The position numbers and the translations under genes are program-made. Shown here piece by piece: positions 1 through 64,000 of a DNA stretch of 64,000 nt (the first letter of the stretch is position 1; each line of letters opens with the position of its first letter). This DNA is from Pararhizobium capsulatum DSM 1112. Its GTDB lineage: Bacteria; Pseudomonadota; Alphaproteobacteria; Rhizobiales; Rhizobiaceae. Below the pieces are notes generated by a model, which was given only the letters and a program-made list of their open reading frames with translations, searched no databases and had not been told where the DNA came from. The stretch is from the NCBI RefSeq assembly GCF_030814475.1, contig NZ_JAUSVF010000001.1, positions 3,540,001 through 3,604,000 on the forward strand, given 5' to 3'.

Positions 1-494
1 TCCATCACATAGGGAAAGCCCCAGCGATGCAGATTGGCGAATTGCGGCGCCGTCAGCGAATCCGAGTCACGTCGGTCGATTTCCGCCTCGGACAGCGGTG
101 CACGAAAGCGGTCGAAGGCTTCCACCACCGAAGCCGCGAAATAGTTCATTTCGGCGCATTCCGAAGCCGACATCAAACCGTAAAAGGAACCCAGGCGAGA
201 GACTTCCAGTCGCGGGATTTCGAACGGCATGGCAGCGCTTGCGAACTGCATCATGAACTTCAGAAGGCTTGCCTCGGTCTCGTCAGGATGCAGCCTGAAA
301 GGTGCCTTGATGGTACCGTGAAAACCATAACGGCGCGGAACCGCCGTGTGAAAGGCGACCTCCTGCCGGCTGAAGCCGGGGATGGACGGGGGCTCGCAGG
401 CCTCACCTGAGTAGACGTTCCGCCCCAGCCAGCTTGCAGCCGCCACCGAGAGCGGATCGTGCATCGATGGCGTGTAGTAGATCGCGTACCGCAT
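1..494 (-). CDS. DUF1045 family protein, putative phosphonate metabolism protein (3' end outside window)
   Basis: The reading frame starts at the ATG at 494 (protein begins MRYAIYYTPSMHDPLS) and runs off the left edge, so about 164 residues are visible. The start MRYAIY, the SWLGRN segment and the YGFHGTIKAPF motif are typical of DUF1045. This family resembles 2H phosphoesterases and is usually encoded with phn (C-P lyase or phosphonate) genes; the FHGTIKAPF stretch would be the first H-x-T element of that fold. A phosphonate cluster may therefore lie to the left. No C-P lyase gene is in the window, so the pathway is inferred from family habit only. Confidence 0.8.
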   Translation of the reverse strand, partial: MRYAIYYTPSMHDPLSVAAASWLGRNVYSGEACEPPSIPGFSRQEVAFHTAVPRRYGFHGTIKAPFRLHPDETEASLLKFMMQFASAAMPFEIPRLEVSRLGSFYGLMSASECAEMNYFAASVVEAFDRFRAPLSEAEIDRRDSDSLTAPQFANLHRWGFPYVM

Positions 495-642
495 CTGCAG
501 TTTCCTGATTCGTATAACTGCTCCAGCAAATAAGCGATCTTCGTGACAGGATGACAAAACCGCGCGTTTTGTTCATTCCAAACCCGACGAAAGAGTGGGA
601 CAAGGGAAATACATTTACAATAAAAAGTTGGGGAAAAACAAT

Positions 643-667
643 GGAACCATCGGGTTACTCGGCCGTT
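643..667 (+). promoter_or_regulatory. EcfG-type general stress promoter of the PRC-barrel gene
   Basis: GGAAC at 643-647 and CGTT at 664-667 are separated by exactly 16 nt. This is the consensus of the alphaproteobacterial EcfG sigma factor, which is itself encoded at 59249-59815. The expected start site is about 30 nt upstream of the ATG at 703. Confidence 0.85.
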
Positions 668-702
668 TACTACCCGGACACAACAAAATTGGGAGAAACA
701 TC

Positions 703-1104
703 ATGAGCTACCAGAGCCCTGAATTTCAGACGACCCGCAAGGATGCCAGCATTCGCGAAACCCACGACCTGATTGCCAGCGACAAGGTTGAAGGTACCCG
801 CGTCTATGGCGCCGACGGTAAGCATATCGGCACCATCGAGCGGGTTATCCTCGAAAAACGCAGCGGCCGCGTTTCCTATGCCGTTCTCGCTTTCGGCGGC
901 TTCCTGGGACTTGGCGAAGACCATTATCCGCTTCCGTGGGCAAAGTTGTCCTACGACGAAAACCTCGGCGGTTATCGCACAGACGTGACCCGCGATCAGG
1001 TTGAAAGCGCACCGAAGTATCAGAGTGACGAAGAATACGACTGGAACCGTGAGAACGGCCGTCGCGTCTATGATTATTACGGCGTACCGCCGTACTGGAT
1101 GTAA
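703..1104 (+). CDS. PRC-barrel domain-containing protein
   Basis: This is a 133-residue soluble protein with one PRC-barrel domain, roughly residues 22-95. It opens with ETHDLIASDKVEGTRVYGADG and continues with GTIERVILEKRSG and the aromatic GLGEDHYPLPWAKL strand. The tail is rich in Tyr and acidic residues. The ATG at 703 is chosen because GGGAGA lies just upstream at 691-696 and the EcfG promoter would place transcription start around 673; longer in-frame starts would lie upstream of or inside that promoter. PRC-barrel proteins of this size are common stress-induced proteins in rhizobia. The biochemical role is unknown. Confidence 0.88.
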   Translation: MSYQSPEFQTTRKDASIRETHDLIASDKVEGTRVYGADGKHIGTIERVILEKRSGRVSYAVLAFGGFLGLGEDHYPLPWAKLSYDENLGGYRTDVTRDQVESAPKYQSDEEYDWNRENGRRVYDYYGVPPYWM

Positions 1105-1153
1105 TCCGGTTTGGCTCGCCTGACGTGGCGCGCGCAACGTCCGAACGAGCAGA

Positions 1154-1185
1154 GAAGACCCCGTCCCGTGCGGGGTCTTCTTTTT
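1154..1185 (+). terminator. Rho-independent terminator after the PRC-barrel gene
   Basis: A perfect 10-bp stem (GAAGACCCCG at 1154-1163 with its complement at 1171-1180) has a 7-nt loop and is followed by five T residues. It also lies just beyond the end of the convergent oxidoreductase gene. Confidence 0.9.
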
Positions 1186-1189
1186 GGGC

Positions 1190-2329
1190 CTATGGCTGCC
1201 GCTGCAGACGCAGATGATGATCGACCGTAAAAGATGGCGGCAATTGCACGTCTCTCCCCAACAAACCCGCGACTACGGCCGCTGCCAAGGTATGCGCGAT
1301 CCCGAAACTGATCTTGAACCCTCCTCCCAGCACAAACAGCCGAGTGTGGTCAGGGTGTTGACCGGCGATCGGATCGCGGCCGATGGCTTTTGGCCTCAAT
1401 CCCGCCCACCGCTCGATGACGGGTGCGTTTTCGAGGCGGGGCGCAAAACGCCGTGCACGTGCAATTAATGCATCCAGTTGTTCGTCCGTGGAAAAGGGCT
1501 GCCCGAAGTGGTCCTCGCTGGTGCTGCCGATCGCGACCCGCCCGTCTTCGTGCGGGATGATATAAAGCCCGTCGTTGAAAATGACGGGTAGTGTTGGGTC
1601 TATACCAGCATCCAGGAGTGCCGCCTGCCCTTTGACAGCGACGCCGATCGGCTTGGAAGACGCGGATAGCGAGAGAGTGTCCAGAAAGCCGAATGTCGCC
1701 ACGCCTTCGGCAGCGATACAGCGGTCGAAGGATAACTGACGACCATCGGATATCTCGGCCTTTCCCGCCTGCAGGTCGAGATGTGCGACCCCGCATCCTT
1801 CCTCAAGGACGACGTTCTCCTGTCGCCGCAGCCATGTTGCCAGAAGAGCAAGCAGTGCGCGCGGCGCCACGCGGGCAGCAAGCGTGTCGAGGACAACACC
1901 GGAGGAGATAAACTCGTCCGCGGGCCATCCTGAAAGGGATGACTGTTCCTCCACGTTCCAGAAGAATTCCCGCCCACCCTGATGCCAGTTTACCAAGGCC
2001 TCTTGTTCGTGCCGCAGCGCTATTTCCCGAAGATGAGGCTTGGCCAGCGGCATGATGCGTCCGCTGCGGCGATAGCCGGCGGAAAGACCGGTCTCCGCTT
2101 CCAGCCCGGCAACGTCCATTTCCAGCGCAACGAGCGCATCATACTGAAACTGCTTCTTGGGGTTCCAGCGGTCAGGCATATGTGGCATCAAAGCGCCGAC
2201 CAGCCCGCCGCTCGCGCCGGAACCTATCCGGTCACGCTCGACGATATGAACGCGGAGCCCCTCTTTCGCCGCCTTTACGCCGGCCCAAAGCCCCATGATA
2301 CCGCCGCCGACGATCAACAGATCCGTCAT
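1190..2329 (-). CDS. FAD-dependent oxidoreductase (DAO family, MnmC1-like)
   Basis: This 379-residue flavoprotein has an N-terminal dinucleotide-binding motif (LIVGGGIMGLWAG, residues 4-16) and a C-terminal GGGFKISFGIAH segment typical of the D-amino-acid oxidase/glycine oxidase fold. The ATG at 2329 is used because the frame upstream only overlaps the divergent mnmD gene. In enterobacteria a related domain (MnmC1) is fused to the methyltransferase MnmD and removes the carboxymethyl group from cmnm5(s2)U34 in tRNA. Here the two activities are encoded by divergent genes 39 nt apart, so a role in wobble-uridine modification is plausible. A general amine or amino-acid oxidase cannot be excluded. 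Confidence 0.8.
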   Translation of the reverse strand: MTDLLIVGGGIMGLWAGVKAAKEGLRVHIVERDRIGSGASGGLVGALMPHMPDRWNPKKQFQYDALVALEMDVAGLEAETGLSAGYRRSGRIMPLAKPHLREIALRHEQEALVNWHQGGREFFWNVEEQSSLSGWPADEFISSGVVLDTLAARVAPRALLALLATWLRRQENVVLEEGCGVAHLDLQAGKAEISDGRQLSFDRCIAAEGVATFGFLDTLSLSASSKPIGVAVKGQAALLDAGIDPTLPVIFNDGLYIIPHEDGRVAIGSTSEDHFGQPFSTDEQLDALIARARRFAPRLENAPVIERWAGLRPKAIGRDPIAGQHPDHTRLFVLGGGFKISFGIAHTLAAAVVAGLLGRDVQLPPSFTVDHHLRLQRQP

Positions 2330-2368
2330 CGATTGACCTTCCCGCCTGCCCGGATTAACGCTTCGCCA

Positions 2369-3115
2369 ATGACCGAAAACTCCCAGGAAAACAACCTGTC
2401 CCCACGCGAGGAAACAAGCGTTGCTCCCGATCGCCAGACCGTGACATGGGATGAGGGCGATATGCCCTATTCGCAGGAATTTGGCGATCACTTTTATTGC
2501 CGCACCGACGGACGCCTGGAATGCGGTCACGTCTTCCTGGCAGGCAACAGCCTCCCAGAACGGTTCAAACAGGCGTCTTCCTTCACGATCGGCGAACTGG
2601 GCTTCGGCACCGGGCTGAATTTCTGCGAGACGTGGCGACAGTTCCGCGATGTTGCAACGGCAGGACAACGGCTCGACTTCATTTCCTTCGAACGCTTTCC
2701 CCTGCAGCGGGCAGACATAGACCGGGCGCTCTCGCATTGGCCCGAAATTGAACGCGAACGATCGGCGCTTCGCGCCGTCTGGCCCGACACCCCATCTGGC
2801 CGCGTGGTGCTGGACATCGATGATCATGTGCGGCTGACTGTGGTCTGTGGCACTGCCTTCGATGAGATAGGGCGCTTCGAAGACCTCTTCGACGCCTGGT
2901 ATCTCGATGGGTTTACGCCCTCGCGAAACCCCGACATGTGGTCGGCTTCGCTGATGCAGCGCATCTACGATCACACGGTAAACCAGGGCAGCTTTGCCAC
3001 CTATGCCGCCGCCGGTTTCGTACGACGCAACCTGCAGGCGGCGGGTTTTTCCGTCGAGCGCCGCAAGGGTTTTGCCGGCAAACGCGAGATGCTTTGCGGC
3101 GCCAGACAGGGCTGA
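2369..3115 (+). CDS. mnmD: tRNA 5-methylaminomethyl-2-thiouridine methyltransferase MnmD
   Basis: This 248-residue SAM-dependent methyltransferase corresponds to the N-terminal half of E. coli MnmC. Diagnostic elements are the SAM motif ELGFGTGLNF (residues 76-85), the active-site block LDGFTPSRNPDMW, and FATYAAAGFVRRNL near the C-terminus. It would convert nm5(s2)U34 to mnm5(s2)U34 at the wobble position of certain tRNAs. The ATG at 2369 gives the family's usual N-terminus. The gene is divergent from the FAD oxidoreductase at 1190-2329, its likely functional partner. Confidence 0.92.
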   Translation: MTENSQENNLSPREETSVAPDRQTVTWDEGDMPYSQEFGDHFYCRTDGRLECGHVFLAGNSLPERFKQASSFTIGELGFGTGLNFCETWRQFRDVATAGQRLDFISFERFPLQRADIDRALSHWPEIERERSALRAVWPDTPSGRVVLDIDDHVRLTVVCGTAFDEIGRFEDLFDAWYLDGFTPSRNPDMWSASLMQRIYDHTVNQGSFATYAAAGFVRRNLQAAGFSVERRKGFAGKREMLCGARQG

Positions 3116-3219
3116 ATCCAAAGCCAGTTTTCTGTCTAGGAAGCTTGGCGTCGCAAATGGAAGCGCATTTTTTTCACGGTCGAGGCAGTTTGGCGGCGAC
3201 CCTAACCGATGGAAAAGCC

Positions 3220-4806
3220 ATGAGCGACAACCAGGTAACGCCGCCTTCCCTCAGCGAAACAGATGCACCCCTGGAGCGTCGTCGCCGAACCGGAGGAAGG
3301 GGAGCGGAACGCTCCCGCAAAAGCCTTGGCGGTTCGAAATATCTCAATCTGGTCAACTCGATAGAAAAAACCAAGGTCGTCGATGAAGAGACGATCGAAG
3401 CCATTCATCAGGCATCTCTGACCGTGCTCGAAGAGATCGGCATGGACGTCATCCTGCCGGAAGCGCGCAGCCTGATGAAGGCGGCCGGCGCCAAGGTTAC
3501 GCCTGGAACGGACCGTGTGCGCTTCGACCGCGGGCTGATCATGGAGATGATCGCCTCCACTCCATCCGGCTTTACCATGCATGCCCGCAATCCAGTTCGC
3601 AACGTCCAGATCGGCGGCAATAATCTCGTCTTCGCCCAGATCGCCAGCGCACCTTTCGTGGCAGACCGCGACGGCGGCCGTCGGGCCGGCAATCAGGAAG
3701 ACTATCGCAAGCTCGTCAAGCTTGCTCAATCCTATGACATCATCCACACGACAGGCGGCTATCCCGTCGAGCCGGTCGATATCCACGCATCGGTGCGCCA
3801 TCTCGATTGTCTCTCGGACATGGTGAAGCTCACCGACAAGGTCTTCCACGCCTATTCGCTCGGCAAGCAGCGCAATCTCGATGCCCTGGAGATCGCCCGC
3901 ATCGGCCGCGGTATCACTGCAGAGCAACTCGAGCAGGAACCCTCGCTGTTCACCATCATCAACACCTCTTCACCGCTCAGGCTTGATGGCCCGATGCTGC
4001 AGGGCATCATGGAAATGTCGGCACGCAACCAGGTCGTCGTGGTCACCCCTTTCACGCTTGCCGGCGCGATGGCACCTGTCACGATTGCCGGCGCCCTGGT
4101 GCAGCAGAATGCCGAAGCGCTGTCCGGTATCGCCTTTACCCAGATGGTCCGTCGCGGCGCCCCGGTCATGTATGGCGGCTTCACCTCCAACGTCGACATG
4201 AAGACGGGTGCGCCGGCCTTCGGCACGCCGGAATACATGAAGGCCGTCATCGCCGGCGGCCAGCTTGCCCGCCGCTACGGCATTCCCTACCGCACATCCA
4301 ATACCAACGCCTCCAACACCCTGGATGCACAGGCGGCCTATGAATCTGCCCTCTCCCTCTGGGCGCTGACCCAAGGCGGCGGCAATTTCATCATGCACGC
4401 CGCAGGGTGGAGCGAGGGCGGGCTCACGGCTTCATTCGAGAAGTTCATCCTTGATGTCGACATGCTGCAAATGGTGGCAGAGTTCCTGAAGCCGCTCGAT
4501 GTCAGTGCCGATGCACTCGGGCTCGACGCCATCCGCGATGTCGGCCCTGGCGGACACTTCTTCGGCACGGCCCATACGCTCGCCCGCTACGAAACGGCCT
4601 TCTATGCGCCGATCCTGTCCGACTGGCGTAATTTCGAGACATGGACCGAGGCCGGCCGGCCCACGACCTACGATCATGCCAATCGTATCTTCAAGGAAAA
4701 GCTCAACGAATACGAGCGCCCGCCGCTCGATCCGGCTATCGAGGAAGAGCTTGATGCCTTTGTCGCCCGGCGTAAAATAGAAGGCGGCGTGCCGACTGAT
4801 TTTTAG
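3220..4806 (+). CDS. Trimethylamine methyltransferase (MttB) family protein, non-pyrrolysine type
   Basis: This 528-residue protein belongs to the MttB superfamily, whose characterised members move a methyl group from a quaternary amine (glycine betaine in MtgB, for example) to a corrinoid protein. The frame is open throughout, with no internal TAG that could encode pyrrolysine, so it belongs to the large non-Pyl branch. The first 40 residues are charged and probably disordered (RRRRTGGRGAER). Recognisable blocks include the PLRLDGPMLQG and VTPFTLAGAMAPVT segments and a conserved GGGNFIMHAAGWSEGGL region. No corrinoid protein or corrinoid reductase gene is adjacent. The substrate is unknown. 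Confidence 0.85.
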   Translation: MSDNQVTPPSLSETDAPLERRRRTGGRGAERSRKSLGGSKYLNLVNSIEKTKVVDEETIEAIHQASLTVLEEIGMDVILPEARSLMKAAGAKVTPGTDRVRFDRGLIMEMIASTPSGFTMHARNPVRNVQIGGNNLVFAQIASAPFVADRDGGRRAGNQEDYRKLVKLAQSYDIIHTTGGYPVEPVDIHASVRHLDCLSDMVKLTDKVFHAYSLGKQRNLDALEIARIGRGITAEQLEQEPSLFTIINTSSPLRLDGPMLQGIMEMSARNQVVVVTPFTLAGAMAPVTIAGALVQQNAEALSGIAFTQMVRRGAPVMYGGFTSNVDMKTGAPAFGTPEYMKAVIAGGQLARRYGIPYRTSNTNASNTLDAQAAYESALSLWALTQGGGNFIMHAAGWSEGGLTASFEKFILDVDMLQMVAEFLKPLDVSADALGLDAIRDVGPGGHFFGTAHTLARYETAFYAPILSDWRNFETWTEAGRPTTYDHANRIFKEKLNEYERPPLDPAIEEELDAFVARRKIEGGVPTDF

Positions 4807-4818
4807 GAAGCTCAAGTC

Positions 4819-4852
4819 GTCAGGCCCGCGCAGAACGCCGGCCTGACTTTTT
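4819..4852. terminator. Intrinsic terminator between convergent genes
   Basis: An 8-bp perfect stem (GTCAGGCC at 4819-4826 with GGCCTGAC at 4840-4847) is followed by TTTTT on the plus strand. It lies between the convergent MttB-family and host-attachment genes. Confidence 0.8.
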
Positions 4853-4857
4853 GATGC

Positions 4858-5307
4858 TTACTGTTCGAACATTACTGAGCGGACGGAAGATATAAGCTTG
4901 TCTGTCGGCAGCTTGCTGAAATCCTTGTTGATTTCGGCTGTCGTCTTCTGCCGCGTTGCGCTCGATAGCATCGTGCGAAGATCCCCCAGCGTCTGCGGCG
5001 CCGCGCAAAGGACGAGCCGATCGAACGCCCCCTGCTGCGCATAGGCATCGATCTTGCCGGCAACTTCGGCGGTGAACTTCTGCTGTTCCTCACGCACGGG
5101 ATCGCTGCTGTACTCCATGGCAGAGCGGCCTTGTCCGTTCGAAGAGTGGCTACGGCCCGGCTTGTCGGCCATGATGTCCTGCACGCGCTTGGTTTCTATC
5201 TGGAATATCTCCTGCTCAGGGCTCTGGGGCTCGTCCTTCAGAAAATTCACGCCCTTCAGCAGACGAGCCTGATTTCCATCAGCGGCAAGTATCCATGTGG
5301 TGGTCAT
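4858..5307 (-). CDS. Host attachment family protein (baeRF-like)
   Basis: This 149-residue protein begins MTTTWILAADGNQARLL, the hallmark start of the host-attachment protein family (Host_attach, related to bacterial eRF1-like baeRF domains). The LVLCAAPQTLGDLRTML block and the closing KLPTDKLISSVRSVM helix are also typical. The middle (residues 45-70) is a polar linker. The ATG at 5307 is preceded by a strong GAGGAG ribosome-binding site. The family name comes from an Agrobacterium attachment phenotype, but the molecular activity is not settled; a ribosome-associated role is inferred for baeRF proteins. An EcfG promoter about 110 nt upstream suggests stress induction. Confidence 0.88.
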   Translation of the reverse strand: MTTTWILAADGNQARLLKGVNFLKDEPQSPEQEIFQIETKRVQDIMADKPGRSHSSNGQGRSAMEYSSDPVREEQQKFTAEVAGKIDAYAQQGAFDRLVLCAAPQTLGDLRTMLSSATRQKTTAEINKDFSKLPTDKLISSVRSVMFEQ

Positions 5308-5421
5308 TTTTCACTCCTCGAGCAGATTGTCGTTGCGGGATTCGGACATCACGTTACCGGCGGCTACGCGACCGAACGCCGTCCGTCCGCCGCCCCCCTG
5401 GACGACGCACGTGGAGGATTC

Positions 5422-5447
5422 AACGCCATGGCCAGACCGATGGTTCC
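5422..5447 (-). promoter_or_regulatory. EcfG-type general stress promoter of the host-attachment gene
   Basis: On the minus strand, GGAAC (5447-5443) is followed after 17 nt by CGTT (5425-5422). Both elements are exact and the spacing is within the accepted 16-17 nt. The expected leader to the ATG at 5307 is about 110 nt. Confidence 0.75.
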
Positions 5448-5542
5448 GTGACGTCACGGAAATTTTGAAAAGCTGGGGCTGCTTATGTCTACCATCTGCC
5501 GTCTTGAGCGTTTATCGTTCTTGAAAATCGCACGGGATGCTC

Positions 5543-6643
5543 ATGGCCGAACCGCTGAAGAACCTGCTCCATCCTGGCCTGGTCGAGACCATGGCCCATC
5601 ATATCGGCCGCAATGCGAGCACCTTCGACCAGAAACGCTTCCTTGCGCTGGCGACGAAGAACATCGAAATTCTCGAACTGATGCAGCGCTCGCTGCAGAT
5701 TTGCGACGCGCTTGAGGCGACGTTGCCGGAAGATTTTGCTGAAGCGGCAGCCTTGCTGTCGGCCAGCTTTCCAAGCGAGAACCGTCCCGGCCTTACGGGC
5801 TGGATGCTGCTGCCGGTGAGCCAGTATATTGCGCGTCGGGGGCTGGATGACTTCGAGATATCCCTTGCCCTCCTCAAGGAACTGACCCCTCATTTCACCG
5901 CAGAATTCGGCATCCGCGTCTTCATCCACGCCGATCAGGACCGTGCCTTGACGGAAATCGGCGGCTGGGTCCACGACCCGAACCATCACGTCCGCCGCCT
6001 CGCCAGCGAAGGTACGCGCCCTCGCCTGCCCTGGGCAATGCGCCTGCCGCACCTGATCCGCGATCCGCAACCGATCCTGCCGATCCTGGAAGCCCTGCTT
6101 GACGACCCCGAAGACTATGTCCGCCGCTCGGTTGCCAACAGCCTCAACGATGTCGCCAAGGATCATCCCGATCTGGTTGCAGAGTTTGTCGCGAAACACA
6201 TCACCGCCGCCGCCGCTGACCGAAGGAGGCTGCTGCGCCATTCCTCGCGCACGCTCCTGAAGAAGGGCCACGCCAAGGCGCTCGGCAATTTTGGTTTCGG
6301 CGCGCTCGACTCCATTGATGCCGATCTTGCCATCGGCAGTCCGCAAGTGCTGTTCGGCGATGGTGTCGATTTCACCCTCACCTTGAAAAACACAAGTGTG
6401 GCGTCACAACAGGCAATGATCGACTATGCCGTTCATCACCGCAAAGCCAACGGCACGTTGGCGCCCAAGGTGTTCAAGTGGAAAAGCCTGTCGATCGCGC
6501 CGGGTGAGACGCTGATGCTGAGGCGCCGGCATGCACTGCGTGAAATCACCACCCGGCAATATTACCCCGGCACCCACCGCCTCGAAATCCTCGTCAACGG
6601 CAACGCCCTTGCCAGCGGCGATTTCGAACTTGTCATGCACTGA
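5543..6643 (+). CDS. DNA alkylation repair protein (AlkC/AlkD-like HEAT-repeat)
   Basis: This 366-residue all-helical protein carries HEAT-like repeats of the DNA alkylation repair glycosylase superfamily: HLIRDPQPILPILEALLDDPEDYVRRSVANSLNDVAKDHP-type units around residues 170-215. The C-terminal third (about residues 255-366) is a beta-rich domain. These enzymes excise N3- or N7-alkylated purines. The ATG at 5543 is preferred over the one six bases earlier because GGGA at 5534-5537 is then properly spaced. It is a single gene in a divergent arrangement with the host-attachment gene. Specificity (AlkC-like or AlkD-like) cannot be decided from sequence reading. Confidence 0.82.
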   Translation: MAEPLKNLLHPGLVETMAHHIGRNASTFDQKRFLALATKNIEILELMQRSLQICDALEATLPEDFAEAAALLSASFPSENRPGLTGWMLLPVSQYIARRGLDDFEISLALLKELTPHFTAEFGIRVFIHADQDRALTEIGGWVHDPNHHVRRLASEGTRPRLPWAMRLPHLIRDPQPILPILEALLDDPEDYVRRSVANSLNDVAKDHPDLVAEFVAKHITAAAADRRRLLRHSSRTLLKKGHAKALGNFGFGALDSIDADLAIGSPQVLFGDGVDFTLTLKNTSVASQQAMIDYAVHHRKANGTLAPKVFKWKSLSIAPGETLMLRRRHALREITTRQYYPGTHRLEILVNGNALASGDFELVMH

Positions 6644-6946
6644 GGGCATGGCTGCCCTTCGCAGCTGCACAAAAGCTTCTCTTGACTTTTGAACTGAAAA
6701 CAACGACATGAGGCGCAGCGTCACCTTCCGGCCGCCGCGTGAGCGAGCCCTGCGGGATTTTACCGATCCGTAACGAAGGATAAGCGCACCAAAGAATGTC
6801 CAGCCAAACGTGGCCGGATGCAGCGCAGACAGCTTAATCAACCCACAAGTTCCCAAATCACGCGGGGTTCTTGACGCGAAGCGAAACCGGAACCGCATGG
6901 TGCAGTTCCGGCGAAATCCGTTTTGCGCCCCCGAAAAGGTAATACA
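6644..6946. other. 303-nt non-coding leader region of the DEAD-box helicase gene
   Basis: No credible gene is present. The notable structure is an imperfect inverted repeat at 6890-6914 (CCGGAAC, 11-nt centre, GTTCCGG), which could fold in the transcript about 30 nt before the helicase start. A long structured leader would fit a cold-shock type helicase, but that is inference. Confidence 0.5.
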
Positions 6947-8470
6947 TTGACCACTTTTAAAGACCTTGGCCTCTCCGAGCACGTTCTTTCGACCCTGACC
7001 GCCATGGGGTTCGAAACGCCGACGCCGATCCAGGCCGGCGCGATACCGCTCGTGATGGCAGGCCATGACCTGATCGGTCTTGCCCAGACCGGCACCGGCA
7101 AGACGGCCGCTTTCGGCCTGCCGATGATCGAGAAGCTGATGGTCGACGGCAAGCGTCCCGATCCGCGCAACATCCGCGCGCTCATCCTTGCCCCGACCCG
7201 CGAACTGGTGAACCAGATCGCTGCCAACCTCAAGGAATTCGTCAAGAAGACCCCGATCAAGGTCGCCGTCGTCGTTGGCGGCGCATCGATCAACAAGCAG
7301 TCCGAACAGCTTGCTCGCGGCGTCGATATCCTGGTTGCCACGCCCGGCCGCCTTCTCGACCTCGTCAACCGCCGCGCAGTGACCCTGACCCAGGCTCGCT
7401 ATCTCGTGCTCGACGAAGCCGACCAGATGCTGGACCTCGGCTTCATCCATGACCTGCGCAAGATTTCCAAGCTGGTTCCGAAGAACCGTCAGACCCTGCT
7501 TTTCTCGGCCACCATGCCGAAGGCGATCGCGGAACTGGCCGGCGAATATCTGAGCGATCCGAAGCGCGTCGAAGTTTCGCCTCCGGGCAAGGCCGCCGAC
7601 AAGGTCGAGCAGTATGTTCACTTCGTCGCCGGCGCCAGCCAGAAGACCGAAATCCTCAAGAAGACCATGAACGACAACCCGGATGGCCGCGCCATGGTGT
7701 TTTCGCGCACCAAGCACGGTGCCGAAAAGCTCATGAAGCATCTGGAGCATGTCGGCTTCTCCGTCGCCTCGATCCATGGCAACAAGAGCCAGGGTCAGCG
7801 CGAGCGCGCCCTAAAGGCCTTCCGCGACGGTGATATCCGCGTTCTGGTTGCGACCGACGTTGCCGCCCGTGGCATCGATATCCCCGGTGTTACCCACGTC
7901 TACAACTACGATCTGCCGGAAGTTCCGGATGCCTACGTGCACCGCATTGGCCGTACCGCCCGCGCCGGTCGCGACGGCATCGCGATTGCCTTCTGCGCCC
8001 CGGACGAAATCCGCCTGCTGCGCGACATCGAGCGTTTGATGAACATCGATATCGCCGTTGCCAGCGGCGAAGTTCCTGCCGACCGCGCCCGTCCGAAGGG
8101 TGCCCGTGGCGGCAATGGTGCCCGCAACGCCCAGCGTCCAGCAGGCGACGGTCACAACCAGCGCCGCGCCCGTCCTCAGGGTGGCAGCGATAATGCTCCT
8201 CGCGCCGAGCGCACTGCTCCGAGCGCCTTTGCCGGTGACGAGCTGTTGGTCGATGCCAACGGTCAGCAGAAGAAACAGCATCGCAAGGGCCAGGGTCCGG
8301 CTGCAACGGCCGCCCATGAAGCTGCTGTCGCCAAGCGCGGCAACCGCAATGGTCGCCCCGGCCAGAAGCAGGGCCAGTGGCGCAACCGTGGCGGCAATGG
8401 CGGCGGCGGCAATGGTGGCCAGCAGGGTCAGCGCCGTCAGGGCGGCGGCCAGCGTCGCGACGAAGCTTAA
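6947..8470 (+). CDS. DEAD-box ATP-dependent RNA helicase
   Basis: This 507-residue superfamily 2 RNA helicase has all canonical motifs: the Q motif (GFETPTPIQ), Walker A AQTGTGKT (residues 46-53), PTRELVNQ, TPGRLLDL, LDEADQML, the FSATMPK element, and HRIGRTARAGRDG at the end of the RecA2 domain. The last 130 residues are a low-complexity Arg/Gly/Asn/Gln-rich tail typical of RhlE-type alphaproteobacterial helicases, likely an RNA-binding extension. Translation most likely starts at a TTG (6947), preceded by AAAAGGT; the protein then begins MTTFKDLGLS, which matches the family. It acts in rRNA or mRNA remodelling, often at low temperature. Confidence 0.93.
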   Translation: MTTFKDLGLSEHVLSTLTAMGFETPTPIQAGAIPLVMAGHDLIGLAQTGTGKTAAFGLPMIEKLMVDGKRPDPRNIRALILAPTRELVNQIAANLKEFVKKTPIKVAVVVGGASINKQSEQLARGVDILVATPGRLLDLVNRRAVTLTQARYLVLDEADQMLDLGFIHDLRKISKLVPKNRQTLLFSATMPKAIAELAGEYLSDPKRVEVSPPGKAADKVEQYVHFVAGASQKTEILKKTMNDNPDGRAMVFSRTKHGAEKLMKHLEHVGFSVASIHGNKSQGQRERALKAFRDGDIRVLVATDVAARGIDIPGVTHVYNYDLPEVPDAYVHRIGRTARAGRDGIAIAFCAPDEIRLLRDIERLMNIDIAVASGEVPADRARPKGARGGNGARNAQRPAGDGHNQRRARPQGGSDNAPRAERTAPSAFAGDELLVDANGQQKKQHRKGQGPAATAAHEAAVAKRGNRNGRPGQKQGQWRNRGGNGGGGNGGQQGQRRQGGGQRRDEA

Positions 8471-8487
8471 GCTCTGAAATAGAATAG

Positions 8488-8520
8488 AAAACGGCGGGCT
8501 TGGTCCCGCCGTTTTTTTTT
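8488..8520 (+). terminator. Rho-independent terminator of the helicase gene
   Basis: A 9-bp stem (AACGGCGGG at 8490-8498 with CCCGCCGTT at 8505-8513) has a 6-nt loop and ends in a run of T residues to 8520. Confidence 0.93.
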
Positions 8521-8558
8521 AGAGGATATCTGGTTCAGATTGAACCAGATATCCTCTA
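8520..8558. repeat. Perfect 18-bp inverted repeat joined to dispersed repeat copy A
   Basis: The arm at 8520-8537 (starting TAGAGGATATCTGG) is exactly complementary to 8541-8558, with only GAT between. It overlaps the left end of the 72-bp repeat at 8552-8623, so the two together form a 104-bp mosaic intergenic element. Confidence 0.9.
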
Positions 8559-8623
8559 GACTCTTTTGTTTCCGTTTGTCTTTTCGGGAAAACCGGTTTC
8601 CACTTTTCCCTGACAAACTCTAA
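8552..8623 (+). repeat. 72-bp dispersed intergenic repeat, copy A
   Basis: These 72 bases match 62141-62212 in the same orientation with only three mismatches. The core contains GGGAAAACCGGTTTCC and ends in TGACAAACTCTAA. The sequence resembles mosaic intergenic elements widely dispersed in rhizobia and agrobacteria. Its last bases contain the stop codon of the adjacent EamA gene (8620-8622). Confidence 0.9.
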
Positions 8624-9513
8624 GCGCGTTCTGCGAGCGGCTCAGCCTTGCGATTGGTGAGGTAAACACCGAGCACCGCAATCACCGTGCCTGTTATCAT
8701 CGGCAGTGTCAGTGCCTCGCCAAAGATCAGGAAAGCCTCGACGGCGGCGAGCGGCGGCACGAGGTAGATGAGCGAAGCCGCTTTCGATACCTGACCACGG
8801 CCGATCAGATAGAGCAGCAATGCGACTGCGCCCATCGACACCCCGAGCACGCCCCAGGCAAGGGTCGCGAACAGCTCGATACCCCAATCGACACGCATAT
8901 CTTCCAACAGATACGCAGCCGGCAGCGTCACGATCAGCGCACCGACATATTGCAGCATCGCAGTCGTGCGGATGTCGCCGGTCTGCAGGTGGCGTTTCTG
9001 ATAGATCGTGCCATAGGTGACGGACGCCATACCGATGACATTGACCAGTACCGGGAAAGCCGGAATAGCCGTCGCGGAATCGAGGGCGAGGACTTTGGGC
9101 AGCACAGCAAGCGCGATGCCGATGAAGCCGAGTACAAGACCAAGTTTCTGCATCGGGGAAAGCCGTTCGCCGAGAAGCGCTGGGGCAACCGCAGCTGTCA
9201 TCAGGGGTTGAAGCCCGGCAATGATCCCGGAGATCGCGGCGGACACACCTTGGCCGACCGCCCACCAGACTGCCCCCAGGTAAAACCCGTGCAGGAATAC
9301 GCCAGACATGATCGCATGCCCGGCCAGCTTCCAGCTCCTGGGCCATTGCGCGCCGGTGACAATGCAGAACACGACAAAGAGAATACCGGCCAGTGCATAG
9401 CGCAGCACAAGGAAGGTTAGCGGATCGGCGTAGATCACCGCATATTTCGCCATCACCCATCCGGTCGACCAGAGCAGCACGAAGATGGCCGGAGCCAGGC
9501 GATCGAGGGTCAT
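8620..9513 (-). CDS. DMT-family transporter (EamA domains)
   Basis: This 297-residue membrane protein has ten predicted hydrophobic segments in two EamA repeats. The first repeat begins PAIFVLLWSTGWVMAKYAV and contains a PLTFLVLRY motif. The second ends with EAFLIFGEALTLPMITGTVIAVLGVYL. Members export metabolites such as amino acids or purines; the substrate here is unknown. Its TAG stop codon lies inside the dispersed repeat at 8552-8623. The C-terminal residues AEPLAERA come from sequence directly before the repeat, so the repeat may have inserted at or trimmed the gene end. Confidence 0.88.
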   Translation of the reverse strand: MTLDRLAPAIFVLLWSTGWVMAKYAVIYADPLTFLVLRYALAGILFVVFCIVTGAQWPRSWKLAGHAIMSGVFLHGFYLGAVWWAVGQGVSAAISGIIAGLQPLMTAAVAPALLGERLSPMQKLGLVLGFIGIALAVLPKVLALDSATAIPAFPVLVNVIGMASVTYGTIYQKRHLQTGDIRTTAMLQYVGALIVTLPAAYLLEDMRVDWGIELFATLAWGVLGVSMGAVALLLYLIGRGQVSKAASLIYLVPPLAAVEAFLIFGEALTLPMITGTVIAVLGVYLTNRKAEPLAERA

Positions 9514-9891
9514 GTCGTCTCCGGATAAGGGTAGTCTATAAGGGAGCTTGCATCCGTGTTGCGATAGGCAGGGTTGGCGTGATCGTCAAAGCAATTTTGC
9601 TGATGCTTAAGTTCAGCCCCAATTCGAAACCGCTATAAATTTTCGTTTCTCGGCTATGGAATGGCGTTCAAAAAATAGGCAAAAGTAGTGATCGATGCAT
9701 CCAATTTCGCCGAAAAAATAACCAAAGATAATTTTCGGCCAGCATAGACGTGCGAAATCTTCACTGAACACACCATTTTTGCCGAAAAAATCAGCAAATT
9801 TGACCCCGAATTTCTTTTGACCCCAGATGAGCATGCTTCTTGCATTGCTTATCGCGTTGTACTCAAATGGCAAAAAAAGGGGAACAAACCG
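9514..9891. other. AT-rich 378-nt non-coding stretch before the ATP-grasp operon
   Basis: No gene is supported. From about 9590 the composition becomes markedly AT-rich compared with the flanks. It holds short repeats: GCCGAAAAAAT at 9709-9719 and 9781-9791, and TTTGACCCC at 9799-9807 and 9816-9824 (17-nt period). It probably contains the promoter of the downstream operon; no promoter can be named with confidence. Confidence 0.5.
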
Positions 9892-11301
9892 TTGGCATTT
9901 GACGAAATGATGAATGCGGACAACAGCCCGCGCCCGCCTTATACGACCTACAATGACTGGTACTCGAATCAGGACAAGGCCCGCCTGATCGCCAAATCCA
10001 AAGAGGCCGAGAACATATTCCGAAAAACGGGCATCACCTTCGCCGTCTATGGCCATGCCGACAGTTCCGAAAAGCTTATCCCCTTCGACCTCATCCCCCG
10101 CATCATCTCCGGCCGCGAATGGCGCCGTCTCGCCCAGGGCATCGAACAGCGGGTCATCGCCCTCAACGCCTTCCTCGATGACATCTACCACAAGCAGGAG
10201 ATCATCAAGGCGGGCCGCATTCCCCGCGAGCTGATCGAGCGCAACGAAGCCTTCCTGCCGCAGATGATCGGTTTCCGCCCACCCGGCGGCGTCTACACCC
10301 ACATTGTCGGCACGGATATCGTTCGCACCGGCGAAGACCAGTTCTACGTTCTGGAAGACAATGCCCGCACGCCCTCCGGTGTCAGCTACATGCTGGAAAA
10401 CCGCGAAACGATGATGCAGATGTTCCCCGAACTCTTCCATCAGAACCGCGTACGCCCGGTCGAAAACTATCCCTACCTGCTGCGCCACAGCCTTGCCTCG
10501 CTTGCGCCTCCGGGCTGCGCTGGCAAACCACGCGTCGCCGTTCTCACCCCCGGCATCTACAACTCCGCCTACTACGAACATGCCTTCCTCGCCGACATGA
10601 TGGGCGTGGAACTGGTGGAAGGTTCGGACCTGCGTGTTATCGACGGCAAGGTGAAGATGCGCACCACCCGCGGCTACGAGGCGATCGACGTGCTGTATCG
10701 CCGTGTGGATGATGACTATCTCGATCCGCTGACCTTTAAGCCGGAATCCGCGCTCGGCATTCCCGGCATCATGGATGTCTACCGGGCCGGCAACATTACC
10801 ATTGCCAATGCACCGGGCACCGGTATTTGCGATGACAAGGCGATCTATTCCTACATGCCGGAGATCGTCGAGTTCTATACCGGCCGCAAGGCGCTTCTGG
10901 AAAACGTGCCGACCTGGCGCTGTTCGGAACCCGACAGCCTGAAATACGTGCTGGAAAACCTCGCCGATCTCGTCGTCAAGGAAGTCCACGGCTCCGGCGG
11001 CTACGGCATGCTGGTCGGCCCGACGGCGTCCAAAAAGGAGCGCACCGCGTTCGCCGAAAAGCTGAAGGCACGCCCCGGCAACTACATCGCCCAGCCCACG
11101 CTCTCGCTTTCGACCGTGCCGATCCTCGTCAACAAGGGCATCGCGCCTCGCCACGTCGATCTTCGGCCCTATGTGCTTGTGTCCGACAAGGTACAGATCA
11201 TTCCGGGCGGTTTGACCCGCGTGGCCCTGAAGGCCGGCTCCCTGGTGGTGAATTCCAGCCAGGGTGGCGGCACCAAGGATACCTGGGTTCTGGAGGACTG
11301 A
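9892..11301 (+). CDS. Circularly permuted ATP-grasp protein (predicted peptide ligase)
   Basis: This 469-residue protein belongs to the circularly permuted ATP-grasp family, which is predicted to form amide bonds between an unknown peptide or amino-acid pair. Diagnostic stretches are LPQMIGFRPPGGVYTHIVGTD, VLEDNARTPSGVSYMLENR, the LVVKEVHGSGGYGMLVGP nucleotide-binding segment near residue 365, and the late RPYVLVSDKVQIIPGGLTRVAL block. The best start is TTG at 9892, eight bases after AAGGGGA; the protein then begins MAFDEMM as in rhizobial relatives. It heads a three-gene operon with an alpha-E protein (5 nt downstream) and a transglutaminase-like protein, a grouping conserved in many bacteria. 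Confidence 0.88.
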   Translation: MAFDEMMNADNSPRPPYTTYNDWYSNQDKARLIAKSKEAENIFRKTGITFAVYGHADSSEKLIPFDLIPRIISGREWRRLAQGIEQRVIALNAFLDDIYHKQEIIKAGRIPRELIERNEAFLPQMIGFRPPGGVYTHIVGTDIVRTGEDQFYVLEDNARTPSGVSYMLENRETMMQMFPELFHQNRVRPVENYPYLLRHSLASLAPPGCAGKPRVAVLTPGIYNSAYYEHAFLADMMGVELVEGSDLRVIDGKVKMRTTRGYEAIDVLYRRVDDDYLDPLTFKPESALGIPGIMDVYRAGNITIANAPGTGICDDKAIYSYMPEIVEFYTGRKALLENVPTWRCSEPDSLKYVLENLADLVVKEVHGSGGYGMLVGPTASKKERTAFAEKLKARPGNYIAQPTLSLSTVPILVNKGIAPRHVDLRPYVLVSDKVQIIPGGLTRVALKAGSLVVNSSQGGGTKDTWVLED

Positions 11302-11306
11302 TCCGC

Positions 11307-12245
11307 ATGCTTGGAAGAACCGCAAACGGCCTTTACTGGATGTTCCGGTATATCGAACGGGCCGAAAACAGCGCGCGCCTCGTCGATGCCGGCCTTCGCA
11401 TGTCGCTTACCCGCTCAGAAGCCACCGAAGACGACTGGGATGGGGTGCTTCAGACCTCGGGTATTCGCGACATCTATGACGAACGCTATGAGAAGGTGAC
11501 AACCGCCGACGCGGTCGATTTCCTGCTCCGCGACAAGGCCAATCCCTCGAGCGTGCTGTCCTGCATCGAAACCGGGCGCAGCAATGCGCGCATGGTGCGC
11601 ACCGCGTTGACCCGAGAAACCTGGGAAGCCGTCAACGAGTGTTACCTCGACATGAAGACGCTGCTTGCCCGCCGGGTGAAGCCCACCGAACTGCCGGAGG
11701 TGATCGATAGCATCAAGCGGCGAACCGGTCTCATCCGCGGCGCCTTCCACGGCACCATGCTGCGCAACGAAATCTTCAACTTCTCGCGCATCGGCACTTT
11801 CATCGAACGTGCCGACAACACGGCCCGCATTCTCGATGTGAAGTATTACGTGCTGCTGCCGGCAGTCTCCCAGGTCGGCTCCTCCATCGACAACGTGCAA
11901 TGGGAATCGATTCTTCGTTCCGTATCCGCGCACCGTTCCTATGGATGGGTCTACGAGGCGGAATACAAGTCGACCAATATTGCCGACTTCCTGATCCTCA
12001 ACGGTCGCATGCCACGCTCGCTCGCCTATTGTTACGACAAGATCGTCAGTAACCTCGGCTATCTCGCGCGGGAATATGGCGAGCGAAACGCAGCCAATGA
12101 AACTGCCGAAAAGACGATGTTGTCGTTGCGCAACCATTCCATCAAGGATGTGATGGACAAGGGGCTGCACGAGTACATCGAGAATTTCATCAGCGATAAC
12201 AACCGTCTGGGCCAGGAAATCTCCGACGGCTACCGCTTCTACTGA
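11307..12245 (+). CDS. Alpha-E domain-containing protein
   Basis: This 312-residue, mostly helical protein starts MLGRTANGLYWMFRYIERAENSARLVD, the signature of the alpha-E domain, named for its conserved glutamates. The GTFIERADNTARILDVKYY repeat of the same pattern is at about residue 170. The family is almost always encoded between a circularly permuted ATP-grasp gene and a transglutaminase gene, as here, and is thought to be a scaffold or accessory subunit of that predicted peptide-modifying system. It lies 5 nt after the ATP-grasp gene. No catalytic activity is known. Confidence 0.9.
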   Translation: MLGRTANGLYWMFRYIERAENSARLVDAGLRMSLTRSEATEDDWDGVLQTSGIRDIYDERYEKVTTADAVDFLLRDKANPSSVLSCIETGRSNARMVRTALTRETWEAVNECYLDMKTLLARRVKPTELPEVIDSIKRRTGLIRGAFHGTMLRNEIFNFSRIGTFIERADNTARILDVKYYVLLPAVSQVGSSIDNVQWESILRSVSAHRSYGWVYEAEYKSTNIADFLILNGRMPRSLAYCYDKIVSNLGYLAREYGERNAANETAEKTMLSLRNHSIKDVMDKGLHEYIENFISDNNRLGQEISDGYRFY

Positions 12246-12265
12246 GTTTCGGAACGGAGACACCA

Positions 12266-13084
12266 ATGCGTCTGAAAATCAGCCACAGCACAAAATATGC
12301 CTACGACGAGCCGGTGCAATATGCCTTGCAACGGCTGCGGCTAACGCCGCACAACCAGCCCGGCCAGACTGTGCTGGAGTGGGATATTTCCGTTGAAGGC
12401 GCCAATCTCGAGGTCGGCTATGACGACCACTTCGGCAACCGCGTGAACCTCGTCAGCGTCAACAGCGAAAGAAGCGCCATCCAGATCACGGCATCTGGAG
12501 AAGTCGAAACCACCGACAAGGCTGGTGTCTACGGACCGCATCTGGGCTACGCGCCGCTTTGGCTGTACCTGCGCGAAACACCGCTTACCAAGAAGACGAA
12601 GCCGATCCGCAATCTTGCGAAATCGATGAGCGGCGACGGCGATCTCGCGCGCATGCATGCGCTAATGGCCGAGATCCACGAGAAGATCGAGTACATGCCC
12701 GGCGAAACCGGAACGGAGACGACGGCCGAGCAGGCATTGGAGCGCGGCCGCGGCGTCTGTCAGGACCACGCCCATGTGATGATATCAGCCGCACGCACAC
12801 TCGGACTGCCGGCACGCTACATCTCGGGCTATCTCATGATGCCGGATCACCCGGACCAGACGGCGACCCATGCCTGGGCGGAAGTGCATCTGGGCGGCCT
12901 TGGCTGGGTCGGTTTCGACGCAGCCAACAAGATGTGCCCGGATGACCGCTATGTCCGCGTTGCCTCCGGCCTCGATTATCAGGATGCGGCTCCCGTATCC
13001 GGTCTGGTCCACGGCGTTGCCAACGAAACCCTCAAAGTTGCGATTACCGTCGAGGAACAGGGTCAGAGCCAGTCGCAGAGCTGA
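12266..13084 (+). CDS. Transglutaminase-like cysteine peptidase family protein
   Basis: This 272-residue protein has an N-terminal beta domain (MRLKISHSTKYAYDEPVQYALQ, the bacterial transglutaminase N-domain) and a papain-like transglutaminase core. The catalytic triad is visible as Cys in GRGVCQDHAHV, His in DQTATHAWAEVHL and Asp in GWVGFDAANK. It closes the ATP-grasp/alpha-E operon, starting 20 nt after the alpha-E gene. By analogy with conserved neighbourhoods it would cleave or cross-link the peptide products. The proteasome-like Anbu peptidase often encoded next in such operons is absent; an EamA transporter gene follows instead. Confidence 0.9.
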   Translation: MRLKISHSTKYAYDEPVQYALQRLRLTPHNQPGQTVLEWDISVEGANLEVGYDDHFGNRVNLVSVNSERSAIQITASGEVETTDKAGVYGPHLGYAPLWLYLRETPLTKKTKPIRNLAKSMSGDGDLARMHALMAEIHEKIEYMPGETGTETTAEQALERGRGVCQDHAHVMISAARTLGLPARYISGYLMMPDHPDQTATHAWAEVHLGGLGWVGFDAANKMCPDDRYVRVASGLDYQDAAPVSGLVHGVANETLKVAITVEEQGQSQSQS

Positions 13085-13186
13085 CAGGGCCTTTCAGAAC
13101 GGCAAGACGGTTTAATCGTGCGATTTCGCTGGGGTTCTGAGATGCTTTGTGGCATGACCCGTCCACATTAAAGCCGGTCACGCCCC

Positions 13187-14074
13187 ATGTATCTTTCCGA
13201 AATCCTCGCCCTTGCGGCGGCAACCTGTATTGCGACGAGCGGGATGCTTGTCAGCGAGGTGAAGGGACGTATCGACATCTTCCGGCTGGCCCGCTGGCAG
13301 ATGGTGGCATCGTTCCTGATGACGGCAGGCGCCTCGCTTGTCGTCGGGGGATGGCACACGCTCGAACCGTGGCAACTGGGTTACCTCGGCGCTTCCAGCC
13401 TTTTCGGCATCGTCATCGCAACGACCACCTATTTTGCCGCGATCTACACCGCCGGAGCCCGCACGACCGCGCTTTTGTTTTCGCTCGCCTCGCCCTTCGC
13501 CTTGCTGCTCGGATACATCGTGCTCGGCGAGACCATCGATATGCAACAGGGGCTGGGCGTCATTCTCGTTCTCTTCGGCATCGTGCTCGCAATCGGCCTA
13601 CCGGCCTCTAAGACGCCCGCCAAAACTACGGCTACGGCTCCCGTTCCCTGGCTCGGCATAGGACTTGGTGTGATCACCGCCATCGGCCAGGCGCTAGGAA
13701 GTCTTTGCGCACGACCCGCGATGGCAGCGGGTGTTGAGCCGTTTACCGCTAGGGCTGTGCGCTCCGGCATAGCAGCCATCGTCTTCCTGCTCGCAAGCCT
13801 GTTGCCGCTCGCAGCGCTCCGCAATAAGACGCCCGTCGGTTGGGATGTCCGGTTCCTGGCGCTGGGATCTGCCTTTTTCGGGACGGGCCTCGGCATGTCG
13901 CTGCTGATGGCCGCCCTCAGCAACGGCAATGTCGGCATCGTCTCGACGCTATCGTCCATGACGCCCGTGCTGATCCTGCCGATGGTCTGGGTCCGCACCG
14001 GCATCGCCCCGCCAAAAGCCGCCTGGTTTGGCGCCGCCCTGGCCGTCTGCGGGACGGCGCTGATCAGCCTGTAG
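13187..14074 (+). CDS. DMT-family transporter (EamA domains)
   Basis: This 295-residue, ten-helix membrane protein has two EamA repeats; the first ends with LGYIVLGETIDMQQGLGVILVLFGIVLAIG. A glycine-rich SSLFGIVIATTTYFAAIYTAGARTT segment follows the typical pattern of the family. It lies 102 nt after the transglutaminase gene on the same strand and could be cotranscribed, for instance as an exporter of a product of the ATP-grasp system. That link is conjecture. The substrate is unknown. Confidence 0.85.
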   Translation: MYLSEILALAAATCIATSGMLVSEVKGRIDIFRLARWQMVASFLMTAGASLVVGGWHTLEPWQLGYLGASSLFGIVIATTTYFAAIYTAGARTTALLFSLASPFALLLGYIVLGETIDMQQGLGVILVLFGIVLAIGLPASKTPAKTTATAPVPWLGIGLGVITAIGQALGSLCARPAMAAGVEPFTARAVRSGIAAIVFLLASLLPLAALRNKTPVGWDVRFLALGSAFFGTGLGMSLLMAALSNGNVGIVSTLSSMTPVLILPMVWVRTGIAPPKAAWFGAALAVCGTALISL

Positions 14075-14076
14075 GT

Positions 14077-14490
14077 TCATATCGACGCCGGAAGAACGGC
14101 GAGATGCCCCATGGCGCCATAGTTCAGAATAGCTTGATCCGCCGTCATCAATGGAACCTGATGGAACCGCGCCGTGGCGACGATGATGCGGTCGGCGGGG
14201 TCTGTATGAAACTCTCCGGGCAAACGAACGCTTGCCACAGCAATCTGCGGTTCGATCGCTGCAAGTCCTATGCCCGGCAAAGCCAGCACGCGATCGATCC
14301 AGCGACCGACATCGTCACCCAGTGCGATGCGCCCTTTCTCGGACAGCATGGCAATTTCCCAGGGCGTGATGGCAGAGACCAGGATTCGGCTGCCCCGGGT
14401 GCTCTCATCAATAATAGCACGTGCCTTCTTCCCAAGCCGGGGATCATCATGAACGGCCCAGACCAGAACATGCGTATCGACGAGGATCAC
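14077..14490 (-). CDS. PIN-domain toxin (VapC family)
   Basis: This 137-residue PIN nuclease has the acidic metal-binding residues of the family: LVDTHVLVWA at the N-terminus (Asp5), the AITPWEIAML helix with its Glu, and the DPADRIIVATA motif. It would cleave RNA when freed from its antitoxin. The GTG at 14490 is the preferred start because it overlaps the TGA stop of the upstream antitoxin gene in a GTGA arrangement, implying translational coupling; a TTG five codons earlier is the alternative. The MILVDTHVLVW start matches the subgroup usually paired with Phd/YefM-type antitoxins. Confidence 0.87.
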   Translation of the reverse strand: MILVDTHVLVWAVHDDPRLGKKARAIIDESTRGSRILVSAITPWEIAMLSEKGRIALGDDVGRWIDRVLALPGIGLAAIEPQIAVASVRLPGEFHTDPADRIIVATARFHQVPLMTADQAILNYGAMGHLAVLPASI

Positions 14491-14732
14491 TGGCTGGCAT
14501 CCCAATCAGTGACATCCGCTGCGGGCGAAAACGGATCGTCATAGGCCAGCACGCTCCCCTTCATCGCGCCGATGATGCTGGCGGGTGCAGCCTCCTCGCG
14601 GATCGGCGACACGATCGCCACCGGGGTGCCGCGCTTGGTCACAACGATAGGCGCGCCGTCATCCGCCATCTTGTCGATGAGATTGAGACAATTGGCCTTG
14701 AACTCAGCCGCGCCGACGGTTTTCGTATTCAT
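14487..14732 (-). CDS. Phd/YefM-family antitoxin
   Basis: This 81-residue protein has the classic Phd/YefM N-terminal DNA-binding pattern (TVGAAEFKANCLNLIDKMADDG followed by PIVVTKRGTPVAIVSP). The C-terminal half is the toxin-binding tail. The ATG at 14732 is chosen because AGGAG (minus strand 14745-14741) then sits 8 nt upstream; the in-frame ATG two codons earlier would leave only 2 nt. It overlaps the PIN toxin start by four bases. Such proteins neutralise the toxin and repress their own promoter. Confidence 0.87.
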   Translation of the reverse strand: MNTKTVGAAEFKANCLNLIDKMADDGAPIVVTKRGTPVAIVSPIREEAAPASIIGAMKGSVLAYDDPFSPAADVTDWDASQ

Positions 14733-14798
14733 GTCCATGTCTCCTATACAGATGAACATGAATATAGTCGCAATTGGGGGCAATGAGAAGGAAAACAA

Positions 14799-14830
14799 AA
14801 AAGGCGAGGTTCGCACCCCGCCTTTTCATC
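14799..14830 (-). terminator. Rho-independent terminator of the arabinonate dehydratase operon
   Basis: On the minus strand an 8-bp stem (AAAAGGCG with CGCCTTTT, 14826-14799) is extended by paired GGT/ACC in the arm interior and followed by a T-rich tract. It lies about 30 nt after the stop codon at 14856. Confidence 0.75.
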
Positions 14831-14855
14831 AATTTCCAATCTTGGATTCAACCTA

Positions 14856-16595
14856 TCAGTGGCTGTCCCTGCCAACTGCACTGCCGCGACATCCCTTGAG
14901 GAAGTCGAGGTCGGCACCGGTGTCGGCGCCCTCGACGTGCTGTTGGTGCAGGAAGGCGTAGCCGGAAGTCGGCAGGTCGTGGTTCGGCTGCCATTCGGCA
15001 AGACGACGCGCCATTTCCTCATCGGAAATATCGACATGCAGGCGACGGTTCGGGACGTCCAGCTCGATCATGTCGCCATTCCTGACAACGGCGAGCGGAC
15101 CACCCACGGCAGCTTCCGGCGAGGTGTGCAGGACGACTGTGCCATAGGCCGTGCCGGACATGCGCGCATCGGAGATGCGCACCATGTCGGTGATGCCCTT
15201 CTTCAGCACCTTGGGCGGCAGGCCCATGTTGCCGACTTCAGCCATGCCCGGATAACCCTTCGGACCACAGTTCTTCATGACCATGACGCAGGTCTCGTCG
15301 ATATCGAGATTATCGTCGTTGATCTTGCGCTTATAGTCGTCGATGTCCTCAAACACCACCGCACGACCGCGGTGCGTGAGCAGATGCGGAGAGGCGGCGG
15401 ACGGCTTCAGCACCGCGCCCTTCGGTGCGAGATTTCCACGCACCACGACGATACCGCCCGATTGCGTCAGCGCCTTCTCTGCCGGCAGGATGACATCCTC
15501 GTTCCAGTTGATAACGTCCTTGACCTCGTCCCACACGGTTTCGCCGGAGACCGTGATCGCGTCCTTGTGCAGGAGGCCAGCTTCGCCGAGGCGCTTCAGC
15601 ACCACCGGCAGGCCGCCCGCGTAGAAGAACTCCTCCATCAGGTATTTGCCGGACGGCATCAGGTTGACGATGGTCGGCACATCCCGGCCACAGCGATCCC
15701 AGTCGTCCAGCGTCAGGTCGATACCAACGCGGCCGGCCATGGCGAGCAGGTGGATAACGGCGTTGGTCGAGCCGCCGATAGCCGCATTGGTGCGGATGGC
15801 GTTCTCGAAAGCCTGCTTGGTCATGATGTCCGAGGGCTTCAGGTCATCCTTGACCATCTGCACGATGCGGCGGCCGGTGAGCTGCGCCATAACCTTGCGG
15901 CGCGAATCGACGCCGGGAATAGCAGCGTTGCCGGAAAGTGCCATGCCCAACGCTTCAGCCATGGAGGCCATGGTGGAAGCGGTGCCCATGGTGTTGCACG
16001 TTCCGGACGAACGACTCATCGAAGCTTCCGCCTCGAGGAACTCGTCCTGCGTCATCTCGCCGGCCTTCACCATCTCTGAGAACTTCCACAGATGCGTGCC
16101 GGAGCCGACGCGCTCGCCGCGGAAGTACCCATTCAACATCGGACCACCGGTGACGACGATCGAGGGCAGGTCAACAGAAGCCGCCGCCATGATCAGCGAC
16201 GGTGTGGTCTTGTCGCATCCGACCATCAGCACGCAGCCATCCATCGGTTGTCCGCGAATGGTTTCCTCGATCGCCAGCGCCGCAAGGTTGCGGTACATCA
16301 TCGCGGTCGGGCGGAAGGTGTTTTCAGAAGCCGAGAACACCGGCACTTCCATCGGGAAACCGCCGGCTTCCCAGATACCAGCCTTCACCTTTTCGGCGAG
16401 CTCGCGCAGATGGCCGTTGCACGGCGTCATATCCGACCAGGTGTTGAGGATGCCGATAACCGGGCGTCCGTCGAACAGGTCATGCGGATATCCCTGGTTC
16501 TTCATCCAGCCGCGGTGATAGATCACGTCACGGCTCGTGCCGCCATACCATTCCTGCGAGCGCAGCCTGCGCGGCCATTCCGCTTTCTTTGTCAT
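14856..16595 (-). CDS. L-arabinonate dehydratase (IlvD/Edd family)
   Basis: This 579-residue enzyme of the IlvD/Edd dehydratase family converts L-arabinonate to L-2-keto-3-deoxyarabonate. Length and sequence are very close to the characterised Rhizobium leguminosarum enzyme. The three Fe-S cluster cysteines are at residues 59 (TPCNGH), 127 (VGCDKT) and 200 (SGTCNTMG). The catalytic serine lies in DARMSGTAYG and the Mg-binding segment is near the DKT motif. It is the last gene of a cluster with an aldehyde dehydrogenase and gguC, which carry the oxidative, non-phosphorylating arabinose route to 2-oxoglutarate. Confidence 0.93.
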   Translation of the reverse strand: MTKKAEWPRRLRSQEWYGGTSRDVIYHRGWMKNQGYPHDLFDGRPVIGILNTWSDMTPCNGHLRELAEKVKAGIWEAGGFPMEVPVFSASENTFRPTAMMYRNLAALAIEETIRGQPMDGCVLMVGCDKTTPSLIMAAASVDLPSIVVTGGPMLNGYFRGERVGSGTHLWKFSEMVKAGEMTQDEFLEAEASMSRSSGTCNTMGTASTMASMAEALGMALSGNAAIPGVDSRRKVMAQLTGRRIVQMVKDDLKPSDIMTKQAFENAIRTNAAIGGSTNAVIHLLAMAGRVGIDLTLDDWDRCGRDVPTIVNLMPSGKYLMEEFFYAGGLPVVLKRLGEAGLLHKDAITVSGETVWDEVKDVINWNEDVILPAEKALTQSGGIVVVRGNLAPKGAVLKPSAASPHLLTHRGRAVVFEDIDDYKRKINDDNLDIDETCVMVMKNCGPKGYPGMAEVGNMGLPPKVLKKGITDMVRISDARMSGTAYGTVVLHTSPEAAVGGPLAVVRNGDMIELDVPNRRLHVDISDEEMARRLAEWQPNHDLPTSGYAFLHQQHVEGADTGADLDFLKGCRGSAVGRDSH

Positions 16596-16657
16596 TTCCG
16601 TAGTCCTTTGAACGGTGAAGGTGGCCCGGCCTGACGAGTCGGAGCCACCCCGAAGGC

Positions 16658-18091
16658 TTACGCCAGCGTGTATGCAGTCTTGACGGTCGTGAAGAATTCA
16701 GCGGCATACTTGCCCTGTTCGCGCGAGCCGAAGGACGATGCCTTGCGGCCGCCGAACGGAACGTGGAAGTCAACGCCTGCTGTCGGCAGGTTGACCATCA
16801 CCATGCCGGCTTCCGAGTTGCGCTTGAAGTGCGTCGCATGCTTGAGGCTCGTCGTCGCGATACCCGCCGACAGGCCGAACGGCGTGTCGTTGGCAACCGA
16901 AAGCGCTTCCTCGTAGTCCTTGACGCGGATGACGGAGGCAACCGGTCCGAAAATCTCTTCGCGACTGATGCGCATCTGGTTGGTGGCTTCGGTAAACAGC
17001 GTCGGCTGCAGGTAGAAACCAGGGTTCTCGCGGGAGATCGTCTCGCCGCCGAAGGCGAGCTTGGCGCCTTCGCGCTTGCCGATCTCGATATAGTCCGTGT
17101 CGGTCGCGAGCTGGCGCTCGTCGACAACCGGGCCGATATGGGTGCCGGCCTTCAGGGCATCGTCCACCACCAGCGTCTTCAGCTTCTCGGTGAGCGCTGC
17201 GACGAACTTGTCGTGGATGCCTTCAGTGACGATCAGGCGCGAGGACGCGGTGCAGCGCTGGCCGGTCGAGAAGAAGCCGGAGTTTGCTGCTGCTTCGACG
17301 GCAACGGTGAGTTCGGCATCATCGAGAACGACCATCGGGTTCTTGCCGCCCATTTCCAATTGGAATTTGCGGTTATGTTCGATCGACGCTGCAGCGACGC
17401 GCTTGCCGGTGCCGGTCGAGCCGGTGAACGTGATGGCAGACAGATCGGCGCTGTCGAGCATGGTCTGACCCACGACCGAACCCTTGCCCATGACAAGGTT
17501 CAGGACGCCCTTCGGCAGACCGGCGCGGTGCAGGATATCGACGATGGCGTGGGCGCAGCCCGGAACCAGTTCGGCCGGCTTGAAGACGACGGTGTTGCCG
17601 TAGCAGAGCGCCGGTGCGATCTTCCAGGCCGGGATGGCAATCGGGAAGTTCCAGGGCGTGATGATGCCAACGACGCCGACGGCTTCGCGGGTGATCTCGA
17701 CGCCGATGTTCGGGCGAACCGACGGCAGAACTTCGCCTGCAAGGCGAAGGGCCTCACCGGCGAAGAAATCGAAGATCTGGCCGGCGCGGATCGTTTCGCC
17801 GATGGCTTCCGGCAGGGTCTTGCCTTCCTCGCGGGCGAGCAGGCGGCCAAGCTCTTCCTTGCGCGCCATGATCTCGTCCGAGGTCTTCTTCAGGATCGCA
17901 TGGCGCTCCAGGATGCCCGAACGCGACCAGGCCGGGAAAGCGGCCTTGGCAGCGGCAATGGCGGTCTTGACGTCATCGGTGGACGCACGGGCAAAAAGCC
18001 CGACGACTTCGTTGGTGTTCGACGGGTTGATGTTTTCAACGCCGTCACCGCCGACCCATTCGCCGGCAATCAGGTTCTGATGAAGTGTCAT
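16658..18091 (-). CDS. 2-Oxoglutarate semialdehyde (2,5-dioxovalerate) dehydrogenase, ALDH family
   Basis: This 477-residue NAD(P)-dependent aldehyde dehydrogenase has the catalytic Cys280 (FFSTGQRCTAS), Glu246 (FQLEMGGKNP) and the ITPWNFP cofactor-binding segment at 144-150. ALDHs of this length with the N-terminal AGEWVGG oxidise 2-oxoglutarate semialdehyde to 2-oxoglutarate, the last step of oxidative pentose and hexuronate breakdown. Position between arabinonate dehydratase (62 nt downstream) and gguC supports that role. Substrate assignment rests on family resemblance and context. Confidence 0.9.
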   Translation of the reverse strand: MTLHQNLIAGEWVGGDGVENINPSNTNEVVGLFARASTDDVKTAIAAAKAAFPAWSRSGILERHAILKKTSDEIMARKEELGRLLAREEGKTLPEAIGETIRAGQIFDFFAGEALRLAGEVLPSVRPNIGVEITREAVGVVGIITPWNFPIAIPAWKIAPALCYGNTVVFKPAELVPGCAHAIVDILHRAGLPKGVLNLVMGKGSVVGQTMLDSADLSAITFTGSTGTGKRVAAASIEHNRKFQLEMGGKNPMVVLDDAELTVAVEAAANSGFFSTGQRCTASSRLIVTEGIHDKFVAALTEKLKTLVVDDALKAGTHIGPVVDERQLATDTDYIEIGKREGAKLAFGGETISRENPGFYLQPTLFTEATNQMRISREEIFGPVASVIRVKDYEEALSVANDTPFGLSAGIATTSLKHATHFKRNSEAGMVMVNLPTAGVDFHVPFGGRKASSFGSREQGKYAAEFFTTVKTAYTLA

Positions 18092-18164
18092 GGGCTTAAG
18101 CCCTCCTTGGTTCTAGCGCGAGCACCGCCACCGCGGTGCATCGCCAGGAAACGAACGGTCAGCC

Positions 18165-19157
18165 TCAGAGCTGCCCGATCACGATCTCGTCTTCGCCGGC
18201 GACCGCCAGCGTGTTGCGCAGCGGCAGACCGAACTCGCCTGCCTCGATTTCAAAGATATCGCCGGCCTGCGTCTTGAAGCCGTCCCCGAAGGACAGCGTC
18301 GCCGTACCGAACATATGGACATGCACATCGCCCGGTTCACGGAAAATGCCGTATTTAAAATGGTGATATTCAAGATTGGCGAAGGTGTGGGACATATTGG
18401 TTTCGCCGGAGAGGAACGGCTTTTCCCAAACGACCTTTCCATCGCGGATGATGCGGGATGCGCCACGGATGTCGGACGGCGCCTCCCCGACGCGGATTTC
18501 CGGGCCAAAGCTTGCCGGGCGCAGCTTGGAATGGGCGAGATAGAGATAGTTCACACGCTCGGTGACGTGATCGGAAAACTCGTTGGCGACGGCAAAGCCG
18601 ATGCGGAATGGAGCGCCCTTGTCGGAGATGACATAGATGCCGGCCATTTCCGGCTCTTCGCCGCCATCTTCGGCAAAAGACGGGGACACGAGTTCGGCGC
18701 CGGGAGCAACCGACTGCGTGCCGTTGCCCTTGTAGAACCACTCCGGCTGAACGCCCTTTTCGCCGGGCTTCGGCTTGCCGCCTTCAAGACCCATCTTGAA
18801 CATCTTCATGGTGTCGGTGGCACCCTCTTCCACCTTGGAGACCGCGGCGTGCATGGCATCGCGCGTCGAGGCGGAACCGAGATGGGTAAGGCCGGTGCCC
18901 GTCAGATGGAGATGGGCCGGATCGGCATGGGTAATCGGGGGCAGGAACAGGCCCTTGGCATAGGCATCCTGCAGGTCGACGACATCGCCAAGACCCTTTT
19001 CATCCACAACAGCCTTCAGGCTCTTGCCGGAATTGGCCGCTTCCATCGCAAGCGCATGGACGCTTGCCGCACCCTTGACTACACGCGCCTCGCCGCCGGC
19101 GTCGCGCACCGCAACCGTGATGGAACCGTCAGCGTTCTTGACCTGGGAAATCAGCAC
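18165..19157 (-). CDS. gguC: GguC / AraD1-family protein (FAH superfamily)
   Basis: This 330-residue protein of the fumarylacetoacetate hydrolase superfamily corresponds to GguC of the Agrobacterium chvE-gguABC locus. Members are also called AraD1 and are considered dehydratases of L-2-keto-3-deoxyarabonate, giving 2-oxoglutarate semialdehyde. The metal-binding region EPEMAGIYVISD (two Glu and a following Asp) and the HVTERVNYLYLAHSK segment fit the FAH fold. It sits between the permease gene gguB and the semialdehyde dehydrogenase gene, matching its pathway position. Dehydratase activity is inferred from family and context. Confidence 0.9.
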   Translation of the reverse strand: MLISQVKNADGSITVAVRDAGGEARVVKGAASVHALAMEAANSGKSLKAVVDEKGLGDVVDLQDAYAKGLFLPPITHADPAHLHLTGTGLTHLGSASTRDAMHAAVSKVEEGATDTMKMFKMGLEGGKPKPGEKGVQPEWFYKGNGTQSVAPGAELVSPSFAEDGGEEPEMAGIYVISDKGAPFRIGFAVANEFSDHVTERVNYLYLAHSKLRPASFGPEIRVGEAPSDIRGASRIIRDGKVVWEKPFLSGETNMSHTFANLEYHHFKYGIFREPGDVHVHMFGTATLSFGDGFKTQAGDIFEIEAGEFGLPLRNTLAVAGEDEIVIGQL

Positions 19158-19363
19158 AATTCTGTCCTCTTCTACAATGTCGGATTTCCGGGCGGCAACC
19201 TTGGCCGGCAGGCGGAATATCCAGGGGAGGGCTTAAGCCCTCTCAATCCGGCGAACAGGTCGCCGCGTTCAGGGCATTCTGATGGACGTACATCCGATTG
19301 ATGAAGGCACGCCAAGTCACATGGCCTGCGCGGCCGAAACCGCACAGGCAGGAGTGTCGGGCC

Positions 19364-20563
19364 TCAGCCCTTGTTCTTGTTGTAGACGTCGAAGAACACG
19401 GCGGCGAGCAGAACAAGACCCTTGACGAGCTGCTGGTAGTCGATACCGAGACCCATGATCGACATGCCGTTGTTCATGACACCCATGATGAACGCGCCGA
19501 TGACCGCACCGGTGATTTTGCCAACGCCGCCGGAAGCCGAAGCACCGCCAATGAAGCAGGCCGCGATGACGTCCAGTTCGAAGCCGACGCCCGCCTTCGG
19601 GGTTGCCGAGTTCAGACGTGCAGCAATGATCATGCCGGCGAGAGCGGCAAGCACGCCCATGTTGACGAACGTGTAGAAGGTCAGGCGCTCGGTGTTGATA
19701 CCCGAAAGCTTTGCGGCCTTCTCATTACCGCCCATCGCGTAGATGCGGCGACCGATCGTCGAGCGCGTGGTGACGAACGTATAGAGCGCGATCAGGAGCC
19801 CCATCACGACCAGGACGTTCGGAAAGCCCTTATAGGTCGAGAGCTGAAAGCCAAGGAAAATGGCAACGATCGCAATGATGGCCATCTGCGCCGCGAAGAA
19901 CGCGAAGGGCTCGTTTTCCGTGCCGTGCTTGTCGTTTTCCTTGCGGTTCTTCAGGCCGTAGTAGATCGCCAGCACGACCAGCGCAACGACGACGACCAGC
20001 GCAGCGAAGTTGGTGATCGTACCCGGCACCGGATTGACGAAATAGAGGAAGTCCGGGACGAAGCCGGTCGACAGCGACTGGAAGTCCTTGGGGAACGGAC
20101 CGATCGGGCGGTTCTGCAAGATCAGGTAGGTGAGGCCGCGGAAGACGAGCATGCCAGCAAGCGTCACGATGAAGGCCGGGATTTTCTGATAGGCGACCCA
20201 GTAACCCTGGGCAGCGCCGACCATACCGCCGAAAACCAGGCAGATCGGCACGACGATCGAGAAATGGATGCCCCATTTGACCAGCATGATGGCCGACAGG
20301 CCGCCGGTGAAGGCAACGATCGAACCCACCGACAGGTCGATATGACCGGCAACGATGATCAGCAACATGCCCAGCGCCATGATGACGATGAAGGAGTTCT
20401 GCAGGATCAGGTTGGTGATGTTGACGGGCCGGAACAGAACACCGCCGGTCACGGCCTGGAAGAAGACCATGATGACGACAAGCGCGACCAGGAGGCCGTA
20501 TTCGCGAATGTTGGCTCGCAGGTAGTCGCCGACGGACTGAGTGGTTTTGGTTTCGGTGACCAT
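19364..20563 (-). CDS. gguB: Sugar ABC transporter permease GguB
   Basis: This 399-residue polytopic permease belongs to the CUT2 (BPD_transp_2) family. Landmarks are NITNLILQNSFIVIMALGMLLIIVAGHIDLSVGS near the N-terminus and the cytoplasmic loop YAMGGNEKAAKLSGI that contacts the ATPase. With ChvE and GguA it imports monosaccharides such as L-arabinose, galactose and glucose. Its start codon overlaps the gguA stop (TAATG), so translation is coupled. In Agrobacterium the same gene order is gbpR, chvE, gguA, gguB, gguC. Confidence 0.95.
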   Translation of the reverse strand: MVTETKTTQSVGDYLRANIREYGLLVALVVIMVFFQAVTGGVLFRPVNITNLILQNSFIVIMALGMLLIIVAGHIDLSVGSIVAFTGGLSAIMLVKWGIHFSIVVPICLVFGGMVGAAQGYWVAYQKIPAFIVTLAGMLVFRGLTYLILQNRPIGPFPKDFQSLSTGFVPDFLYFVNPVPGTITNFAALVVVVALVVLAIYYGLKNRKENDKHGTENEPFAFFAAQMAIIAIVAIFLGFQLSTYKGFPNVLVVMGLLIALYTFVTTRSTIGRRIYAMGGNEKAAKLSGINTERLTFYTFVNMGVLAALAGMIIAARLNSATPKAGVGFELDVIAACFIGGASASGGVGKITGAVIGAFIMGVMNNGMSIMGLGIDYQQLVKGLVLLAAVFFDVYNKNKG

Positions 20564-22098
20564 TAGTGTTTCTCCCCGGAACGCATGATGGCGCGCATGA
20601 TAGACTCCTGGCTGGCTTCAGCCTTGGAAAGCTCGGCCACGATGCGTCCCTCGTTCATGACGTAGATGCGGTCGCAGGTTCCGAGAAGTTCGGGCATCTC
20701 CGACGAGATCATGAGAATGCCTTTGCCCTCTGCGGCAAGCTGGTTGATGATGGTGTAGATTTCATATTTCGCACCGACGTCGATACCACGCGTCGGCTCG
20801 TCGAGGATCAGGACCTCGGGATTGGTGAACAGCCACTTGGACAGGACGACCTTCTGCTGGTTGCCGCCCGAAAGGTTGACCGCTTCCTGATAGATGGAGT
20901 GGGAACGGATGCGCAACTTCTGACGGTAGTCGGAAGCGACCCTGCGCTCCTCATGATCGTTGATCACGCCAGCGGACGACACGGCTTCGAGGTTCGAAAG
21001 CGTCGTGTTGTGCATGATGTTGTCGATCAGCACGAGGCCGAGATGCTTGCGGTCTTCCGTCACGTATGCGAGACCTGCATCAATCGCCTTCGGAATGGTA
21101 CTGACATCCACGGACTTGCCACGCATTGCGACATCGCCGGTGATCTTGTGGCCCCAGGCCTTGCCGAAGATGCTCATGGCGGTTTCGGTGCGCCCGGCGC
21201 CCATCAGGCCAGCAATGCCGACAACTTCGCCCGACCGGACGTTAAAGTTGATATCGTGCAGGAATTGGCGGTCGCGGTGCTGCTGGTGGAAGACATTCCA
21301 GTTCTTCACCTCGAGCAGCGTCTCGCCGATCTTGGGCTCGCGCGGCGGGTAGCGGTCTTCCATATCGCGACCGACCATGCCCTTGATGATACGGTCTTCG
21401 CTGATGTCTTCATTGTGACAGTCGAGCGTTTCGACCGTGCCGCCATCGCGCAGGATAGTGATCTTGTCGGCAACCTTTTTGATCTCGTTCAGCTTGTGGG
21501 AGATGATGATCGAGGTCATGCCCTGCTTGCGGAATTCCATCAACAGCTTCAGGAGCGCGTCGGAATCCGTTTCGTTGAGCGAAGCAGTCGGCTCGTCGAG
21601 AATGAGAAGACGAACCTTCTTTGAAAGCGCCTTGGCGATTTCGACCAGCTGCTGCTTGCCGACGCCGATATCCGTAATCAGGGTCGGCGGCGTTTCCTTC
21701 AGGCCAACCTTCTTGAGGAGTTCCTGCGTGCGTGCAAAGGTCTCTTTCCAGTTGATGACACCGTTTGTCGCGATCTCGTTACCGAGGAAAATATTTTCCG
21801 CGATCGAGAGCAGCGGAACAAGCGCAAGTTCCTGGTGAATGATGATAATGCCGATGTGTTCGCTGTCGGAGATCGTGCTGAACTGGCGAAGCTCGCCGTC
21901 ATAATGGATCTCACCTTCGTAGGTGCCGGCGGGATACACGCCGCTCAACACCTTCATCAGCGTCGATTTGCCGGCGCCATTTTCGCCGACAAGTGCGTGG
22001 ATTTCACCTTCGCGGACCTTGAAGCTGACATTGTCCAGAGCTTTGACGCCCGGAAACGTCTTTGTAATGCTCCGCATTTCGAGAATGATATTGTCCAT
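20563..22098 (-). CDS. gguA: Sugar ABC transporter ATP-binding protein GguA
   Basis: This 511-residue protein has two fused ABC domains, as usual for CUT2 sugar importers. The first has Walker [10 protein letters not shown] near residue 39 and Walker [12 protein letters not shown]. The second has a degenerate Walker A (GLMGAGRTE) but a clear signature LSGGNQQKV and Walker [13 protein letters not shown]. It powers uptake through GguB of sugars delivered by ChvE. It lies between chvE (122 nt upstream) and gguB (overlapping). Confidence 0.95.
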
Positions 22099-22178
22099 GT
22101 TCAGGCATTCCAGCGGTGGTCTTTGTAGGATGATGAGGCCAGACCGACCGTAAGTGCAAGCTCCCTCATCACGAGAAA

Positions 22179-22202
22179 GGGTCCGCGATGTCTCGCGGAC
22201 CC
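22179..22202 (-). terminator. Stem-loop between chvE and gguA
   Basis: A perfect 10-bp stem (GGGTCCGCGA with its complement, 4-nt loop) lies just after the chvE stop codon and is followed on the minus strand by TTTCTC. The weak T-tract suggests partial termination or 3'-end protection, giving more chvE than gguA transcript. Confidence 0.75.
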
Positions 22203-22220
22203 CGATGGGATTGGAAGAGA

Positions 22221-23291
22221 TCAGTTGTTGATCTGGTCTTCCGTGTAGTAACCGGCGCCGACCAGGATGTCCTTGGCGTTGGACTTGTCAACAGCAACCG
22301 GCTTCAGGAGGTAGGACGGGATGACCTTGACGCCGTTGTCGTAGGTCTTCGTGTCGTTAACTTCTGGCTCCTTGCCACCAATGATGGCGTCCGTCATGGT
22401 GACGGCAACCTTGGCCAGCTCGCGGGTGTCCTTGAAGACGGTCGAGTACTGTTCGTCAGCCAGGATCGACTTGACGGACGGCAGTTCTGCGTCCTGACCG
22501 GAAACAACCGGGATCTTGAGGTCGCCCGAGCCGTAGCCAACGCCCTTGAGGGCGGACAGGATACCGATGGAAAGACCATCGTAAGGCGACAGAACGCCGT
22601 TAACCTGTGCGTCCGTGTAGGTCGAGGAGAGAAGGTTTTCCATGCGGGCCTGAGCAACCGCACCATCCCAACGCAGCGTACCGACCTGATCCATGCCCTG
22701 CTGGCCGGACTTGATCACGATGTCACCGCTGTCGATGAGCGGCTTGAGAACCGACATTGCGCCGTCGTAGAAGAAGAAGGCGTTGTTGTCGTCCGGCGAA
22801 CCGCCGAAGAGTTCAACGTTCCACGGCTTCACGCCAGCGAAGTTCTTCTTCAGGCCGTCAACGAGGCTGGTTGCCTGCAGAACGCCGACCTGGAAGTTGT
22901 CGAAGGTGGCGTAGTAGTCAACATTGCCCGAATCGCGGATCAGACGGTCGTAAGCGATGACCTTGACGCCGGCTTCATGAGCCTTGGCCAGGATGTCGGA
23001 GAGCGTCGTGCCGTCGATGGCGCCGATGATGAGAACCTTGGCACCCTTGGTGACCATGTTTTCGATCTGGGCGAGCTGGTTCGGAATGTCGTCGTCAGCA
23101 AACTGCAGGTCCGGCGTGTAGCCGGCTTCCGTGAACAGCTTTTCCATGGTCTCGCCATCGGAAATCCAGCGCGTCGAGGTCTTGGTCGGCATCGAAATAC
23201 CAACGACACCCTTGTCCTGGGCCAGCGCCGGCATCGCGAAGGACGCGACGCTGAGCGCAGCAGCCGCGAGAAGCGAAGTAATCAATTTCAT
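22221..23291 (-). CDS. chvE: Periplasmic sugar-binding protein ChvE
   Basis: This 356-residue substrate-binding protein has a Sec signal peptide (cleavage after ALAQ, residue 24-25). The mature start [20 protein letters not shown] and the [16 protein letters not shown] region are characteristic of ChvE. It binds L-arabinose, galactose, glucose and related sugars in the periplasm and hands them to GguAB. In Agrobacterium tumefaciens it also stimulates the VirA sensor in response to plant sugars. GbpR is encoded divergently upstream. Whether it has the virulence role here depends on the presence of a vir region, which the window does not show. Confidence 0.95.
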
Positions 23292-23502
23292 ATGTCTCTC
23301 CCTGAGTGTTAACGCAGACCACCCCTCGGGGTCGGTCTGATATGTGCAGCGCTGGCGTATCCGAGGGTGAAGCCCTCGGTGGAGACCTTAAGGATGAAAG
23401 AAAGCCCTCCCAGGCCTTACACTCTCCCGCTGCGCTGGCGCACATGGCGGCAAACTGGAATCATTCAACATAACTGTCAAATACAATATTCTGGTGCCTG
23501 CA

Positions 23503-23518
23503 TATCATTTTCGATATA
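23503..23518. promoter_or_regulatory. Candidate GbpR operator in the gbpR-chvE divergent region
   Basis: The 16-bp palindrome ATATC-N6-GATAT contains a T-N11-A motif, the usual LysR-family recognition pattern. It lies 56 nt before the gbpR start and about 210 nt before chvE, in a 282-nt divergent intergenic region that holds no gene. Confidence 0.5.
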
Positions 23519-23573
23519 GTAAACGACAACAGTGTGATTTTTGGCCGTATTGAATGGCATTCTCGGAGGATTC

Positions 23574-24551
23574 ATGGACGAGCAAACCAACGCGATATCC
23601 GTGCCTGTGGATTATTCGGAGAAGGGTATTCTCCGTTCAGGCCTGAAAATGAATCACCTGCAGCTGATTCTCGCAATTGAGGACCACAAGCAGATCAGTG
23701 CCGCGGCCGATGCACTCAATATTTCGCAGCCTGCAGCCTCGCGCCTGTTGGGTGAGATCGAGGCGATCCTCAAGGTGCCTCTTTGTGCCCGTGTCGCTCG
23801 CGGAGTCGAATTGACCCAGTACGGCGAGACGCTCGCGCGACGCGCACGCACCATCTTCCTGGAACTACGGGAAACCGCCCGTGAAATCAGCGAATTGAAG
23901 ACCGGAAGCGGCGGCTCGGTCTCGATCGGTTCCGTCACCGGTCCTGCATTGCATCTCGCCGTGCCGGCGATCCGTCAGGTCTCCACCGCCTATCCCGGCA
24001 TCGAGATAGACCTGCAAATCGAAAACAGCACTGTGCTTGTCCGGGAATTGCTCGCGGCGCGACACGATTTCGTGCTTGGCCGCATTCCTGATGACCAGAA
24101 CCGACGACTCTTCAACTTTGCTGAAATCGGTATGGAAAACGTCTGCCTGATCGTGCGCGAAGGTCATCCGCTTCTGGAAAAATCCATCGTCTCGCCGTCG
24201 GATCTGCCTCTCTATGATTGGGTATTCCAGCCGCCTGGCACGCTCTTGCGGCGTGCCGTGGAAGATAGTTTCCTTTCAGAAGGTATTCCTTTTCCGGCAA
24301 CGATCATCAACACGTCATCCACCATCCTGACCGTGGCGATCGTCTGCAACACCAATGCGATCGCAGCCGTAGCACGCGACGTCGCGACATTGATTTCAGA
24401 CAATGGCACCGCGTCCGGTGCAATCCGCATTCTGCCAGCCGATTTCCATGTCACGATACGGCCCTACGGCCTCATAACCGCCCGTGGGCGCGATCTGCCC
24501 CCAAGCGCCCGCTTGCTTTACGACCTCATCCTCAAGCAAAGCACCGCGTGA
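23574..24551 (+). CDS. gbpR: LysR-family regulator GbpR
   Basis: This 325-residue LysR-type regulator has an N-terminal winged helix-turn-helix (MNHLQLILAIEDHKQISAAADALNISQPAASRLL, residues 23-56) and an effector-binding domain beginning around residue 110. Position and orientation, divergent from chvE, match GbpR (galactose-binding protein regulator) of Agrobacterium, which activates chvE in the presence of arabinose, fucose or galactose. The ATG at 23574 follows GGAGGA directly. A candidate binding palindrome lies 56 nt upstream. Confidence 0.92.
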   Translation: MDEQTNAISVPVDYSEKGILRSGLKMNHLQLILAIEDHKQISAAADALNISQPAASRLLGEIEAILKVPLCARVARGVELTQYGETLARRARTIFLELRETAREISELKTGSGGSVSIGSVTGPALHLAVPAIRQVSTAYPGIEIDLQIENSTVLVRELLAARHDFVLGRIPDDQNRRLFNFAEIGMENVCLIVREGHPLLEKSIVSPSDLPLYDWVFQPPGTLLRRAVEDSFLSEGIPFPATIINTSSTILTVAIVCNTNAIAAVARDVATLISDNGTASGAIRILPADFHVTIRPYGLITARGRDLPPSARLLYDLILKQSTA

Positions 24552-24629
24552 TCAGCCTCGCATAATACTCTTATGTCTATAGGCATGACGTGATGATGCT
24601 CGCTGAGTTTAACCGTCTGCGGAGGCTTG

Positions 24630-25097
24630 ATGTTCGGGATGTCTGTTTTCCAGTCCGTGCTGGAACGATTTAAGGCCGAGGAAAACGAGGCCACGACGGA
24701 GGATGAGACTCCTTCCGTCGTGAGCAGCGGCATTTCCGCGCCCTTCGTCGGCACCCTTACCGCCGCCGGCAATTTCGGCACGGTTGTGGCACATCACGCC
24801 TATCTCGAAAATGCTGGCGAAGAGATGCTTCAACCTCCTAAGCCAAAGCCGAAACCGGTGATTCCGGATCACCTGCGGCGCACCAACCCGGACATGATCG
24901 CAGCGGACCTGGGCCTCGGCGATAACGAGACAACCTTGTCGCTGACCGAAAAACGCCGCCGTTTCGCAGCCGAAAACCACCCCGACAGATATCCGCTGGA
25001 CTTTCGTGCCCATGCGACGCTGCGCATGAAGGTTGCCAACATGCTGATCGACGAGGCATTGAGGCGGCTGAAGATCATGGCGCCCAAAGGTGCCTGA
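24630..25097 (+). CDS. J-domain-like protein
   Basis: This 155-residue protein has a disordered acidic N-terminus, a Pro/Lys linker (QPPKPKPKPVIP, residues 69-79) and a C-terminal J-like helix pair with the invariant HPD tripeptide at residues 117-119 (FAAENHPDRYPLDF). J-domains stimulate the ATPase of DnaK-type chaperones. A GGAGG ribosome-binding site precedes the ATG at 24630; another in-frame ATG is three codons later. It is not linked to dnaK. The client or partner is unknown. Confidence 0.8.
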   Translation: MFGMSVFQSVLERFKAEENEATTEDETPSVVSSGISAPFVGTLTAAGNFGTVVAHHAYLENAGEEMLQPPKPKPKPVIPDHLRRTNPDMIAADLGLGDNETTLSLTEKRRRFAAENHPDRYPLDFRAHATLRMKVANMLIDEALRRLKIMAPKGA

Positions 25098-25109
25098 CAA
25101 CGGTCAGGC
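25092..25109. terminator. Hairpin overlapping both stop codons of convergent genes
   Basis: GCCTGAC (25092-25098) and GTCAGGC (25103-25109) form a perfect 7-bp stem with a tetraloop. It includes the stop codons of the J-domain gene and of the convergent DUF3329-like gene. There is no clear T-run, so terminator function is uncertain. Confidence 0.5.
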
Positions 25110-25349
25110 CGCGTCGTCTCCCGCAGGCTTCTCTTCCGGCGCAACCACGTCCTCGGTTTTGTCTTTCGGGTTGTAGAAGATCAGCAGCGCGCAGGCCGCA
25201 TAGGCTCCAACTGCCAGGAAGATGAAGCCCCAGGTGGTGGCACCGTTGTAAAATTCGACGCCCGTCCAACCAGCACAGAACAGCACGATCAGCACGCGAA
25301 TCCAGAGTGGCCGGTAAAACGGATGATCCACATCGATGAATTTGAACAT
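25104..25349 (-). CDS. Small membrane protein, DUF3329-like
   Basis: This 81-residue protein begins MFKFIDVDHPFYRPLWIRV, followed by two hydrophobic helices (about residues 17-35 and 41-59) and an acidic C-terminal tail. The DHPFxxPLWxR start is typical of DUF3329 proteins of Rhizobiales. The ATG at 25349 is preceded by GGAGGA. It is convergent with the J-domain gene and shares a hairpin with it. No function is known. Confidence 0.75.
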   Translation of the reverse strand: MFKFIDVDHPFYRPLWIRVLIVLFCAGWTGVEFYNGATTWGFIFLAVGAYAACALLIFYNPKDKTEDVVAPEEKPAGDDAA

Positions 25350-25685
25350 GCTGCTGTTCCTCCGGCCTTGACGTTCGCTTGCGAGCATGGCGCCTTGCCG
25401 ACCCATGCCCCTTCAAGCCTTATGGGGATATTTGCCACGACTGCAAGAGGACTATCCGCGGCGGCTTGACGGATGACGCAAAAACGGAATAAATATTCCG
25501 AAATATGAAATCATTGTCGTTTCATTCCGAATTGGAGGATGAAGGGTGAAACGAGACCACGGGAGAGAACCGGCAGGCGTCATCAGATGCCCCTCCTTTT
25601 TTGAACACGCATCTGTCGCCCGCGCCGCCGCGAGCGCGAACCCGCCCCTTCGCGGCATGCTGCCGCATTTATGAAAGAGACGAAC
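25350..25685. other. 336-nt divergent intergenic region upstream of iolG
   Basis: No gene is visible. It carries the DUF3329 ribosome-binding site at one end and, near the middle, the predicted iolG promoter with its operator. A 185-nt leader separates the expected start site from iolG. Confidence 0.6.
25466..25499 (+). promoter_or_regulatory. Predicted iolG promoter with IolR-type operator
   Basis: TTGACG (25466-25471) is followed after 17-18 nt by ATAAAT/TAAATA (25489-25495), a credible housekeeping promoter. Overlapping the -10 is GGAA-N6-TTCC (25486-25499), the conserved motif of inositol-catabolism promoters in alphaproteobacteria recognised by the RpiR-type regulator IolR. Confidence 0.65.
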
Positions 25686-26681
25686 ATGACTGTCAGATTT
25701 GCTCTTCTCGGCGCAGGCCGCATTGGTAAGGTTCACGCCAAGGCTGTCAGCAACAACCCGAACGCTATTCTCGTCGCCGTCGCCGACGCGATGCCGGCCG
25801 CTGCAGAGGCTATCGCCAAGCAATACGGCTGCGAAGTCCGCACGATCGAGGCGATCGAGAAGGCCAGCGACATCGACGCCGTCGTCATCTGCACGCCGAC
25901 TGACACCCATGCCGACCTGATCGAGCGCTTCGCCCGCGCCAGCAAGGCGATCTTCTGCGAAAAGCCGGTCGATCTCGATGTCAATCGTGTACGTGAATGC
26001 CTTGATGTCGTCGAGGAAACCAAGGGCAAGCTGATGGTTGGTTTCAACCGCCGCTTCGATCCGCATTTCATGGCCGTGCGCAAGGCGATCGATGACGGCG
26101 CCATCGGCACCGTCGAAATGGTGACGATCACCTCGCGCGATCCCGGCGCACCACCGGTAGACTACATCAAGCGCTCTGGTGGCATTTTCCGCGACATGAC
26201 TATCCACGATTTTGACATGGCCCGCTTCCTGCTCGGCGAAGAGCCGGTCGCCGTTACCGCCCATGCCGCCGTTCTGGTCGATCCGGAAATCGGCAAGGCC
26301 GGCGACTTCGATAGCGTCTCGGTCATCCTCGAAACGGCAAGCGGCAAGCAGGCCGTCATCTCCAACTCGCGCCGCGCCACCTATGGCTATGACCAACGCA
26401 TCGAGGTCCACGGCTCGAAGGGTATGGTCGCGGCCGAAAACCAGCGCGCCGTCTCGATCGAGATCGCCAACGGCCAGGGCTATACACGCCCACCGCTGCA
26501 CGATTTTTTCATGACCCGCTATACCGAAGCCTATGCCAACGAGATCGCCAGCTTCATCGCCGCGATCGAAAAGGGCGCGACCATCACGCCGTCCGGCAAA
26601 GACGGGCTTGCAGCGCTTGAGCTTGCCGATACGGCCATGCGCTCCGTTGCGGAAAAGCGCCAGGTACGTATCGAGGTTTAA
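25686..26681 (+). CDS. iolG: Inositol 2-dehydrogenase (Gfo/Idh/MocA family)
   Basis: This 331-residue NAD-dependent dehydrogenase oxidises myo-inositol to scyllo-inosose, the first step of inositol breakdown. Visible features are the Rossmann motif LLGAGRIGKVHAKA at residues 6-19, the EKPVDLDVNRV catalytic Lys segment, and the substrate site SGGIFRDMTIHDFDMARFLLGE with Asp and His. An IolR-type GGAA-N6-TTCC operator upstream supports the assignment over other Gfo/Idh/MocA enzymes. The ATG at 25686 is preferred to one five codons earlier. It is a single gene, with the rest of the iol pathway elsewhere. Confidence 0.9.
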   Translation: MTVRFALLGAGRIGKVHAKAVSNNPNAILVAVADAMPAAAEAIAKQYGCEVRTIEAIEKASDIDAVVICTPTDTHADLIERFARASKAIFCEKPVDLDVNRVRECLDVVEETKGKLMVGFNRRFDPHFMAVRKAIDDGAIGTVEMVTITSRDPGAPPVDYIKRSGGIFRDMTIHDFDMARFLLGEEPVAVTAHAAVLVDPEIGKAGDFDSVSVILETASGKQAVISNSRRATYGYDQRIEVHGSKGMVAAENQRAVSIEIANGQGYTRPPLHDFFMTRYTEAYANEIASFIAAIEKGATITPSGKDGLAALELADTAMRSVAEKRQVRIEV

Positions 26682-26711
26682 AGCCTGATGCGGCCTATCG
26701 GAAGATACCGT

Positions 26712-26743
26712 AAGGGTCGGCCTCCGCCGGCCCTTTTCTTTTT
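26712..26743 (+). terminator. Rho-independent terminator of iolG
   Basis: A 10-bp stem with one G-T pair (AAGGGTCGGC at 26712-26721 with GCCGGCCCTT at 26726-26735) is followed by TTCTTTTT. It lies between convergent iolG and the ROK regulator gene. Confidence 0.85.
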
Positions 26744-26744
26744 C

Positions 26745-27962
26745 TCAGGTCGAAAGCTTCGCCGAGATGATGTCCTGATCTGCATCCGTCAGAGCCCGGT
26801 CGAGATGCCCCTCGAAAACCAGCCGCTGCTCATCGAAATTCACTGATATCTCCGGCATGCCCTGCAGCCGGACCTCATGCGATTGCGACAAGCCTTCCTC
26901 GATGCCGCGCTGCAGGAGATCGAAATAGCGGGTTCCCGGTCCGGTGATGTGGATCGGCATGCGCTCGTGAAAACTCATCAGCCGCGACAGACCGTTGCCC
27001 AGCGCCACGCCGGCCTGCCGGAAGGCATATTCGGCCATGCGGTTTCCTTGCCGGGCGCTCGTCGCGATCTTGTCCATTTCGACAAGCGGCACGAACTTCG
27101 CCGGGATTGTATCGGGTGGAACCTGGAAGGCGGAACGCAGAATTCCGTAAAATCCGGCCGAAGCCTCGATGCAGCCATAGGAGCCGCAGCGACAAAGGCC
27201 GCCTCCCGCGTTGTGCAGCATGTGACCGAAGTTCGGAGCAGTCGCTTCCAGCTCGCCCTGACTATTCTTGCGCGCGATGCCGAGCCCGACGCTGTGGCCG
27301 AGTGACAGAGCCGCCAGCGCCTGAAACTTGCTGTCCGGCCCCTTGTCCGCCTTCAGGGCGAGCGCCTGGGCAACGAGCAACGTCTCGTTGTTCAGCGATA
27401 TCTTCGCCCGCCAGTCCTGCCGCAAAAGCGCGCCAAAATCGAGCTGGCGGCTTCCGAAAAGGGGCGACCAGAGCAGCGTCGGGCTTGCAGCGTTAACCGT
27501 GCCCTTGCTGCTGATCGAGATCGCCAGCACCGCATCCTTATTAAGCTGAGAACGTGCCGCCAGCCGCGAAAGCGCATCAGTCACTTCGGCCGGAAAAGCA
27601 TCGGCGCCACCCGGACCGTGATTGCGCGCGTCCTCGAAGCGATCGATCAGCCGTCCGCTGTAATCGACCAGTGAATATTGAACCGTATCGGAGGAAATGC
27701 GCACGGCAATCAGGTAGCCACAGTCGCGCCGCTGCGAAAACAAAACACGCGGGCGCCCGCGCCCGCCATAGGCCCGCTGCTCGCTCTTTTCGAGAACCCC
27801 TGCCCGCTCCAGCTCGGCGGTGATAGCCGACACGGTTCCAGAGGCAAGCCCGGTGCGCGTCGCAAGCTCGGTATGGGAAGCGGCCCCACCTCGGCGAAGC
27901 GCCGAAAGAACAACGGCGCTGTTTTGCTGACGCACCAGTTCGGTGCTGGATTTCGTCAGCAT
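26745..27962 (-). CDS. ROK-family transcriptional regulator (NagC/XylR type), likely regulator of xylFHG
   Basis: This 405-residue protein has an N-terminal winged helix-turn-helix (HTELATRTGLASGTVSAITAELERAGVL, residues 30-57). A ROK sugar-kinase-like domain follows, including the zinc-binding CXCGXXGC-type motif (GGGLCRCGSYGCIE). Such regulators bind a sugar and release their operator. It is divergent from xylF, and a 21-bp palindrome lies between the two genes. It is therefore the probable xylose-responsive repressor of the transporter operon; the inducer is inferred. Confidence 0.88.
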   Translation of the reverse strand: MLTKSSTELVRQQNSAVVLSALRRGGAASHTELATRTGLASGTVSAITAELERAGVLEKSEQRAYGGRGRPRVLFSQRRDCGYLIAVRISSDTVQYSLVDYSGRLIDRFEDARNHGPGGADAFPAEVTDALSRLAARSQLNKDAVLAISISSKGTVNAASPTLLWSPLFGSRQLDFGALLRQDWRAKISLNNETLLVAQALALKADKGPDSKFQALAALSLGHSVGLGIARKNSQGELEATAPNFGHMLHNAGGGLCRCGSYGCIEASAGFYGILRSAFQVPPDTIPAKFVPLVEMDKIATSARQGNRMAEYAFRQAGVALGNGLSRLMSFHERMPIHITGPGTRYFDLLQRGIEEGLSQSHEVRLQGMPEISVNFDEQRLVFEGHLDRALTDADQDIISAKLST

Positions 27963-28049
27963 TTCAGATCCTTATCCCCAATCTCCTGATGAAACACATG
28001 CCCTCCCAAGCATCTGTCTGCAAGCGTGTCCAGCATTTGGAATGCCTTG

Positions 28050-28099
28050 TTGACAGCTTCTGAAAACTCTGACATTTATTTTCTCGACTGTCGAGAAAA
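28050..28099 (+). promoter_or_regulatory. xylF promoter with palindromic ROK operator
   Basis: TTGACA (28050-28055) is followed after 18 nt by ATTTAT (28074-28079). Directly overlapping the -10 and start site is a perfect palindrome, TTTTCTCGAC-T-GTCGAGAAAA (28079-28099). It lies 93 nt before xylF and 117 nt before the divergent ROK gene, an ideal position for repression. Confidence 0.75.
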
Positions 28100-28191
28100 A
28101 ACTCTTTCGGGTTTGCGACAGCACGTTGCGCTGACCGGGGGCCGGGCGGGAGGTTCGCTCGGACGGTTGGCATGTCACTTGGGAGGACTTA

Positions 28192-29229
28192 ATGAAATCA
28201 GTTTTGAAGCTGATGGCAGGTGTTGCCATCATCACGTCCATGCACACGGCTGTCATGGCGAAGGACCTTATCGTTGGCGTATCCTGGTCGAACTTCCAGG
28301 AAGAGCGTTGGAAGACCGACGAAGCCGCCATCAAGGCAGCACTCGAAGCCTCCGGCGACAAGTACATTTCCGCTGACGCCCAGTCGTCCGCTGCCAAGCA
28401 GCTGACCGACGTCGAGTCGCTGATCTCGCAGGGCGCAAACGCCCTCATCGTTCTCGCTCAGGACTCGGACGCCATCGGCCCGGCCATCGAAAAGGCTGCT
28501 GCTGAAGGTATCCCGGTCGTCGGCTATGACCGCCTGATCGAAAACCCGGCTGCTTTCTATATCACCTTCGACAACAAGGAAGTTGGCCGCATGCAGGCCC
28601 GCGAAGTGTTCAAGGTGAAGCCGGAAGGCAACTACGTCTTCATCAAGGGATCGTCGTCCGACCCGAATGCTGACTTCCTCTTCGCAGGTCAGCAGGAAGT
28701 TCTGAAGGAAGCCATCGATAGCGGCAAGATCAAGAACGTCGGCGAAGCTTACACCGACGGCTGGAAGCCGGAAAATGCCCAGAAGAACATGGAACAGTTC
28801 CTGACGGCCAACGACAACAAGGTCGATGCCGTTGTTGCCTCGAACGACGGCACGGCCGGCGGCGCGGTTGCAGCACTCGACGCACAGGGCCTCGCGGGTT
28901 CGGTTCCGGTTTCGGGTCAGGACGCCGACAAGGCAGCCCTGAACCGCGTTGCTCTCGGCACGCAGACGGTTTCCGTCTGGAAGGATAGCCGCGAACTCGG
29001 CAAGCGCGCTGCTGAAATCGCAGCAACGCTCGCAAGCGGCAAGACCATGGATGACATCGAAGGTGTCACAACCTTCAACGGCGGCCCGAAGGGCGTCGAA
29101 ATGAAGTCCGTGTTCCTGGCTCCGCTGCCGATCACCAAGGACAACCTGAACGTCGTCATCGACGCGGGCTGGATCTCCAAGGAAGAAGCATGCGCCGGCG
29201 TCAAGGGTGACGTCGCAGCCTGCAAGTAA
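28192..29229 (+). CDS. xylF: D-xylose ABC transporter substrate-binding protein XylF
   Basis: This 345-residue periplasmic binding protein has a short signal peptide (residues 1-23, cleavage near VMAKD). The mature start [25 protein letters not shown] and the late [18 protein letters not shown] hinge match XylF proteins. The C-terminus has a Cys pair ([15 protein letters not shown]), a common rhizobial feature that may form a disulfide. GGGAGG lies 6 nt before the ATG. It is the first gene of xylFHG and is followed by a strong stem-loop that probably raises its level over the membrane components. Confidence 0.9.
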
Positions 29230-29263
29230 CAAACGGCATCCGCCATTTGACGGTTTGACCAAA

Positions 29264-29298
29264 AAGAACGCCGCAGCGGCCTCCGTTGCGGCGTTCTT
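29264..29298 (+). terminator. Stem-loop between xylF and xylH
   Basis: A perfect 12-bp stem (AAGAACGCCGCA at 29264-29275 with its complement at 29287-29298) has an 11-nt loop and no real T-run. It probably protects the xylF mRNA 3' end or attenuates read-through into xylHG. Confidence 0.75.
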
Positions 29299-29392
29299 CA
29301 CGAGGTTAGGCCACGCATGCGGACAGTGATATTATCGACGTGACCGCGAAAGCGGTACAAAAGCAAGAACGAGTGGGGGGAATGGCAGGGCC

Positions 29393-30706
29393 ATGGCCGA
29401 CACGATACAAACCACACAACTCAATCGCGCCCGTAGCGCCACCGAACATCCGGTGAAGCGCTTTTTCCGCGCCACCGAGATCGATACCCGCCTGCTGGGA
29501 ATGGTCGGCGCGCTGCTGATCATCTGGATCGGCTTCCAGGTCTTGACCGGCGGCCTGTTCCTGACGCCCCGTAACCTCTGGAACCTGACGGTTCAGACCT
29601 CGTCCGTCGCCATCATGGCGACCGGCATGGTGCTCGTCATCGTCACCCGCAACATCGATCTGTCCGTCGGCTCCGTGCTTGGCTTCTGCGGCATGATTAT
29701 GGGGGTCCTTCAGGCGCAGATCCTGCCGCAATATCTCGGCATGGACTCAAGCCTCACCTGGATCGTCACGCTCGCCTGCGGCATCCTGATCGGCGCGGCC
29801 ATCGGCGCGCTTCATGGATCGATCATCGCCTTCCTCAACGTGCCATCCTTCATCGTGACGCTCGGCGGCCTGCTCGTCTGGCGCGGTGCGACATGGTTTG
29901 TGACCTCCGGCCAGACGGTCGCCCCGATGAACCCGACCTTCCGTCTGATGGGCGGCGGCACCGAAGGCTCGATCGGCGCGACGGTCAGCTGGATCGTCGG
30001 CATCATCGCCTGCCTCGCCATCGTTGGCGCGATCATAAACTCCCGCAAGCAGCGCAAGCGCTTTGGTTTTCCGCGCCGCCCGATCTGGGCCGAATATTTC
30101 CTCTCCATCCTCAGCTGCGCACTGGTGCTTTTGGCTGTGTGGGTCGCCACGATCTACTATTGGCCGGTCAACATCGCCCGCAAATACGCCGAAGCGAATG
30201 CCATCGCCTGGCCTGAAGGCGGGCTGCAGATTTCCCACGGCATCGCCATTCCGGTGCTGATGGCGATTGCGGTCGGCATCGTCATGACGTTCGTCTCGAC
30301 CCGCCTGCGCTTCGGCCGCTACGTCTTCGCGCTCGGCGGTAACCCGGAAGCGGCTGAACTCGCCGGTATCAAGACCCGCTGGGTCACCATCCGCATCTTC
30401 ATGCTGATGGGCATCCTCTGCGCCGTCGCCGCTGCTATCTCCACTGCCCGCCTCAATGCAGCCACCAATGCCCAGGGTGAACTCGACGAACTCTATACCA
30501 TCGCGGCAGCCGTCATCGGCGGCACCTCGCTTGCCGGCGGTGTGGGCACCATCGCTGGTGCCATGATCGGTGCGCTCGTCATGCAGTCGCTGCAATCAGG
30601 CATGGTGCTTCTCGGTATCGACAGTCCGCTGCAGCGCATCGTCGTCGGCATCGTGCTGGTGCTCGCCGTCTGGGCCGACACCGTCTACCGCACGCGCGCC
30701 AAGTAA
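29393..30706 (+). CDS. xylH: Xylose ABC transporter permease XylH
   Basis: This 437-residue CUT2-family permease has about ten membrane segments. Typical stretches are [23 protein letters not shown] and the cytoplasmic coupling loop [19 protein letters not shown]. The long loop around residues 215-240 is basic, as in XylH proteins. With XylF and XylG it imports D-xylose (assignment by operon and similarity). It is 11 nt upstream of xylG. Confidence 0.9.
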
Positions 30707-30717
30707 GGAGTACGAAT

Positions 30718-31503
<786 letters not shown>

Positions 31504-31527
31504 AGCCCTTAGCCCCGCCCGAACATC

Positions 31528-31566
31528 AAAAGCGCCGCGCTCCAGAAGGACGCGGCGCTTTTATAT
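31528..31566 (+). terminator. Rho-independent terminator of xylFHG
   Basis: A perfect 12-bp stem (AAAAGCGCCGCG at 31528-31539 with its complement at 31551-31562) is followed by a T-rich tract. Confidence 0.9.
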
Positions 31567-31629
31567 TTTGCAGCCAAGATCAAATCCGGTTTAGCGATCT
31601 TCACATCCGCCGCTGAAACCTATGGCGAA

Positions 31630-32037
31630 TTACTTGAGACCCTTGGCTGCATTCTGATGCCATTCCCGGTCGATGCTTCCCTCTTCAGCCTTATGGAAAA
31701 ACTGGGAGCACACCAGCCAACCCTTCAGTGGTCGCAGTAGCGCCACGCACGCAAGAAGTGTCAACGGCAAAGTAGTCAGCACGTGCACCCACAGCGCCGG
31801 TTCATAAGCAAGCTGAAGCCAGAGCGCGAACAACAGCGCCGGCACCGCGACGATCGTCATCGCAAAGAACGCCGGCCCATCCGCCGGATCGGCGAAGGAA
31901 TAATCGAGCCCGCAGATTTCACACCGCGGCGCAAGCTTCAGCACCCCCTCGAACAGATGACCCGTCTGGCAGCGGGGACATAAGCCCCTGATCCCCGTCA
32001 GGGCCGGGTTGGTGGTCGGGCTATAGCTCTCTTCCAT
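31630..32037 (-). CDS. DUF983 family membrane protein
   Basis: This 135-residue protein has a zinc-ribbon-like N-terminus with two CXXC pairs (GLCPRCQTG and PRCEICGLDYSFAD) and two hydrophobic helices at about residues 55-100. This is the standard architecture of DUF983, a family frequent in alphaproteobacteria and sometimes encoded near cytochrome oxidase genes, though not here. The ATG at 32037 follows an AGGAGG site. The function is unknown. Confidence 0.87.
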   Translation of the reverse strand: MEESYSPTTNPALTGIRGLCPRCQTGHLFEGVLKLAPRCEICGLDYSFADPADGPAFFAMTIVAVPALLFALWLQLAYEPALWVHVLTTLPLTLLACVALLRPLKGWLVCSQFFHKAEEGSIDREWHQNAAKGLK

Positions 32038-32528
32038 GTTTGCCTCCTGGGGCATCCGTATCTTCAAGCCTGGGAAATGAGAGGTTGCTGTGCGCAATAC
32101 CATTGGCCGGATTGTCGCAGGAGACCTGCAATCGACCAAAGACGGAGAAAAAGGAAAATTTCTGCAGTCATATCAATCTGATAACGAACATATATCTTGC
32201 CCGCGACGGAACAGCGCACTATCTGGACTCTTCGCTTTGAAAGCGAACCACCCGCCCAGGCGGATGAATAAGAAGGCGATGTCAGGCCCCTTAGTTCCCG
32301 CCGGCCAGCGCTATAGCATCGGCACCCGCGGGAAGACGCAGTCGATCCGAGACATCGTTGCCGCCTGCCATATCGCCTCCCCCACGCCGGTTTCTTTCGT
32401 CACCAGCGCCGACGTTACGGAGGCCTCGGGCTGCGATTTTGTCATGTGTGAGAGCAAAACCGTACCGCAAAGCGGACCGTTTACTGATTTCACAAAGTAC
32501 AATAGGCTGACAATATGAGGGGAACGCA
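32038..32528. other. 491-nt intergenic region without a supported gene
   Basis: Open frames on both strands are short, lack ribosome-binding sites at plausible starts and have no recognisable family. It must contain the divergent promoters of the DUF983 and flavin monooxygenase genes. A decayed gene cannot be excluded. Confidence 0.5.
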
Positions 32529-33773
32529 ATGGCGAGCGGAACGGACATTCTTGATGCCGTCGTCATCGGCGCCGGTTGGGCCGGGCTGGGCGTCAGTCAC
32601 GCGCTGACGCAACGCGGCTTGCGCCATAAAGTGGTGGAGCGAGCCCGCATCGGCGAAACCTGGCGGACCCAGCGCTGGGACAGCTTTCGGATAAACACAC
32701 CCAACAGCCAAACTGTCATGCCCGGGGATAGCTATTTCGGCCCCGATCCCGACGGCGCCATGACGAGCGACGAGTTTGTTGCGCTCCTGGAGGACTACGC
32801 CGACCGACATGACCTCCCCGTTGAAACCGGCGCCCCGGTGACGGACCTTGTCGCGAGTGATGGCCTGTACCGGGTGACCCTGCCGCGCGGCCCCCTGTGG
32901 GCGAGAAATGTGGTGATCGCCAGCAGCAACCAGAATTGCCCGGCGCGCCCGCCTTTCTCCGCTTTATTGCCGGCCAATATCCAACAGATCGATGCATCGG
33001 CCTATCGCAACGCATCTGCTCTCGACAGTGGAGCCGTGCTGGTCGTCGGTAGTGCCCAGTCGGGCGGCCAAATCGCCGAGGACCTGGTCCAGGCAGGGCG
33101 AACGGTGTTTCTTTCAACAGGGCAGGTCGGCCGACTGCCCCGAATGTATCGGGGTACGCACATCAGCGTCTGGATGGTTCTGACCGGACTGATCGATGTG
33201 ACACGCAGGGAAATGCTTCAACAGGGGCCGATCCCTGGAAGGGCGCTGACAGGCGCGCTTCACACGATCAGCCTGCAGTCCCTCAGCGCGCAAGGCGTTG
33301 TCCTACTCGGCCGGCTCACCGGCATCGACGACGGTCACCTATCATTCAGCGAGGATGCGGAAGCCCATGTTCGCCATGCGGACGAGGGTTCCGCAAGACT
33401 TCGAAGCCAGATCGACGCATATATCGCGCGCAACGGCATCGATGCCCCGGAGGCTGAGCCGGACCCGGCGGAGGTAGTGCCGGCGGTTCTGCCAAATCCA
33501 CCCGTCCTATCCCTTGATCTCGCTGCGCAGGGAATCACGACGGTAATCTGGTGCACGGGATTCAAGGGGGATTTCGAGTGGGCGCGCGTTCCCGATGTGC
33601 TCGATGCACAAGGCCAGCCCTCACATGAGGGCGGCTTCGCGAGTGTCCCCGGCGTGTATTTCGCCGGTCTGCCTTTCGCGATCTCGCGACGGTCGGGCAC
33701 CATATTGGCAATCGCGGAGGAAGCAGCCCTTTTGGTCGAAGACATCCAGCGTCGGCTGGACACCAGCCTCTGA
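32529..33773 (+). CDS. Flavin-containing monooxygenase-like NAD(P)/FAD oxidoreductase
   Basis: This 414-residue flavoprotein has an FAD-binding VVIGAGWAGLGVSHAL motif (residues 11-26), the ETWRTQRWDSFRINTPNSQT block typical of the FMO/CzcO group (COG2072), and a second Rossmann motif VLVVGSAQSGGQIAEDL for NAD(P)H. The family oxygenates nitrogen, sulfur or ketone substrates. It stands alone, with no partner gene to suggest a substrate. GGGGAACG precedes the ATG. Confidence 0.85.
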   Translation: MASGTDILDAVVIGAGWAGLGVSHALTQRGLRHKVVERARIGETWRTQRWDSFRINTPNSQTVMPGDSYFGPDPDGAMTSDEFVALLEDYADRHDLPVETGAPVTDLVASDGLYRVTLPRGPLWARNVVIASSNQNCPARPPFSALLPANIQQIDASAYRNASALDSGAVLVVGSAQSGGQIAEDLVQAGRTVFLSTGQVGRLPRMYRGTHISVWMVLTGLIDVTRREMLQQGPIPGRALTGALHTISLQSLSAQGVVLLGRLTGIDDGHLSFSEDAEAHVRHADEGSARLRSQIDAYIARNGIDAPEAEPDPAEVVPAVLPNPPVLSLDLAAQGITTVIWCTGFKGDFEWARVPDVLDAQGQPSHEGGFASVPGVYFAGLPFAISRRSGTILAIAEEAALLVEDIQRRLDTSL

Positions 33774-34151
33774 TGTTCCGGTTCAATGATGGCGGCCTTA
33801 AGCGAATACCATCCGACCGGCGGCTTCCTCCTCTCGCGAAATTCAAGCCGTTCAGATGAATGGCTGCTGAGGGTCAGTCGCGGGACTCTACGCCCAGTTT
33901 TGTCCCGAAATGGCGGAAAATGGGTGGCGCTCCGGACGAGATGAAACCGGGAACTGTTATGTGATTGTTTCGGCTCCTGAGCCCCACGTGCCGAAGCTAG
34001 AGCATGTCGCGCAAAAGTGTGCAGCGGTTTTGCGGTAACGACATGCGCAAAAACAAAGAGCTAAAGCATGGGAGCGAATCTGAAAGGTCGCGACGCGCTT
34101 TAGCCCTGGCGTGAACGGCCGTCGAACTTCTCAGAGCGGGCGTCCTGCCCG
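33774..34151. other. 378-nt non-coding region holding a RIME-like element
   Basis: Apart from the repeat at 33997-34103, no gene or clear promoter is visible. It separates the convergent monooxygenase and acetyltransferase genes. Confidence 0.6.
33997..34103. repeat. RIME-like intergenic mosaic element (107 bp)
   Basis: The segment begins CTAGAGCATGTCGCGCAAAA and ends GACGCGCTTTAG. Its left half is a long imperfect palindrome: CATGTCG pairs with CGACATG and GCGCAAAA with TTTTGCGG-type sequence. This matches my recollection of the Rhizobium intergenic mosaic elements common in this family. A genome search would count copies. Confidence 0.75.
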
Positions 34152-34751
34152 TTACGTCCGCTTGTAGACGCACCACAAGGGCGTTGCATCGAGGCTGCCT
34201 TCTCCCCTGAGTTCGAACCCGTTATTGTAGTAGAATTGGAGGCTGACCGGATTGGAGGTCTCCAGATAGACGCCGTGTGATTTTGGATCTGCGTGAGCAC
34301 ACGCGCAAAAGGTGTCGAGCATAACCTTTCCTGCGCCCTTGCCCTGAACGGACGGGTGTACGCCGATCACGCCGAGATAATAGTGGTCCTCGCTCGGCTG
34401 ATGAGCCTCGCAGATTTTCTCGTAGGCCGCGAGGCGCCCGGTAAATCCGGGCATTTCGGCTTCGAACTGGCGCCATTCCCTGGCGAGCGCCGCTGGCCAG
34501 ACCGGACGTGACGTGTCGTACCCCATCACAGCGCCCAGCACACTGTCGGCTTGCTGCAGCACATATGCGGGCATCCCGAGCGCAATCCTGGCCCTGAGCA
34601 AAAGAGAGAAGAATTCCATCGCGCCAGCGCGGACGCCATTTGGGTTTTCGCGAAAGAGATACAACATCAAGGAGTCTTGGTCGAAAGCTTCGCCCACGGC
34701 GGAAACCGCTCCACCAATGTCCCCGGGCCGTGCACGTCTGACTTCGAACAT
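34152..34751 (-). CDS. GNAT-family N-acetyltransferase
   Basis: This 199-residue acetyltransferase begins MFEVRRARPGDIGGAVSAVGEAF and has the acetyl-CoA binding motif GVIGVHPSVQGKGAGKVML with the Q-x-x-G-x-G pattern around residue 135. The late YLETSNPVSLQFYYNNGFE segment is the usual beta6-alpha4 region. It would transfer acetyl from acetyl-CoA to an amine. It is a single gene whose substrate cannot be inferred. Confidence 0.88.
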   Translation of the reverse strand: MFEVRRARPGDIGGAVSAVGEAFDQDSLMLYLFRENPNGVRAGAMEFFSLLLRARIALGMPAYVLQQADSVLGAVMGYDTSRPVWPAALAREWRQFEAEMPGFTGRLAAYEKICEAHQPSEDHYYLGVIGVHPSVQGKGAGKVMLDTFCACAHADPKSHGVYLETSNPVSLQFYYNNGFELRGEGSLDATPLWCVYKRT

Positions 34752-34950
34752 AACAATGCAACGAGTGGTGAATTCGACGATACGGTACCACTAATCCGAA
34801 TATCCCGGCAACAGTTCGAATGTCTGAGACGTACGCCCAAGAGGACATCGATTATTGGAGCTTCGCTCCTGGCGTCAGAGAAGGCTGATTCCGTTCGCGA
34901 CCATATACCGCCGGCAGGGGACAAAGCGATTTGGAATATATACTGCAATT

Positions 34951-35027
34951 TGGTGCACCCGGCGCGATTCGAACGCGCGACCTTTGGAATCGGAATCCAA
35001 CACTCTATCCAGCTGAGCTACGGGTGC
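34951..35027 (-). tRNA. tRNA-Arg (anticodon CCG)
   Basis: Read on the minus strand, this 77-nt sequence folds as a complete tRNA. The acceptor stem GCACCCG pairs with CGGGTGC, the D arm is GCTCAGCTGGATAGAGT, and the anticodon stem TTGGA/TCCAA encloses TTCCGAT, giving anticodon CCG for codon CGG. The T arm contains GTTCGAATC. The 3' CCA is encoded (34953-34951). No integrase or duplicated 3' end indicating an inserted island is visible nearby. Confidence 0.97.
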
Positions 35028-35266
35028 ATCCGCGGCGTTTCCGCCGAAGCAGGCTGTGCCCGGTTCATAGCCCAGGATGAACGCCGCTTCAATGGCCAAT
35101 GCACCGGAGCAACAAGGAAAATCAGCGCAAACGGCTGGGATGGCGATTTGAGCGTCCGCAGTAACCTGGATAAGCCATAACGGCCTCCATTCCAGCCTTT
35201 TACCCTCATCTCGCGCTTGAATGCCACCCTGCCCCGTTGAGCCAATCGGAAAACCGTCGCCGCGGC

Positions 35267-36031
35267 TTAAATGACCGCGGCTTCCTTGCGCACGAAGCCC
35301 TTGCTCGCCACCATCAGGTTTTGCGTATAGGGCTCGGTGATGCGGCCCGCCACAAGATCCGGCGCAGTCAGGCGTTCGACGACCCGGCCGTTTTTCATCA
35401 CCGCCAGACGCTCGCACATATGGGTGACGACGCCGAGGTCGTGGCTGACCATGATGAAGGTGAGCTTGCGGTCGCGGCGGATCTGTTCGAGCAGGTTCAG
35501 CACCTCTGCCTGCACGGACGCATCGAGCGCCGAGGTCGGCTCGTCGAGCAGCAGGATCGAGGGCTCGACGATCAGGGCTCGGGCAATCGCGATGCGCTGA
35601 CGCTGGCCGCCGGACAACTGGTGGGCGTAGCGAAAGCGGAAGCTCGGGCCGAGACCAACCTCATCCAGCGCCCGGACAATGCGATTTTCCGCATCCGGAA
35701 CGCCGTGGATGGCGAGCGGTTCCTGCAACAGGCGGTCGATCGTCTGGCGTGGATGCAGGGAGCCGTAGGGGTCCTGGAAGACCATCTGGACCTGACGGTA
35801 GAACGCTTTGTCGCGTTTACGGCGCGGCAGCGACTTTCCGTCGATGCCGATCTGACCATCTGTGACCGGCGCAAGGCCGGCAATGGCGCGCAGGAGAGTC
35901 GATTTACCCGAGCCGGATTCGCCGACGAGGCCGTAGGATTCGCCCGGCTCGACGTTGATCGAAACCTCGTTCAGCGCCAGAAAATCCTCGTAGGTGACGG
36001 TGAGGTTTTCGACCGAGATCGCTGAGGTCAT
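35267..36031 (-). CDS. Peptide-type ABC transporter ATP-binding protein (DppF-like)
   Basis: This 254-residue ATPase of the dipeptide/oligopeptide importer family has Walker A GESGSGKST, the QMVFQDPYGSLHPRQT segment diagnostic of DppF/OppF, signature LSGGQRQRIAIARA and Walker B ILLLDEPTSALD. Its ATG at 36031 overlaps the stop of the upstream ATPase gene (ATGA). It is last in an operon of substrate-binding protein, two permeases and two ATPases. The usual C-terminal C-rich OppF extension is absent. Confidence 0.92.
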   Translation of the reverse strand: MTSAISVENLTVTYEDFLALNEVSINVEPGESYGLVGESGSGKSTLLRAIAGLAPVTDGQIGIDGKSLPRRKRDKAFYRQVQMVFQDPYGSLHPRQTIDRLLQEPLAIHGVPDAENRIVRALDEVGLGPSFRFRYAHQLSGGQRQRIAIARALIVEPSILLLDEPTSALDASVQAEVLNLLEQIRRDRKLTFIMVSHDLGVVTHMCERLAVMKNGRVVERLTAPDLVAGRITEPYTQNLMVASKGFVRKEAAVI

Positions 36032-36861
36032 AACGCCCACTCCGGTTTGCGGTCGAGCACCGGAAGAGGATGCCGGGTTGAGCCGATGGTCGGCATGCAG
36101 TTGAGCAGGCCTTGCGTATAGGGATGTTTTGCGTTGGCGAGATCGCCCGCGGCCAGCTCCTCGACGATACGGCCAGCATACATGACGATCACTCGGTCGC
36201 AGAAGGAAGATACGAGCCGAAGATCATGGGAGATGAAGATCAGCCCCATGCCTCGCTCGGCCACCAGCTTGTCGAGAACCGACAGCACTTCGAGCTGCAC
36301 GGTCACGTCGAGTGCCGAGGTCGGTTCGTCGGCAATCAGCATCTCGGGGCCGGCAACCAGCATCATGGCGATCATCGCGCGCTGGCCCATACCGCCTGAA
36401 ACCTCGTGTGGATGCAGGTCGAAGACGCGGGCCGCGTCGCGGATCTGCACGGCTTCCAGCATGGCAATAGCCCGGTCGCGGGCCTCGCGCTTGCCGATGT
36501 TTTCATGGGTGCGCAGGGTCTCGACGATCTGGCGGCCGATACTCATGACAGGGTTCAGCGAGTATTTCGGATCCTGCAGGATCATGGCGATGCGATTGCC
36601 ACGCAGAGCCCGCTTCTGGCGAGGGGATGCGGAGACGAGATCTATGCCGTCGAAATTCAGAGTCTTTGCCGAAATTTTGGCGTGGGCCGGGGTAAGCCCC
36701 ATGATTGCCCTGCCCGTCTGCGACTTGCCGGAACCGCTCTCGCCGACAATGCCAAGCCGCTCGCGACCAAGCGTGAAGGAAACGCCGCGCACGGCCTCGA
36801 CCGTGCCGGTGCGCGTCGGGAAGGAAACCTTGAGATTATCGACCGTCAGAAGGGCGCTCAT
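36028..36861 (-). CDS. Peptide-type ABC transporter ATP-binding protein (DppD-like)
   Basis: This 277-residue ATPase has Walker A GESGSGKSQ (the final Gln is normal for DppD), the AMILQDPKYSLNPVM Q-loop region, signature VSGGMGQRAMIAMM and Walker B MLIADEPTSALD. The C-terminal AKHPYTQGLLNCMPTI region is typical of the oligo_HPY extension. Both ends overlap neighbouring genes by four bases (ATGA), implying translational coupling within the operon. Confidence 0.92.
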   Translation of the reverse strand: MSALLTVDNLKVSFPTRTGTVEAVRGVSFTLGRERLGIVGESGSGKSQTGRAIMGLTPAHAKISAKTLNFDGIDLVSASPRQKRALRGNRIAMILQDPKYSLNPVMSIGRQIVETLRTHENIGKREARDRAIAMLEAVQIRDAARVFDLHPHEVSGGMGQRAMIAMMLVAGPEMLIADEPTSALDVTVQLEVLSVLDKLVAERGMGLIFISHDLRLVSSFCDRVIVMYAGRIVEELAAGDLANAKHPYTQGLLNCMPTIGSTRHPLPVLDRKPEWAL

Positions 36862-37793
36862 TGACCGCTCTCCCGCGGGTCGAGCGCATCGCGCAGGCCA
36901 TCGCCGAGAAGGTTGAAGCCGAGACTGACAATCAGGATGGCAATGCCCGGCATGGTCGCGACCCACCACTGGTCGAGGATGAAGCGGCGGCCGGATGCGA
37001 TCATCGCGCCCCATTCGGGCAGCGGCGGTTGGGCACCAAGGCCAAGGAAGCTCAGACCGGCGGCCGTAAGGATAATGCCGGCCATATCGAGCGTGACGCG
37101 CACGATGAGCGAGGACATGCACATCGGCATGACATGGCGCAACACAATGCGGAAGGGCGAAGCGCCCATAAGCCGGACGGCGGCAATATAGTCGGAGTTA
37201 CGCACCGTCAGCGTCTCGGCACGGGCGATGCGGGCATAGGGCGGCCAGGAGGTGATGGCGATGGCGAGGATGGCGTTTTCGATGCCGGGTCCCAACGCCG
37301 CAACAAAGGCGAGTGCCAGTACGAGCTTCGGAAAGGCAAGGAAGATATCGGTGATGCGCATCAAAACCGCATCAACCCAGCCGCCGACATAGCCGGAGAC
37401 CGTGCCGACAAGCAGCCCGACCGGGGCTGCGATAACAGCGACCAGCACGATGACAAACAATGTCAGGCGCGAGCCATGCAGCAGGCGCGAGAGGATATCC
37501 CTGCCCTGATCGTCGGTGCCGAGCAGATAGCCTTGCGCCCCCGGCGGCAGCAGACGGGCGCCGGCCAGATTGCCGATGACCGGATCATGGGGTGACAACA
37601 CATCGGCAAAGATCGCGATCAACACGAGGGCAACGATGATCAGAAGGCCGAGAACGGCGAGACGGTTCGACGAGAAGCGCAGCCAGGTCATGTAGGCCCG
37701 GCCGAGGCGGGCCTGCGCGCGCGATTGCGGCCGGTCGGACAGTAGCCATTCGCGGCGACTTGCAGGGCGTTGGGGGGACGGGGCGATGCTCAT
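36858..37793 (-). CDS. Peptide-type ABC transporter permease (DppC-like)
   Basis: This 311-residue inner-membrane permease has an N-terminal cytoplasmic extension, a first helix at about residues 47-70, and then a GTDDQGRDILSRLLHGSR loop diagnostic of DppC-type permeases. The coupling helix region AAVRLMGASPFRIVLRHVMP contacts the ATPases. The gene overlaps both the DppB-like and DppD-like genes by four bases. Confidence 0.92.
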   Translation of the reverse strand: MSIAPSPQRPASRREWLLSDRPQSRAQARLGRAYMTWLRFSSNRLAVLGLLIIVALVLIAIFADVLSPHDPVIGNLAGARLLPPGAQGYLLGTDDQGRDILSRLLHGSRLTLFVIVLVAVIAAPVGLLVGTVSGYVGGWVDAVLMRITDIFLAFPKLVLALAFVAALGPGIENAILAIAITSWPPYARIARAETLTVRNSDYIAAVRLMGASPFRIVLRHVMPMCMSSLIVRVTLDMAGIILTAAGLSFLGLGAQPPLPEWGAMIASGRRFILDQWWVATMPGIAILIVSLGFNLLGDGLRDALDPRESGQ

Positions 37794-38857
37794 CGTACGC
37801 GCGTCCTTGGGTCAAGCGTCCGGTAGAGAAGATCGGACAGGATGTTGATGGCAATGAACACCGAACCGATGATAATCGTGCCGCCAAGCACGGCGTTCAT
37901 ATCGGCGTTCTGCAGCGAATTGGTGATGTAGAGACCGAGTCCCGGCCAGGAGAAGACGGTTTCGATCAAAACCGAGCCTTCGAGAAGCCCGGCATAGGAA
38001 AGCGCAATCACGGTCACCAGCGGCACCGCGGCGTTGCGCAGTGCGTGTCCCCAGATGATGCGGGTTTCCGAGAGACCTTTGGCACGGGCGGCGACGATAT
38101 ATTCCTGCGACAGCTCGTTCAGCATGAAGCTGCGCGTCATGCGGCTGATATAGGCGAGCGAGAAATAACCCAGCAAACCAGCAGGCAGGATGATGTGGCG
38201 AAAAACATCGACGAACACGTCCCATTGCCCCTGCCAGAGAGAATCGAGCAGGTAGAAGCCGGTTACCGGCGTAAAACTGTATTCGTAGACGATGTCAATG
38301 CGACCGGGAAATGCGATCCATTGCAGCTTGGCGTAGAAGAACAGCAGGGCCAGCAGTGCCAGCCAGAAGATCGGCACGGAATAGCCGATGAGACCGACGA
38401 CGCGCACGACCTGGTCAGCAATGCTGCCACGCTTGACGGCGGCAAGCACGCCGAGCGGCACACCAACGAGACTACCGATCAGGGTGCCCACCGTGGCAAG
38501 CTCTATCGTGGCCGGGAAGACGCGGCGGATATCGGCCATGACCGGATTAGTCGTCAGCACCGAGGTGCCGAAATTGCCGGTCAGCGCATCACGGATATAA
38601 TAAAAGAACTGCACATAGAGCGGCCTGTTGAGCCCCATTTCCTCGCGCACGCGCTCCACCACATGGGCGGGCGCCCGGTCGCCGAGAACGGCCAGCACCG
38701 GATCGATGGGGATGACACGGCCAATGAAGAAGGTCACGGCGAGAAGGCCGAGATAGGTGGTGACCATCACCACGAGAAACCGTGCGATGGTCGAAGCCCA
38801 ACCTTTGGCACGGGCGCGTTTGCGCCCGGCCAGTTGCGATGTTTCGGGAATGCTCAA
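37790..38857 (-). CDS. Peptide-type ABC transporter permease (DppB-like)
   Basis: This 355-residue permease has the DppB landmarks: a first helix followed by DPVLAVLGDRAP and VREEMGLNRPLYVQFFYYI, then the VAARAKGLSETRIIWGHALRNAAVP coupling loop and the ETVFSWPGLG segment. No ATG is available in a sensible place. The start is a TTG at 38857 with AAGGG about 8 nt upstream. The N-terminus has a basic extension before the first helix. Confidence 0.9.
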   Translation of the reverse strand: MSIPETSQLAGRKRARAKGWASTIARFLVVMVTTYLGLLAVTFFIGRVIPIDPVLAVLGDRAPAHVVERVREEMGLNRPLYVQFFYYIRDALTGNFGTSVLTTNPVMADIRRVFPATIELATVGTLIGSLVGVPLGVLAAVKRGSIADQVVRVVGLIGYSVPIFWLALLALLFFYAKLQWIAFPGRIDIVYEYSFTPVTGFYLLDSLWQGQWDVFVDVFRHIILPAGLLGYFSLAYISRMTRSFMLNELSQEYIVAARAKGLSETRIIWGHALRNAAVPLVTVIALSYAGLLEGSVLIETVFSWPGLGLYITNSLQNADMNAVLGGTIIIGSVFIAINILSDLLYRTLDPRTRVR

Positions 38858-38878
38858 CGGACTACCCTTGAAGGCCGA

Positions 38879-40522
38879 TTACTTGCTGATCGGACCGACA
38901 TAGTTGGTGTCGAAGCTCGGACCCAGCTTGAAGTCCTTGAGCTTGGCGCTGTAGCCGGCCACTTCCGTCTGCTGGAAGATGATCACGAACGGACCCTTTT
39001 CCAGAACAGCCTTCTGCAGCGACTTGTACATATCGGCGCGCTTGGCGCTGTCCTTTTCGAGGAGAGCAGCCTTGGATTCGTCCGAAAGCTCCTTCGGAAC
39101 ATCCCAGGCATTGCGCCAGGCGAGCGTCTTGTTCTTGCCTTCGTCCGAATTGTCGGGGTTGATCGTGAAGGTTTCCGAGTTCGAATTCGGATCGAAGTAA
39201 TCCTGGCCCCACTGACCGATATACATGTCGTGGGTGCGGGCGCGGTATTTGGTCAGCGTCTGCTTACCGTCACCGGGGATGATTTCGAGCTTCACGCCGG
39301 CCTGACCGAGCGTCTGCTGGAAGGATTCGGCAATACCGGTGACCGGCTGGGTGTTGCGCACGTCCATGGTGACGGTGAAGCCGTCGGCGAGACCGGCCTT
39401 GGCCAAGAGTTCCTTCGCCTTGGCAACGTCGAACTTGTAGGGATTTTCATCAAGCTCGCCGAGAACGCCCTTCGGCAGGAAGGTCTGGTGAATATCGCCG
39501 ATGCCCTTGATCAGGGTCGAGCCGATGGCATCATAGTCAACCAGATATTTGAAGGCTTCCACGACCTCAGGCTTGGCCAGGTTCTCGTTCTTCTGGTTGA
39601 GGCTGATGTAATAGACCGTCCCCTTCGGCGCTGCCGTGGTTGCAAGATCCGCGTTCTTGGAGATGGCCTCGAGATCGCCCGGCTCCAGGTTGCGCGCGAT
39701 ATCGATATCGCCGGCTTCCAGCGCCAGACGCTGACCGGAGCTTTCCTTCATGTGACGATAGATGACGCGGGTGAGCGGCGCCTTGGTGCCGTGATAGTTG
39801 TCGTTACGCTCCAGCACGACGACTTCGTTGGCGCGCCATTCACGCATCTTGAAAGCACCGGAGCCGGCATAGCCAGTCTTCAGCCAGGCGTTGCCGAAAT
39901 CATTGTCGTACTTGTATTCGTCAGACGGGGTAACGGCGGCAACGTGCTCAAGGACAAGCTTCTTGTCGACGACTGAGGCAACCGTTGCCGTCAGGCAGTT
40001 CAGGACAAAGCTCGGCGCATAGGGCTTGTCGACCGTGAAGACGAAGGTGCCTTCGTCAGCAGCCTTTGCCTTTTCTGTAACATTGTCGCCGGAGAGGCCA
40101 AACTGGGTGAGGATGAAAGCCGGGCTCTTGTCGAGCTTGACAGCACGCTCGAAGGAAAAGGCGACGTCGTCAGCGGTGATCGGGTTGCCGGAGGCGAACT
40201 TCAGGCCCTGCTTCAGCTTGAAGGTATAGGTCAGGCCGTCGTCGGAAACGGTCCAGCTGTCGGCGAGATCGCCAACGATCTTGGACGTGTCGTTGAGGTC
40301 GAGGCGCACCAGCAGATCGTAGGTGTTGCTGGTGACTTCAGCCGTCGAAAGCTCGAAAGCTTCGCCCGGATCCATGGTGATGATGTCGTCGATAGCGAAG
40401 CCCTCAACCAGCGTATCGGCCGGAGTGACGGCAAAGGCCGGAGCGGCTGCCAGAAGTGCGAGCGACATGGCGGCACCCGTTGTCAGCATGCGCATGTGAC
40501 GGCTGAAAATCTGCATCTGCAT
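38879..40522 (-). CDS. Peptide-type ABC transporter substrate-binding protein
   Basis: This 547-residue periplasmic protein of the SBP_bac_5 family has a signal peptide (residues 1-31, cleavage after APAFA). It contains the typical WTVSDDGLTYTFKLKQGLKFASGNPITADDVAFSFERA-type region in the N-terminal lobe. It captures di- or oligopeptides or related ligands for the DppBCDF-like importer. The clustered M19 dipeptidase suggests dipeptides, perhaps with D-residues. It heads the operon's transporter genes, 52 nt after the dipeptidase gene. Confidence 0.92.
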   Translation of the reverse strand: MQMQIFSRHMRMLTTGAAMSLALLAAAPAFAVTPADTLVEGFAIDDIITMDPGEAFELSTAEVTSNTYDLLVRLDLNDTSKIVGDLADSWTVSDDGLTYTFKLKQGLKFASGNPITADDVAFSFERAVKLDKSPAFILTQFGLSGDNVTEKAKAADEGTFVFTVDKPYAPSFVLNCLTATVASVVDKKLVLEHVAAVTPSDEYKYDNDFGNAWLKTGYAGSGAFKMREWRANEVVVLERNDNYHGTKAPLTRVIYRHMKESSGQRLALEAGDIDIARNLEPGDLEAISKNADLATTAAPKGTVYYISLNQKNENLAKPEVVEAFKYLVDYDAIGSTLIKGIGDIHQTFLPKGVLGELDENPYKFDVAKAKELLAKAGLADGFTVTMDVRNTQPVTGIAESFQQTLGQAGVKLEIIPGDGKQTLTKYRARTHDMYIGQWGQDYFDPNSNSETFTINPDNSDEGKNKTLAWRNAWDVPKELSDESKAALLEKDSAKRADMYKSLQKAVLEKGPFVIIFQQTEVAGYSAKLKDFKLGPSFDTNYVGPISK

Positions 40523-40574
40523 TTTCGTTCCCTCTTGTTTAAGTCTTTGATGACTCTTGATTTAGTCTCTTGGA

Positions 40575-41630
40575 TCAGGCGGCTTCGTGCCAGGCCTGAC
40601 CCAAAACGCGCAGCCAGTTTTCCCGGCATATTTTTATGAGTTCCTGTTCACCATATCCGGCAGCGGAAAGAGCGGCAATCAGACTCTGGTTGCCGGCGGC
40701 ATCAGCGATCTCTTCCGGAATGGTTGCACCGTCGAAGTCCGATCCAAGTGCCACGCAATCGATGCCGATGCGCTCGACGAGATAATCGACATGACGCACC
40801 ATATCGGACAGCGGCGTCCTGGCATTCTCCTGCCCATCCGGCCGCAGCATGGTCGTCGCGTAGTTGAGACCAACCAGCCCCTTGCTCTCGCGGATCGCGT
40901 CTAGCTGCTTGTCCGTCAGGTTGCGGGCGACGGGCGTCAGGGCGTGAGCGTTGGAATGGCTGGCAATCAGCGGCTGGTCAGATGTCCTGGCGACATCCCA
41001 GAAGCCTTTTTCCGTGATATGAGCGAGATCGATGAGGATGCCGAGACGATTGCATTCCTTGACGAGAGCAAAACCGGCATCGGTCAGGCCCGGCGCTGTA
41101 TCCGGGTCCATCGGATAGGCAAAGGGCACGCCATGCCCAAAGATGTTGTGGCGGCTCCAGACCGGGCCAAGCGACCGCAGGCCAGCCGCGTAAAAGGTTT
41201 CGAGCGCGGCAAGATCCGCACCGATTGCCTCGCAGCCTTCCATGTGCATGACGGCGGCGAAGATGCCGTCAGTCATCGCCTTGCGGATATCTGAGGTTGA
41301 GCGGCAAAGCCTCCAGGCCCCTGCCCTGTCGAGACGCAGTGCGATAGCGGCAAATTCAAGCGCAATATCGAGCGACGGCTGGCGTTCAAGCGGCTCCGAG
41401 AGCGGCGTTACGTAACGGCCATTTTCATCCGGTGTCTTCAACACCACGCCGTCGGAGGGAATGTAGATGGCGCAGAGACCGCCGGCGAGGCCGCCCTTGC
41501 GAGCGCGGGGACCATCGATATGCCCACTGTCGATCCCATCGACGAATTCCGAAACCGGATCAGCACCCTTGGCCGCATTGGCCCAAAGCCGCAGCAGCAC
41601 GTCGTTATGGCCGTCGAAAACCGCCTGCAT
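40575..41630 (-). CDS. Membrane dipeptidase family zinc peptidase (M19)
   Basis: This 351-residue enzyme belongs to peptidase family M19 (renal dipeptidase). Metal ligands are visible as His and Asp in FDGHNDVLLRL, the Glu in MHMEGCEAIG, and the His residues of DLAHITEKG and IASHSNAHALTP. The substrate Asp lies in GSDFDGATIP. It hydrolyses dipeptides, including L-D forms. As the first gene of the operon with a dipeptide-type importer, it would degrade the imported substrates; no signal peptide is visible, so it acts in the cytoplasm. Confidence 0.9.
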   Translation of the reverse strand: MQAVFDGHNDVLLRLWANAAKGADPVSEFVDGIDSGHIDGPRARKGGLAGGLCAIYIPSDGVVLKTPDENGRYVTPLSEPLERQPSLDIALEFAAIALRLDRAGAWRLCRSTSDIRKAMTDGIFAAVMHMEGCEAIGADLAALETFYAAGLRSLGPVWSRHNIFGHGVPFAYPMDPDTAPGLTDAGFALVKECNRLGILIDLAHITEKGFWDVARTSDQPLIASHSNAHALTPVARNLTDKQLDAIRESKGLVGLNYATTMLRPDGQENARTPLSDMVRHVDYLVERIGIDCVALGSDFDGATIPEEIADAAGNQSLIAALSAAGYGEQELIKICRENWLRVLGQAWHEAA

Positions 41631-41935
41631 GAAAGAGAATTCCTCGCATTATCAACATATTGAGCAGAAACAGAGCTGCCATTCGCATCTGCGAACTGAC
41701 GGATGCTAGACAATCCTTTCAAGTATGACAATTGCGCAAATTCGTTTTTATACAGATGGTCAACAACGTCCTTGTCGCCGCGGTATCCGGCTGCCGTCAT
41801 CCCGGCGTCACAATGGTGTCCTCGGCGCAACGCAATCAAAAATAGCGTTGGCAATAGTAACAAAGGTTAAAATTCAAGTTGCATGGCGGGCGAATTTGAC
41901 AATGCTGCAGCGAGTGTTGCGAGGGGTTGCGTATT
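41631..41935. other. 305-nt divergent intergenic region
   Basis: No gene is visible. It separates the dipeptidase operon from the alpha/beta hydrolase gene and must hold both promoters. A TTGACA occurs at 41895-41900 but lacks a convincing -10 at normal spacing. Confidence 0.45.
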
Positions 41936-43201
41936 ATGTTCGTCTGGTCATCGATATGCGAAGCCAAAGGCATGCGGCTTGCTGCGCAAATGATCTTTCT
42001 TGCGACGGCACTATCGCTGACGGGCTGCGCCAGCCGCGCTGTCGGCGTACTCGTTCCCTCCGGCACGGCAAGCGACGCGACCAAGGTTGACCTCCTGGTT
42101 GCCACAACGCGCGCGCCCTCTGCCGACCCGGGCGTGCTCTTCGGCGGCGAACGGGCAGATCATGTGACGGCAGCAGAGATCGTCGTTTCCATACCGCCCG
42201 AGAAGAACCGGAAAGTTGGCCAGGTGCAATGGCCGAAAAAACTTCCGGCCGATCCGGAGCATGACTTTTCGACGGTCAGCGTCAAACCCCTGGCCGACTT
42301 CGCCGACGCGCGGTACTGGCTGAAGGAGAGAATGCCGAAAAGCCGGCGCGTGCTGGTTTTTGTCCACGGCTTCAACAACCGCTACGAAGATGCTGTCTAT
42401 CGCTACGCGCAGATCGTTCACGATTCCAAGACCGACGTTGCGCCAGTGATCTTCACCTGGCCCTCGCGCGCCAGCGTCTTCGACTACAACTACGACAAGG
42501 AAAGCACCAACTACTCGCGCGATGCGCTGGAACGTTTGCTGAGAAACGCTGCCGATGATCCTTCAGTTGGTGAAATCACCGTGATGGCCCACTCCATGGG
42601 CTCCTGGCTGACAATCGAGGCACTGCGCCAGATGGCAATCCGCGATGGCCGCGTGAAGCCGAAGATCAAGGACGTCATCCTGGCATCGCCGGATCTGGAC
42701 GTCGATGTCTTCAAGACTCAGTGGTTGGCCATGGGGCCTGACAAGCCCAAATTCACGATTTTCGTGTCACGCGACGATCGTGCGCTGGCGCTTTCGCGCC
42801 GGATCTCCGGCAATGTCGATCGTGTGGGCCAGATCGATCCCTCGCAGGAGCCTTATCGCTCGGCGCTTGAAAGATCGGGCATCACCGTTATCGACCTGAC
42901 AGCGGTCAAGAGCGGAGACAAGCTCAATCACGGCAAGTTCGCGGAAAGCCCGGAAGTGGTGCGGCTTCTGGGCGACCGGCTGATCGAGGGCCAGACGGTT
43001 ACCGATTCCAATATCGGCTTCGGCGACAGGCTTGGCGCGGTGGCCCTCGGCACCGCGCAGACCGTCGGAAGCGCCGCCAGCCTCGCCGTCAGCGCCCCCA
43101 TCCTGATCTTCGATCCGAACACGCGGCAAAACTACAAGGGCCAGATCGACCGGCTGAACACCAGCGCCGGCAACACGCTGACCACTGCTGTAGGGGAGTA
43201 A
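41936..43201 (+). CDS. Alpha/beta hydrolase (DUF900 family) lipoprotein
   Basis: This 421-residue protein has a lipoprotein signal (hydrophobic IFLATALSLTGC, cysteine at residue 31) and a DUF900 alpha/beta hydrolase core. RRVLVFVHGFNNRYEDAVYRYAQ gives the oxyanion region, and VMAHSMGSWLTIEAL is the nucleophile elbow with Ser in AHSMG. The ATG at 41936 has GAGGGG 9 nt upstream; an ATG 12 codons later would give a shorter n-region but lacks a spaced site. It is followed after one base by a DUF4105 gene and is probably cotranscribed with it. It likely acts as an esterase at the periplasmic face of a membrane; the substrate is unknown. Confidence 0.82.
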   Translation: MFVWSSICEAKGMRLAAQMIFLATALSLTGCASRAVGVLVPSGTASDATKVDLLVATTRAPSADPGVLFGGERADHVTAAEIVVSIPPEKNRKVGQVQWPKKLPADPEHDFSTVSVKPLADFADARYWLKERMPKSRRVLVFVHGFNNRYEDAVYRYAQIVHDSKTDVAPVIFTWPSRASVFDYNYDKESTNYSRDALERLLRNAADDPSVGEITVMAHSMGSWLTIEALRQMAIRDGRVKPKIKDVILASPDLDVDVFKTQWLAMGPDKPKFTIFVSRDDRALALSRRISGNVDRVGQIDPSQEPYRSALERSGITVIDLTAVKSGDKLNHGKFAESPEVVRLLGDRLIEGQTVTDSNIGFGDRLGAVALGTAQTVGSAASLAVSAPILIFDPNTRQNYKGQIDRLNTSAGNTLTTAVGE

Positions 43202-43202
43202 G

Positions 43203-44234
43203 ATGTCTGGAGGGACACGATCGACCTTCCGTCGGCTGATCAGCGCCGGAACATGGATTGTGTTGTTCGCACTCGTCGCGGCAACCAGCGTCTGGGGTGG
43301 CTTCGCTCTTTCCTATCGCTTCCCCGGCGGGCGGGGTGCAGGCACGACAGCAGCCGCCGTTTGGGCGCTGGCATCACTGGCCGTGCTGGCCCTCATTTGC
43401 TTGCGGCGACGGCGCATTCCGTCCCTGTTCGTCTATGGACTGCTATTTGTTGCCTTGCTGGTCTGGTGGAACACGGTCAAGCCCAGCAACACGCGCGATT
43501 GGGCCGACGAAGTCGGCCAAATGACCACCGGAACAGTTGTCGGGAACCGCGTAGACCTGCACAACGTCCGCAACTTTCACTGGCGCACCGAGGCCGACTA
43601 CGATGTCGCATGGGAAGATCGCAGCTACCAGCTGGACCAGGTCGTTTCGGTCGATCTCCTGCTATCCTACTGGTCAAGCCCCGCGATTGCCCACACGCTC
43701 ATTTCCTTCGGATTCTCGGATGGCCGATTCGTGACCTATTCCGTCGAGATCCGAAAAGAGCGCGGCGAGGCCTTCTCCGAGATCGGCGGATTCTTCAAGC
43801 AATTCGAAACCAGCGTGATCGCCGCAGATGAGCGCGATATCGTTCTCCTGCGAACCAATATCCGCAAGGAAGACGTTTACCTCTATCGCATCAACATGCC
43901 GGCTGCCGCTATCCGCTCGCTGTTTCTCGCCTATGTTGAAAAAACCAACGAGCTGGCAGCCGAGCCCAGTTTCTACAATACCGTGACGGCCAATTGCACA
44001 ACGATTGTCTACCAGATGGTGGCGCGCATCGTGGATGGCCTGCCAATCGACTACCGGCTGCTCTTCTCCGGCTATCTGCCCGATTATATTGCCACTGTTG
44101 GAGGCTTTACGCCGGGCTTTGATCTCACCCAGCTCAGGGCCGGCGGCGCGATCAGCAGACGCGGCCAGGAAGCTGGCGATACGCCGGAGTTCTCGAAGGC
44201 AATCCGCGTCGGCGTGCCCGGCATCGGCGGCTAG
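43203..44234 (+). CDS. DUF4105 domain-containing membrane protein
   Basis: This 343-residue protein has three N-terminal hydrophobic helices (about residues 15-37, 47-66 and 72-89) and a periplasmic DUF4105 domain starting near residue 105. In that domain the FYNTVTANCTTIVYQMV segment supplies the conserved Asn-Cys-Thr. DUF4105 is thought to be related to papain-like NlpC/P60 hydrolases, but its activity is not established. It starts one base after the hydrolase gene. Its TAG stop codon (44232-44234) forms the first bases of a MITE-like repeat. Confidence 0.85.
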   Translation: MSGGTRSTFRRLISAGTWIVLFALVAATSVWGGFALSYRFPGGRGAGTTAAAVWALASLAVLALICLRRRRIPSLFVYGLLFVALLVWWNTVKPSNTRDWADEVGQMTTGTVVGNRVDLHNVRNFHWRTEADYDVAWEDRSYQLDQVVSVDLLLSYWSSPAIAHTLISFGFSDGRFVTYSVEIRKERGEAFSEIGGFFKQFETSVIAADERDIVLLRTNIRKEDVYLYRINMPAAAIRSLFLAYVEKTNELAAEPSFYNTVTANCTTIVYQMVARIVDGLPIDYRLLFSGYLPDYIATVGGFTPGFDLTQLRAGGAISRRGQEAGDTPEFSKAIRVGVPGIGG

Positions 44235-44419
44235 CGCTTCATTGTTAAATGGAACCATTCTGCCGGAAGGAATTTCGGCCAGGACCAAGGACGCTGGCGA
44301 AGAGCGCAGCCGAAGTTGCGGTCGAGACGGCGGCCGACGGGTTGGCTCAAACCGGCCGTCCACTTTGTCGGCCGGCTTGAGCCAACAGAATTGCTTCCAT
44401 TTAACAATGAAACGCTCTA
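44232..44419. mobile_element. MITE-like palindromic element (188 bp)
   Basis: Terminal inverted repeats of about 31-34 bp (left 44232-44262, right 44386-44419) share TTCATTGTTAAATGGAA and the outer TAG...CTA ends, with a few mismatches. Inside the right half, a second inverted repeat (44341-44358 with 44369-44386, GTTGGCTCAA...) forms an 18-bp stem with one mismatch. No coding capacity is present. This layout fits a non-autonomous element or a large intergenic palindromic repeat; flanking target duplications are not obvious. Confidence 0.75.
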
Positions 44420-44459
44420 CCCGCAATTTCATTCCAGTCGCCACGATTTTACGATAAGC

Positions 44460-44475
44460 TTCCCTGAAAAGGGAA
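44460..44475 (+). promoter_or_regulatory. Hairpin covering the LacI-family gene ribosome-binding site
   Basis: TTCCCT-GAAA-AGGGAA forms a 6-bp stem with a GNRA tetraloop. Its 3' arm is the AGGGAA Shine-Dalgarno sequence of the regulator gene starting at 44483, so folding would limit translation. Confidence 0.6.
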
Positions 44476-44482
44476 TTTATGC

Positions 44483-45496
44483 ATGAACCTCAAGGAGTTC
44501 GCCAGCAGGCTGGAACTGTCGCAAACCACGGTGAGTCGGGCTCTTTCCGGTTATCCCGAGGTCAAGCAGTCAACCCGCGAAAAGGTGCTGCGCGCGGCTC
44601 TTGAACTCGGCTATCGCCCCAATACCAGCGCACTCGGACTTGCGACGGGTCGCGTTGGAGCAATCGGCATTGTGCTGAAGGGTGGTGGCGAATTCGGCCC
44701 GCATACGAGCGAATTCATGGGCGGTCTCGGCAACCGGCTGCAGAAGGAAGAGATCGACATTCTCGTCTCGACGGTCGACTCCACCGAAGCCGAGCTTACC
44801 GCCTATCGGCGGCTTGCCGCGAGCAAACGTGTCGATGCCGTTGTTCTTCATTCGCCCTATATCGACGATCCGCGTGTAGAACTCCTGACAAGCCTGCGCC
44901 TGCCCTTCATCGTCCATGGCCGTCCGCAGGCAGAAGGTGCCTTTGGCTGGCTGGACATCGACAATTTCGGCGCCGTGCATCAGGCGACCCGGCATCTGCT
45001 CGACCTCGGCCACCGTCGCATCGCGTTTCTCAACGGCTATCGCGGCCGCATCTTTGCCGAACATCGCCAGGACGGCTACCAGACGGCGCTCACAGACTAC
45101 GGCCTCCCACTCGACCCCGCCCTCGCCGGCAACGGCGAATTCACGGATGAAATGGGTTTCCGGTTGATGCAGGGCTTCTTGAAACTTCCGGACCGGCCGA
45201 CAGCGGTCGTTGCAGGCTCGATGATGTCGGCGCTGGGCGCGATGCGGGCCATCCGGATTGAGGGACTAAAGGTCGGCGAAGATATCTCGCTCATCGCCCA
45301 TGACGACGTGTTTCCCTATATCAGCCCGGAAAACCTCGTTCCGACGCTTTCGACGACGCGCTCGTCCATCCGTGCCGCAGGCGCCCGGATCGCGGAAATG
45401 CTGCTCGAACTCCTGCAGGGCAAGCCGGCCGAAAGCCTCCGGGAAGTCTGGCCTGTAGAACTGGTCGTTCGCAGATCGACGGCCGCCGCACCCTGA
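44483..45496 (+). CDS. LacI-family transcriptional regulator
   Basis: This 337-residue protein has an N-terminal LacI helix-turn-helix (MNLKEFASRLELSQTTVSRALSGYPEVKQSTREKV) and a periplasmic-binding-protein-like sugar domain from about residue 60. It is convergent with thuB. Two overlapping LacI-type operators lie upstream of thuA, so it is the probable regulator of thuAB. The inducer is likely a disaccharide or derivative. A hairpin masks its ribosome-binding site. Confidence 0.9.
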   Translation: MNLKEFASRLELSQTTVSRALSGYPEVKQSTREKVLRAALELGYRPNTSALGLATGRVGAIGIVLKGGGEFGPHTSEFMGGLGNRLQKEEIDILVSTVDSTEAELTAYRRLAASKRVDAVVLHSPYIDDPRVELLTSLRLPFIVHGRPQAEGAFGWLDIDNFGAVHQATRHLLDLGHRRIAFLNGYRGRIFAEHRQDGYQTALTDYGLPLDPALAGNGEFTDEMGFRLMQGFLKLPDRPTAVVAGSMMSALGAMRAIRIEGLKVGEDISLIAHDDVFPYISPENLVPTLSTTRSSIRAAGARIAEMLLELLQGKPAESLREVWPVELVVRRSTAAAP

Positions 45497-45543
45497 AGGT
45501 AAGGCGGCCGCGGATTTTCAATCGCCTTGTCAGACGGACAACG

Positions 45544-46596
45544 TCATACGGACAGCTCGCGCCGTTCCTTTTCCGTAAGGATCGCCAGATCGAGCACTTT
45601 TTGCAGCTCCGCGGCATGGCGGAAGCCCGGCTCCTCGGTCTTTCCAGCTCGAACAGCATCGATGAAGCGCTGGTAGTTGGTCAGCACGGTCCCCGCGTCG
45701 ACATCCTTCCAGACACCCTTCTCGATATCCGCGCCCAGGCAAGCCCGCAGCGTCGAACCATCAGGTGTATGGATGACCTCGATCGCCCCCTTGTCTCCAT
45801 GCATTCGCAGGCGCAGCTCGTTCAGATGGCCGACGGCCCAACGACTCGCGTGGATGACGCCCATGGCGCCATTGGCAAATTCTGCCGTCATGGTGAAGCT
45901 GTCATTGGCATCGAGATCATATTCGCCGATCTTGTTGCCCGGCGCCTTGTCAAAGGTCTTCAGTCGAGCAAAGACATGCTCGACATCGCTGCCTGCGCCA
46001 TAACCGGCAAAATCAAGGATATGGATGCCGACATCGCCGAGCACGCCGTTCGAACCGTGCTTGGTGGAGAGACGCCAGAGCCATTGGGACTCAGTCGACC
46101 AGTCGCCCCAGGCCTTGGACACCAGCCAGCTCTGCAGGTAGGAAGCCTCGATATGACGAACCTTGCCGATCTGCCCGGCAAGCACCATCTGCCGGGCCTT
46201 CTGCACCTCCGCGACGTTGCGGTACGTCAGGTTGACCATGGTGACGAGGCCGGATGCCTCAGCCGCGCGAGCCATCTCGTCGGCCTTGGCATAGTCTTCC
46301 GCAAGCGGCTTTTCGCACAGCACATGCTTTCCGGCGGCAACCAGCTTCAGCGTTGTCGGGTGATGGATCTTGTCCGGCGTGACGTTGGTCACCGCATCGA
46401 ACTCGCCCCAGGCAATCGCCTCATCAAGCGAGGTGAAGCGATTTTCGATCTTGTGGCGAGCGGCAAAGGCCTCGACACGGGCGATGTCGACATCGACGGC
46501 GGCGACAAGCTCGACGCCCTCGATCATCGAAAAATTCATCGCATGGGTGTTGGCCATGCCGCCGGTGCCGAGAATAAGAAGGCGAACGGTTTTCAC
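45544..46596 (-). CDS. thuB: ThuB-like Gfo/Idh/MocA family oxidoreductase
   Basis: This 350-residue NAD(P)-dependent oxidoreductase has a Rossmann motif [16 protein letters not shown] (residues 7-22), the [15 protein letters not shown] catalytic Lys segment, and a [13 protein letters not shown] active-site region. Its gene overlaps thuA by four bases (ATGA). In Sinorhizobium, ThuA and ThuB act together in an intracellular route that oxidises trehalose and related disaccharides through 3-keto forms. Gene pairing and lengths (261 and 350 residues) match. The thuEFGK transporter genes are absent here, so this may be a paralogous pair. Confidence 0.82.
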
Positions 46597-47378
46597 TTGT
46601 AGCCCTCCTCACCGTCCTGATGCAGGCGCGGCCCGCGCTCGATGATCGGTTCCAGCGCCTTTTCGACCGGGACATTCGGCGCGTCATGAATGGCGGTGTA
46701 GGTTCCCTGCGGGTTATAGGCCCACTTCACCGAGTTGCGCAGCACTGTGTGCACATTGGCATCATGATAGGTCGGGTAAGTTTCGTGGCCTGGGCGGAAA
46801 TAGAAGATATTGCCGGCACCGCGGCGCCAGGTCAGGCCCGAGCGGAACACTTCACCGCCCGCAAACCACGAGATGAACACGGTTTCCAGCGGCTCCGGAA
46901 CTGAGAACTGCTCGCCGTACATTTCCTCGTTCTCGAGCACGAAGTTCTCATCCAGCCCGGCCGCGATCGGATGGCGCGGGTTGATGACCCACAGGCGCTC
47001 GCGCTCGCCAGCCTCGCGCCACTTCAGCGCGCAAGGGGTGCCCATCAGCCGCTTGAACGGCTTGGAAAAATGGCCGGAATGCAGCACGATCAGGCCCATG
47101 CCCTCCCAGACGCGCTTGGCGACGCGCTCGACGACTTCGTCGCTGACGGCGCCATGATCCTTGTGGCCCCACCAGAGCAGAACATCGGTTTCAGCCAGCC
47201 GCTCGACCGTCAGGCCATGCTCCGGCTCCTGCAATGTCGCCGTCGTCGCCTCGATTGCGGGATCCGAATTGAGCGCCGCCGCAATCGTGTTGTGCATCCC
47301 ATTCGGATAGATGCCGCGCACGATCGCATTCGTCTGCTCGTGGATATTTTCCCCCCAGACGACCGCCTTGATAGTCAT
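46593..47378 (-). CDS. thuA: ThuA-domain protein
   Basis: This 261-residue protein has a glutamine-amidotransferase-like ThuA fold. The start [17 protein letters not shown], the [20 protein letters not shown] region and the [19 protein letters not shown] motif are characteristic. ThuA proteins take part in trehalose and disaccharide catabolism with ThuB, encoded immediately downstream. A candidate LacI-type operator lies about 55-70 nt upstream of the start. Confidence 0.88.
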
Positions 47379-47422
47379 GTGTCTTCCTTCCTCGTCATCA
47401 ATTCACCACCCTCGATCGGGTA

Positions 47423-47449
47423 GTTTCAAAAAATTGAAACCGCTTTCAA
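47423..47449. promoter_or_regulatory. Overlapping LacI-type operators upstream of thuA
   Basis: TTGAAACCGCTTTCAA (47434-47449) fits the LacI-family consensus TGNAANCGNTTNCA exactly. It shares its left half with a second palindrome, GTTTCAA-N4-TTGAAAC (47423-47440). The pair lies 45-71 nt before the thuA start. Confidence 0.75.
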
Positions 47450-47530
47450 ATTTTAGCGATAAGACGTCGCCCGGATTTTTGCAAGCAGAAACAGGCTTGA
47501 AAAGGCAACACCGAAGCGGACCGCTCTCCC

Positions 47531-47872
47531 TCAGTGGACGGAGGATTTGGAAAGAAGATTGAGGACGAGCACGCCGGCAATAATCAACCCCAGCCCAACC
47601 ATGGCAGCGAGATCGAGTTTCTGGCCGAAGACGAAATAGCCAACGAGCGAGATCAGAACGATGCCGAGTCCGCTCCAGATCGCATAGGCGATGCCCACAG
47701 GTATGCTCTTCAGCGTGTAGGACAGACAGAAAAAGGCAATGGCATAACAGACGACCATCGTCACCGTCGGAACGACACGGGTGAAGTGCTGGGCCGCCTG
47801 CATCGCCGATGTACCAAGCACTTCAAACAGGATCGCGACCACCAGCACGAGATACAGCATAGGAAGGCTCAT
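47531..47872 (-). CDS. SMR-family multidrug efflux transporter
   Basis: This 113-residue, four-helix protein has the essential membrane Glu17 (LVVAILFEVLGTSAMQAAQHFT) and the AYAIWSGLGIVLISLVGYFVFGQ signature of small multidrug resistance proteins of the QacE/EmrE group. It exports quaternary ammonium or other cationic compounds as an antiparallel dimer using the proton gradient. It starts 13 nt after the TetR gene and is probably cotranscribed with and controlled by it. Confidence 0.9.
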   Translation of the reverse strand: MSLPMLYLVLVVAILFEVLGTSAMQAAQHFTRVVPTVTMVVCYAIAFFCLSYTLKSIPVGIAYAIWSGLGIVLISLVGYFVFGQKLDLAAMVGLGLIIAGVLVLNLLSKSSVH

Positions 47873-47885
47873 GGGTGCTCGCAAT

Positions 47886-48461
47886 CTATTGGAAGGAAAG
47901 AGTTTTCAGGTTGGAAAACAGCGCCATCCGCTCTTCCTCACCGATATCGTGGCTGTGAAGAATATCGGCAAGCCACAGCCCGTCTGCTGCCATCCGCACA
48001 AGGAGGCAATTGGTTGACGAGTCCGTACCCACAAACTCATCGGCCCGATCACCAACCCACTGGCGCCAGCGATCACGCAAGACTGGTTCCGCCAGCAGAG
48101 CGATGGTCAGGACACGCCAGCCTTGTGCTTCTTCATGGCCTTGCCCTGTTTCATCGCCCAGCGGAAAGACGACAGATAAATAGGCCCGACTGAAACGCCC
48201 ATGAGCGACCGGGTCGTTGCGCACTTCCTCATCGATCGCATGATCGAATTTTGACGTGAGATCCTCAAAAAGGCCATCGAGCAGCGCCATCTTGCTAGGG
48301 AAATGGTGCAGCAACCCTCCCTTGCTGACGCCGGCTGCCTGGGACACCGCATCCAGAGTTACGCTGGCAACCCCGTTTTCCAGGGAAAGGCGCGCAGCAA
48401 CTTCCAGCAATTGCTGGCGAACGAGCCGGGGACGCTTCAATCTGTGGTGAGCGAGGGACAT
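47886..48461 (-). CDS. TetR/AcrR-family transcriptional regulator
   Basis: This 191-residue protein has an N-terminal helix-turn-helix (LEVAARLSLENGVASVTLDAVSQAAGVSKGGLLHHFPSK, residues 19-57) and a helical ligand-binding domain. It is immediately upstream of an SMR efflux gene in the same direction. It is therefore the likely self-regulating repressor of that pump. The ATG at 48461 is taken because it gives the usual length before the HTH. Confidence 0.9.
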   Translation of the reverse strand: MSLAHHRLKRPRLVRQQLLEVAARLSLENGVASVTLDAVSQAAGVSKGGLLHHFPSKMALLDGLFEDLTSKFDHAIDEEVRNDPVAHGRFSRAYLSVVFPLGDETGQGHEEAQGWRVLTIALLAEPVLRDRWRQWVGDRADEFVGTDSSTNCLLVRMAADGLWLADILHSHDIGEEERMALFSNLKTLSFQ

Positions 48462-48475
48462 AATCGTATAAAGAT

Positions 48476-48489
48476 ACCATCTGGACGGT
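48476..48489. promoter_or_regulatory. Candidate TetR operator
   Basis: The imperfect 14-bp palindrome ACCATCTGGACGGT (10 of 14 positions symmetric) lies 15-28 nt before the TetR gene start, in the only space available for its promoter. Confidence 0.35.
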
Positions 48490-48653
48490 TTGTCAATATG
48501 TAAACTTTTGCGTGCGCAAGTCGCGATGAATTGCCGCAACGCCGGCCGCTAGCCTAAATGGAGATTGGTTGCGGCGAATGATCGGAGTAGAGAAAGGCAA
48601 GAAACCTGGGCAGCGCTTTCAGTCCCTGCCCGCCCGCCAAGCGAAAAGGCAAG

Positions 48654-49052
48654 ATGACGGAACCGCGCACAGAGACCCTCTACGAAGCAATCGGTGGCGA
48701 CCAGACGGTGCGTGCGCTCACGCACCGCTTCTACGAATTGATGGACACCCTCCCGGGCGCCGCGCGCTGCCGGGCCATTCACCCTACCGATCTCAGCGGC
48801 AGCGAGGAAAAGTTCTATGAATATCTGACCGGCTACCTTGGCGGTCCGCCGCTTTATACGGACAAACGCGGCCACCCCATGCTGAGGCGCCGCCATTTCG
48901 TCGCCGAAATCGGACCGGAAGAGCGCGATGAGTGGCTGATGTGCTTCAATCTGGCGATTGAGGAGACCGTTGCCCACCCGCAGTTGCGCGCGATCATTCT
49001 CGAGCCGATCACGCGGCTTGCGCACCACATGCAGAACAAGGAAGAGAATTGA
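48654..49052 (+). CDS. Group II truncated haemoglobin
   Basis: This 132-residue globin of the 2-on-2 type has the proximal His81 in RRRHFVAEIG, Trp94 at position G8 (DEWLMCFNLA, diagnostic of group II), and the Gly-Gly pair YLGGPPLY before helix E/F. It begins LYEAIGGDQTVRALTHRFYELM. Such proteins bind O2 or NO and are linked to nitrosative stress or O2 chemistry. It overlaps the DUF423 gene by one base (TGATG). Confidence 0.92.
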   Translation: MTEPRTETLYEAIGGDQTVRALTHRFYELMDTLPGAARCRAIHPTDLSGSEEKFYEYLTGYLGGPPLYTDKRGHPMLRRRHFVAEIGPEERDEWLMCFNLAIEETVAHPQLRAIILEPITRLAHHMQNKEEN

Positions 49053-49420
49053 TGGCCGCAAGGGATTTTCGCCGCGTGCTGCCCTTCATTGCGGGGATGA
49101 TGGGCGCAGCCGGCGTTGCAGCCGCTGCCGCCGCGTCGCATGGCGCCGATCCGCGGCTGCTTGGCGGCGCCTCCGCCATGTGCCTTGCCCATGCCCCGGC
49201 GCTTATCGCCTTGGCGGCAGCGTGGGAAAAACTGCGGCTTGCTGCTACCTCCGCGCTCCTGCTGTCACTTGGCACGGCACTGTTTGCAGCCGACCTGACG
49301 ATGCGCCATTTCGCCGGGCACGGCCTCTTTCCGATGTCGGCTCCCACAGGCGGAACACTGATGATGATCGGCTGGCTGACGCTCGCAGTCGGCGCGCTCC
49401 TTCCTCAGAAGGCAGGCTGA
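49052..49420 (+). CDS. DUF423-like small membrane protein
   Basis: This 122-residue protein has four hydrophobic segments (about residues 10-30, 42-60, 66-85 and 99-118). The arrangement GAAGVAAAAAASHG followed by LGGASAMCLAHAPALIALA resembles the DUF423 (YgdD) family of inner-membrane proteins. Its ATG overlaps the haemoglobin stop codon, so translation is coupled. The function is unknown. Confidence 0.75.
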   Translation: MAARDFRRVLPFIAGMMGAAGVAAAAAASHGADPRLLGGASAMCLAHAPALIALAAAWEKLRLAATSALLLSLGTALFAADLTMRHFAGHGLFPMSAPTGGTLMMIGWLTLAVGALLPQKAG

Positions 49421-49452
49421 ACCACCCCGACCACCAATGCCCGATCGAAGGA

Positions 49453-49767
49453 TCAGGCGCCTTCGACGACCGAAAAACCTTCGAACTTCGGCGGACCGAG
49501 ATACATCGCCCGATTGTCTGCGGCGCTCTTGTGGGCAGCGCGAAAATTCTCGGACTTGGTCCACGCCGCGAAGGCGTCGCGATCTTTCCAGGTAGAGTTC
49601 GAAACAAAGAGCGTATAGCCCTCGTCCGCAAAGCTTTCGCCGCGCAGAAGGCGAAATTCGATGAACCCCGGCACCTCGGCAAGGCTGGAATCGCGGTTCT
49701 TCCAGACGGCCTCGAAGGCTTCCTCGTGCCCGATCGCTATCCTGAAGCGATTCATCGCAAAATACAT
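49453..49767 (-). CDS. IsdG-type heme-degrading monooxygenase (ABM domain, HmuQ-like)
   Basis: This 104-residue ABM-fold protein retains the catalytic triad of IsdG-type heme oxygenases: Asn6 (MYFAMNRF), Trp69 and His79 (AAWTKSENFRAAH), with the ten-residue Trp-His spacing of IsdG. It would open the heme ring to release iron. The ATG at 49767 has GGAG 7 nt upstream. Its position beside tonB, hemP and hmuSTUV supports a heme-iron role, like HmuQ/HmuD of Bradyrhizobium. Confidence 0.82.
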   Translation of the reverse strand: MYFAMNRFRIAIGHEEAFEAVWKNRDSSLAEVPGFIEFRLLRGESFADEGYTLFVSNSTWKDRDAFAAWTKSENFRAAHKSAADNRAMYLGPPKFEGFSVVEGA

Positions 49768-49802
49768 CGTCAACTCCACAAATCGAAAGCCAACGTTTTG
49801 AG

Positions 49803-50084
49803 TCAGCCCTGCTTCCTGCGCAATCCGTCACGCTTGGCGGCGGAACTCGGAAACAGCAGAATTTTCCCGCCCAAAGCATGCGCAAGTGTTGAAATCGCAT
49901 GGGGAGAACGACGAGGCAAGCGCACAAGATCAACCGGAAATGGCGTAATATTTGCAGCCGCAAGCTCATGCGTCGAATGCTGGCTCAGCAATTCATAGAG
50001 CTCGGGCACCATGCCGTCGCCGATCTGGTCGGCAAGCTTGTGCAGGCCGATCATGGTCATCTGATCGGGACGATCATTGTTCAT
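49803..50084 (-). CDS. Hypothetical protein in the heme/iron region
   Basis: This 93-residue soluble protein starts MNNDRPDQMTMIGLHKLADQIG, with GGAG about 9 nt upstream of the ATG at 50084. The N-terminal half is acidic and helical, and the C-terminal half is basic (VRLPRRSPHAISTLAHALGGK). I do not recognise the family. It lies between DUF2325 (35 nt upstream) and the IsdG-like gene (35 nt downstream) on the same strand, so an operon is likely. Confidence 0.65.
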   Translation of the reverse strand: MNNDRPDQMTMIGLHKLADQIGDGMVPELYELLSQHSTHELAAANITPFPVDLVRLPRRSPHAISTLAHALGGKILLFPSSAAKRDGLRRKQG

Positions 50085-50119
50085 TTCATAGACTCCAATG
50101 ATTCTCGGCAAGGCGCGGC

Positions 50120-50533
50120 TCAGTTGGCGCGCTTTTCGCTCATTTCCTGCAGCGCTCGCTCAAAGCTGGATTTGCTGCCATTGCGCAGCGGAACAAAGGC
50201 TTTGCCCCACTTCTTGCAGCCCGTCTTGACGCGCAGACATGCGTCATGGCTGATGCAGTCGATCGGGCAGAAAACGCAGTCTACGGAGGGAAGCACGTTG
50301 TCGATGCGCGAAACGGCTTCGCGCAGGCCGCCGTCATGGTGGATCAATTCGGCGCCGAAGGAAGTGACGATCTGGCGCAGATGCGCGACCTGACAATCAC
50401 GGCCACCGACATAGAGGAAGCTGCGCCCCTCAAGAGTAGGCTTGGAAGAATCTGCCGCGACAGCGGGTGCAGCTTGCCGGCCGGTGTCGCGCTGCTTTTC
50501 CTTGCCGCGCTGCTGTCGACGCTTGTCACCCAT
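50120..50533 (-). CDS. DUF2325 domain-containing protein
   Basis: This 137-residue protein has a charged disordered N-terminus (residues 1-33) and a DUF2325 domain: SFLYVGGRDCQVAHLRQIV, then LIHHDGGLREAVSRI, then a Cys-rich SVDCVFCPIDCISHDACLRVKTGC stretch that probably binds metal or a cofactor. The family is frequent near heme or iron transport genes. The ATG at 50533 has GGGAG 7 nt upstream. It heads the run DUF2325, 93-residue protein, IsdG-type monooxygenase. Confidence 0.87.
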   Translation of the reverse strand: MGDKRRQQRGKEKQRDTGRQAAPAVAADSSKPTLEGRSFLYVGGRDCQVAHLRQIVTSFGAELIHHDGGLREAVSRIDNVLPSVDCVFCPIDCISHDACLRVKTGCKKWGKAFVPLRNGSKSSFERALQEMSEKRAN

Positions 50534-50729
50534 GTGCAACTCCCGATCTGTCGTGGCGGCAAATGCCGCTCGTTTCGTTGAGCGCGACCCTAGTAAACTT
50601 GATAAAAATAGTAAAGTATAAACATGACTTATCATATTTTTTGAGAATTTCTTTCGAACAAAAAACGCCGCTTCCTGCGTGACAGAGAGCAGCGATAATG
50701 CATTCGATACAGCGGGTTAGTTTGTGGCG

Positions 50730-51665
50730 TCAACGCCCGAAAGCCAAGGGAATTGTAAACGTCCAACTGCTCTTGCCGGCGCCATCCGGAATTTTAGGGA
50801 AGGGAGCAGCCCGCTGAACAGCCTCGATAGCCGCCTGGTCCAGAATCGGGAAGCCTGCACTTTTAGCGATACTCACCCCCGTTAAGGAACCGCCGGAAGA
50901 CACGGTGAAGCGCACCTGCGCGGTGCCTCTGAGCCCTTCGCGCTTGGCGGAATTCGGATAACGGAAAGCCCGGTTCAGCTTGGAACGAATTTTGCCGGGA
51001 TAGTTGGAGGCCGCAGCATTGCCGGCCTGCTGGTTCATGTTGCCCTTCTTGCCGCTGGACGTACTGGCCTTGGCATCAGCCGCGCCGTCGGCCTGCCCTT
51101 TCTGTGTTGAGACAACGTTCTGCCCGGCATCGCCCGCCTTCTGCTTTACCGGCTTCTTGCGCTCCACCTTCTTCTTCGGCTTTTCTTCCGGAGGCTTTTC
51201 CTTGGGTTTTTCAATCTCTTCAGGCACAGGCTGGATTTCGGGTTTTTCCTCGGGGATTACCGTCTCGACCGGGCTTACCGTCGCCGTCACTTCGGCGTCG
51301 GCAACAATCATCGGCGGAATGTCTTCCGCCGGAAGCACCACGTCGGCCTCGACCGGCTGAACATCCGTCGCCGTTTCTGACGGGATTTCTGTCTCCACTG
51401 GCCGGATCTCTTCGACCTGTGCCGTTTCCTCGACGGGCTGAACCTCTTCCGGCGGCGTTTCCAGCGGATCGATCGGCTGCTCGGTGGGATTGCCCGCCTG
51501 CAGGGTCTCCTCGAAGGCGTTGCCGAGCAAAGTGACTTCCATCGCCTCGCCGCCAGCCACCTGCGCGGTCACCTCTTCATTTTCAGGCTGGAACAGTGCT
51601 GCAGCTCCCGCATGCGCAAGCAACGACAGACCGACGGCGACCGTCCATTTCATCAATGTCTTCAT
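50730..51665 (-). CDS. tonB: TonB energy transducer
   Basis: This 311-residue protein has an N-terminal membrane anchor (residues 8-28) and a long Pro/Glu/Lys-rich periplasmic spacer (EKPKEKPPEEKPKKK, around residues 150-170). A C-terminal TonB domain follows (NYPGKIRSKLNRAFRYPNSAK, then GLRGTAQVRFTVSSGG and AIEAVQRAAPFP). It transmits proton-motive force to outer-membrane receptors for heme or siderophores. No exbB or exbD is in the window. It lies 25 nt after the gene at 51691-52122 and is probably cotranscribed with it. Confidence 0.92.
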   Translation of the reverse strand: MKTLMKWTVAVGLSLLAHAGAAALFQPENEEVTAQVAGGEAMEVTLLGNAFEETLQAGNPTEQPIDPLETPPEEVQPVEETAQVEEIRPVETEIPSETATDVQPVEADVVLPAEDIPPMIVADAEVTATVSPVETVIPEEKPEIQPVPEEIEKPKEKPPEEKPKKKVERKKPVKQKAGDAGQNVVSTQKGQADGAADAKASTSSGKKGNMNQQAGNAAASNYPGKIRSKLNRAFRYPNSAKREGLRGTAQVRFTVSSGGSLTGVSIAKSAGFPILDQAAIEAVQRAAPFPKIPDGAGKSSWTFTIPLAFGR

Positions 51666-51690
51666 GACAGATACCGATGCGCTAGCTGCA

Positions 51691-52122
51691 TCAGCCCTTC
51701 AGTTCCACGGAAGCCTTCGAGCCGGCCGCAAGACCCTTCATGCAGGCGCCCTTGCCAACGCCCTGCCCGGTGCAAACGGGTGCGTCATTGATCAGCATGC
51801 TTTTGACCGCCTCGCATTTGGTACCGGGCAGGTCGAATTGACGCACCTTGACCTTGCCTGCGGGCAGATCGCGAAAATCGAGAACGGCCATGCGCTCCAC
51901 CAGGCCCTTCTCGTCGAAGAGGACGAATTCGAAGGATGCCTTGTCCAGAGACTGCTCGAAACCGTTCGTCGCGAGGAAGGTCAGCTTGCAGCCCTTTTCA
52001 GATGGCGTGAGTTCATTGAGTTCGATGGCAAGCTTGCCCGCTGCGTCCTGAGCAAGGACTTGGCTCGGCAGGGCCGCCGTCGCCAGTATGGCAAGAGAGA
52101 GTGCGCGCATCGTCGTGATCAT
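51691..52122 (-). CDS. Secreted protein of unknown function upstream of tonB
   Basis: This 143-residue protein has a clear signal peptide (residues 1-20, cleavage after VLAQ) and a mature domain with four cysteines (KGCKL, TKCEA, PVCTG, GACMKG), perhaps two disulfides. AGGA lies 8 nt before the ATG at 52122. It lies just upstream of tonB on the same strand and divergent from hemP-hmuSTUV. A role in TonB-dependent transport at the periplasm is likely from position only. I cannot name a family. Confidence 0.75.
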   Translation of the reverse strand: MITTMRALSLAILATAALPSQVLAQDAAGKLAIELNELTPSEKGCKLTFLATNGFEQSLDKASFEFVLFDEKGLVERMAVLDFRDLPAGKVKVRQFDLPGTKCEAVKSMLINDAPVCTGQGVGKGACMKGLAAGSKASVELKG

Positions 52123-52216
52123 GTTGCCCATTCCTAAAAACTGGCCTGGAGTGGCGGATTTCCATGATTTCCAGGGCATCCAAGAGGCACCTTTTCAAGC
52201 CGCACCGGAAATAACT

Positions 52217-52231
52217 TGACCCGCAAAATCA
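52217..52231 (+). promoter_or_regulatory. Candidate iron-responsive (RirA-type) operator upstream of hemP
   Basis: TGA-N9-TCA (52217-52231) fits the simple IRO consensus of the rhizobial iron regulator RirA and overlaps TTGACC (52216-52221), a possible -35. It is 28 nt before the hemP start. The motif is short and could occur by chance. Confidence 0.4.
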
Positions 52232-52259
52232 TATATTGCGTCCATAATAAAAGGTGAGT

Positions 52260-52517
52260 ATGGAAGTCAAGATACGAACGCAAGGAATGACCGAAAATCG
52301 GCGAAAAACGCCTCCCGGAACGTTCCGTCAGGACCCACAGACTTTGACATCGAATGAACCAGAAAAAGTGATTGTGCCCGTGCAGACCGACACGAAGCCC
52401 CGCATGATCGATAGCCACGATCTCTTTCGTGGCAAAACCGAAATCCAGATCGCCCATGACGGCGCGATCTACCGCATGAAAATCACCCGTCAGGGCAAAC
52501 TTATTTTGAACAAGTAG
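52260..52517 (+). CDS. hemP: Hemin uptake protein HemP (HmuP)
   Basis: This 85-residue protein's C-terminal half is the HemP domain (SHDLFRGKTEIQIAHDGAIYRMKITRQGKLILNK). In rhizobia the equivalent HmuP is a coactivator needed for heme-uptake gene expression. The ATG at 52260 has AAAAGG 5-6 nt upstream; a later ATG at 52287 would shorten the poorly conserved N-terminus. It is followed after 6 nt by hmuS. Confidence 0.9.
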   Translation: MEVKIRTQGMTENRRKTPPGTFRQDPQTLTSNEPEKVIVPVQTDTKPRMIDSHDLFRGKTEIQIAHDGAIYRMKITRQGKLILNK

Positions 52518-52523
52518 GCGATC

Positions 52524-53579
52524 ATGACCACCAGCACCCGTCCGACCCCAGTCGAAATCCGCGCCTACCGCGCAGAAAACAGCAAGATGCGCGAGCGCGA
52601 TATCGCCGCCCAGCTTGGCGTTTCGGAAGCAGCGCTCGTTGCTGCCGAATGTGGGCTGACCGCCATCCGCATCGACGGCAGCGCCAATCGCTTTCTGGAG
52701 CGCGCGCCGGAGCTTGGGACAGTCATGGCCCTTACCCGCAACGAAAGCGCCGTGCATGAAAAGATCGGCCCATTCGAAAAGGCGTCCACCGGCCCGCAGG
52801 CATCGATCGTTCTTGGCAGCGAGATCGATCTGCGTGTTTTCCCGCGTGCCTGGGCCTATGGCTTTGCCGTGGCCAAGACGGATGGTGAAAACATTCGCCA
52901 CAGCCTGCAGTTCTTCGACAAGCAGGGCGTTGCCGTCCACAAGGTTCATCTGCGGCCGGAATCCAATCTCGGCGCCTACCATGCAATCGTTGCCGATTTC
53001 CGCCTCGATGACCAATCGCAGGAATTCGTCGAAAAGATAGCCACATCGGTGGCGGAAACCGAAGATACCACGCTCGATGTCGCAGAACTCCGCGATCGTT
53101 GGAGCAAGATGACGGACACGCACCAGTTCCACGGCCTGCTCCGCAACCTGAAGGTCGGCCGCCGGCAGGCGCTGCATTCCGTTGGTGAAGAGTATGCCTG
53201 GCTGCTCGCTCCGTCTGCCGTTGAGCAGATGATGCGCGACAGTGCCGCAGCCGGTCTGCCGATCATGTGCTTCGTCGGCAATCACGGCATGATCCAGATC
53301 CATTCCGGCCCGATCGAAACCATCCAGCAGATGGGGCCTTGGATCAACATCTTCGACCCGACCTTCCATCTTCACCTGCGTGCCGATCACCTTGCCGAGG
53401 TATGGGCCGTGCGCAAGCCGACCGCTGATGGCCATGTCACTTCGCTTGAAGCGCTGGATGCCAAAGGGGAAATGGTCATCCAGTTCTTCGGCAAGCGCAA
53501 GGAAGGCTTTGCCGAACGCCCGGAATGGCGCGCCATCATGGAAGGCCTGCAGAAGCTCGACACCACGGCTGCGGCCTGA
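52524..53579 (+). CDS. hmuS: Hemin-degrading factor HmuS
   Basis: This 351-residue cytoplasmic heme-handling protein has two tandem homologous halves. The first begins ENSKMRERDIAAQLGVSEAALVAAECG and the second around residue 185 (LRDRWSKMTDTHQFHGLL). The conserved heme-binding His lies in the second half, near FVGNHGMIQIHSGPI. It receives heme from the HmuTUV importer for storage or degradation. It is the second gene of the hemP-hmuSTUV operon, 11 nt from hmuT. Confidence 0.94.
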   Translation: MTTSTRPTPVEIRAYRAENSKMRERDIAAQLGVSEAALVAAECGLTAIRIDGSANRFLERAPELGTVMALTRNESAVHEKIGPFEKASTGPQASIVLGSEIDLRVFPRAWAYGFAVAKTDGENIRHSLQFFDKQGVAVHKVHLRPESNLGAYHAIVADFRLDDQSQEFVEKIATSVAETEDTTLDVAELRDRWSKMTDTHQFHGLLRNLKVGRRQALHSVGEEYAWLLAPSAVEQMMRDSAAAGLPIMCFVGNHGMIQIHSGPIETIQQMGPWINIFDPTFHLHLRADHLAEVWAVRKPTADGHVTSLEALDAKGEMVIQFFGKRKEGFAERPEWRAIMEGLQKLDTTAAA

Positions 53580-53590
53580 GAGGAAACGTC

Positions 53591-54541
53591 ATGAGCAAGC
53601 TTCTCGATCTGCGCAGGCTCCGTTCCTGGGAAAAGGCACTGGCCATCTTCGCGGTGGCCGCTCCCTTCGTCCTGCCCGCAATCTCGCCGGAGGCACCGGT
53701 CTTCGTACGCAACGCCGTTGCCGAAGACATGCAGGCAGTCGACACCGCGCGTCTGGTTTCGATCGGCGGCGCCATCACCGAGATCATCTACGCGCTCGGT
53801 GAGGAAAAGCGCCTCGTGGGCCGTGACAGCACCAGCATGTATCCTGAAGCAGTCCTCAAAATCCCTGATGTCGGCTACATGCGGCAGCTTTCGCCGGAAG
53901 GGGTGATCGCGACCAACCCGACCGCGATCATCTCCATCAAGGGCAGCGGCCCACCGGAAGCGCTTGCCGTTATCAAGCAGTCAAATATCGCGTTCGAAAC
54001 CGTCCCCGAGATATTCGACAGCCAGGGCATCCTGAACAAGATCAAGAGCGTCGGCAATTTTCTCGGTGTACCCGAGAAAGCGGCTGTCCTGAGTGCCACC
54101 GTCAAGGCCGATCTCGATGCGGCTGTGGCCGACGCCGAAAAGCGGCCGGACGCGGAGCGCAAGCGTGTTCTCTTCATCCTCAGCACCCAGGGCGGCAAGA
54201 TCATGGCTTCGGGCAGCGGTACCGCCGCCGACGGCATCATCCGTCTATCCGGCGCCGTCAATGCGACCGGCACCTATGCTGGCTACAAGCCCCTGACGGA
54301 TGAGGCCATCATCGAAGCCAAGCCCGACGTTATCCTGATGATGACGCGCGGCGGCAGCCACGGCGCTGGTGACGACGAGCTTCTGGCGCATCCGGCCCTC
54401 AGCCTGACACCTGCCGCAAAAGACAAGGCCGTGATCCGCATGGATGGACTTCACCTGCTTGGCTTCGGCCCCCGCACGGCCAGCGCCGTGCGCGAGCTTA
54501 ATGCCGCAATCTACGGAAAAAAGCCGAATGCCTCCCAGTAA
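53591..54541 (+). CDS. hmuT: Hemin ABC transporter substrate-binding protein HmuT
   Basis: This 316-residue periplasmic heme-binding protein has a long signal sequence (residues 1-45, ending near AVAED). Its class III binding fold begins RLVSIGGAITEIIYALGEEKRLVGRDSTSMYP. A conserved Tyr (DVGYMRQLSPEG) is the likely heme ligand, as in HmuT/ShuT. The gene overlaps hmuU by 14 nt. Confidence 0.93.
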   Translation: MSKLLDLRRLRSWEKALAIFAVAAPFVLPAISPEAPVFVRNAVAEDMQAVDTARLVSIGGAITEIIYALGEEKRLVGRDSTSMYPEAVLKIPDVGYMRQLSPEGVIATNPTAIISIKGSGPPEALAVIKQSNIAFETVPEIFDSQGILNKIKSVGNFLGVPEKAAVLSATVKADLDAAVADAEKRPDAERKRVLFILSTQGGKIMASGSGTAADGIIRLSGAVNATGTYAGYKPLTDEAIIEAKPDVILMMTRGGSHGAGDDELLAHPALSLTPAAKDKAVIRMDGLHLLGFGPRTASAVRELNAAIYGKKPNASQ

Positions 54542-55646
54542 TATGGCTATTGAAAATGGCCATGGCGCCCCGACGCGCATGAAGGAAGACTGGCGTGCCG
54601 GCGACCGCTCCCAAGCAGCGCGGTTGTTGATCGCAGTCCTGATCGTACTGGCCATCGCTACTTTCCTGGCTTCAATCATGACCGGTGCCGCCGACGCATC
54701 GCTTGGCAACCTGTTTCGCTGGCTGACGGGAACCGAGACGGCAGAACAGGCGCTCAGCATCCGTGACCGCATCATCATTCTCGACATCCGCTTGCCGCGC
54801 GCTGTACTTGGCATGCTGGTCGGCGCCGCACTTGCGGTCTCCGGCACGGTCATGCAGGGCCTGTTTCGCAATCCGCTGGCCGATCCCGGTCTCGTCGGCG
54901 TATCTTCCGGCGCAAGCCTGGGAGCGGTCTTGATCATCGTGCTCGGCAGCGCCTTCTTCGGCCCGGTCTTCGCTGTCTTCGGCTTCTATGCCTTGCCCGT
55001 CGCTGCCTTCTTCGGCGGCCTAGCCACGACCTTATTGCTCTACCGGATCGCGACCCGCAGCGGCCAGACATCCGTTGCGACGATGCTCCTGGCAGGCATC
55101 GCCATCGCCGCACTTGCGGGCGCCGTCACCGGCGTCCTGATCTTCGTTGCCGACGACCAGCAGCTCCGCGACCTGACCTTCTGGGGCCTTGGTTCGCTTG
55201 CTGGTGCCAGCTGGACGAAAATTCTGGCGGCGGGACCAATCATTCTTTTGTCACTGGCCGTCGTTCCCTTCCTCTCGCGGGGTCTCAACGCCCTGACATT
55301 GGGCGAGGCAGCCGCGTTCCACATGGGTGTCCCCGTTCAGCGATTGAAGAACGTCGCCATCGTCAGCGTCGCTGCCGCCACCGGAGCTTCGGTCGCCGTC
55401 AGTGGTGGCATCGGCTTCGTCGGCATCGTCGTGCCGCATGTGCTGCGCCTCGTCATCGGGCCGGACCACCGTTTCCTGCTGCCGGCTTCGGCGCTTCTCG
55501 GCGGCACGCTGCTGATTTTCGCAGACATGATCGCCCGCACCATCGTACCGCCTGCCGAGCTGCCGATCGGCATCATCACAGCCTTTGCCGGCGCCCCCTT
55601 CTTCCTGTGGATCCTGCTGCGCGGGCGCTCTCACATGGGGCTTTGA
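54528..55646 (+). CDS. hmuU: Hemin ABC transporter permease HmuU
   Basis: This 372-residue FecCD-family permease has about nine or ten membrane helices. Diagnostic segments are LDIRLPRAVLGMLVGAALAVSGTVMQGLFRNPLADPGLVGVSSGA and the GFVGIVVPHVLRLVIGPDHRFLLPASALLGG coupling region. The ATG at 54528 lies inside hmuT; one at 54543 is the alternative. It forms the channel for heme with HmuV as ATPase. Confidence 0.93.
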   Translation: MPPSNMAIENGHGAPTRMKEDWRAGDRSQAARLLIAVLIVLAIATFLASIMTGAADASLGNLFRWLTGTETAEQALSIRDRIIILDIRLPRAVLGMLVGAALAVSGTVMQGLFRNPLADPGLVGVSSGASLGAVLIIVLGSAFFGPVFAVFGFYALPVAAFFGGLATTLLLYRIATRSGQTSVATMLLAGIAIAALAGAVTGVLIFVADDQQLRDLTFWGLGSLAGASWTKILAAGPIILLSLAVVPFLSRGLNALTLGEAAAFHMGVPVQRLKNVAIVSVAAATGASVAVSGGIGFVGIVVPHVLRLVIGPDHRFLLPASALLGGTLLIFADMIARTIVPPAELPIGIITAFAGAPFFLWILLRGRSHMGL

Positions 55647-55655
55647 GGACGAACA

Positions 55656-56444
55656 ATGATCAAGGCCAGCAACGTTTCCGTCCGACTTTCGGGCGCCCAA
55701 GTGCTTCACGGTATCGATCTCGAAGCATCGGCGGGCAAGCTCACAGCCATCGTCGGACCGAACGGCTCCGGCAAGACCACGACCATGCGCGCCCTCGCCG
55801 GGGAAGCCCGCTACGAAGGCTCCGTCAGCATCAACGGATACAACCTTGCCACACTGAAACCATGGGAATTGGCGCTGAAGCGCGCAGTCCTGCCGCAAGC
55901 CACCGTCATCTCCTTTCCCTTCACCGTACGCGAGATCGTGCGCATGGGACTTTCTGTCGGCGTGGCTACCCAATCCGACGAGATTGACCGCATTTCCCGC
56001 GAAGCGCTTGAGGCTGTCGATCTGTCCGGCTTTGCCGGTCGCTTCTACCAGGAGCTTTCAGGCGGCGAACAGCAACGCGTGCAGCTTGCCCGCGCACTCT
56101 GCCAGATCTGGGATCCATTGCAGAACGGCGAACCCGCCTTCCTGCTGCTCGACGAGCCGGTTTCCAGCCTCGACATCCGACACCAGCTGACGATCATGCG
56201 GCTGGCGCGCGATTTCTGCCGTCGCGGCGGCGGCGTCATTGCGATCATGCACGACCTCAACCTGACGGCGATGTTCGCTGACCACATGGTGATGATGCGC
56301 AGCGGACGGGTCCACGCGGCAGGCCGCCCGGCAGAGGTCATGACCGATGACGTCATGGAAAACGTCTTTGGTTGCCCGATGCGGGTCAATGCCATACCAA
56401 CCGACGCAGTACCCTTCGTTCTGCCCCACACTGCCGGTGCCTGA
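55656..56444 (+). CDS. hmuV: Heme ABC transporter ATP-binding protein HmuV
   Basis: This 262-residue ATPase has Walker A GPNGSGKTT (near residue 36), signature LSGGEQQRVQLARA, Walker B FLLLDEPVSSLD and the switch His in IMHDLNL. The FPFTVREIVRMGL segment between the motifs is typical of FecE/HmuV-type ATPases. It is the last gene of hemP-hmuSTUV. Confidence 0.94.
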   Translation: MIKASNVSVRLSGAQVLHGIDLEASAGKLTAIVGPNGSGKTTTMRALAGEARYEGSVSINGYNLATLKPWELALKRAVLPQATVISFPFTVREIVRMGLSVGVATQSDEIDRISREALEAVDLSGFAGRFYQELSGGEQQRVQLARALCQIWDPLQNGEPAFLLLDEPVSSLDIRHQLTIMRLARDFCRRGGGVIAIMHDLNLTAMFADHMVMMRSGRVHAAGRPAEVMTDDVMENVFGCPMRVNAIPTDAVPFVLPHTAGA

Positions 56445-56455
56445 CCAGAATCCGG

Positions 56456-56480
56456 GGAACAAAACCCCTTTCGAGACGTT
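56456..56480 (+). promoter_or_regulatory. EcfG-type general stress promoter of the DUF883-like gene
   Basis: GGAAC (56456-56460) and CGTT (56477-56480) are separated by exactly 16 nt. The predicted start site is about 60 nt before the ATG at 56547, just after the end of hmuV. Confidence 0.85.
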
Positions 56481-56546
56481 TCGACACGAACCCCCGGCTT
56501 ATCTGCCTGGGGAAAGCCGAACCCGCGGCACGAAAGGAGTCTTCCC

Positions 56547-56903
56547 ATGGCCACTGGCCTGTTTTCAAGTTCCGCCAAGAAGCGCAACGGCGCCTTCCTC
56601 AATTCCGTCGATGACCAGCTGAGTGAAATCCGCGACGATATCGCGACGTTGAGCAATCTTTTATCGAAACGCGGCGCACAGGCATCCAAGGATGTCCGCA
56701 CGAAAGCCGGCGATATTCGCGGCCATGCGGAAACCGGCCTTGACGACCTGCGCGAACAGGGCGAGCTGCTTCTCTCCGAACTCCGCGACCGCTATGCCGT
56801 GGCAGAGCGTCAGGTTCGACAGGGCGTTCGCGAGCATCCTGTTGCGACGATCGGGGCAGCCGCAGCCGTCGGCGTTCTTCTTGCCATCATGCTTCGTCGC
56901 TGA
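56547..56903 (+). CDS. DUF883/ElaB-like membrane-anchored protein
   Basis: This 118-residue protein has a long helical, charged middle (residues 20-88, heptad-like, coiled-coil prone) and a single C-terminal membrane helix (HPVATIGAAAAVGVLLAIMLRR). This is the layout of DUF883/ElaB-YqjD proteins, which in E. coli bind ribosomes at the membrane in stationary phase. AAAGGAG precedes the ATG. An exact EcfG promoter upstream makes it a probable member of the general stress regulon. Confidence 0.85.
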   Translation: MATGLFSSSAKKRNGAFLNSVDDQLSEIRDDIATLSNLLSKRGAQASKDVRTKAGDIRGHAETGLDDLREQGELLLSELRDRYAVAERQVRQGVREHPVATIGAAAAVGVLLAIMLRR

Positions 56904-57089
56904 TCGATCAGACAAATCGACAATGCAACGGATCGCCTGAAATCGGGCGATCCAACACCTTGATTTCCTGCATCATCTTTTGCTGTGAGCGATTCCGGGC
57001 TATGACGACGCTCATAGGCTTGAAGACTGATGCCGAACCACGTGTAACGGTACCCCTTGTCCGCGGGCCGCGCAATCTGGAGATGAAGT

Positions 57090-57518
57090 ATGGGCTCTTT
57101 GGGGGCACTCCTCTCGACGCTGATCATGACCGACGTCGGCGCGACCGTTTCCCGCTACAAGCGCAACGGTATCTATTGGCTGATTGCCGGTTTTCTTTTC
57201 CTCAATGCCTATATTTTTGCAGTGATCGCCGGCGCCCTGTATCTCGCGACCCTCTATCCGCCTGTGGTGGCAGCGGCCCTGGTGGCGGGCGCGTTCGTCA
57301 TTCTCGGCATTATCGTGCTTTGTATTCTTGCCTATGTGCGCGCCCGCGACCGCCGCATCCTTCTGGAAAACCGCCGTCAATCCCAGCTTCAGACTGGCCT
57401 CATCGCCGCAACCGCACTTTCGCTGGTTCGTCAGCAGCCGCTGCTTGCCGCCGGCGTCGCCGTGGCGCTAGGCGCATTTCTAGGTCTCACCCGCAAGAAA
57501 AGCGGCAGCGAAGACTGA
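57090..57518 (+). CDS. Phage-holin-like (YqjE/Holin-X type) membrane protein
   Basis: This 142-residue protein has two central hydrophobic helices (about residues 25-50 and 56-82) and a C-terminal hydrophobic segment near 110-130. The start LLSTLIMTDVGATVSRYKRNGIYWL resembles the phage holin family/YqjE group, usually encoded next to DUF883/YqjD genes as here. In that context it is a stress-related membrane protein rather than a phage lysis protein; no other phage gene is nearby. Confidence 0.75.
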   Translation: MGSLGALLSTLIMTDVGATVSRYKRNGIYWLIAGFLFLNAYIFAVIAGALYLATLYPPVVAAALVAGAFVILGIIVLCILAYVRARDRRILLENRRQSQLQTGLIAATALSLVRQQPLLAAGVAVALGAFLGLTRKKSGSED

Positions 57519-57549
57519 TCTTTTTTGGGATTGAAATTTCTGTTGCTGG

Positions 57550-59052
57550 CTAAAGCGGCAGGCGCACCAGCGCAGTGACGCCTGCCGGCAGGTATTGGAC
57601 TTCAACAGAGCTTCCCATCACCTTGTCCAGGCTGCGTTCGATCAGGATCGAACCGAAACCCTTGCGATCAGGTTCGGCCACCGGCGGCCCACCGACTTCC
57701 GTCCATATCATACGCAGCACCTGCATGCCGTCTTCATCGACCTTGCGGGCGGTAATAATGACCGTGCCCTCAGCGCGCGTCAGCGCCCCATATTTCGCGG
57801 CGTTGGTCGCCAATTCGTGTAATACCAGCCCCAGCCCGACAGCCTGATCGGGGCCAAGCAGTATCTCGTCCTTGTGGATCTCGACCTGACGATCGTAATC
57901 GCGAACGTGGGGCGCAAGCTGCTTGTGTAGAAGCGCCGAGAGCCGGATGGCGCCCCATTCATGATCCGACAACAATCCGTGGGCCTCGGAAATCGCCTGC
58001 AGGCGACCGGCAAATGCGGTCATGAATTGCTTTGGGTCGCTGGTGGTGCGCAGTGTCTGGCGGGCGAGCGACTGAAGCATGGCCAGCGTGTTCTTCACCC
58101 GGTGATTGAGTTCCCTCAGGAGAAGCCGGGTTCGCTGGTTGGAAGTCTGTTCCTCGGTGACATCGACATTGATGCCGAGGAATACGCTCGGCCGGCCGGC
58201 AGAATCCCGTTCATGCACCCGGCCCCGGCCCAAAAGCCACCGCCCGCCCTTGGTGACCCGAAACAGCCCATCATATTCCTCGCCATTGGCCATTGCCGTG
58301 CGAAGCCTTGAAAGTGCTGCCAGCCTGTCATCGGGATGGATAGCCGCGAAAATATCCTTTGCCTGAATGGTAACCGAAGGCTCCATGCCGAACATCCGTG
58401 TCATGGCGTGGTTGCATGACACTTCACCCGTTCGAATATTCCACAGCCAGCTCCCGATATTGGCCGCATCCAGCGCCATTTCGTGACGCTGCTCTTCGCG
58501 GGATATCTCCGCTTCCTTGAGCGCACGCTGGCGGCTCTCGTGCTTCAGACGTAGAAGTGCAGAAGCCATTTCGGACAATCGGTGCAACTGAGTGAGCCAG
58601 GTCGGATCGACCTGTTCGCGGGGCTGGACATCGAAGACGCAGACCGTGCCGACAGCCTGGCCCTCGATAAGGATAGGCACGCCCGCGTAAAAACGAAGAA
58701 ATGGCTCCGCCGCTACAAAGGGTTGCGACATGAACCGAGGGTCTTTCGTGGCATCGAGCACCACGAGTTCTCCGCGCTCCGCCTCGTCGATCACATGAGC
58801 GCAAAAGGACGATCGCGCCGGAGCGCTGGTCTGATCGACGCCAACAGCCGACTTGAACCATTGATCACGAATGTCCAGCAGCGTCACGAGAGCGACGGGT
58901 GCCTGAAAAACTGTTGCAGCCATGGCTGTCAACGCATCGAAATCAGAATCCGGCTCGGTCATGTCGGGGACGAAATTTCGCAAAGCTTCCAGCCGTGGAA
59001 GCGAAGCGAGAGCGGGGTAATCCTCCGCCGGCAATATCGTCGACTCCGTCAT
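57550..59052 (-). CDS. HWE-family sensor histidine kinase (GAF-PAS-HWE)
   Basis: This 500-residue kinase has a GAF domain (about residues 35-170), a PAS domain (about 190-305, MALDAANIGSWLWNIRTGE onward) and an HWE kinase core. The core has phospho-acceptor His317 (LLRELNHRVKNTLA), an N-box with Asn417 (LHELATNAAKYGAL) and the WTE motif at 450-452. Position next to ecfG-nepR matches the kinase beside rpoE2 in Sinorhizobium (RsiC). It would phosphorylate or dephosphorylate PhyR. There is no transmembrane segment, so it senses a cytoplasmic signal. The ATG at 59052 is chosen over an upstream TTG. Confidence 0.93.
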   Translation of the reverse strand: MTESTILPAEDYPALASLPRLEALRNFVPDMTEPDSDFDALTAMAATVFQAPVALVTLLDIRDQWFKSAVGVDQTSAPARSSFCAHVIDEAERGELVVLDATKDPRFMSQPFVAAEPFLRFYAGVPILIEGQAVGTVCVFDVQPREQVDPTWLTQLHRLSEMASALLRLKHESRQRALKEAEISREEQRHEMALDAANIGSWLWNIRTGEVSCNHAMTRMFGMEPSVTIQAKDIFAAIHPDDRLAALSRLRTAMANGEEYDGLFRVTKGGRWLLGRGRVHERDSAGRPSVFLGINVDVTEEQTSNQRTRLLLRELNHRVKNTLAMLQSLARQTLRTTSDPKQFMTAFAGRLQAISEAHGLLSDHEWGAIRLSALLHKQLAPHVRDYDRQVEIHKDEILLGPDQAVGLGLVLHELATNAAKYGALTRAEGTVIITARKVDEDGMQVLRMIWTEVGGPPVAEPDRKGFGSILIERSLDKVMGSSVEVQYLPAGVTALVRLPL

Positions 59053-59198
59053 CAAAATTTCAAACCCCAAGCCCCGATCCGTTTGCGATCGGGGACCAAT
59101 TTATTCCCACTCAGACATCTTCCCGGACCGGACATCCTGTTCTGCCTTATTGTCACCGATGGCGCAACGCTGCCGGGGAGCAGTTGGCCACAAACACG

Positions 59199-59230
59199 GA
59201 AAACGGCGCGGCAGTGGAACTGCCGCGCCG
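59199..59230 (-). terminator. Rho-independent terminator of nepR-ecfG
   Basis: On the minus strand a perfect 12-bp stem (59230-59219 with 59215-59204, 3-nt loop) is followed by TTTTC. It lies 19 nt after the ecfG stop codon. Confidence 0.85.
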
Positions 59231-59248
59231 TGTCGGTCTTTGAAGAGA

Positions 59249-59815
59249 TCAGGATACGAACGCGCGTGACGTCATGGGGGCGGACGTCGCATCAGGTCCA
59301 TACTCACCTTCACCGGAAATCTGCAGTATATCCTGAAGACGCTGGCGCGCGCGGTTGACGCGGCTCTTGATCGTGCCAAGCGCGCATCCGCAAATTTCCG
59401 CAGCTTCTTCATAGGAAAACCCGGAAGCGCCGACAAGAATGATGGCTTCCCGCTGATCGGGCGGCAGCATATCGAGCGCCCGCTTGAAGTCCTGCAGGTC
59501 AAGCGATCCGTATTGAGCGGGATGCTGGGCAAGCGACTCGGTGAAGTAACCGTCGCTATCCTGCACCTCACGCCCGCGCTTGCGCATCTGGCTGTAAAGC
59601 TCGTTGCGAAGGATGGTGAATAGCCATGCCTTCATATTGGTGCCCATCTCGAAATGGTCCTGTTTGGCCCAGGCCTTCATGATGGTGTCCTGCACGAGAT
59701 CGTCGGCCCGGTCGTGCCGCCCGATCAAAGACATCGCAAATGCGCGCAGGCTGGGCAAAGCCGCCAGCATTTCCCGTTTGAAACCCGACTCTTCAGCGTT
59801 CACGCGTTCGCTCAT
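59249..59815 (-). CDS. ecfG: General stress response sigma factor EcfG (RpoE2-type)
   Basis: This 188-residue ECF sigma factor has region 2 (LRAFAMSLIGRHDRADDLVQDTIMKAWAKQDHF, with the promoter-melting part following) and region 4 (LPPDQREAIILVGASGFSYEEAAEICGCALGTIKSRVNRAR). It directs RNA polymerase to GGAAC-N16/17-CGTT promoters, several of which are in this window. NepR holds it inactive until phosphorylated PhyR captures NepR. Its ATG overlaps the nepR stop (ATGA), so both proteins are made together. Confidence 0.96.
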   Translation of the reverse strand: MSERVNAEESGFKREMLAALPSLRAFAMSLIGRHDRADDLVQDTIMKAWAKQDHFEMGTNMKAWLFTILRNELYSQMRKRGREVQDSDGYFTESLAQHPAQYGSLDLQDFKRALDMLPPDQREAIILVGASGFSYEEAAEICGCALGTIKSRVNRARQRLQDILQISGEGEYGPDATSAPMTSRAFVS

Positions 59816-60006
59816 TCTGCCACATCCGGAAGGGTTTGCCGCTCAACTGCGTCGAGTTTTTCGAGCAGGTCCAAAAATTTATCTGGAATGGCCTCTTCCT
59901 GTACGGAAATATAGAGCGCGCGCAGCTTGGCTGCAATTTGCGCATTCGGATCTTCTGCGCGCGTAAATTTATCAACCTCGCGCACCGCCCCAACTCTCTC
60001 GATCAT
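59812..60006 (-). CDS. nepR: Anti-sigma factor NepR
   Basis: This 64-residue protein has the NepR core AQIAAKLRALYISVQEEAIPDKFLDLLEKLD, the two helices that bind either EcfG or PhyR. The ATG at 60006 gives the typical NepR length and places a near-consensus EcfG promoter (60067-60043) about 30 nt ahead of the expected transcript start. In-frame ATGs at 60069 and 60108 would add poorly supported residues and lie within or upstream of that promoter. The stop codon overlaps the ecfG start. Confidence 0.9.
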   Translation of the reverse strand: MIERVGAVREVDKFTRAEDPNAQIAAKLRALYISVQEEAIPDKFLDLLEKLDAVERQTLPDVAE

Positions 60007-60042
60007 AAACTCACATAACCTTCGATGTTCATCTGAGCCGGT

Positions 60043-60067
60043 AATGCGCGATGAAAAAATATGTTCC
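60043..60067 (-). promoter_or_regulatory. Near-consensus EcfG promoter of nepR-ecfG
   Basis: On the minus strand, GGAAC (60067-60063) is followed after 16 nt by CATT (60046-60043), one mismatch from CGTT. It points at nepR and would give a leader of about 30 nt, which supports autoregulation of the sigma factor. Confidence 0.6.
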
Positions 60068-60073
60068 ATCGCG

Positions 60074-60098
60074 GGAACCTTTTTTTTTACGGCACGTT
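60074..60098 (+). promoter_or_regulatory. EcfG-type promoter of phyR
   Basis: GGAAC (60074-60078) and CGTT (60095-60098) are spaced by exactly 16 nt. It is back-to-back with the nepR promoter, the two GGAAC boxes being six bases apart. The predicted leader to phyR (60151) is about 45 nt. Confidence 0.9.
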
Positions 60099-60150
60099 TT
60101 GGAGCCATGCTGGCGAACAGAACCCAAGCCAGATTGAGGGAGTATTTTGT

Positions 60151-60945
60151 ATGTCACTTTCTACCCGGATCGCTCCGTTCCTGCCTTACCTGCGCCGTTA
60201 CTCGAGAGCATTGACGGGATCCCAGACCTCCGGTGACGCCTACGTCGCTGCCGTTCTCGAAGCGTTGATCGCGGATGTTTCCATTTTTCCGAATGCGAGC
60301 AATGACAGAGTGGCCCTGTTCCAGCTTTATACGAAGCTGTTCGGTTCATCTTCGGTGATGATCCCCGAACCGGTCTCGCCCTTTGCATGGGAAAAACGCG
60401 CGTCGATCAATCTGGCATCGGTCTCGCCCATGGCACGCCAGGCGTTCCTTCTGGTTTCCGTCGAAGGTTTCCGCACGAGCGAGACGGCAGAAGTCCTGAG
60501 TTCATCGGAAGAAGCCGTCAACAAACTGCTTGAACGCGCGTCGGAAGAAATCTCGCGTCAGGTCGCAACCGACATCATGATCATCGAAGATGAACCCCTG
60601 ATCGCGATCGATATCGAACAGATGGTCGAGAGCCTCGGTCATCGGGTAACCGGAATTGCGCGCACGCGCGACGAGGCTGTTGCCCTGTTCCGGACGACAC
60701 AACCTTCCATGGTTCTCGCAGACATTCAGTTGGCCGATGGCAGCTCCGGCATTGATGCGGTCAACGAAATTCTACAGAGCGCGGCAATCCCGGTGATCTT
60801 CATCACCGCGTTCCCGGAAAGACTGCTGACGGGCGAACGGCCGGAACCCACCTTCCTCGTCACCAAGCCTTTCAACCCGGATATGGTCAAGGCGCTGATA
60901 AGCCAGGCGCTCTTCTTCAACGAGTCGACCAAGGCAGCCGCCTGA
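60151..60945 (+). CDS. phyR: General stress response anti-anti-sigma response regulator PhyR
   Basis: This 264-residue protein has an N-terminal sigma-like domain (residues 1-135, an EcfG mimic that binds NepR) and a C-terminal receiver domain. The receiver has the acidic pair Glu146-Asp147, phospho-acceptor Asp191 (VLADIQLADG), Thr219 and Lys239 in a FATGUY-type FITAFPERLLTG...TKPF arrangement. On phosphorylation it sequesters NepR and frees EcfG. The ATG at 60151 has GAGGGAG 8 nt upstream. It is divergent from nepR-ecfG. Confidence 0.96.
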   Translation: MSLSTRIAPFLPYLRRYSRALTGSQTSGDAYVAAVLEALIADVSIFPNASNDRVALFQLYTKLFGSSSVMIPEPVSPFAWEKRASINLASVSPMARQAFLLVSVEGFRTSETAEVLSSSEEAVNKLLERASEEISRQVATDIMIIEDEPLIAIDIEQMVESLGHRVTGIARTRDEAVALFRTTQPSMVLADIQLADGSSGIDAVNEILQSAAIPVIFITAFPERLLTGERPEPTFLVTKPFNPDMVKALISQALFFNESTKAAA

Positions 60946-60972
60946 CGCGGCAGGAAATCCAGGAACCGGCCT

Positions 60973-61005
60973 TGCGGGCGAAGATATTCGCCCGCAGCCC
61001 TTTTT
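60973..61005 (+). terminator. Rho-independent terminator of phyR
   Basis: A perfect 10-bp stem (TGCGGGCGAA at 60973-60982 with its complement at 60987-60996, loop GATA) is followed by CCC and five T residues. It separates phyR from the second kinase gene. Confidence 0.9.
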
Positions 61006-61032
61006 GACGAAGCGTTGCGACACGACGCAGAA

Positions 61033-62103
61033 ATGGCAGTGACTGCGCCCGCCAGCAAGAGCGACGCATATGATGAAGGGCGACCCGAAGTGGCCATCGA
61101 CGGCAAAACACGCCCTCCAGACGCTAGTGACCTTATCCGAGCGCATCTCACAAAGCTGGTTCTGGAGAAAACTGGCGTTGGTTATCTCTTCCAATCTCCC
61201 GACCTTGAGCTTCTACACGTCGGTCCCCTTCCCCAAGGCCTGTCGACATCCGGAGGAAATGATCCCGATGCGGAGATGTTCGGTGAGGAGCATGGCAAGA
61301 GGCTGATCGAAGCCAAGCGTTTGGCACTCAACGGAAGCGGAGGGCAGTCGCTGGAGCTGGACATCACCAATCCCAGCGGACAGCGCATATACCGCATAGA
61401 CATCGAAAGGATTGAGAGCCACCAAGGTGGTGTCCTGTCGGTCATCACCGACATATCGGAAAGCCATCGCCGAGAACGCGTCCTGCGCACGCTTCTGCGC
61501 GAATTGAGCCACCGCTCGAAAAATTTGCTCGCCATCATTCAAGGCGTCGCCACGCAGACAGCGCGTCAGGCCTTGTCGCTCGACTGTTTCCTCGTGACGT
61601 TTCGAGGACGTATCCAGTCGCTTGCCTCGTCTCAGGATCTGGTAACCGATTCCAGCTGGCGCGGCGTGTTTCTGTTTACGCTCGTCGAAAAGCAGCTTCA
61701 GGGTTATTGGCCAGACCCGGAAATGCCCGCAGCCATTACGGGCATCGACGCGTATCTGTCCCCCAACGCGGCCCTGCATATCGGCCTCGCCTTGCATGAG
61801 CTCGTGGTCAACTCAGCGTCGCACGGCGCGCTTGCCGTCGGGGTCACGTCTCTCACGATCAATTGCTTCGAAACCATCCACGAAGGCGGCAAGGCTGTCG
61901 AGATCAACTGGATCGAGCACCTCCCGCCCTCCATTGTCACGGAGGAAGTGGACGAACGCCCGTTCGGACGCACAGTGCTGGAACGTGTTGTTCCCTCGGC
62001 CGTGGACGGCAAGGCCTATTATCTCACGAGCCCCGATCAGATCGAATACCGACTGATCGTGCCCGCCCGCGAATACGAGATCATCACCCGGCTGGAAGAG
62101 TGA
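61033..62103 (+). CDS. HWE-family histidine kinase-like protein with atypical ATP-binding motifs
   Basis: This 356-residue protein has an N-terminal PAS-like region (about residues 35-145, ending VLSVITDISESHRRERVL) and an HWE/HisKA_2 kinase core. The core has phospho-acceptor His160 (LLRELSHRSKNLLA) and a WIE motif at 293-295. The N-box keeps Asn260 but reads LHELVVNSASHGAL instead of the usual LHELATNAAKYGAL, and the G-box reads PFGRTVLER. It may be a weak kinase, a phosphatase or a decoy partner of PhyR. The terminator upstream implies its own promoter. Start: ATG at 61033. Confidence 0.85.
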   Translation: MAVTAPASKSDAYDEGRPEVAIDGKTRPPDASDLIRAHLTKLVLEKTGVGYLFQSPDLELLHVGPLPQGLSTSGGNDPDAEMFGEEHGKRLIEAKRLALNGSGGQSLELDITNPSGQRIYRIDIERIESHQGGVLSVITDISESHRRERVLRTLLRELSHRSKNLLAIIQGVATQTARQALSLDCFLVTFRGRIQSLASSQDLVTDSSWRGVFLFTLVEKQLQGYWPDPEMPAAITGIDAYLSPNAALHIGLALHELVVNSASHGALAVGVTSLTINCFETIHEGGKAVEINWIEHLPPSIVTEEVDERPFGRTVLERVVPSAVDGKAYYLTSPDQIEYRLIVPAREYEIITRLEE

Positions 62104-62140
62104 GCCGACAAGCATTTCAGGATGATGCTGAAGTGATTGG

Positions 62141-62212
62141 TCCTCTAGATTCTTTTGTTTGCGTTTGTCTTTTCGGGAAAACCGGTTTCCACTTTTCCGT
62201 GACAAACTCTAA
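62141..62212 (+). repeat. 72-bp dispersed intergenic repeat, copy B
   Basis: This is the second copy of the element at 8552-8623, in the same orientation and with three mismatches over 72 bases. It lacks the perfect 18-bp inverted repeat that abuts copy A. It ends exactly at the T-run of the predicted small RNA terminator. Confidence 0.9.
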
Positions 62213-62249
62213 AAAGATAACAGCCAGCGCCGGGGGAAGGCACTGGCTG
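62211..62249 (-). terminator. Rho-independent terminator of the predicted small RNA
   Basis: On the minus strand an 11-bp stem with one G-U pair (62249-62239 with 62231-62221) carries the loop TTCCCCC and is followed by TTATCTTTTT. It has all features of a strong intrinsic terminator and faces away from the FGGY gene. Confidence 0.85.
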
Positions 62250-62341
62250 ATATCGACAACTCACCGAGGGGGCATGTGAGCTGATGCCGGATCTCGTTGG
62301 GGGCGTTCGCATTGGGGGCGATGCGAACCGTATCCGGACAT
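62211..62341 (-). ncRNA. Predicted EcfG-dependent small RNA, GsrN-like
   Basis: An exact EcfG promoter (62372-62348, minus strand) would start a transcript near 62341 that reaches the terminator at 62249-62211, about 130 nt, in DNA without a protein gene. About 12 nt from the 5' end lies a perfect 8-bp hairpin (GTTCGCAT/ATGCGAAC, 62328-62305) whose loop CGCCCCCA is C-rich. A second C-rich stretch, GCCCCCAACG, follows, and the terminator loop is also C-rich. GsrN of Caulobacter is a GSR sigma-factor-dependent RNA with a 5' C-rich loop that pairs with target mRNAs, and relatives are expected near ecfG-phyR loci. No expression data are available here. Confidence 0.75.
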
Positions 62342-62347
62342 CCCGTA

Positions 62348-62372
62348 AACGGCCTTCGAGAAAAAAGGTTCC
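62348..62372 (-). promoter_or_regulatory. EcfG-type promoter of the predicted small RNA
   Basis: On the minus strand GGAAC (62372-62368) and CGTT (62351-62348) are spaced by exactly 16 nt. The next gene in this direction is the antisense strand of the second HWE kinase gene, so a non-coding transcript is the simplest product. Confidence 0.85.
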
Positions 62373-62423
62373 GGAGATTTCAGAAAAATTTTCAATTTTT
62401 TTTGAAGGTGATCGACGCAGGTT

Positions 62424-64000
62424 TCAGAGCGCCTCAAGTTCCGCCCGGTGTCGGTAAAGGCTCAGGAATTTCCTGTAGTCACGATCGTAGGCGTCACGCG
62501 TTGCCGGATCGGGCCGATGCTCCTGGCCACCGGGATACATCGCCTGCCCGGCCCCCGCGAGATCCGGATAAAGCCCGCCAGCCACGGCTGCCACGATCGC
62601 AGTACCAAGCAAAACCGCATCATTGGCATGTGGTATGACCACACGGCATCGTGTGACATCGCAATAGAGTTCCATCAGAAGCGGATTGCGCACATGACCG
62701 CCGGTGACATGAAGCGTATCGAGATCGTAGCCCGCCTCCCGCATCATATCGAGGATGTGGCGGATACCGAGCGCGATGGCAACGCAGGTGCGCCAATAGA
62801 GCCGGCAAAGCGCATCAAACGAGCTGTCGAGCGTCAGTCCACTGATGACGCCAAGAGCATGGGGGTCGGCGAGCGGCGAACGGTTTCCGTGGAAATCCGG
62901 CAACACATGCAGTCGCCCGGCAAAATCAGGTCCATGTTCGGAGCGTAACTCCTGAATACGCAAAACGATGCGAGCGTGAACGTCGGGGGTCGGATCTCCT
63001 CCCGCACTATGGCTGCGGACTACATGATCGAGCAGAGCGCCCGTGGCGGACTGCCCACCTTCGACCAACCACGCCCCTGCAAAGCCGGCTTCGAAATACG
63101 GCCCCCACAAACCAAAACCCGGTTTCATCGTCTGGGAAAAGGCAACAATGCAGCTCGACGTTCCGGCAATCAGCGCCAGTTGCCGCTCCAGCTTGCTGCT
63201 ATCATCAGCAAAACCACCCAACACGCCGATCGCGCCGGCATAGGCATCAATCAGGCCGGTCGCAACGCGGCATTCCTCGTCCAGACCCAGTTCCATCGCG
63301 GCTGCAGCAGTGAGCGTGCCAACGGATTGGCCGACAGGCGTCGTTTCATGGGGCAAGCCGCCACGTTCGAGCAGGTCATCGAGGCCGATTTCGCCAAGAA
63401 AATCGGTGCTCCAACCCTCTTCCTTGTGCGCCAGATAATTCCATTTTGCCGTTAGCGTGCAGCGCGACCGCGCCGGATTGCCCGTTGCCCTCCAGGACAT
63501 GAAATCGGCAAGATCGAAGAAGTAACCCGTCTTTTTCCATTGCACGGGCAAATTCTGCTTCAGCCACATCAGCTTGGGCATTTCCATTTCCGGCGACATG
63601 ACCCGGCCGGTATGGGCCAGAACCGGATGGTTGGTCGCGGTGCAGGCATCCGCTTGCTCCAGCGCGCGATGATCGAGCCAGACGATGGTATCCCACCTGG
63701 GATCACCCTTGCGATTGACGGATAGTGGCGCGCCGTCCCGGTCGCGGACAACCAGGGAGCAGGTCGCATCGAAGCCGATCGCAGCGATCGAAGACGCGGG
63801 AACGTCCGCCTTGGCGCGCGCAGTCTTTACGGCAATGCAGGTCGCCTGCCAGATGTTTTCGGAATCGTGTTCGGCGTGGTTTTCCTCTGGCCGGTTCATC
63901 GCGATCGGATAATCCGCCCGGGCCAGCAGCCTGCCATGCCTGTCAAAAATTCCCGCGCGGGCGCTGCCGGTCCCGACATCGACAGCAACGAGCAGATCGC
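62424..64000 (-). CDS. FGGY-family carbohydrate kinase, D-ribulokinase-like (5' end outside window)
   Basis: About 525 residues are visible; only a few N-terminal codons lie beyond the right edge. The first phosphate-binding motif LLVAVDVGTGSARAGIFD is at the edge, followed by GFDATCSLV, WLDHRA, the LIAGTSSC element and the C-terminal ATP site (VTGGHVRNPLLMELYCDV). GFDATCSLV and the overall length fit the FGGY pentulose kinase group (ribulose or ribitol catabolism). It phosphorylates a ketopentose with ATP. Flanking pentitol genes would be to the right, outside the window. Confidence 0.88.
   Translation of the reverse strand, partial: DLLVAVDVGTGSARAGIFDRHGRLLARADYPIAMNRPEENHAEHDSENIWQATCIAVKTARAKADVPASSIAAIGFDATCSLVVRDRDGAPLSVNRKGDPRWDTIVWLDHRALEQADACTATNHPVLAHTGRVMSPEMEMPKLMWLKQNLPVQWKKTGYFFDLADFMSWRATGNPARSRCTLTAKWNYLAHKEEGWSTDFLGEIGLDDLLERGGLPHETTPVGQSVGTLTAAAAMELGLDEECRVATGLIDAYAGAIGVLGGFADDSSKLERQLALIAGTSSCIVAFSQTMKPGFGLWGPYFEAGFAGAWLVEGGQSATGALLDHVVRSHSAGGDPTPDVHARIVLRIQELRSEHGPDFAGRLHVLPDFHGNRSPLADPHALGVISGLTLDSSFDALCRLYWRTCVAIALGIRHILDMMREAGYDLDTLHVTGGHVRNPLLMELYCDVTRCRVVIPHANDAVLLGTAIVAAVAGGLYPDLAGAGQAMYPGGQEHRPDPATRDAYDRDYRKFLSLYRHRAELEAL

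Follow-up and report, generated by a model that had tools for sequence, protein, structure and literature searches.

The window analyzed here, a 64-kb stretch of the 6.48-Mb Pararhizobium capsulatum DSM 1112 genome (C1:3540001-3604000), very probably contains a real, unannotated regulatory RNA that is conserved in related rhizobia. The gene lies beside the general stress response (GSR) locus, and its product is likely a trans-acting, EcfG-dependent small RNA (sRNA) of ~130 nt from the Rhizobiaceae group of ReC64 and the predicted GsrN homologues; its C-rich loops probably base-pair with G-rich leaders of mRNAs. Support comes from its promoter motif, a structure with covariation, its conservation, and its position.

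Results

Genomic context and promoter

The sRNA unit is housed on the minus strand in the gap between the stop codons of an HWE histidine kinase gene (62103) and an FGGY carbohydrate kinase gene (62424) (Table 1). The preliminary description had seen no protein gene in this stretch, and a Pfam search of three ORFs overlapping the region (62297-62638 and 61863-62279 on the plus strand, 61813-62205 on the minus strand) likewise returned no family. Its estimate of 1.2 kb to phyR also holds, phyR ending 1.27 kb away. The FGGY gene is encoded on the same strand as the sRNA and ends shortly upstream of the sRNA promoter. The placement of the HWE kinase gene gives a layout like phyR-tcrY of Rhizobium etli. 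The runner-up ECF sigma factor in the genome is 38% identical to the ecfG product. On the far side of ecfG, a GAF-PAS-HWE histidine kinase is encoded at 57550-59070 (minus strand), framing the GSR core between two HWE kinases.

Table 1. Positions in the window of the GSR genes and of the predicted sRNA gene with its elements.
Feature	Position	Strand	Basis or remark
ecfG	59249..59815	-	only close EcfG found in genome
nepR	59812..60108	-	PF18557
phyR	60151..60945	+	PhyR_sigma2, PhyR_sigma-like, Response_reg
HWE histidine kinase gene	61015..62103	+	Pfam PF07536; convergent to sRNA
Predicted small RNA gene, ~130 nt	62211..62342	-	fold, covariation, conservation
Intrinsic terminator	62211..62249	-	11-bp stem, loop TTCCCCC, tail TTATCTTTTT
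Hairpin SL2	62258..62282	-	loop ATGCCCCCTCG
Outer stem closing 5′ domain	62287..62337	-	CCGGAT 62337-62332 pairs with ATCCGG 62292-62287
Linker C-rich segment CGCCCCCAA	62297..62305	-	not conserved
Hairpin SL1	62305..62328	-	GTTCGCAT-CGCCCCCA-ATGCGAAC, loop CGCCCCCA
EcfG promoter GGAAC-N16-CGTT	62348..62372	-	exact motif
FGGY carbohydrate kinase gene	62424..63998	-	PF00370, PF02782; runs off window

An exact EcfG promoter, GGAAC-N16-CGTT, had been proposed for the RNA and is indeed read at 62372-62348 (GGAAC at 62372-62368, CGTT at 62351-62348). The exact motif occurs five times in the window against 0.55 expected, a count reached by none of 100 shuffles. One copy, at 60074-60098 (plus strand), precedes phyR, and a variant with CATT as its -10 element, at 60043-60067 (minus strand), precedes nepR-ecfG; the true start of nepR is probably downstream of this promoter. 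Further EcfG-like promoters are found at 643-667 (plus), 56456-56480 (plus), and 35699-35723 (minus). The ORF assigned to the promoter at 643 (595-1104) presumably encodes a PRC-barrel-like protein, and that after the promoter at 56456 (56547-56903) presumably encodes an ElaB/YqjD-like protein. From the promoter position, the 5′ end of the sRNA is predicted near 62342-62341, and from the T tract its 3′ end.

A search of the whole window with Rfam 15 matched only tRNA. Restricted to 62100-62430 at E up to 10, it gave six matches, all far below the gathering cut-off, the best two of which (BASRCI408 and BASRCI27) fall in flanking DNA (62100-62219); eight homologous loci likewise matched no family. 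The window contains exactly two copies of a 22-base element, GGGAAAACCGGTTTCCACTTTT (shuffles gave 0). One is at 8586-8607; the other, within 62153-62220, lies just downstream of the sRNA terminator and is overlapped by these weak matches to the Brucella RNAs BASRCI27 and BASRCI408. Because of its two copies and the overlapping matches, this element may be a rhizobial repeat.

Predicted structure and covariation

The transcript has a predicted folding energy of -57.6 kcal/mol, compared with -37.65 kcal/mol for dinucleotide shuffles, none of 200 of which was equally stable; the fold z-scores of the gene were -5.09 (for this comparison) and -6.33. An outer stem encloses SL1 and is followed by SL2 and then by the terminator hairpin, giving three hairpins with C-rich loops. 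The SL1 loop is unpaired in the predicted fold.

Much of this architecture had been anticipated. The 5′ hairpin with a C-rich loop of the preliminary description is SL1, and its 11-bp terminator with a T-rich tail is the stem at 62249-62221, 8 of whose 11 pairs are G-C. The outer stem, SL2, and the C-rich terminator loop were absent from that account, which instead listed a second C-rich segment. Such a segment is present, in the linker between SL1 and the 3′ strand of the outer stem, but it is not conserved, with four or more consecutive C in only 25 of 58 homologues. The conserved second C-rich loop is that of SL2, which is as conserved as the 5′ loop.

An alignment of the 58 homologues (described below) was examined for compensatory changes. 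In this alignment, whose pair counts favor structure because it was fitted to the model and its sequences are related, 96.9% of cells are paired and 21 of 31 pairs show changes on both sides. Its covariation score is 0.309; shuffles gave 0.125, none of 500 scoring as high, and slid partners gave at most 0.060. A plain MAFFT alignment of 28 sequences contains both-side changes in 7 of the 31 pairs. Distributed over the helices of the larger alignment, such changes affect all four modeled pairs of the outer stem (helix 1), five of seven in SL1, seven of eight in SL2 (helix 3), and four of 11 in the terminator (helix 5). The other seven terminator pairs are invariant, and 99.8% of the terminator cells are paired among 57 distinct sequences. 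Divergent members, namely locus L028 and the Sinorhizobium meliloti copy, adopt the same predicted fold when folded alone.

Runs of at least four C are found in the SL2 loop of all 58 homologues, in the SL1 loop of 54 (with at least three C in 58 of 58), and in the terminator loop of 38. The SL2 loop of some genera is CCCCCUCC, which is complementary to the Shine–Dalgarno-like sequence GGAGG. The stems vary under a constant C-rich loop, as would be expected if function resides in the loops.

Conservation across Rhizobiaceae

Using the sRNA unit with its promoter as a blastn query, we found one copy per genome in 28 of 61 genomes, comprising all 26 searched from the genus (P. capsulatum included) and two others of the family. 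The loops and terminator are nearly invariant in the alignments, and the linker and flanks vary. Of 297 family genomes, 40 gave a match at E ≤ 1e-3 with a covariance model (R1) built from these 28 sequences of three genera. In 38 of the 40, which include ten further genera, the match is at the GSR locus; the count leaves out G086, whose match was rejected, and G201. The resulting homologue set comprises 58 sequences from 13 genera, plus two named Sinorhizobium copies. A second model (R2), built from the 58, matched 54 of the 297 genomes at the same threshold, and above 60 bits it recovered exactly the 38 genomes of R1, which is not independent confirmation, since 37 of the 38 were used in building R2.

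The neighboring gene is phyR, the HWE kinase gene, or the FGGY gene in 58 of 58 loci and in both Sinorhizobium loci. phyR is seen in 59 of the 60, always on the strand opposite the sRNA, and in L014 it is outside the fetched stretch. All 30 loci retrieved with 8 kb of sequence contain ecfG; the genus loci of 3-4 kb are too short to show it. Every one of the 58 loci has an EcfG-like promoter, with GGAAC properly placed within 70 nt upstream of the modeled 5′ end. The promoters are of the types N16-CGTT (37), N16-TGTT (10), N16-CATT (9, with L027 among them), N16-AGTT (1), and N17-CGTT (1, L028). Because the blastn query contained the promoter, its conservation in the 28 loci found by blastn depends on their retrieval. 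Both R1 and R2 lack the promoter, and its presence in the 30 loci found by R1 is therefore independent evidence.

Among named species, S. meliloti Ak57 (CP090106.1, L210:5960-6094) carries an unannotated homologue between rsiB1 (PhyR) and the FGGY kinase gene that scores 110.5 bits with R2; the homologue of Sinorhizobium sp. K101 scores 110.1 bits. The Ak57 copy has the same SL1 loop as P. capsulatum, CGCCCCCA, but its -10 element is CATT, and no kinase gene separates rsiB1 from the RNA. A Shinella locus fetched in the same way gave no R2 match. A DNA pattern of the two loops occurs in 28 stretches of named genomes, 26 of them rhizobial and two in other metagenome-assembled genomes; we take the latter two as chance since R1 finds nothing in either. 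Plasmid and phage collections contained no DNA match to the RNA.

In ten of the loci, from four genera (L078-L085, L096, and L097), the phyR on the sRNA side is 53-56% identical to that of the window, and the second phyR (examined in one genome each) is 69-72% identical. By this comparison, the PhyR of the sRNA locus is strongly diverged in those genera.

Weak matches and the second GSR locus

Several low-scoring matches were set aside. A second R1 match in the P. capsulatum genome (C1:4179502, 28.9 bits) was rejected, as it seems on reading to be transporter coding sequence; it is L086, one of five alike low-scoring stretches (with L095, from the rejected G086 match, L102, L104, and L105). 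R2 matches in three family genomes (G259, G197, and G278; L178-L180, 32.9-37.8 bits) were left uncounted, none of six window proteins being found in ~10 kb. Two of these, L178 and L179, at 37.8 and 33.8 bits, come from two species of one genus (g88) and lie away from GSR-locus proteins in the fetched DNA. An R2 scan of the class matched six of 385 genomes at E ≤ 1e-3, P. capsulatum included. The best other genome (G670, from outside the order) scored 38.1 bits at a 3.1-kb locus, L136, that lacks all six GSR-locus proteins as well as any EcfG-like motif. The matches at L178, L179, and L136 are either chance C-rich hairpins or other RNAs. A gsrN-like loop pattern was found in nine of 289 genomes, compared with five in the reversed control.

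In another family of the order, R1 weakly matched L099:4012-4134 (30.9 bits) and L100:4073-4198 (29.3 bits). Their loops are C-rich (GUGCCCCCCGUC, UUCCCUCCC, and UCCCCCC), but immediately upstream there is no exact copy of the EcfG motif, and all six window proteins are missing within 8 kb. The two matches possibly represent a different sRNA with C-rich loops.

P. capsulatum has a second PhyR (71% identical, C1:1430357) and a second NepR (C1:1431407). Their locus (L141, C1:1425000-1437000) has neither ecfG nor the sRNA, and the genome has one close EcfG. S. meliloti has corresponding pairs for two loci, RsiA1/RsiB1 and RsiA2/RsiB2, as reported in the available part of PMC3616915. In 13 such second-phyR loci (L141-L153), the EcfG query matches PhyR alone, NepR was detected in nine, and R2 gave nothing above 14.0 bits. 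Thus, as judged from these loci, which have neither EcfG nor an R2 match, the sRNA goes with the ecfG-bearing locus, not with the second phyR locus. In five of these loci (L141, L146, L149, L150, and L153), a loose scan yielded an EcfG-like motif together with a terminator-like match, one per locus; these candidates, chosen by eye, have a single C-run each and were judged to be of another kind.

Among 24 further phyR loci (L154-L177), R2 gave weak but well-placed matches in four: L165 (41.7 bits), L157 (26.2 bits), L158 (25.4 bits), and L173 (25.0 bits). All four lie next to phyR or the gene for its kinase and coincide with an EcfG-like promoter (with GATT as the -10 element in L173) and C-rich hairpins; L170 and L175 look similar by eye and were unmatched by R2. 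This suggests that the RNA may be spread more widely, with little sequence similarity.

Discussion

Relation to ReC64 and GsrN

The idea of a GsrN-like sRNA beside the GSR locus, with which the preliminary description began, is borne out by the GSR neighbors and EcfG-like promoters of all 58 loci, and the portions of the literature available to us agree with it. ReC64 of R. etli is reported as an intergenic RNA downstream of phyR-tcrY, with an EcfG1 promoter and a start site mapped by 5′ RACE; its reporter expression is abolished in an ecfG1 mutant and activated by EcfG in Escherichia coli (Jans 2013, PMC3892343). It was detected by Northern blot in stationary phase (Vercruysse 2010, PMC2881028) and is up under saline shock, although the 2014 heat and salt study reporting this assigned it SigA/RpoH-type promoters (PMC4167512). 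ReC64 and the P. capsulatum RNA share an intergenic position at the ecfG1/ecfG locus and a promoter of the EcfG consensus type, a likeness of position and promoter. They differ in reported size, ReC64 being given as 88 nt with an unexplained longer band, compared with the ~130 nt predicted here.

GsrN is established in Caulobacter (Tien 2018, PMC5869019). According to the parts of that paper available, its C-rich 5′ loop pairs with the katG leader, as shown by compensatory mutants, and raises KatG; endonucleolytic processing yields a stable 5′ isoform, and Hfq stabilizes the full-length RNA. The P. capsulatum RNA resembles it in having a GSR-sigma promoter, a short length (~100 nt for GsrN), a C-rich 5′ loop, and an intrinsic terminator, and differs in location: in C. 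crescentus, gsrN and the GSR locus are separate. Published BLASTn matches to GsrN stop at the Caulobacteraceae; homologues were predicted at the GSR locus of R. etli, S. meliloti, Agrobacterium radiobacter, and Brucella abortus, among others (PMC5869019, Figure 9). The predicted Rhizobiaceae homologues share with the P. capsulatum RNA an EcfG site, the GSR locus, and an exposed C-rich 5′ loop; the species listed in the available parts of the paper do not include Pararhizobium.

For S. meliloti, rpoE2-dependent transcription is reported in eight intergenic sRNA regions (Schluter 2013, PMC3616915), and the main text of another sRNA paper, in the part available, makes no mention of SMc01503-SMc01507 (PMC2573895). 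A full-text literature search for GsrN returned no rhizobial title among the matches listed, most of which were unrelated. Given the ReC64 work and the predictions of Tien 2018, the P. capsulatum RNA belongs to a kind already known, and in the literature searched, as far as accessible, we found no publication that describes this copy or a family model. Relative to Tien 2018, the covariance model, the second conserved C-rich hairpin, and the distribution over 13 genera are new.

Proposed function and alternative readings

Under stress, by an established pathway, PhyR takes NepR off EcfG. The freed EcfG would transcribe the RNA from ~62342 leftward, with transcription stopping at the terminator. 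The RNA would then expose C-rich sequence in the SL1 and SL2 loops, and also in the terminator loop. By analogy with the 5′ loop of Caulobacter GsrN and katG, the SL1 and SL2 loops would most likely pair with G-rich stretches of mRNA leaders, in some cases close to a ribosome-binding site, thereby altering the translation or stability of stress mRNAs. It is from the sequence that we infer transcription in this strain, dependence on EcfG, action in trans, the pairing mode, and any target.

The leader of the P. capsulatum katG contains one G4 tract, CAACGGGGCC (CGGGGCC), of which GGGGC alone matches the SL1 loop, amounting to five G-C pairs. In a crude scan of one genome with one 10-mer, a perfect 10-nt complement to the SL1 loop turned up at 12 sites, one of them the gene itself, compared with four for the reversed control. 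None of the other 11 sites in this genome is clearly in a 5′ leader, and the scan gave no convincing mRNA target; one site lies 39 nt inside the plausible start codon of a transporter-like ORF. The lack of a convincing target would also suit an EcfG-driven RNA whose C-rich loops mainly bind a protein, or sponge another RNA, rather than pair with mRNA leaders, and C-runs in up to three loops per molecule are as in a multivalent binding platform. We consider this unlikely, as GsrN, the best studied RNA of the kind, acts by loop–mRNA pairing according to the compensatory mutants reported in the accessible account, and the scan is too crude to count heavily.

Two other readings deny that there is a free sRNA. 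The region could be the 3′ UTR of the FGGY transcript, given that the FGGY gene is codirectional and ends ~50 bp upstream of the promoter, and that 84 bp separate the model match from the FGGY match in this genome. We regard this as very improbable: the element has its own EcfG-like promoter in 58 of 58 loci, the R. etli counterpart is reported to have an independent start site, and the RNA persists in seven loci of two genera (L072-L077 and L094) in which FGGY was not found within 8 kb. Hardly any more room is left for a DNA-level or fortuitous element, that is, a terminator combined with a promoter that serves something else, a reading that we give the least credence. Taken singly, the terminator and CGCCCCCAA are not unusual by count: 61500-63000 contains one terminator-like site against a shuffle mean of 1.7, which alone is not significant, and CGCCCCCAA occurs twice in the window, a number reached by 30 of 100 shuffles. 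Both-side pair changes in every helix, the stable folds of divergent members, and the EcfG-like promoter closely upstream of the modeled 5′ end in all 58 loci speak against it.

The trans-acting sRNA that we favor might be part of something larger. More tentatively, and with doubts that outweigh our confidence, we suggest that the ecfG-bearing GSR module has as its RNA output a Rhizobiaceae-wide RNA family outside Rfam; that this RNA is multivalent, addressing two target sets through two or more independent C-rich seed loops (SL1 and SL2); and that the terminator stem sequence is kept for a function beyond termination.

Significance

Much of the peroxide survival of Caulobacter is due to GsrN. 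Outside the Caulobacteraceae, the GsrN idea has rested until now on position, promoter, transcription data, and predicted folds. Covariation, promoter conservation, and a named Sinorhizobium copy make the Rhizobiaceae version a defined RNA family with a searchable model, and they single out the SL1 and SL2 loops as targets for mutation in tractable rhizobia, for example S. meliloti or R. etli.
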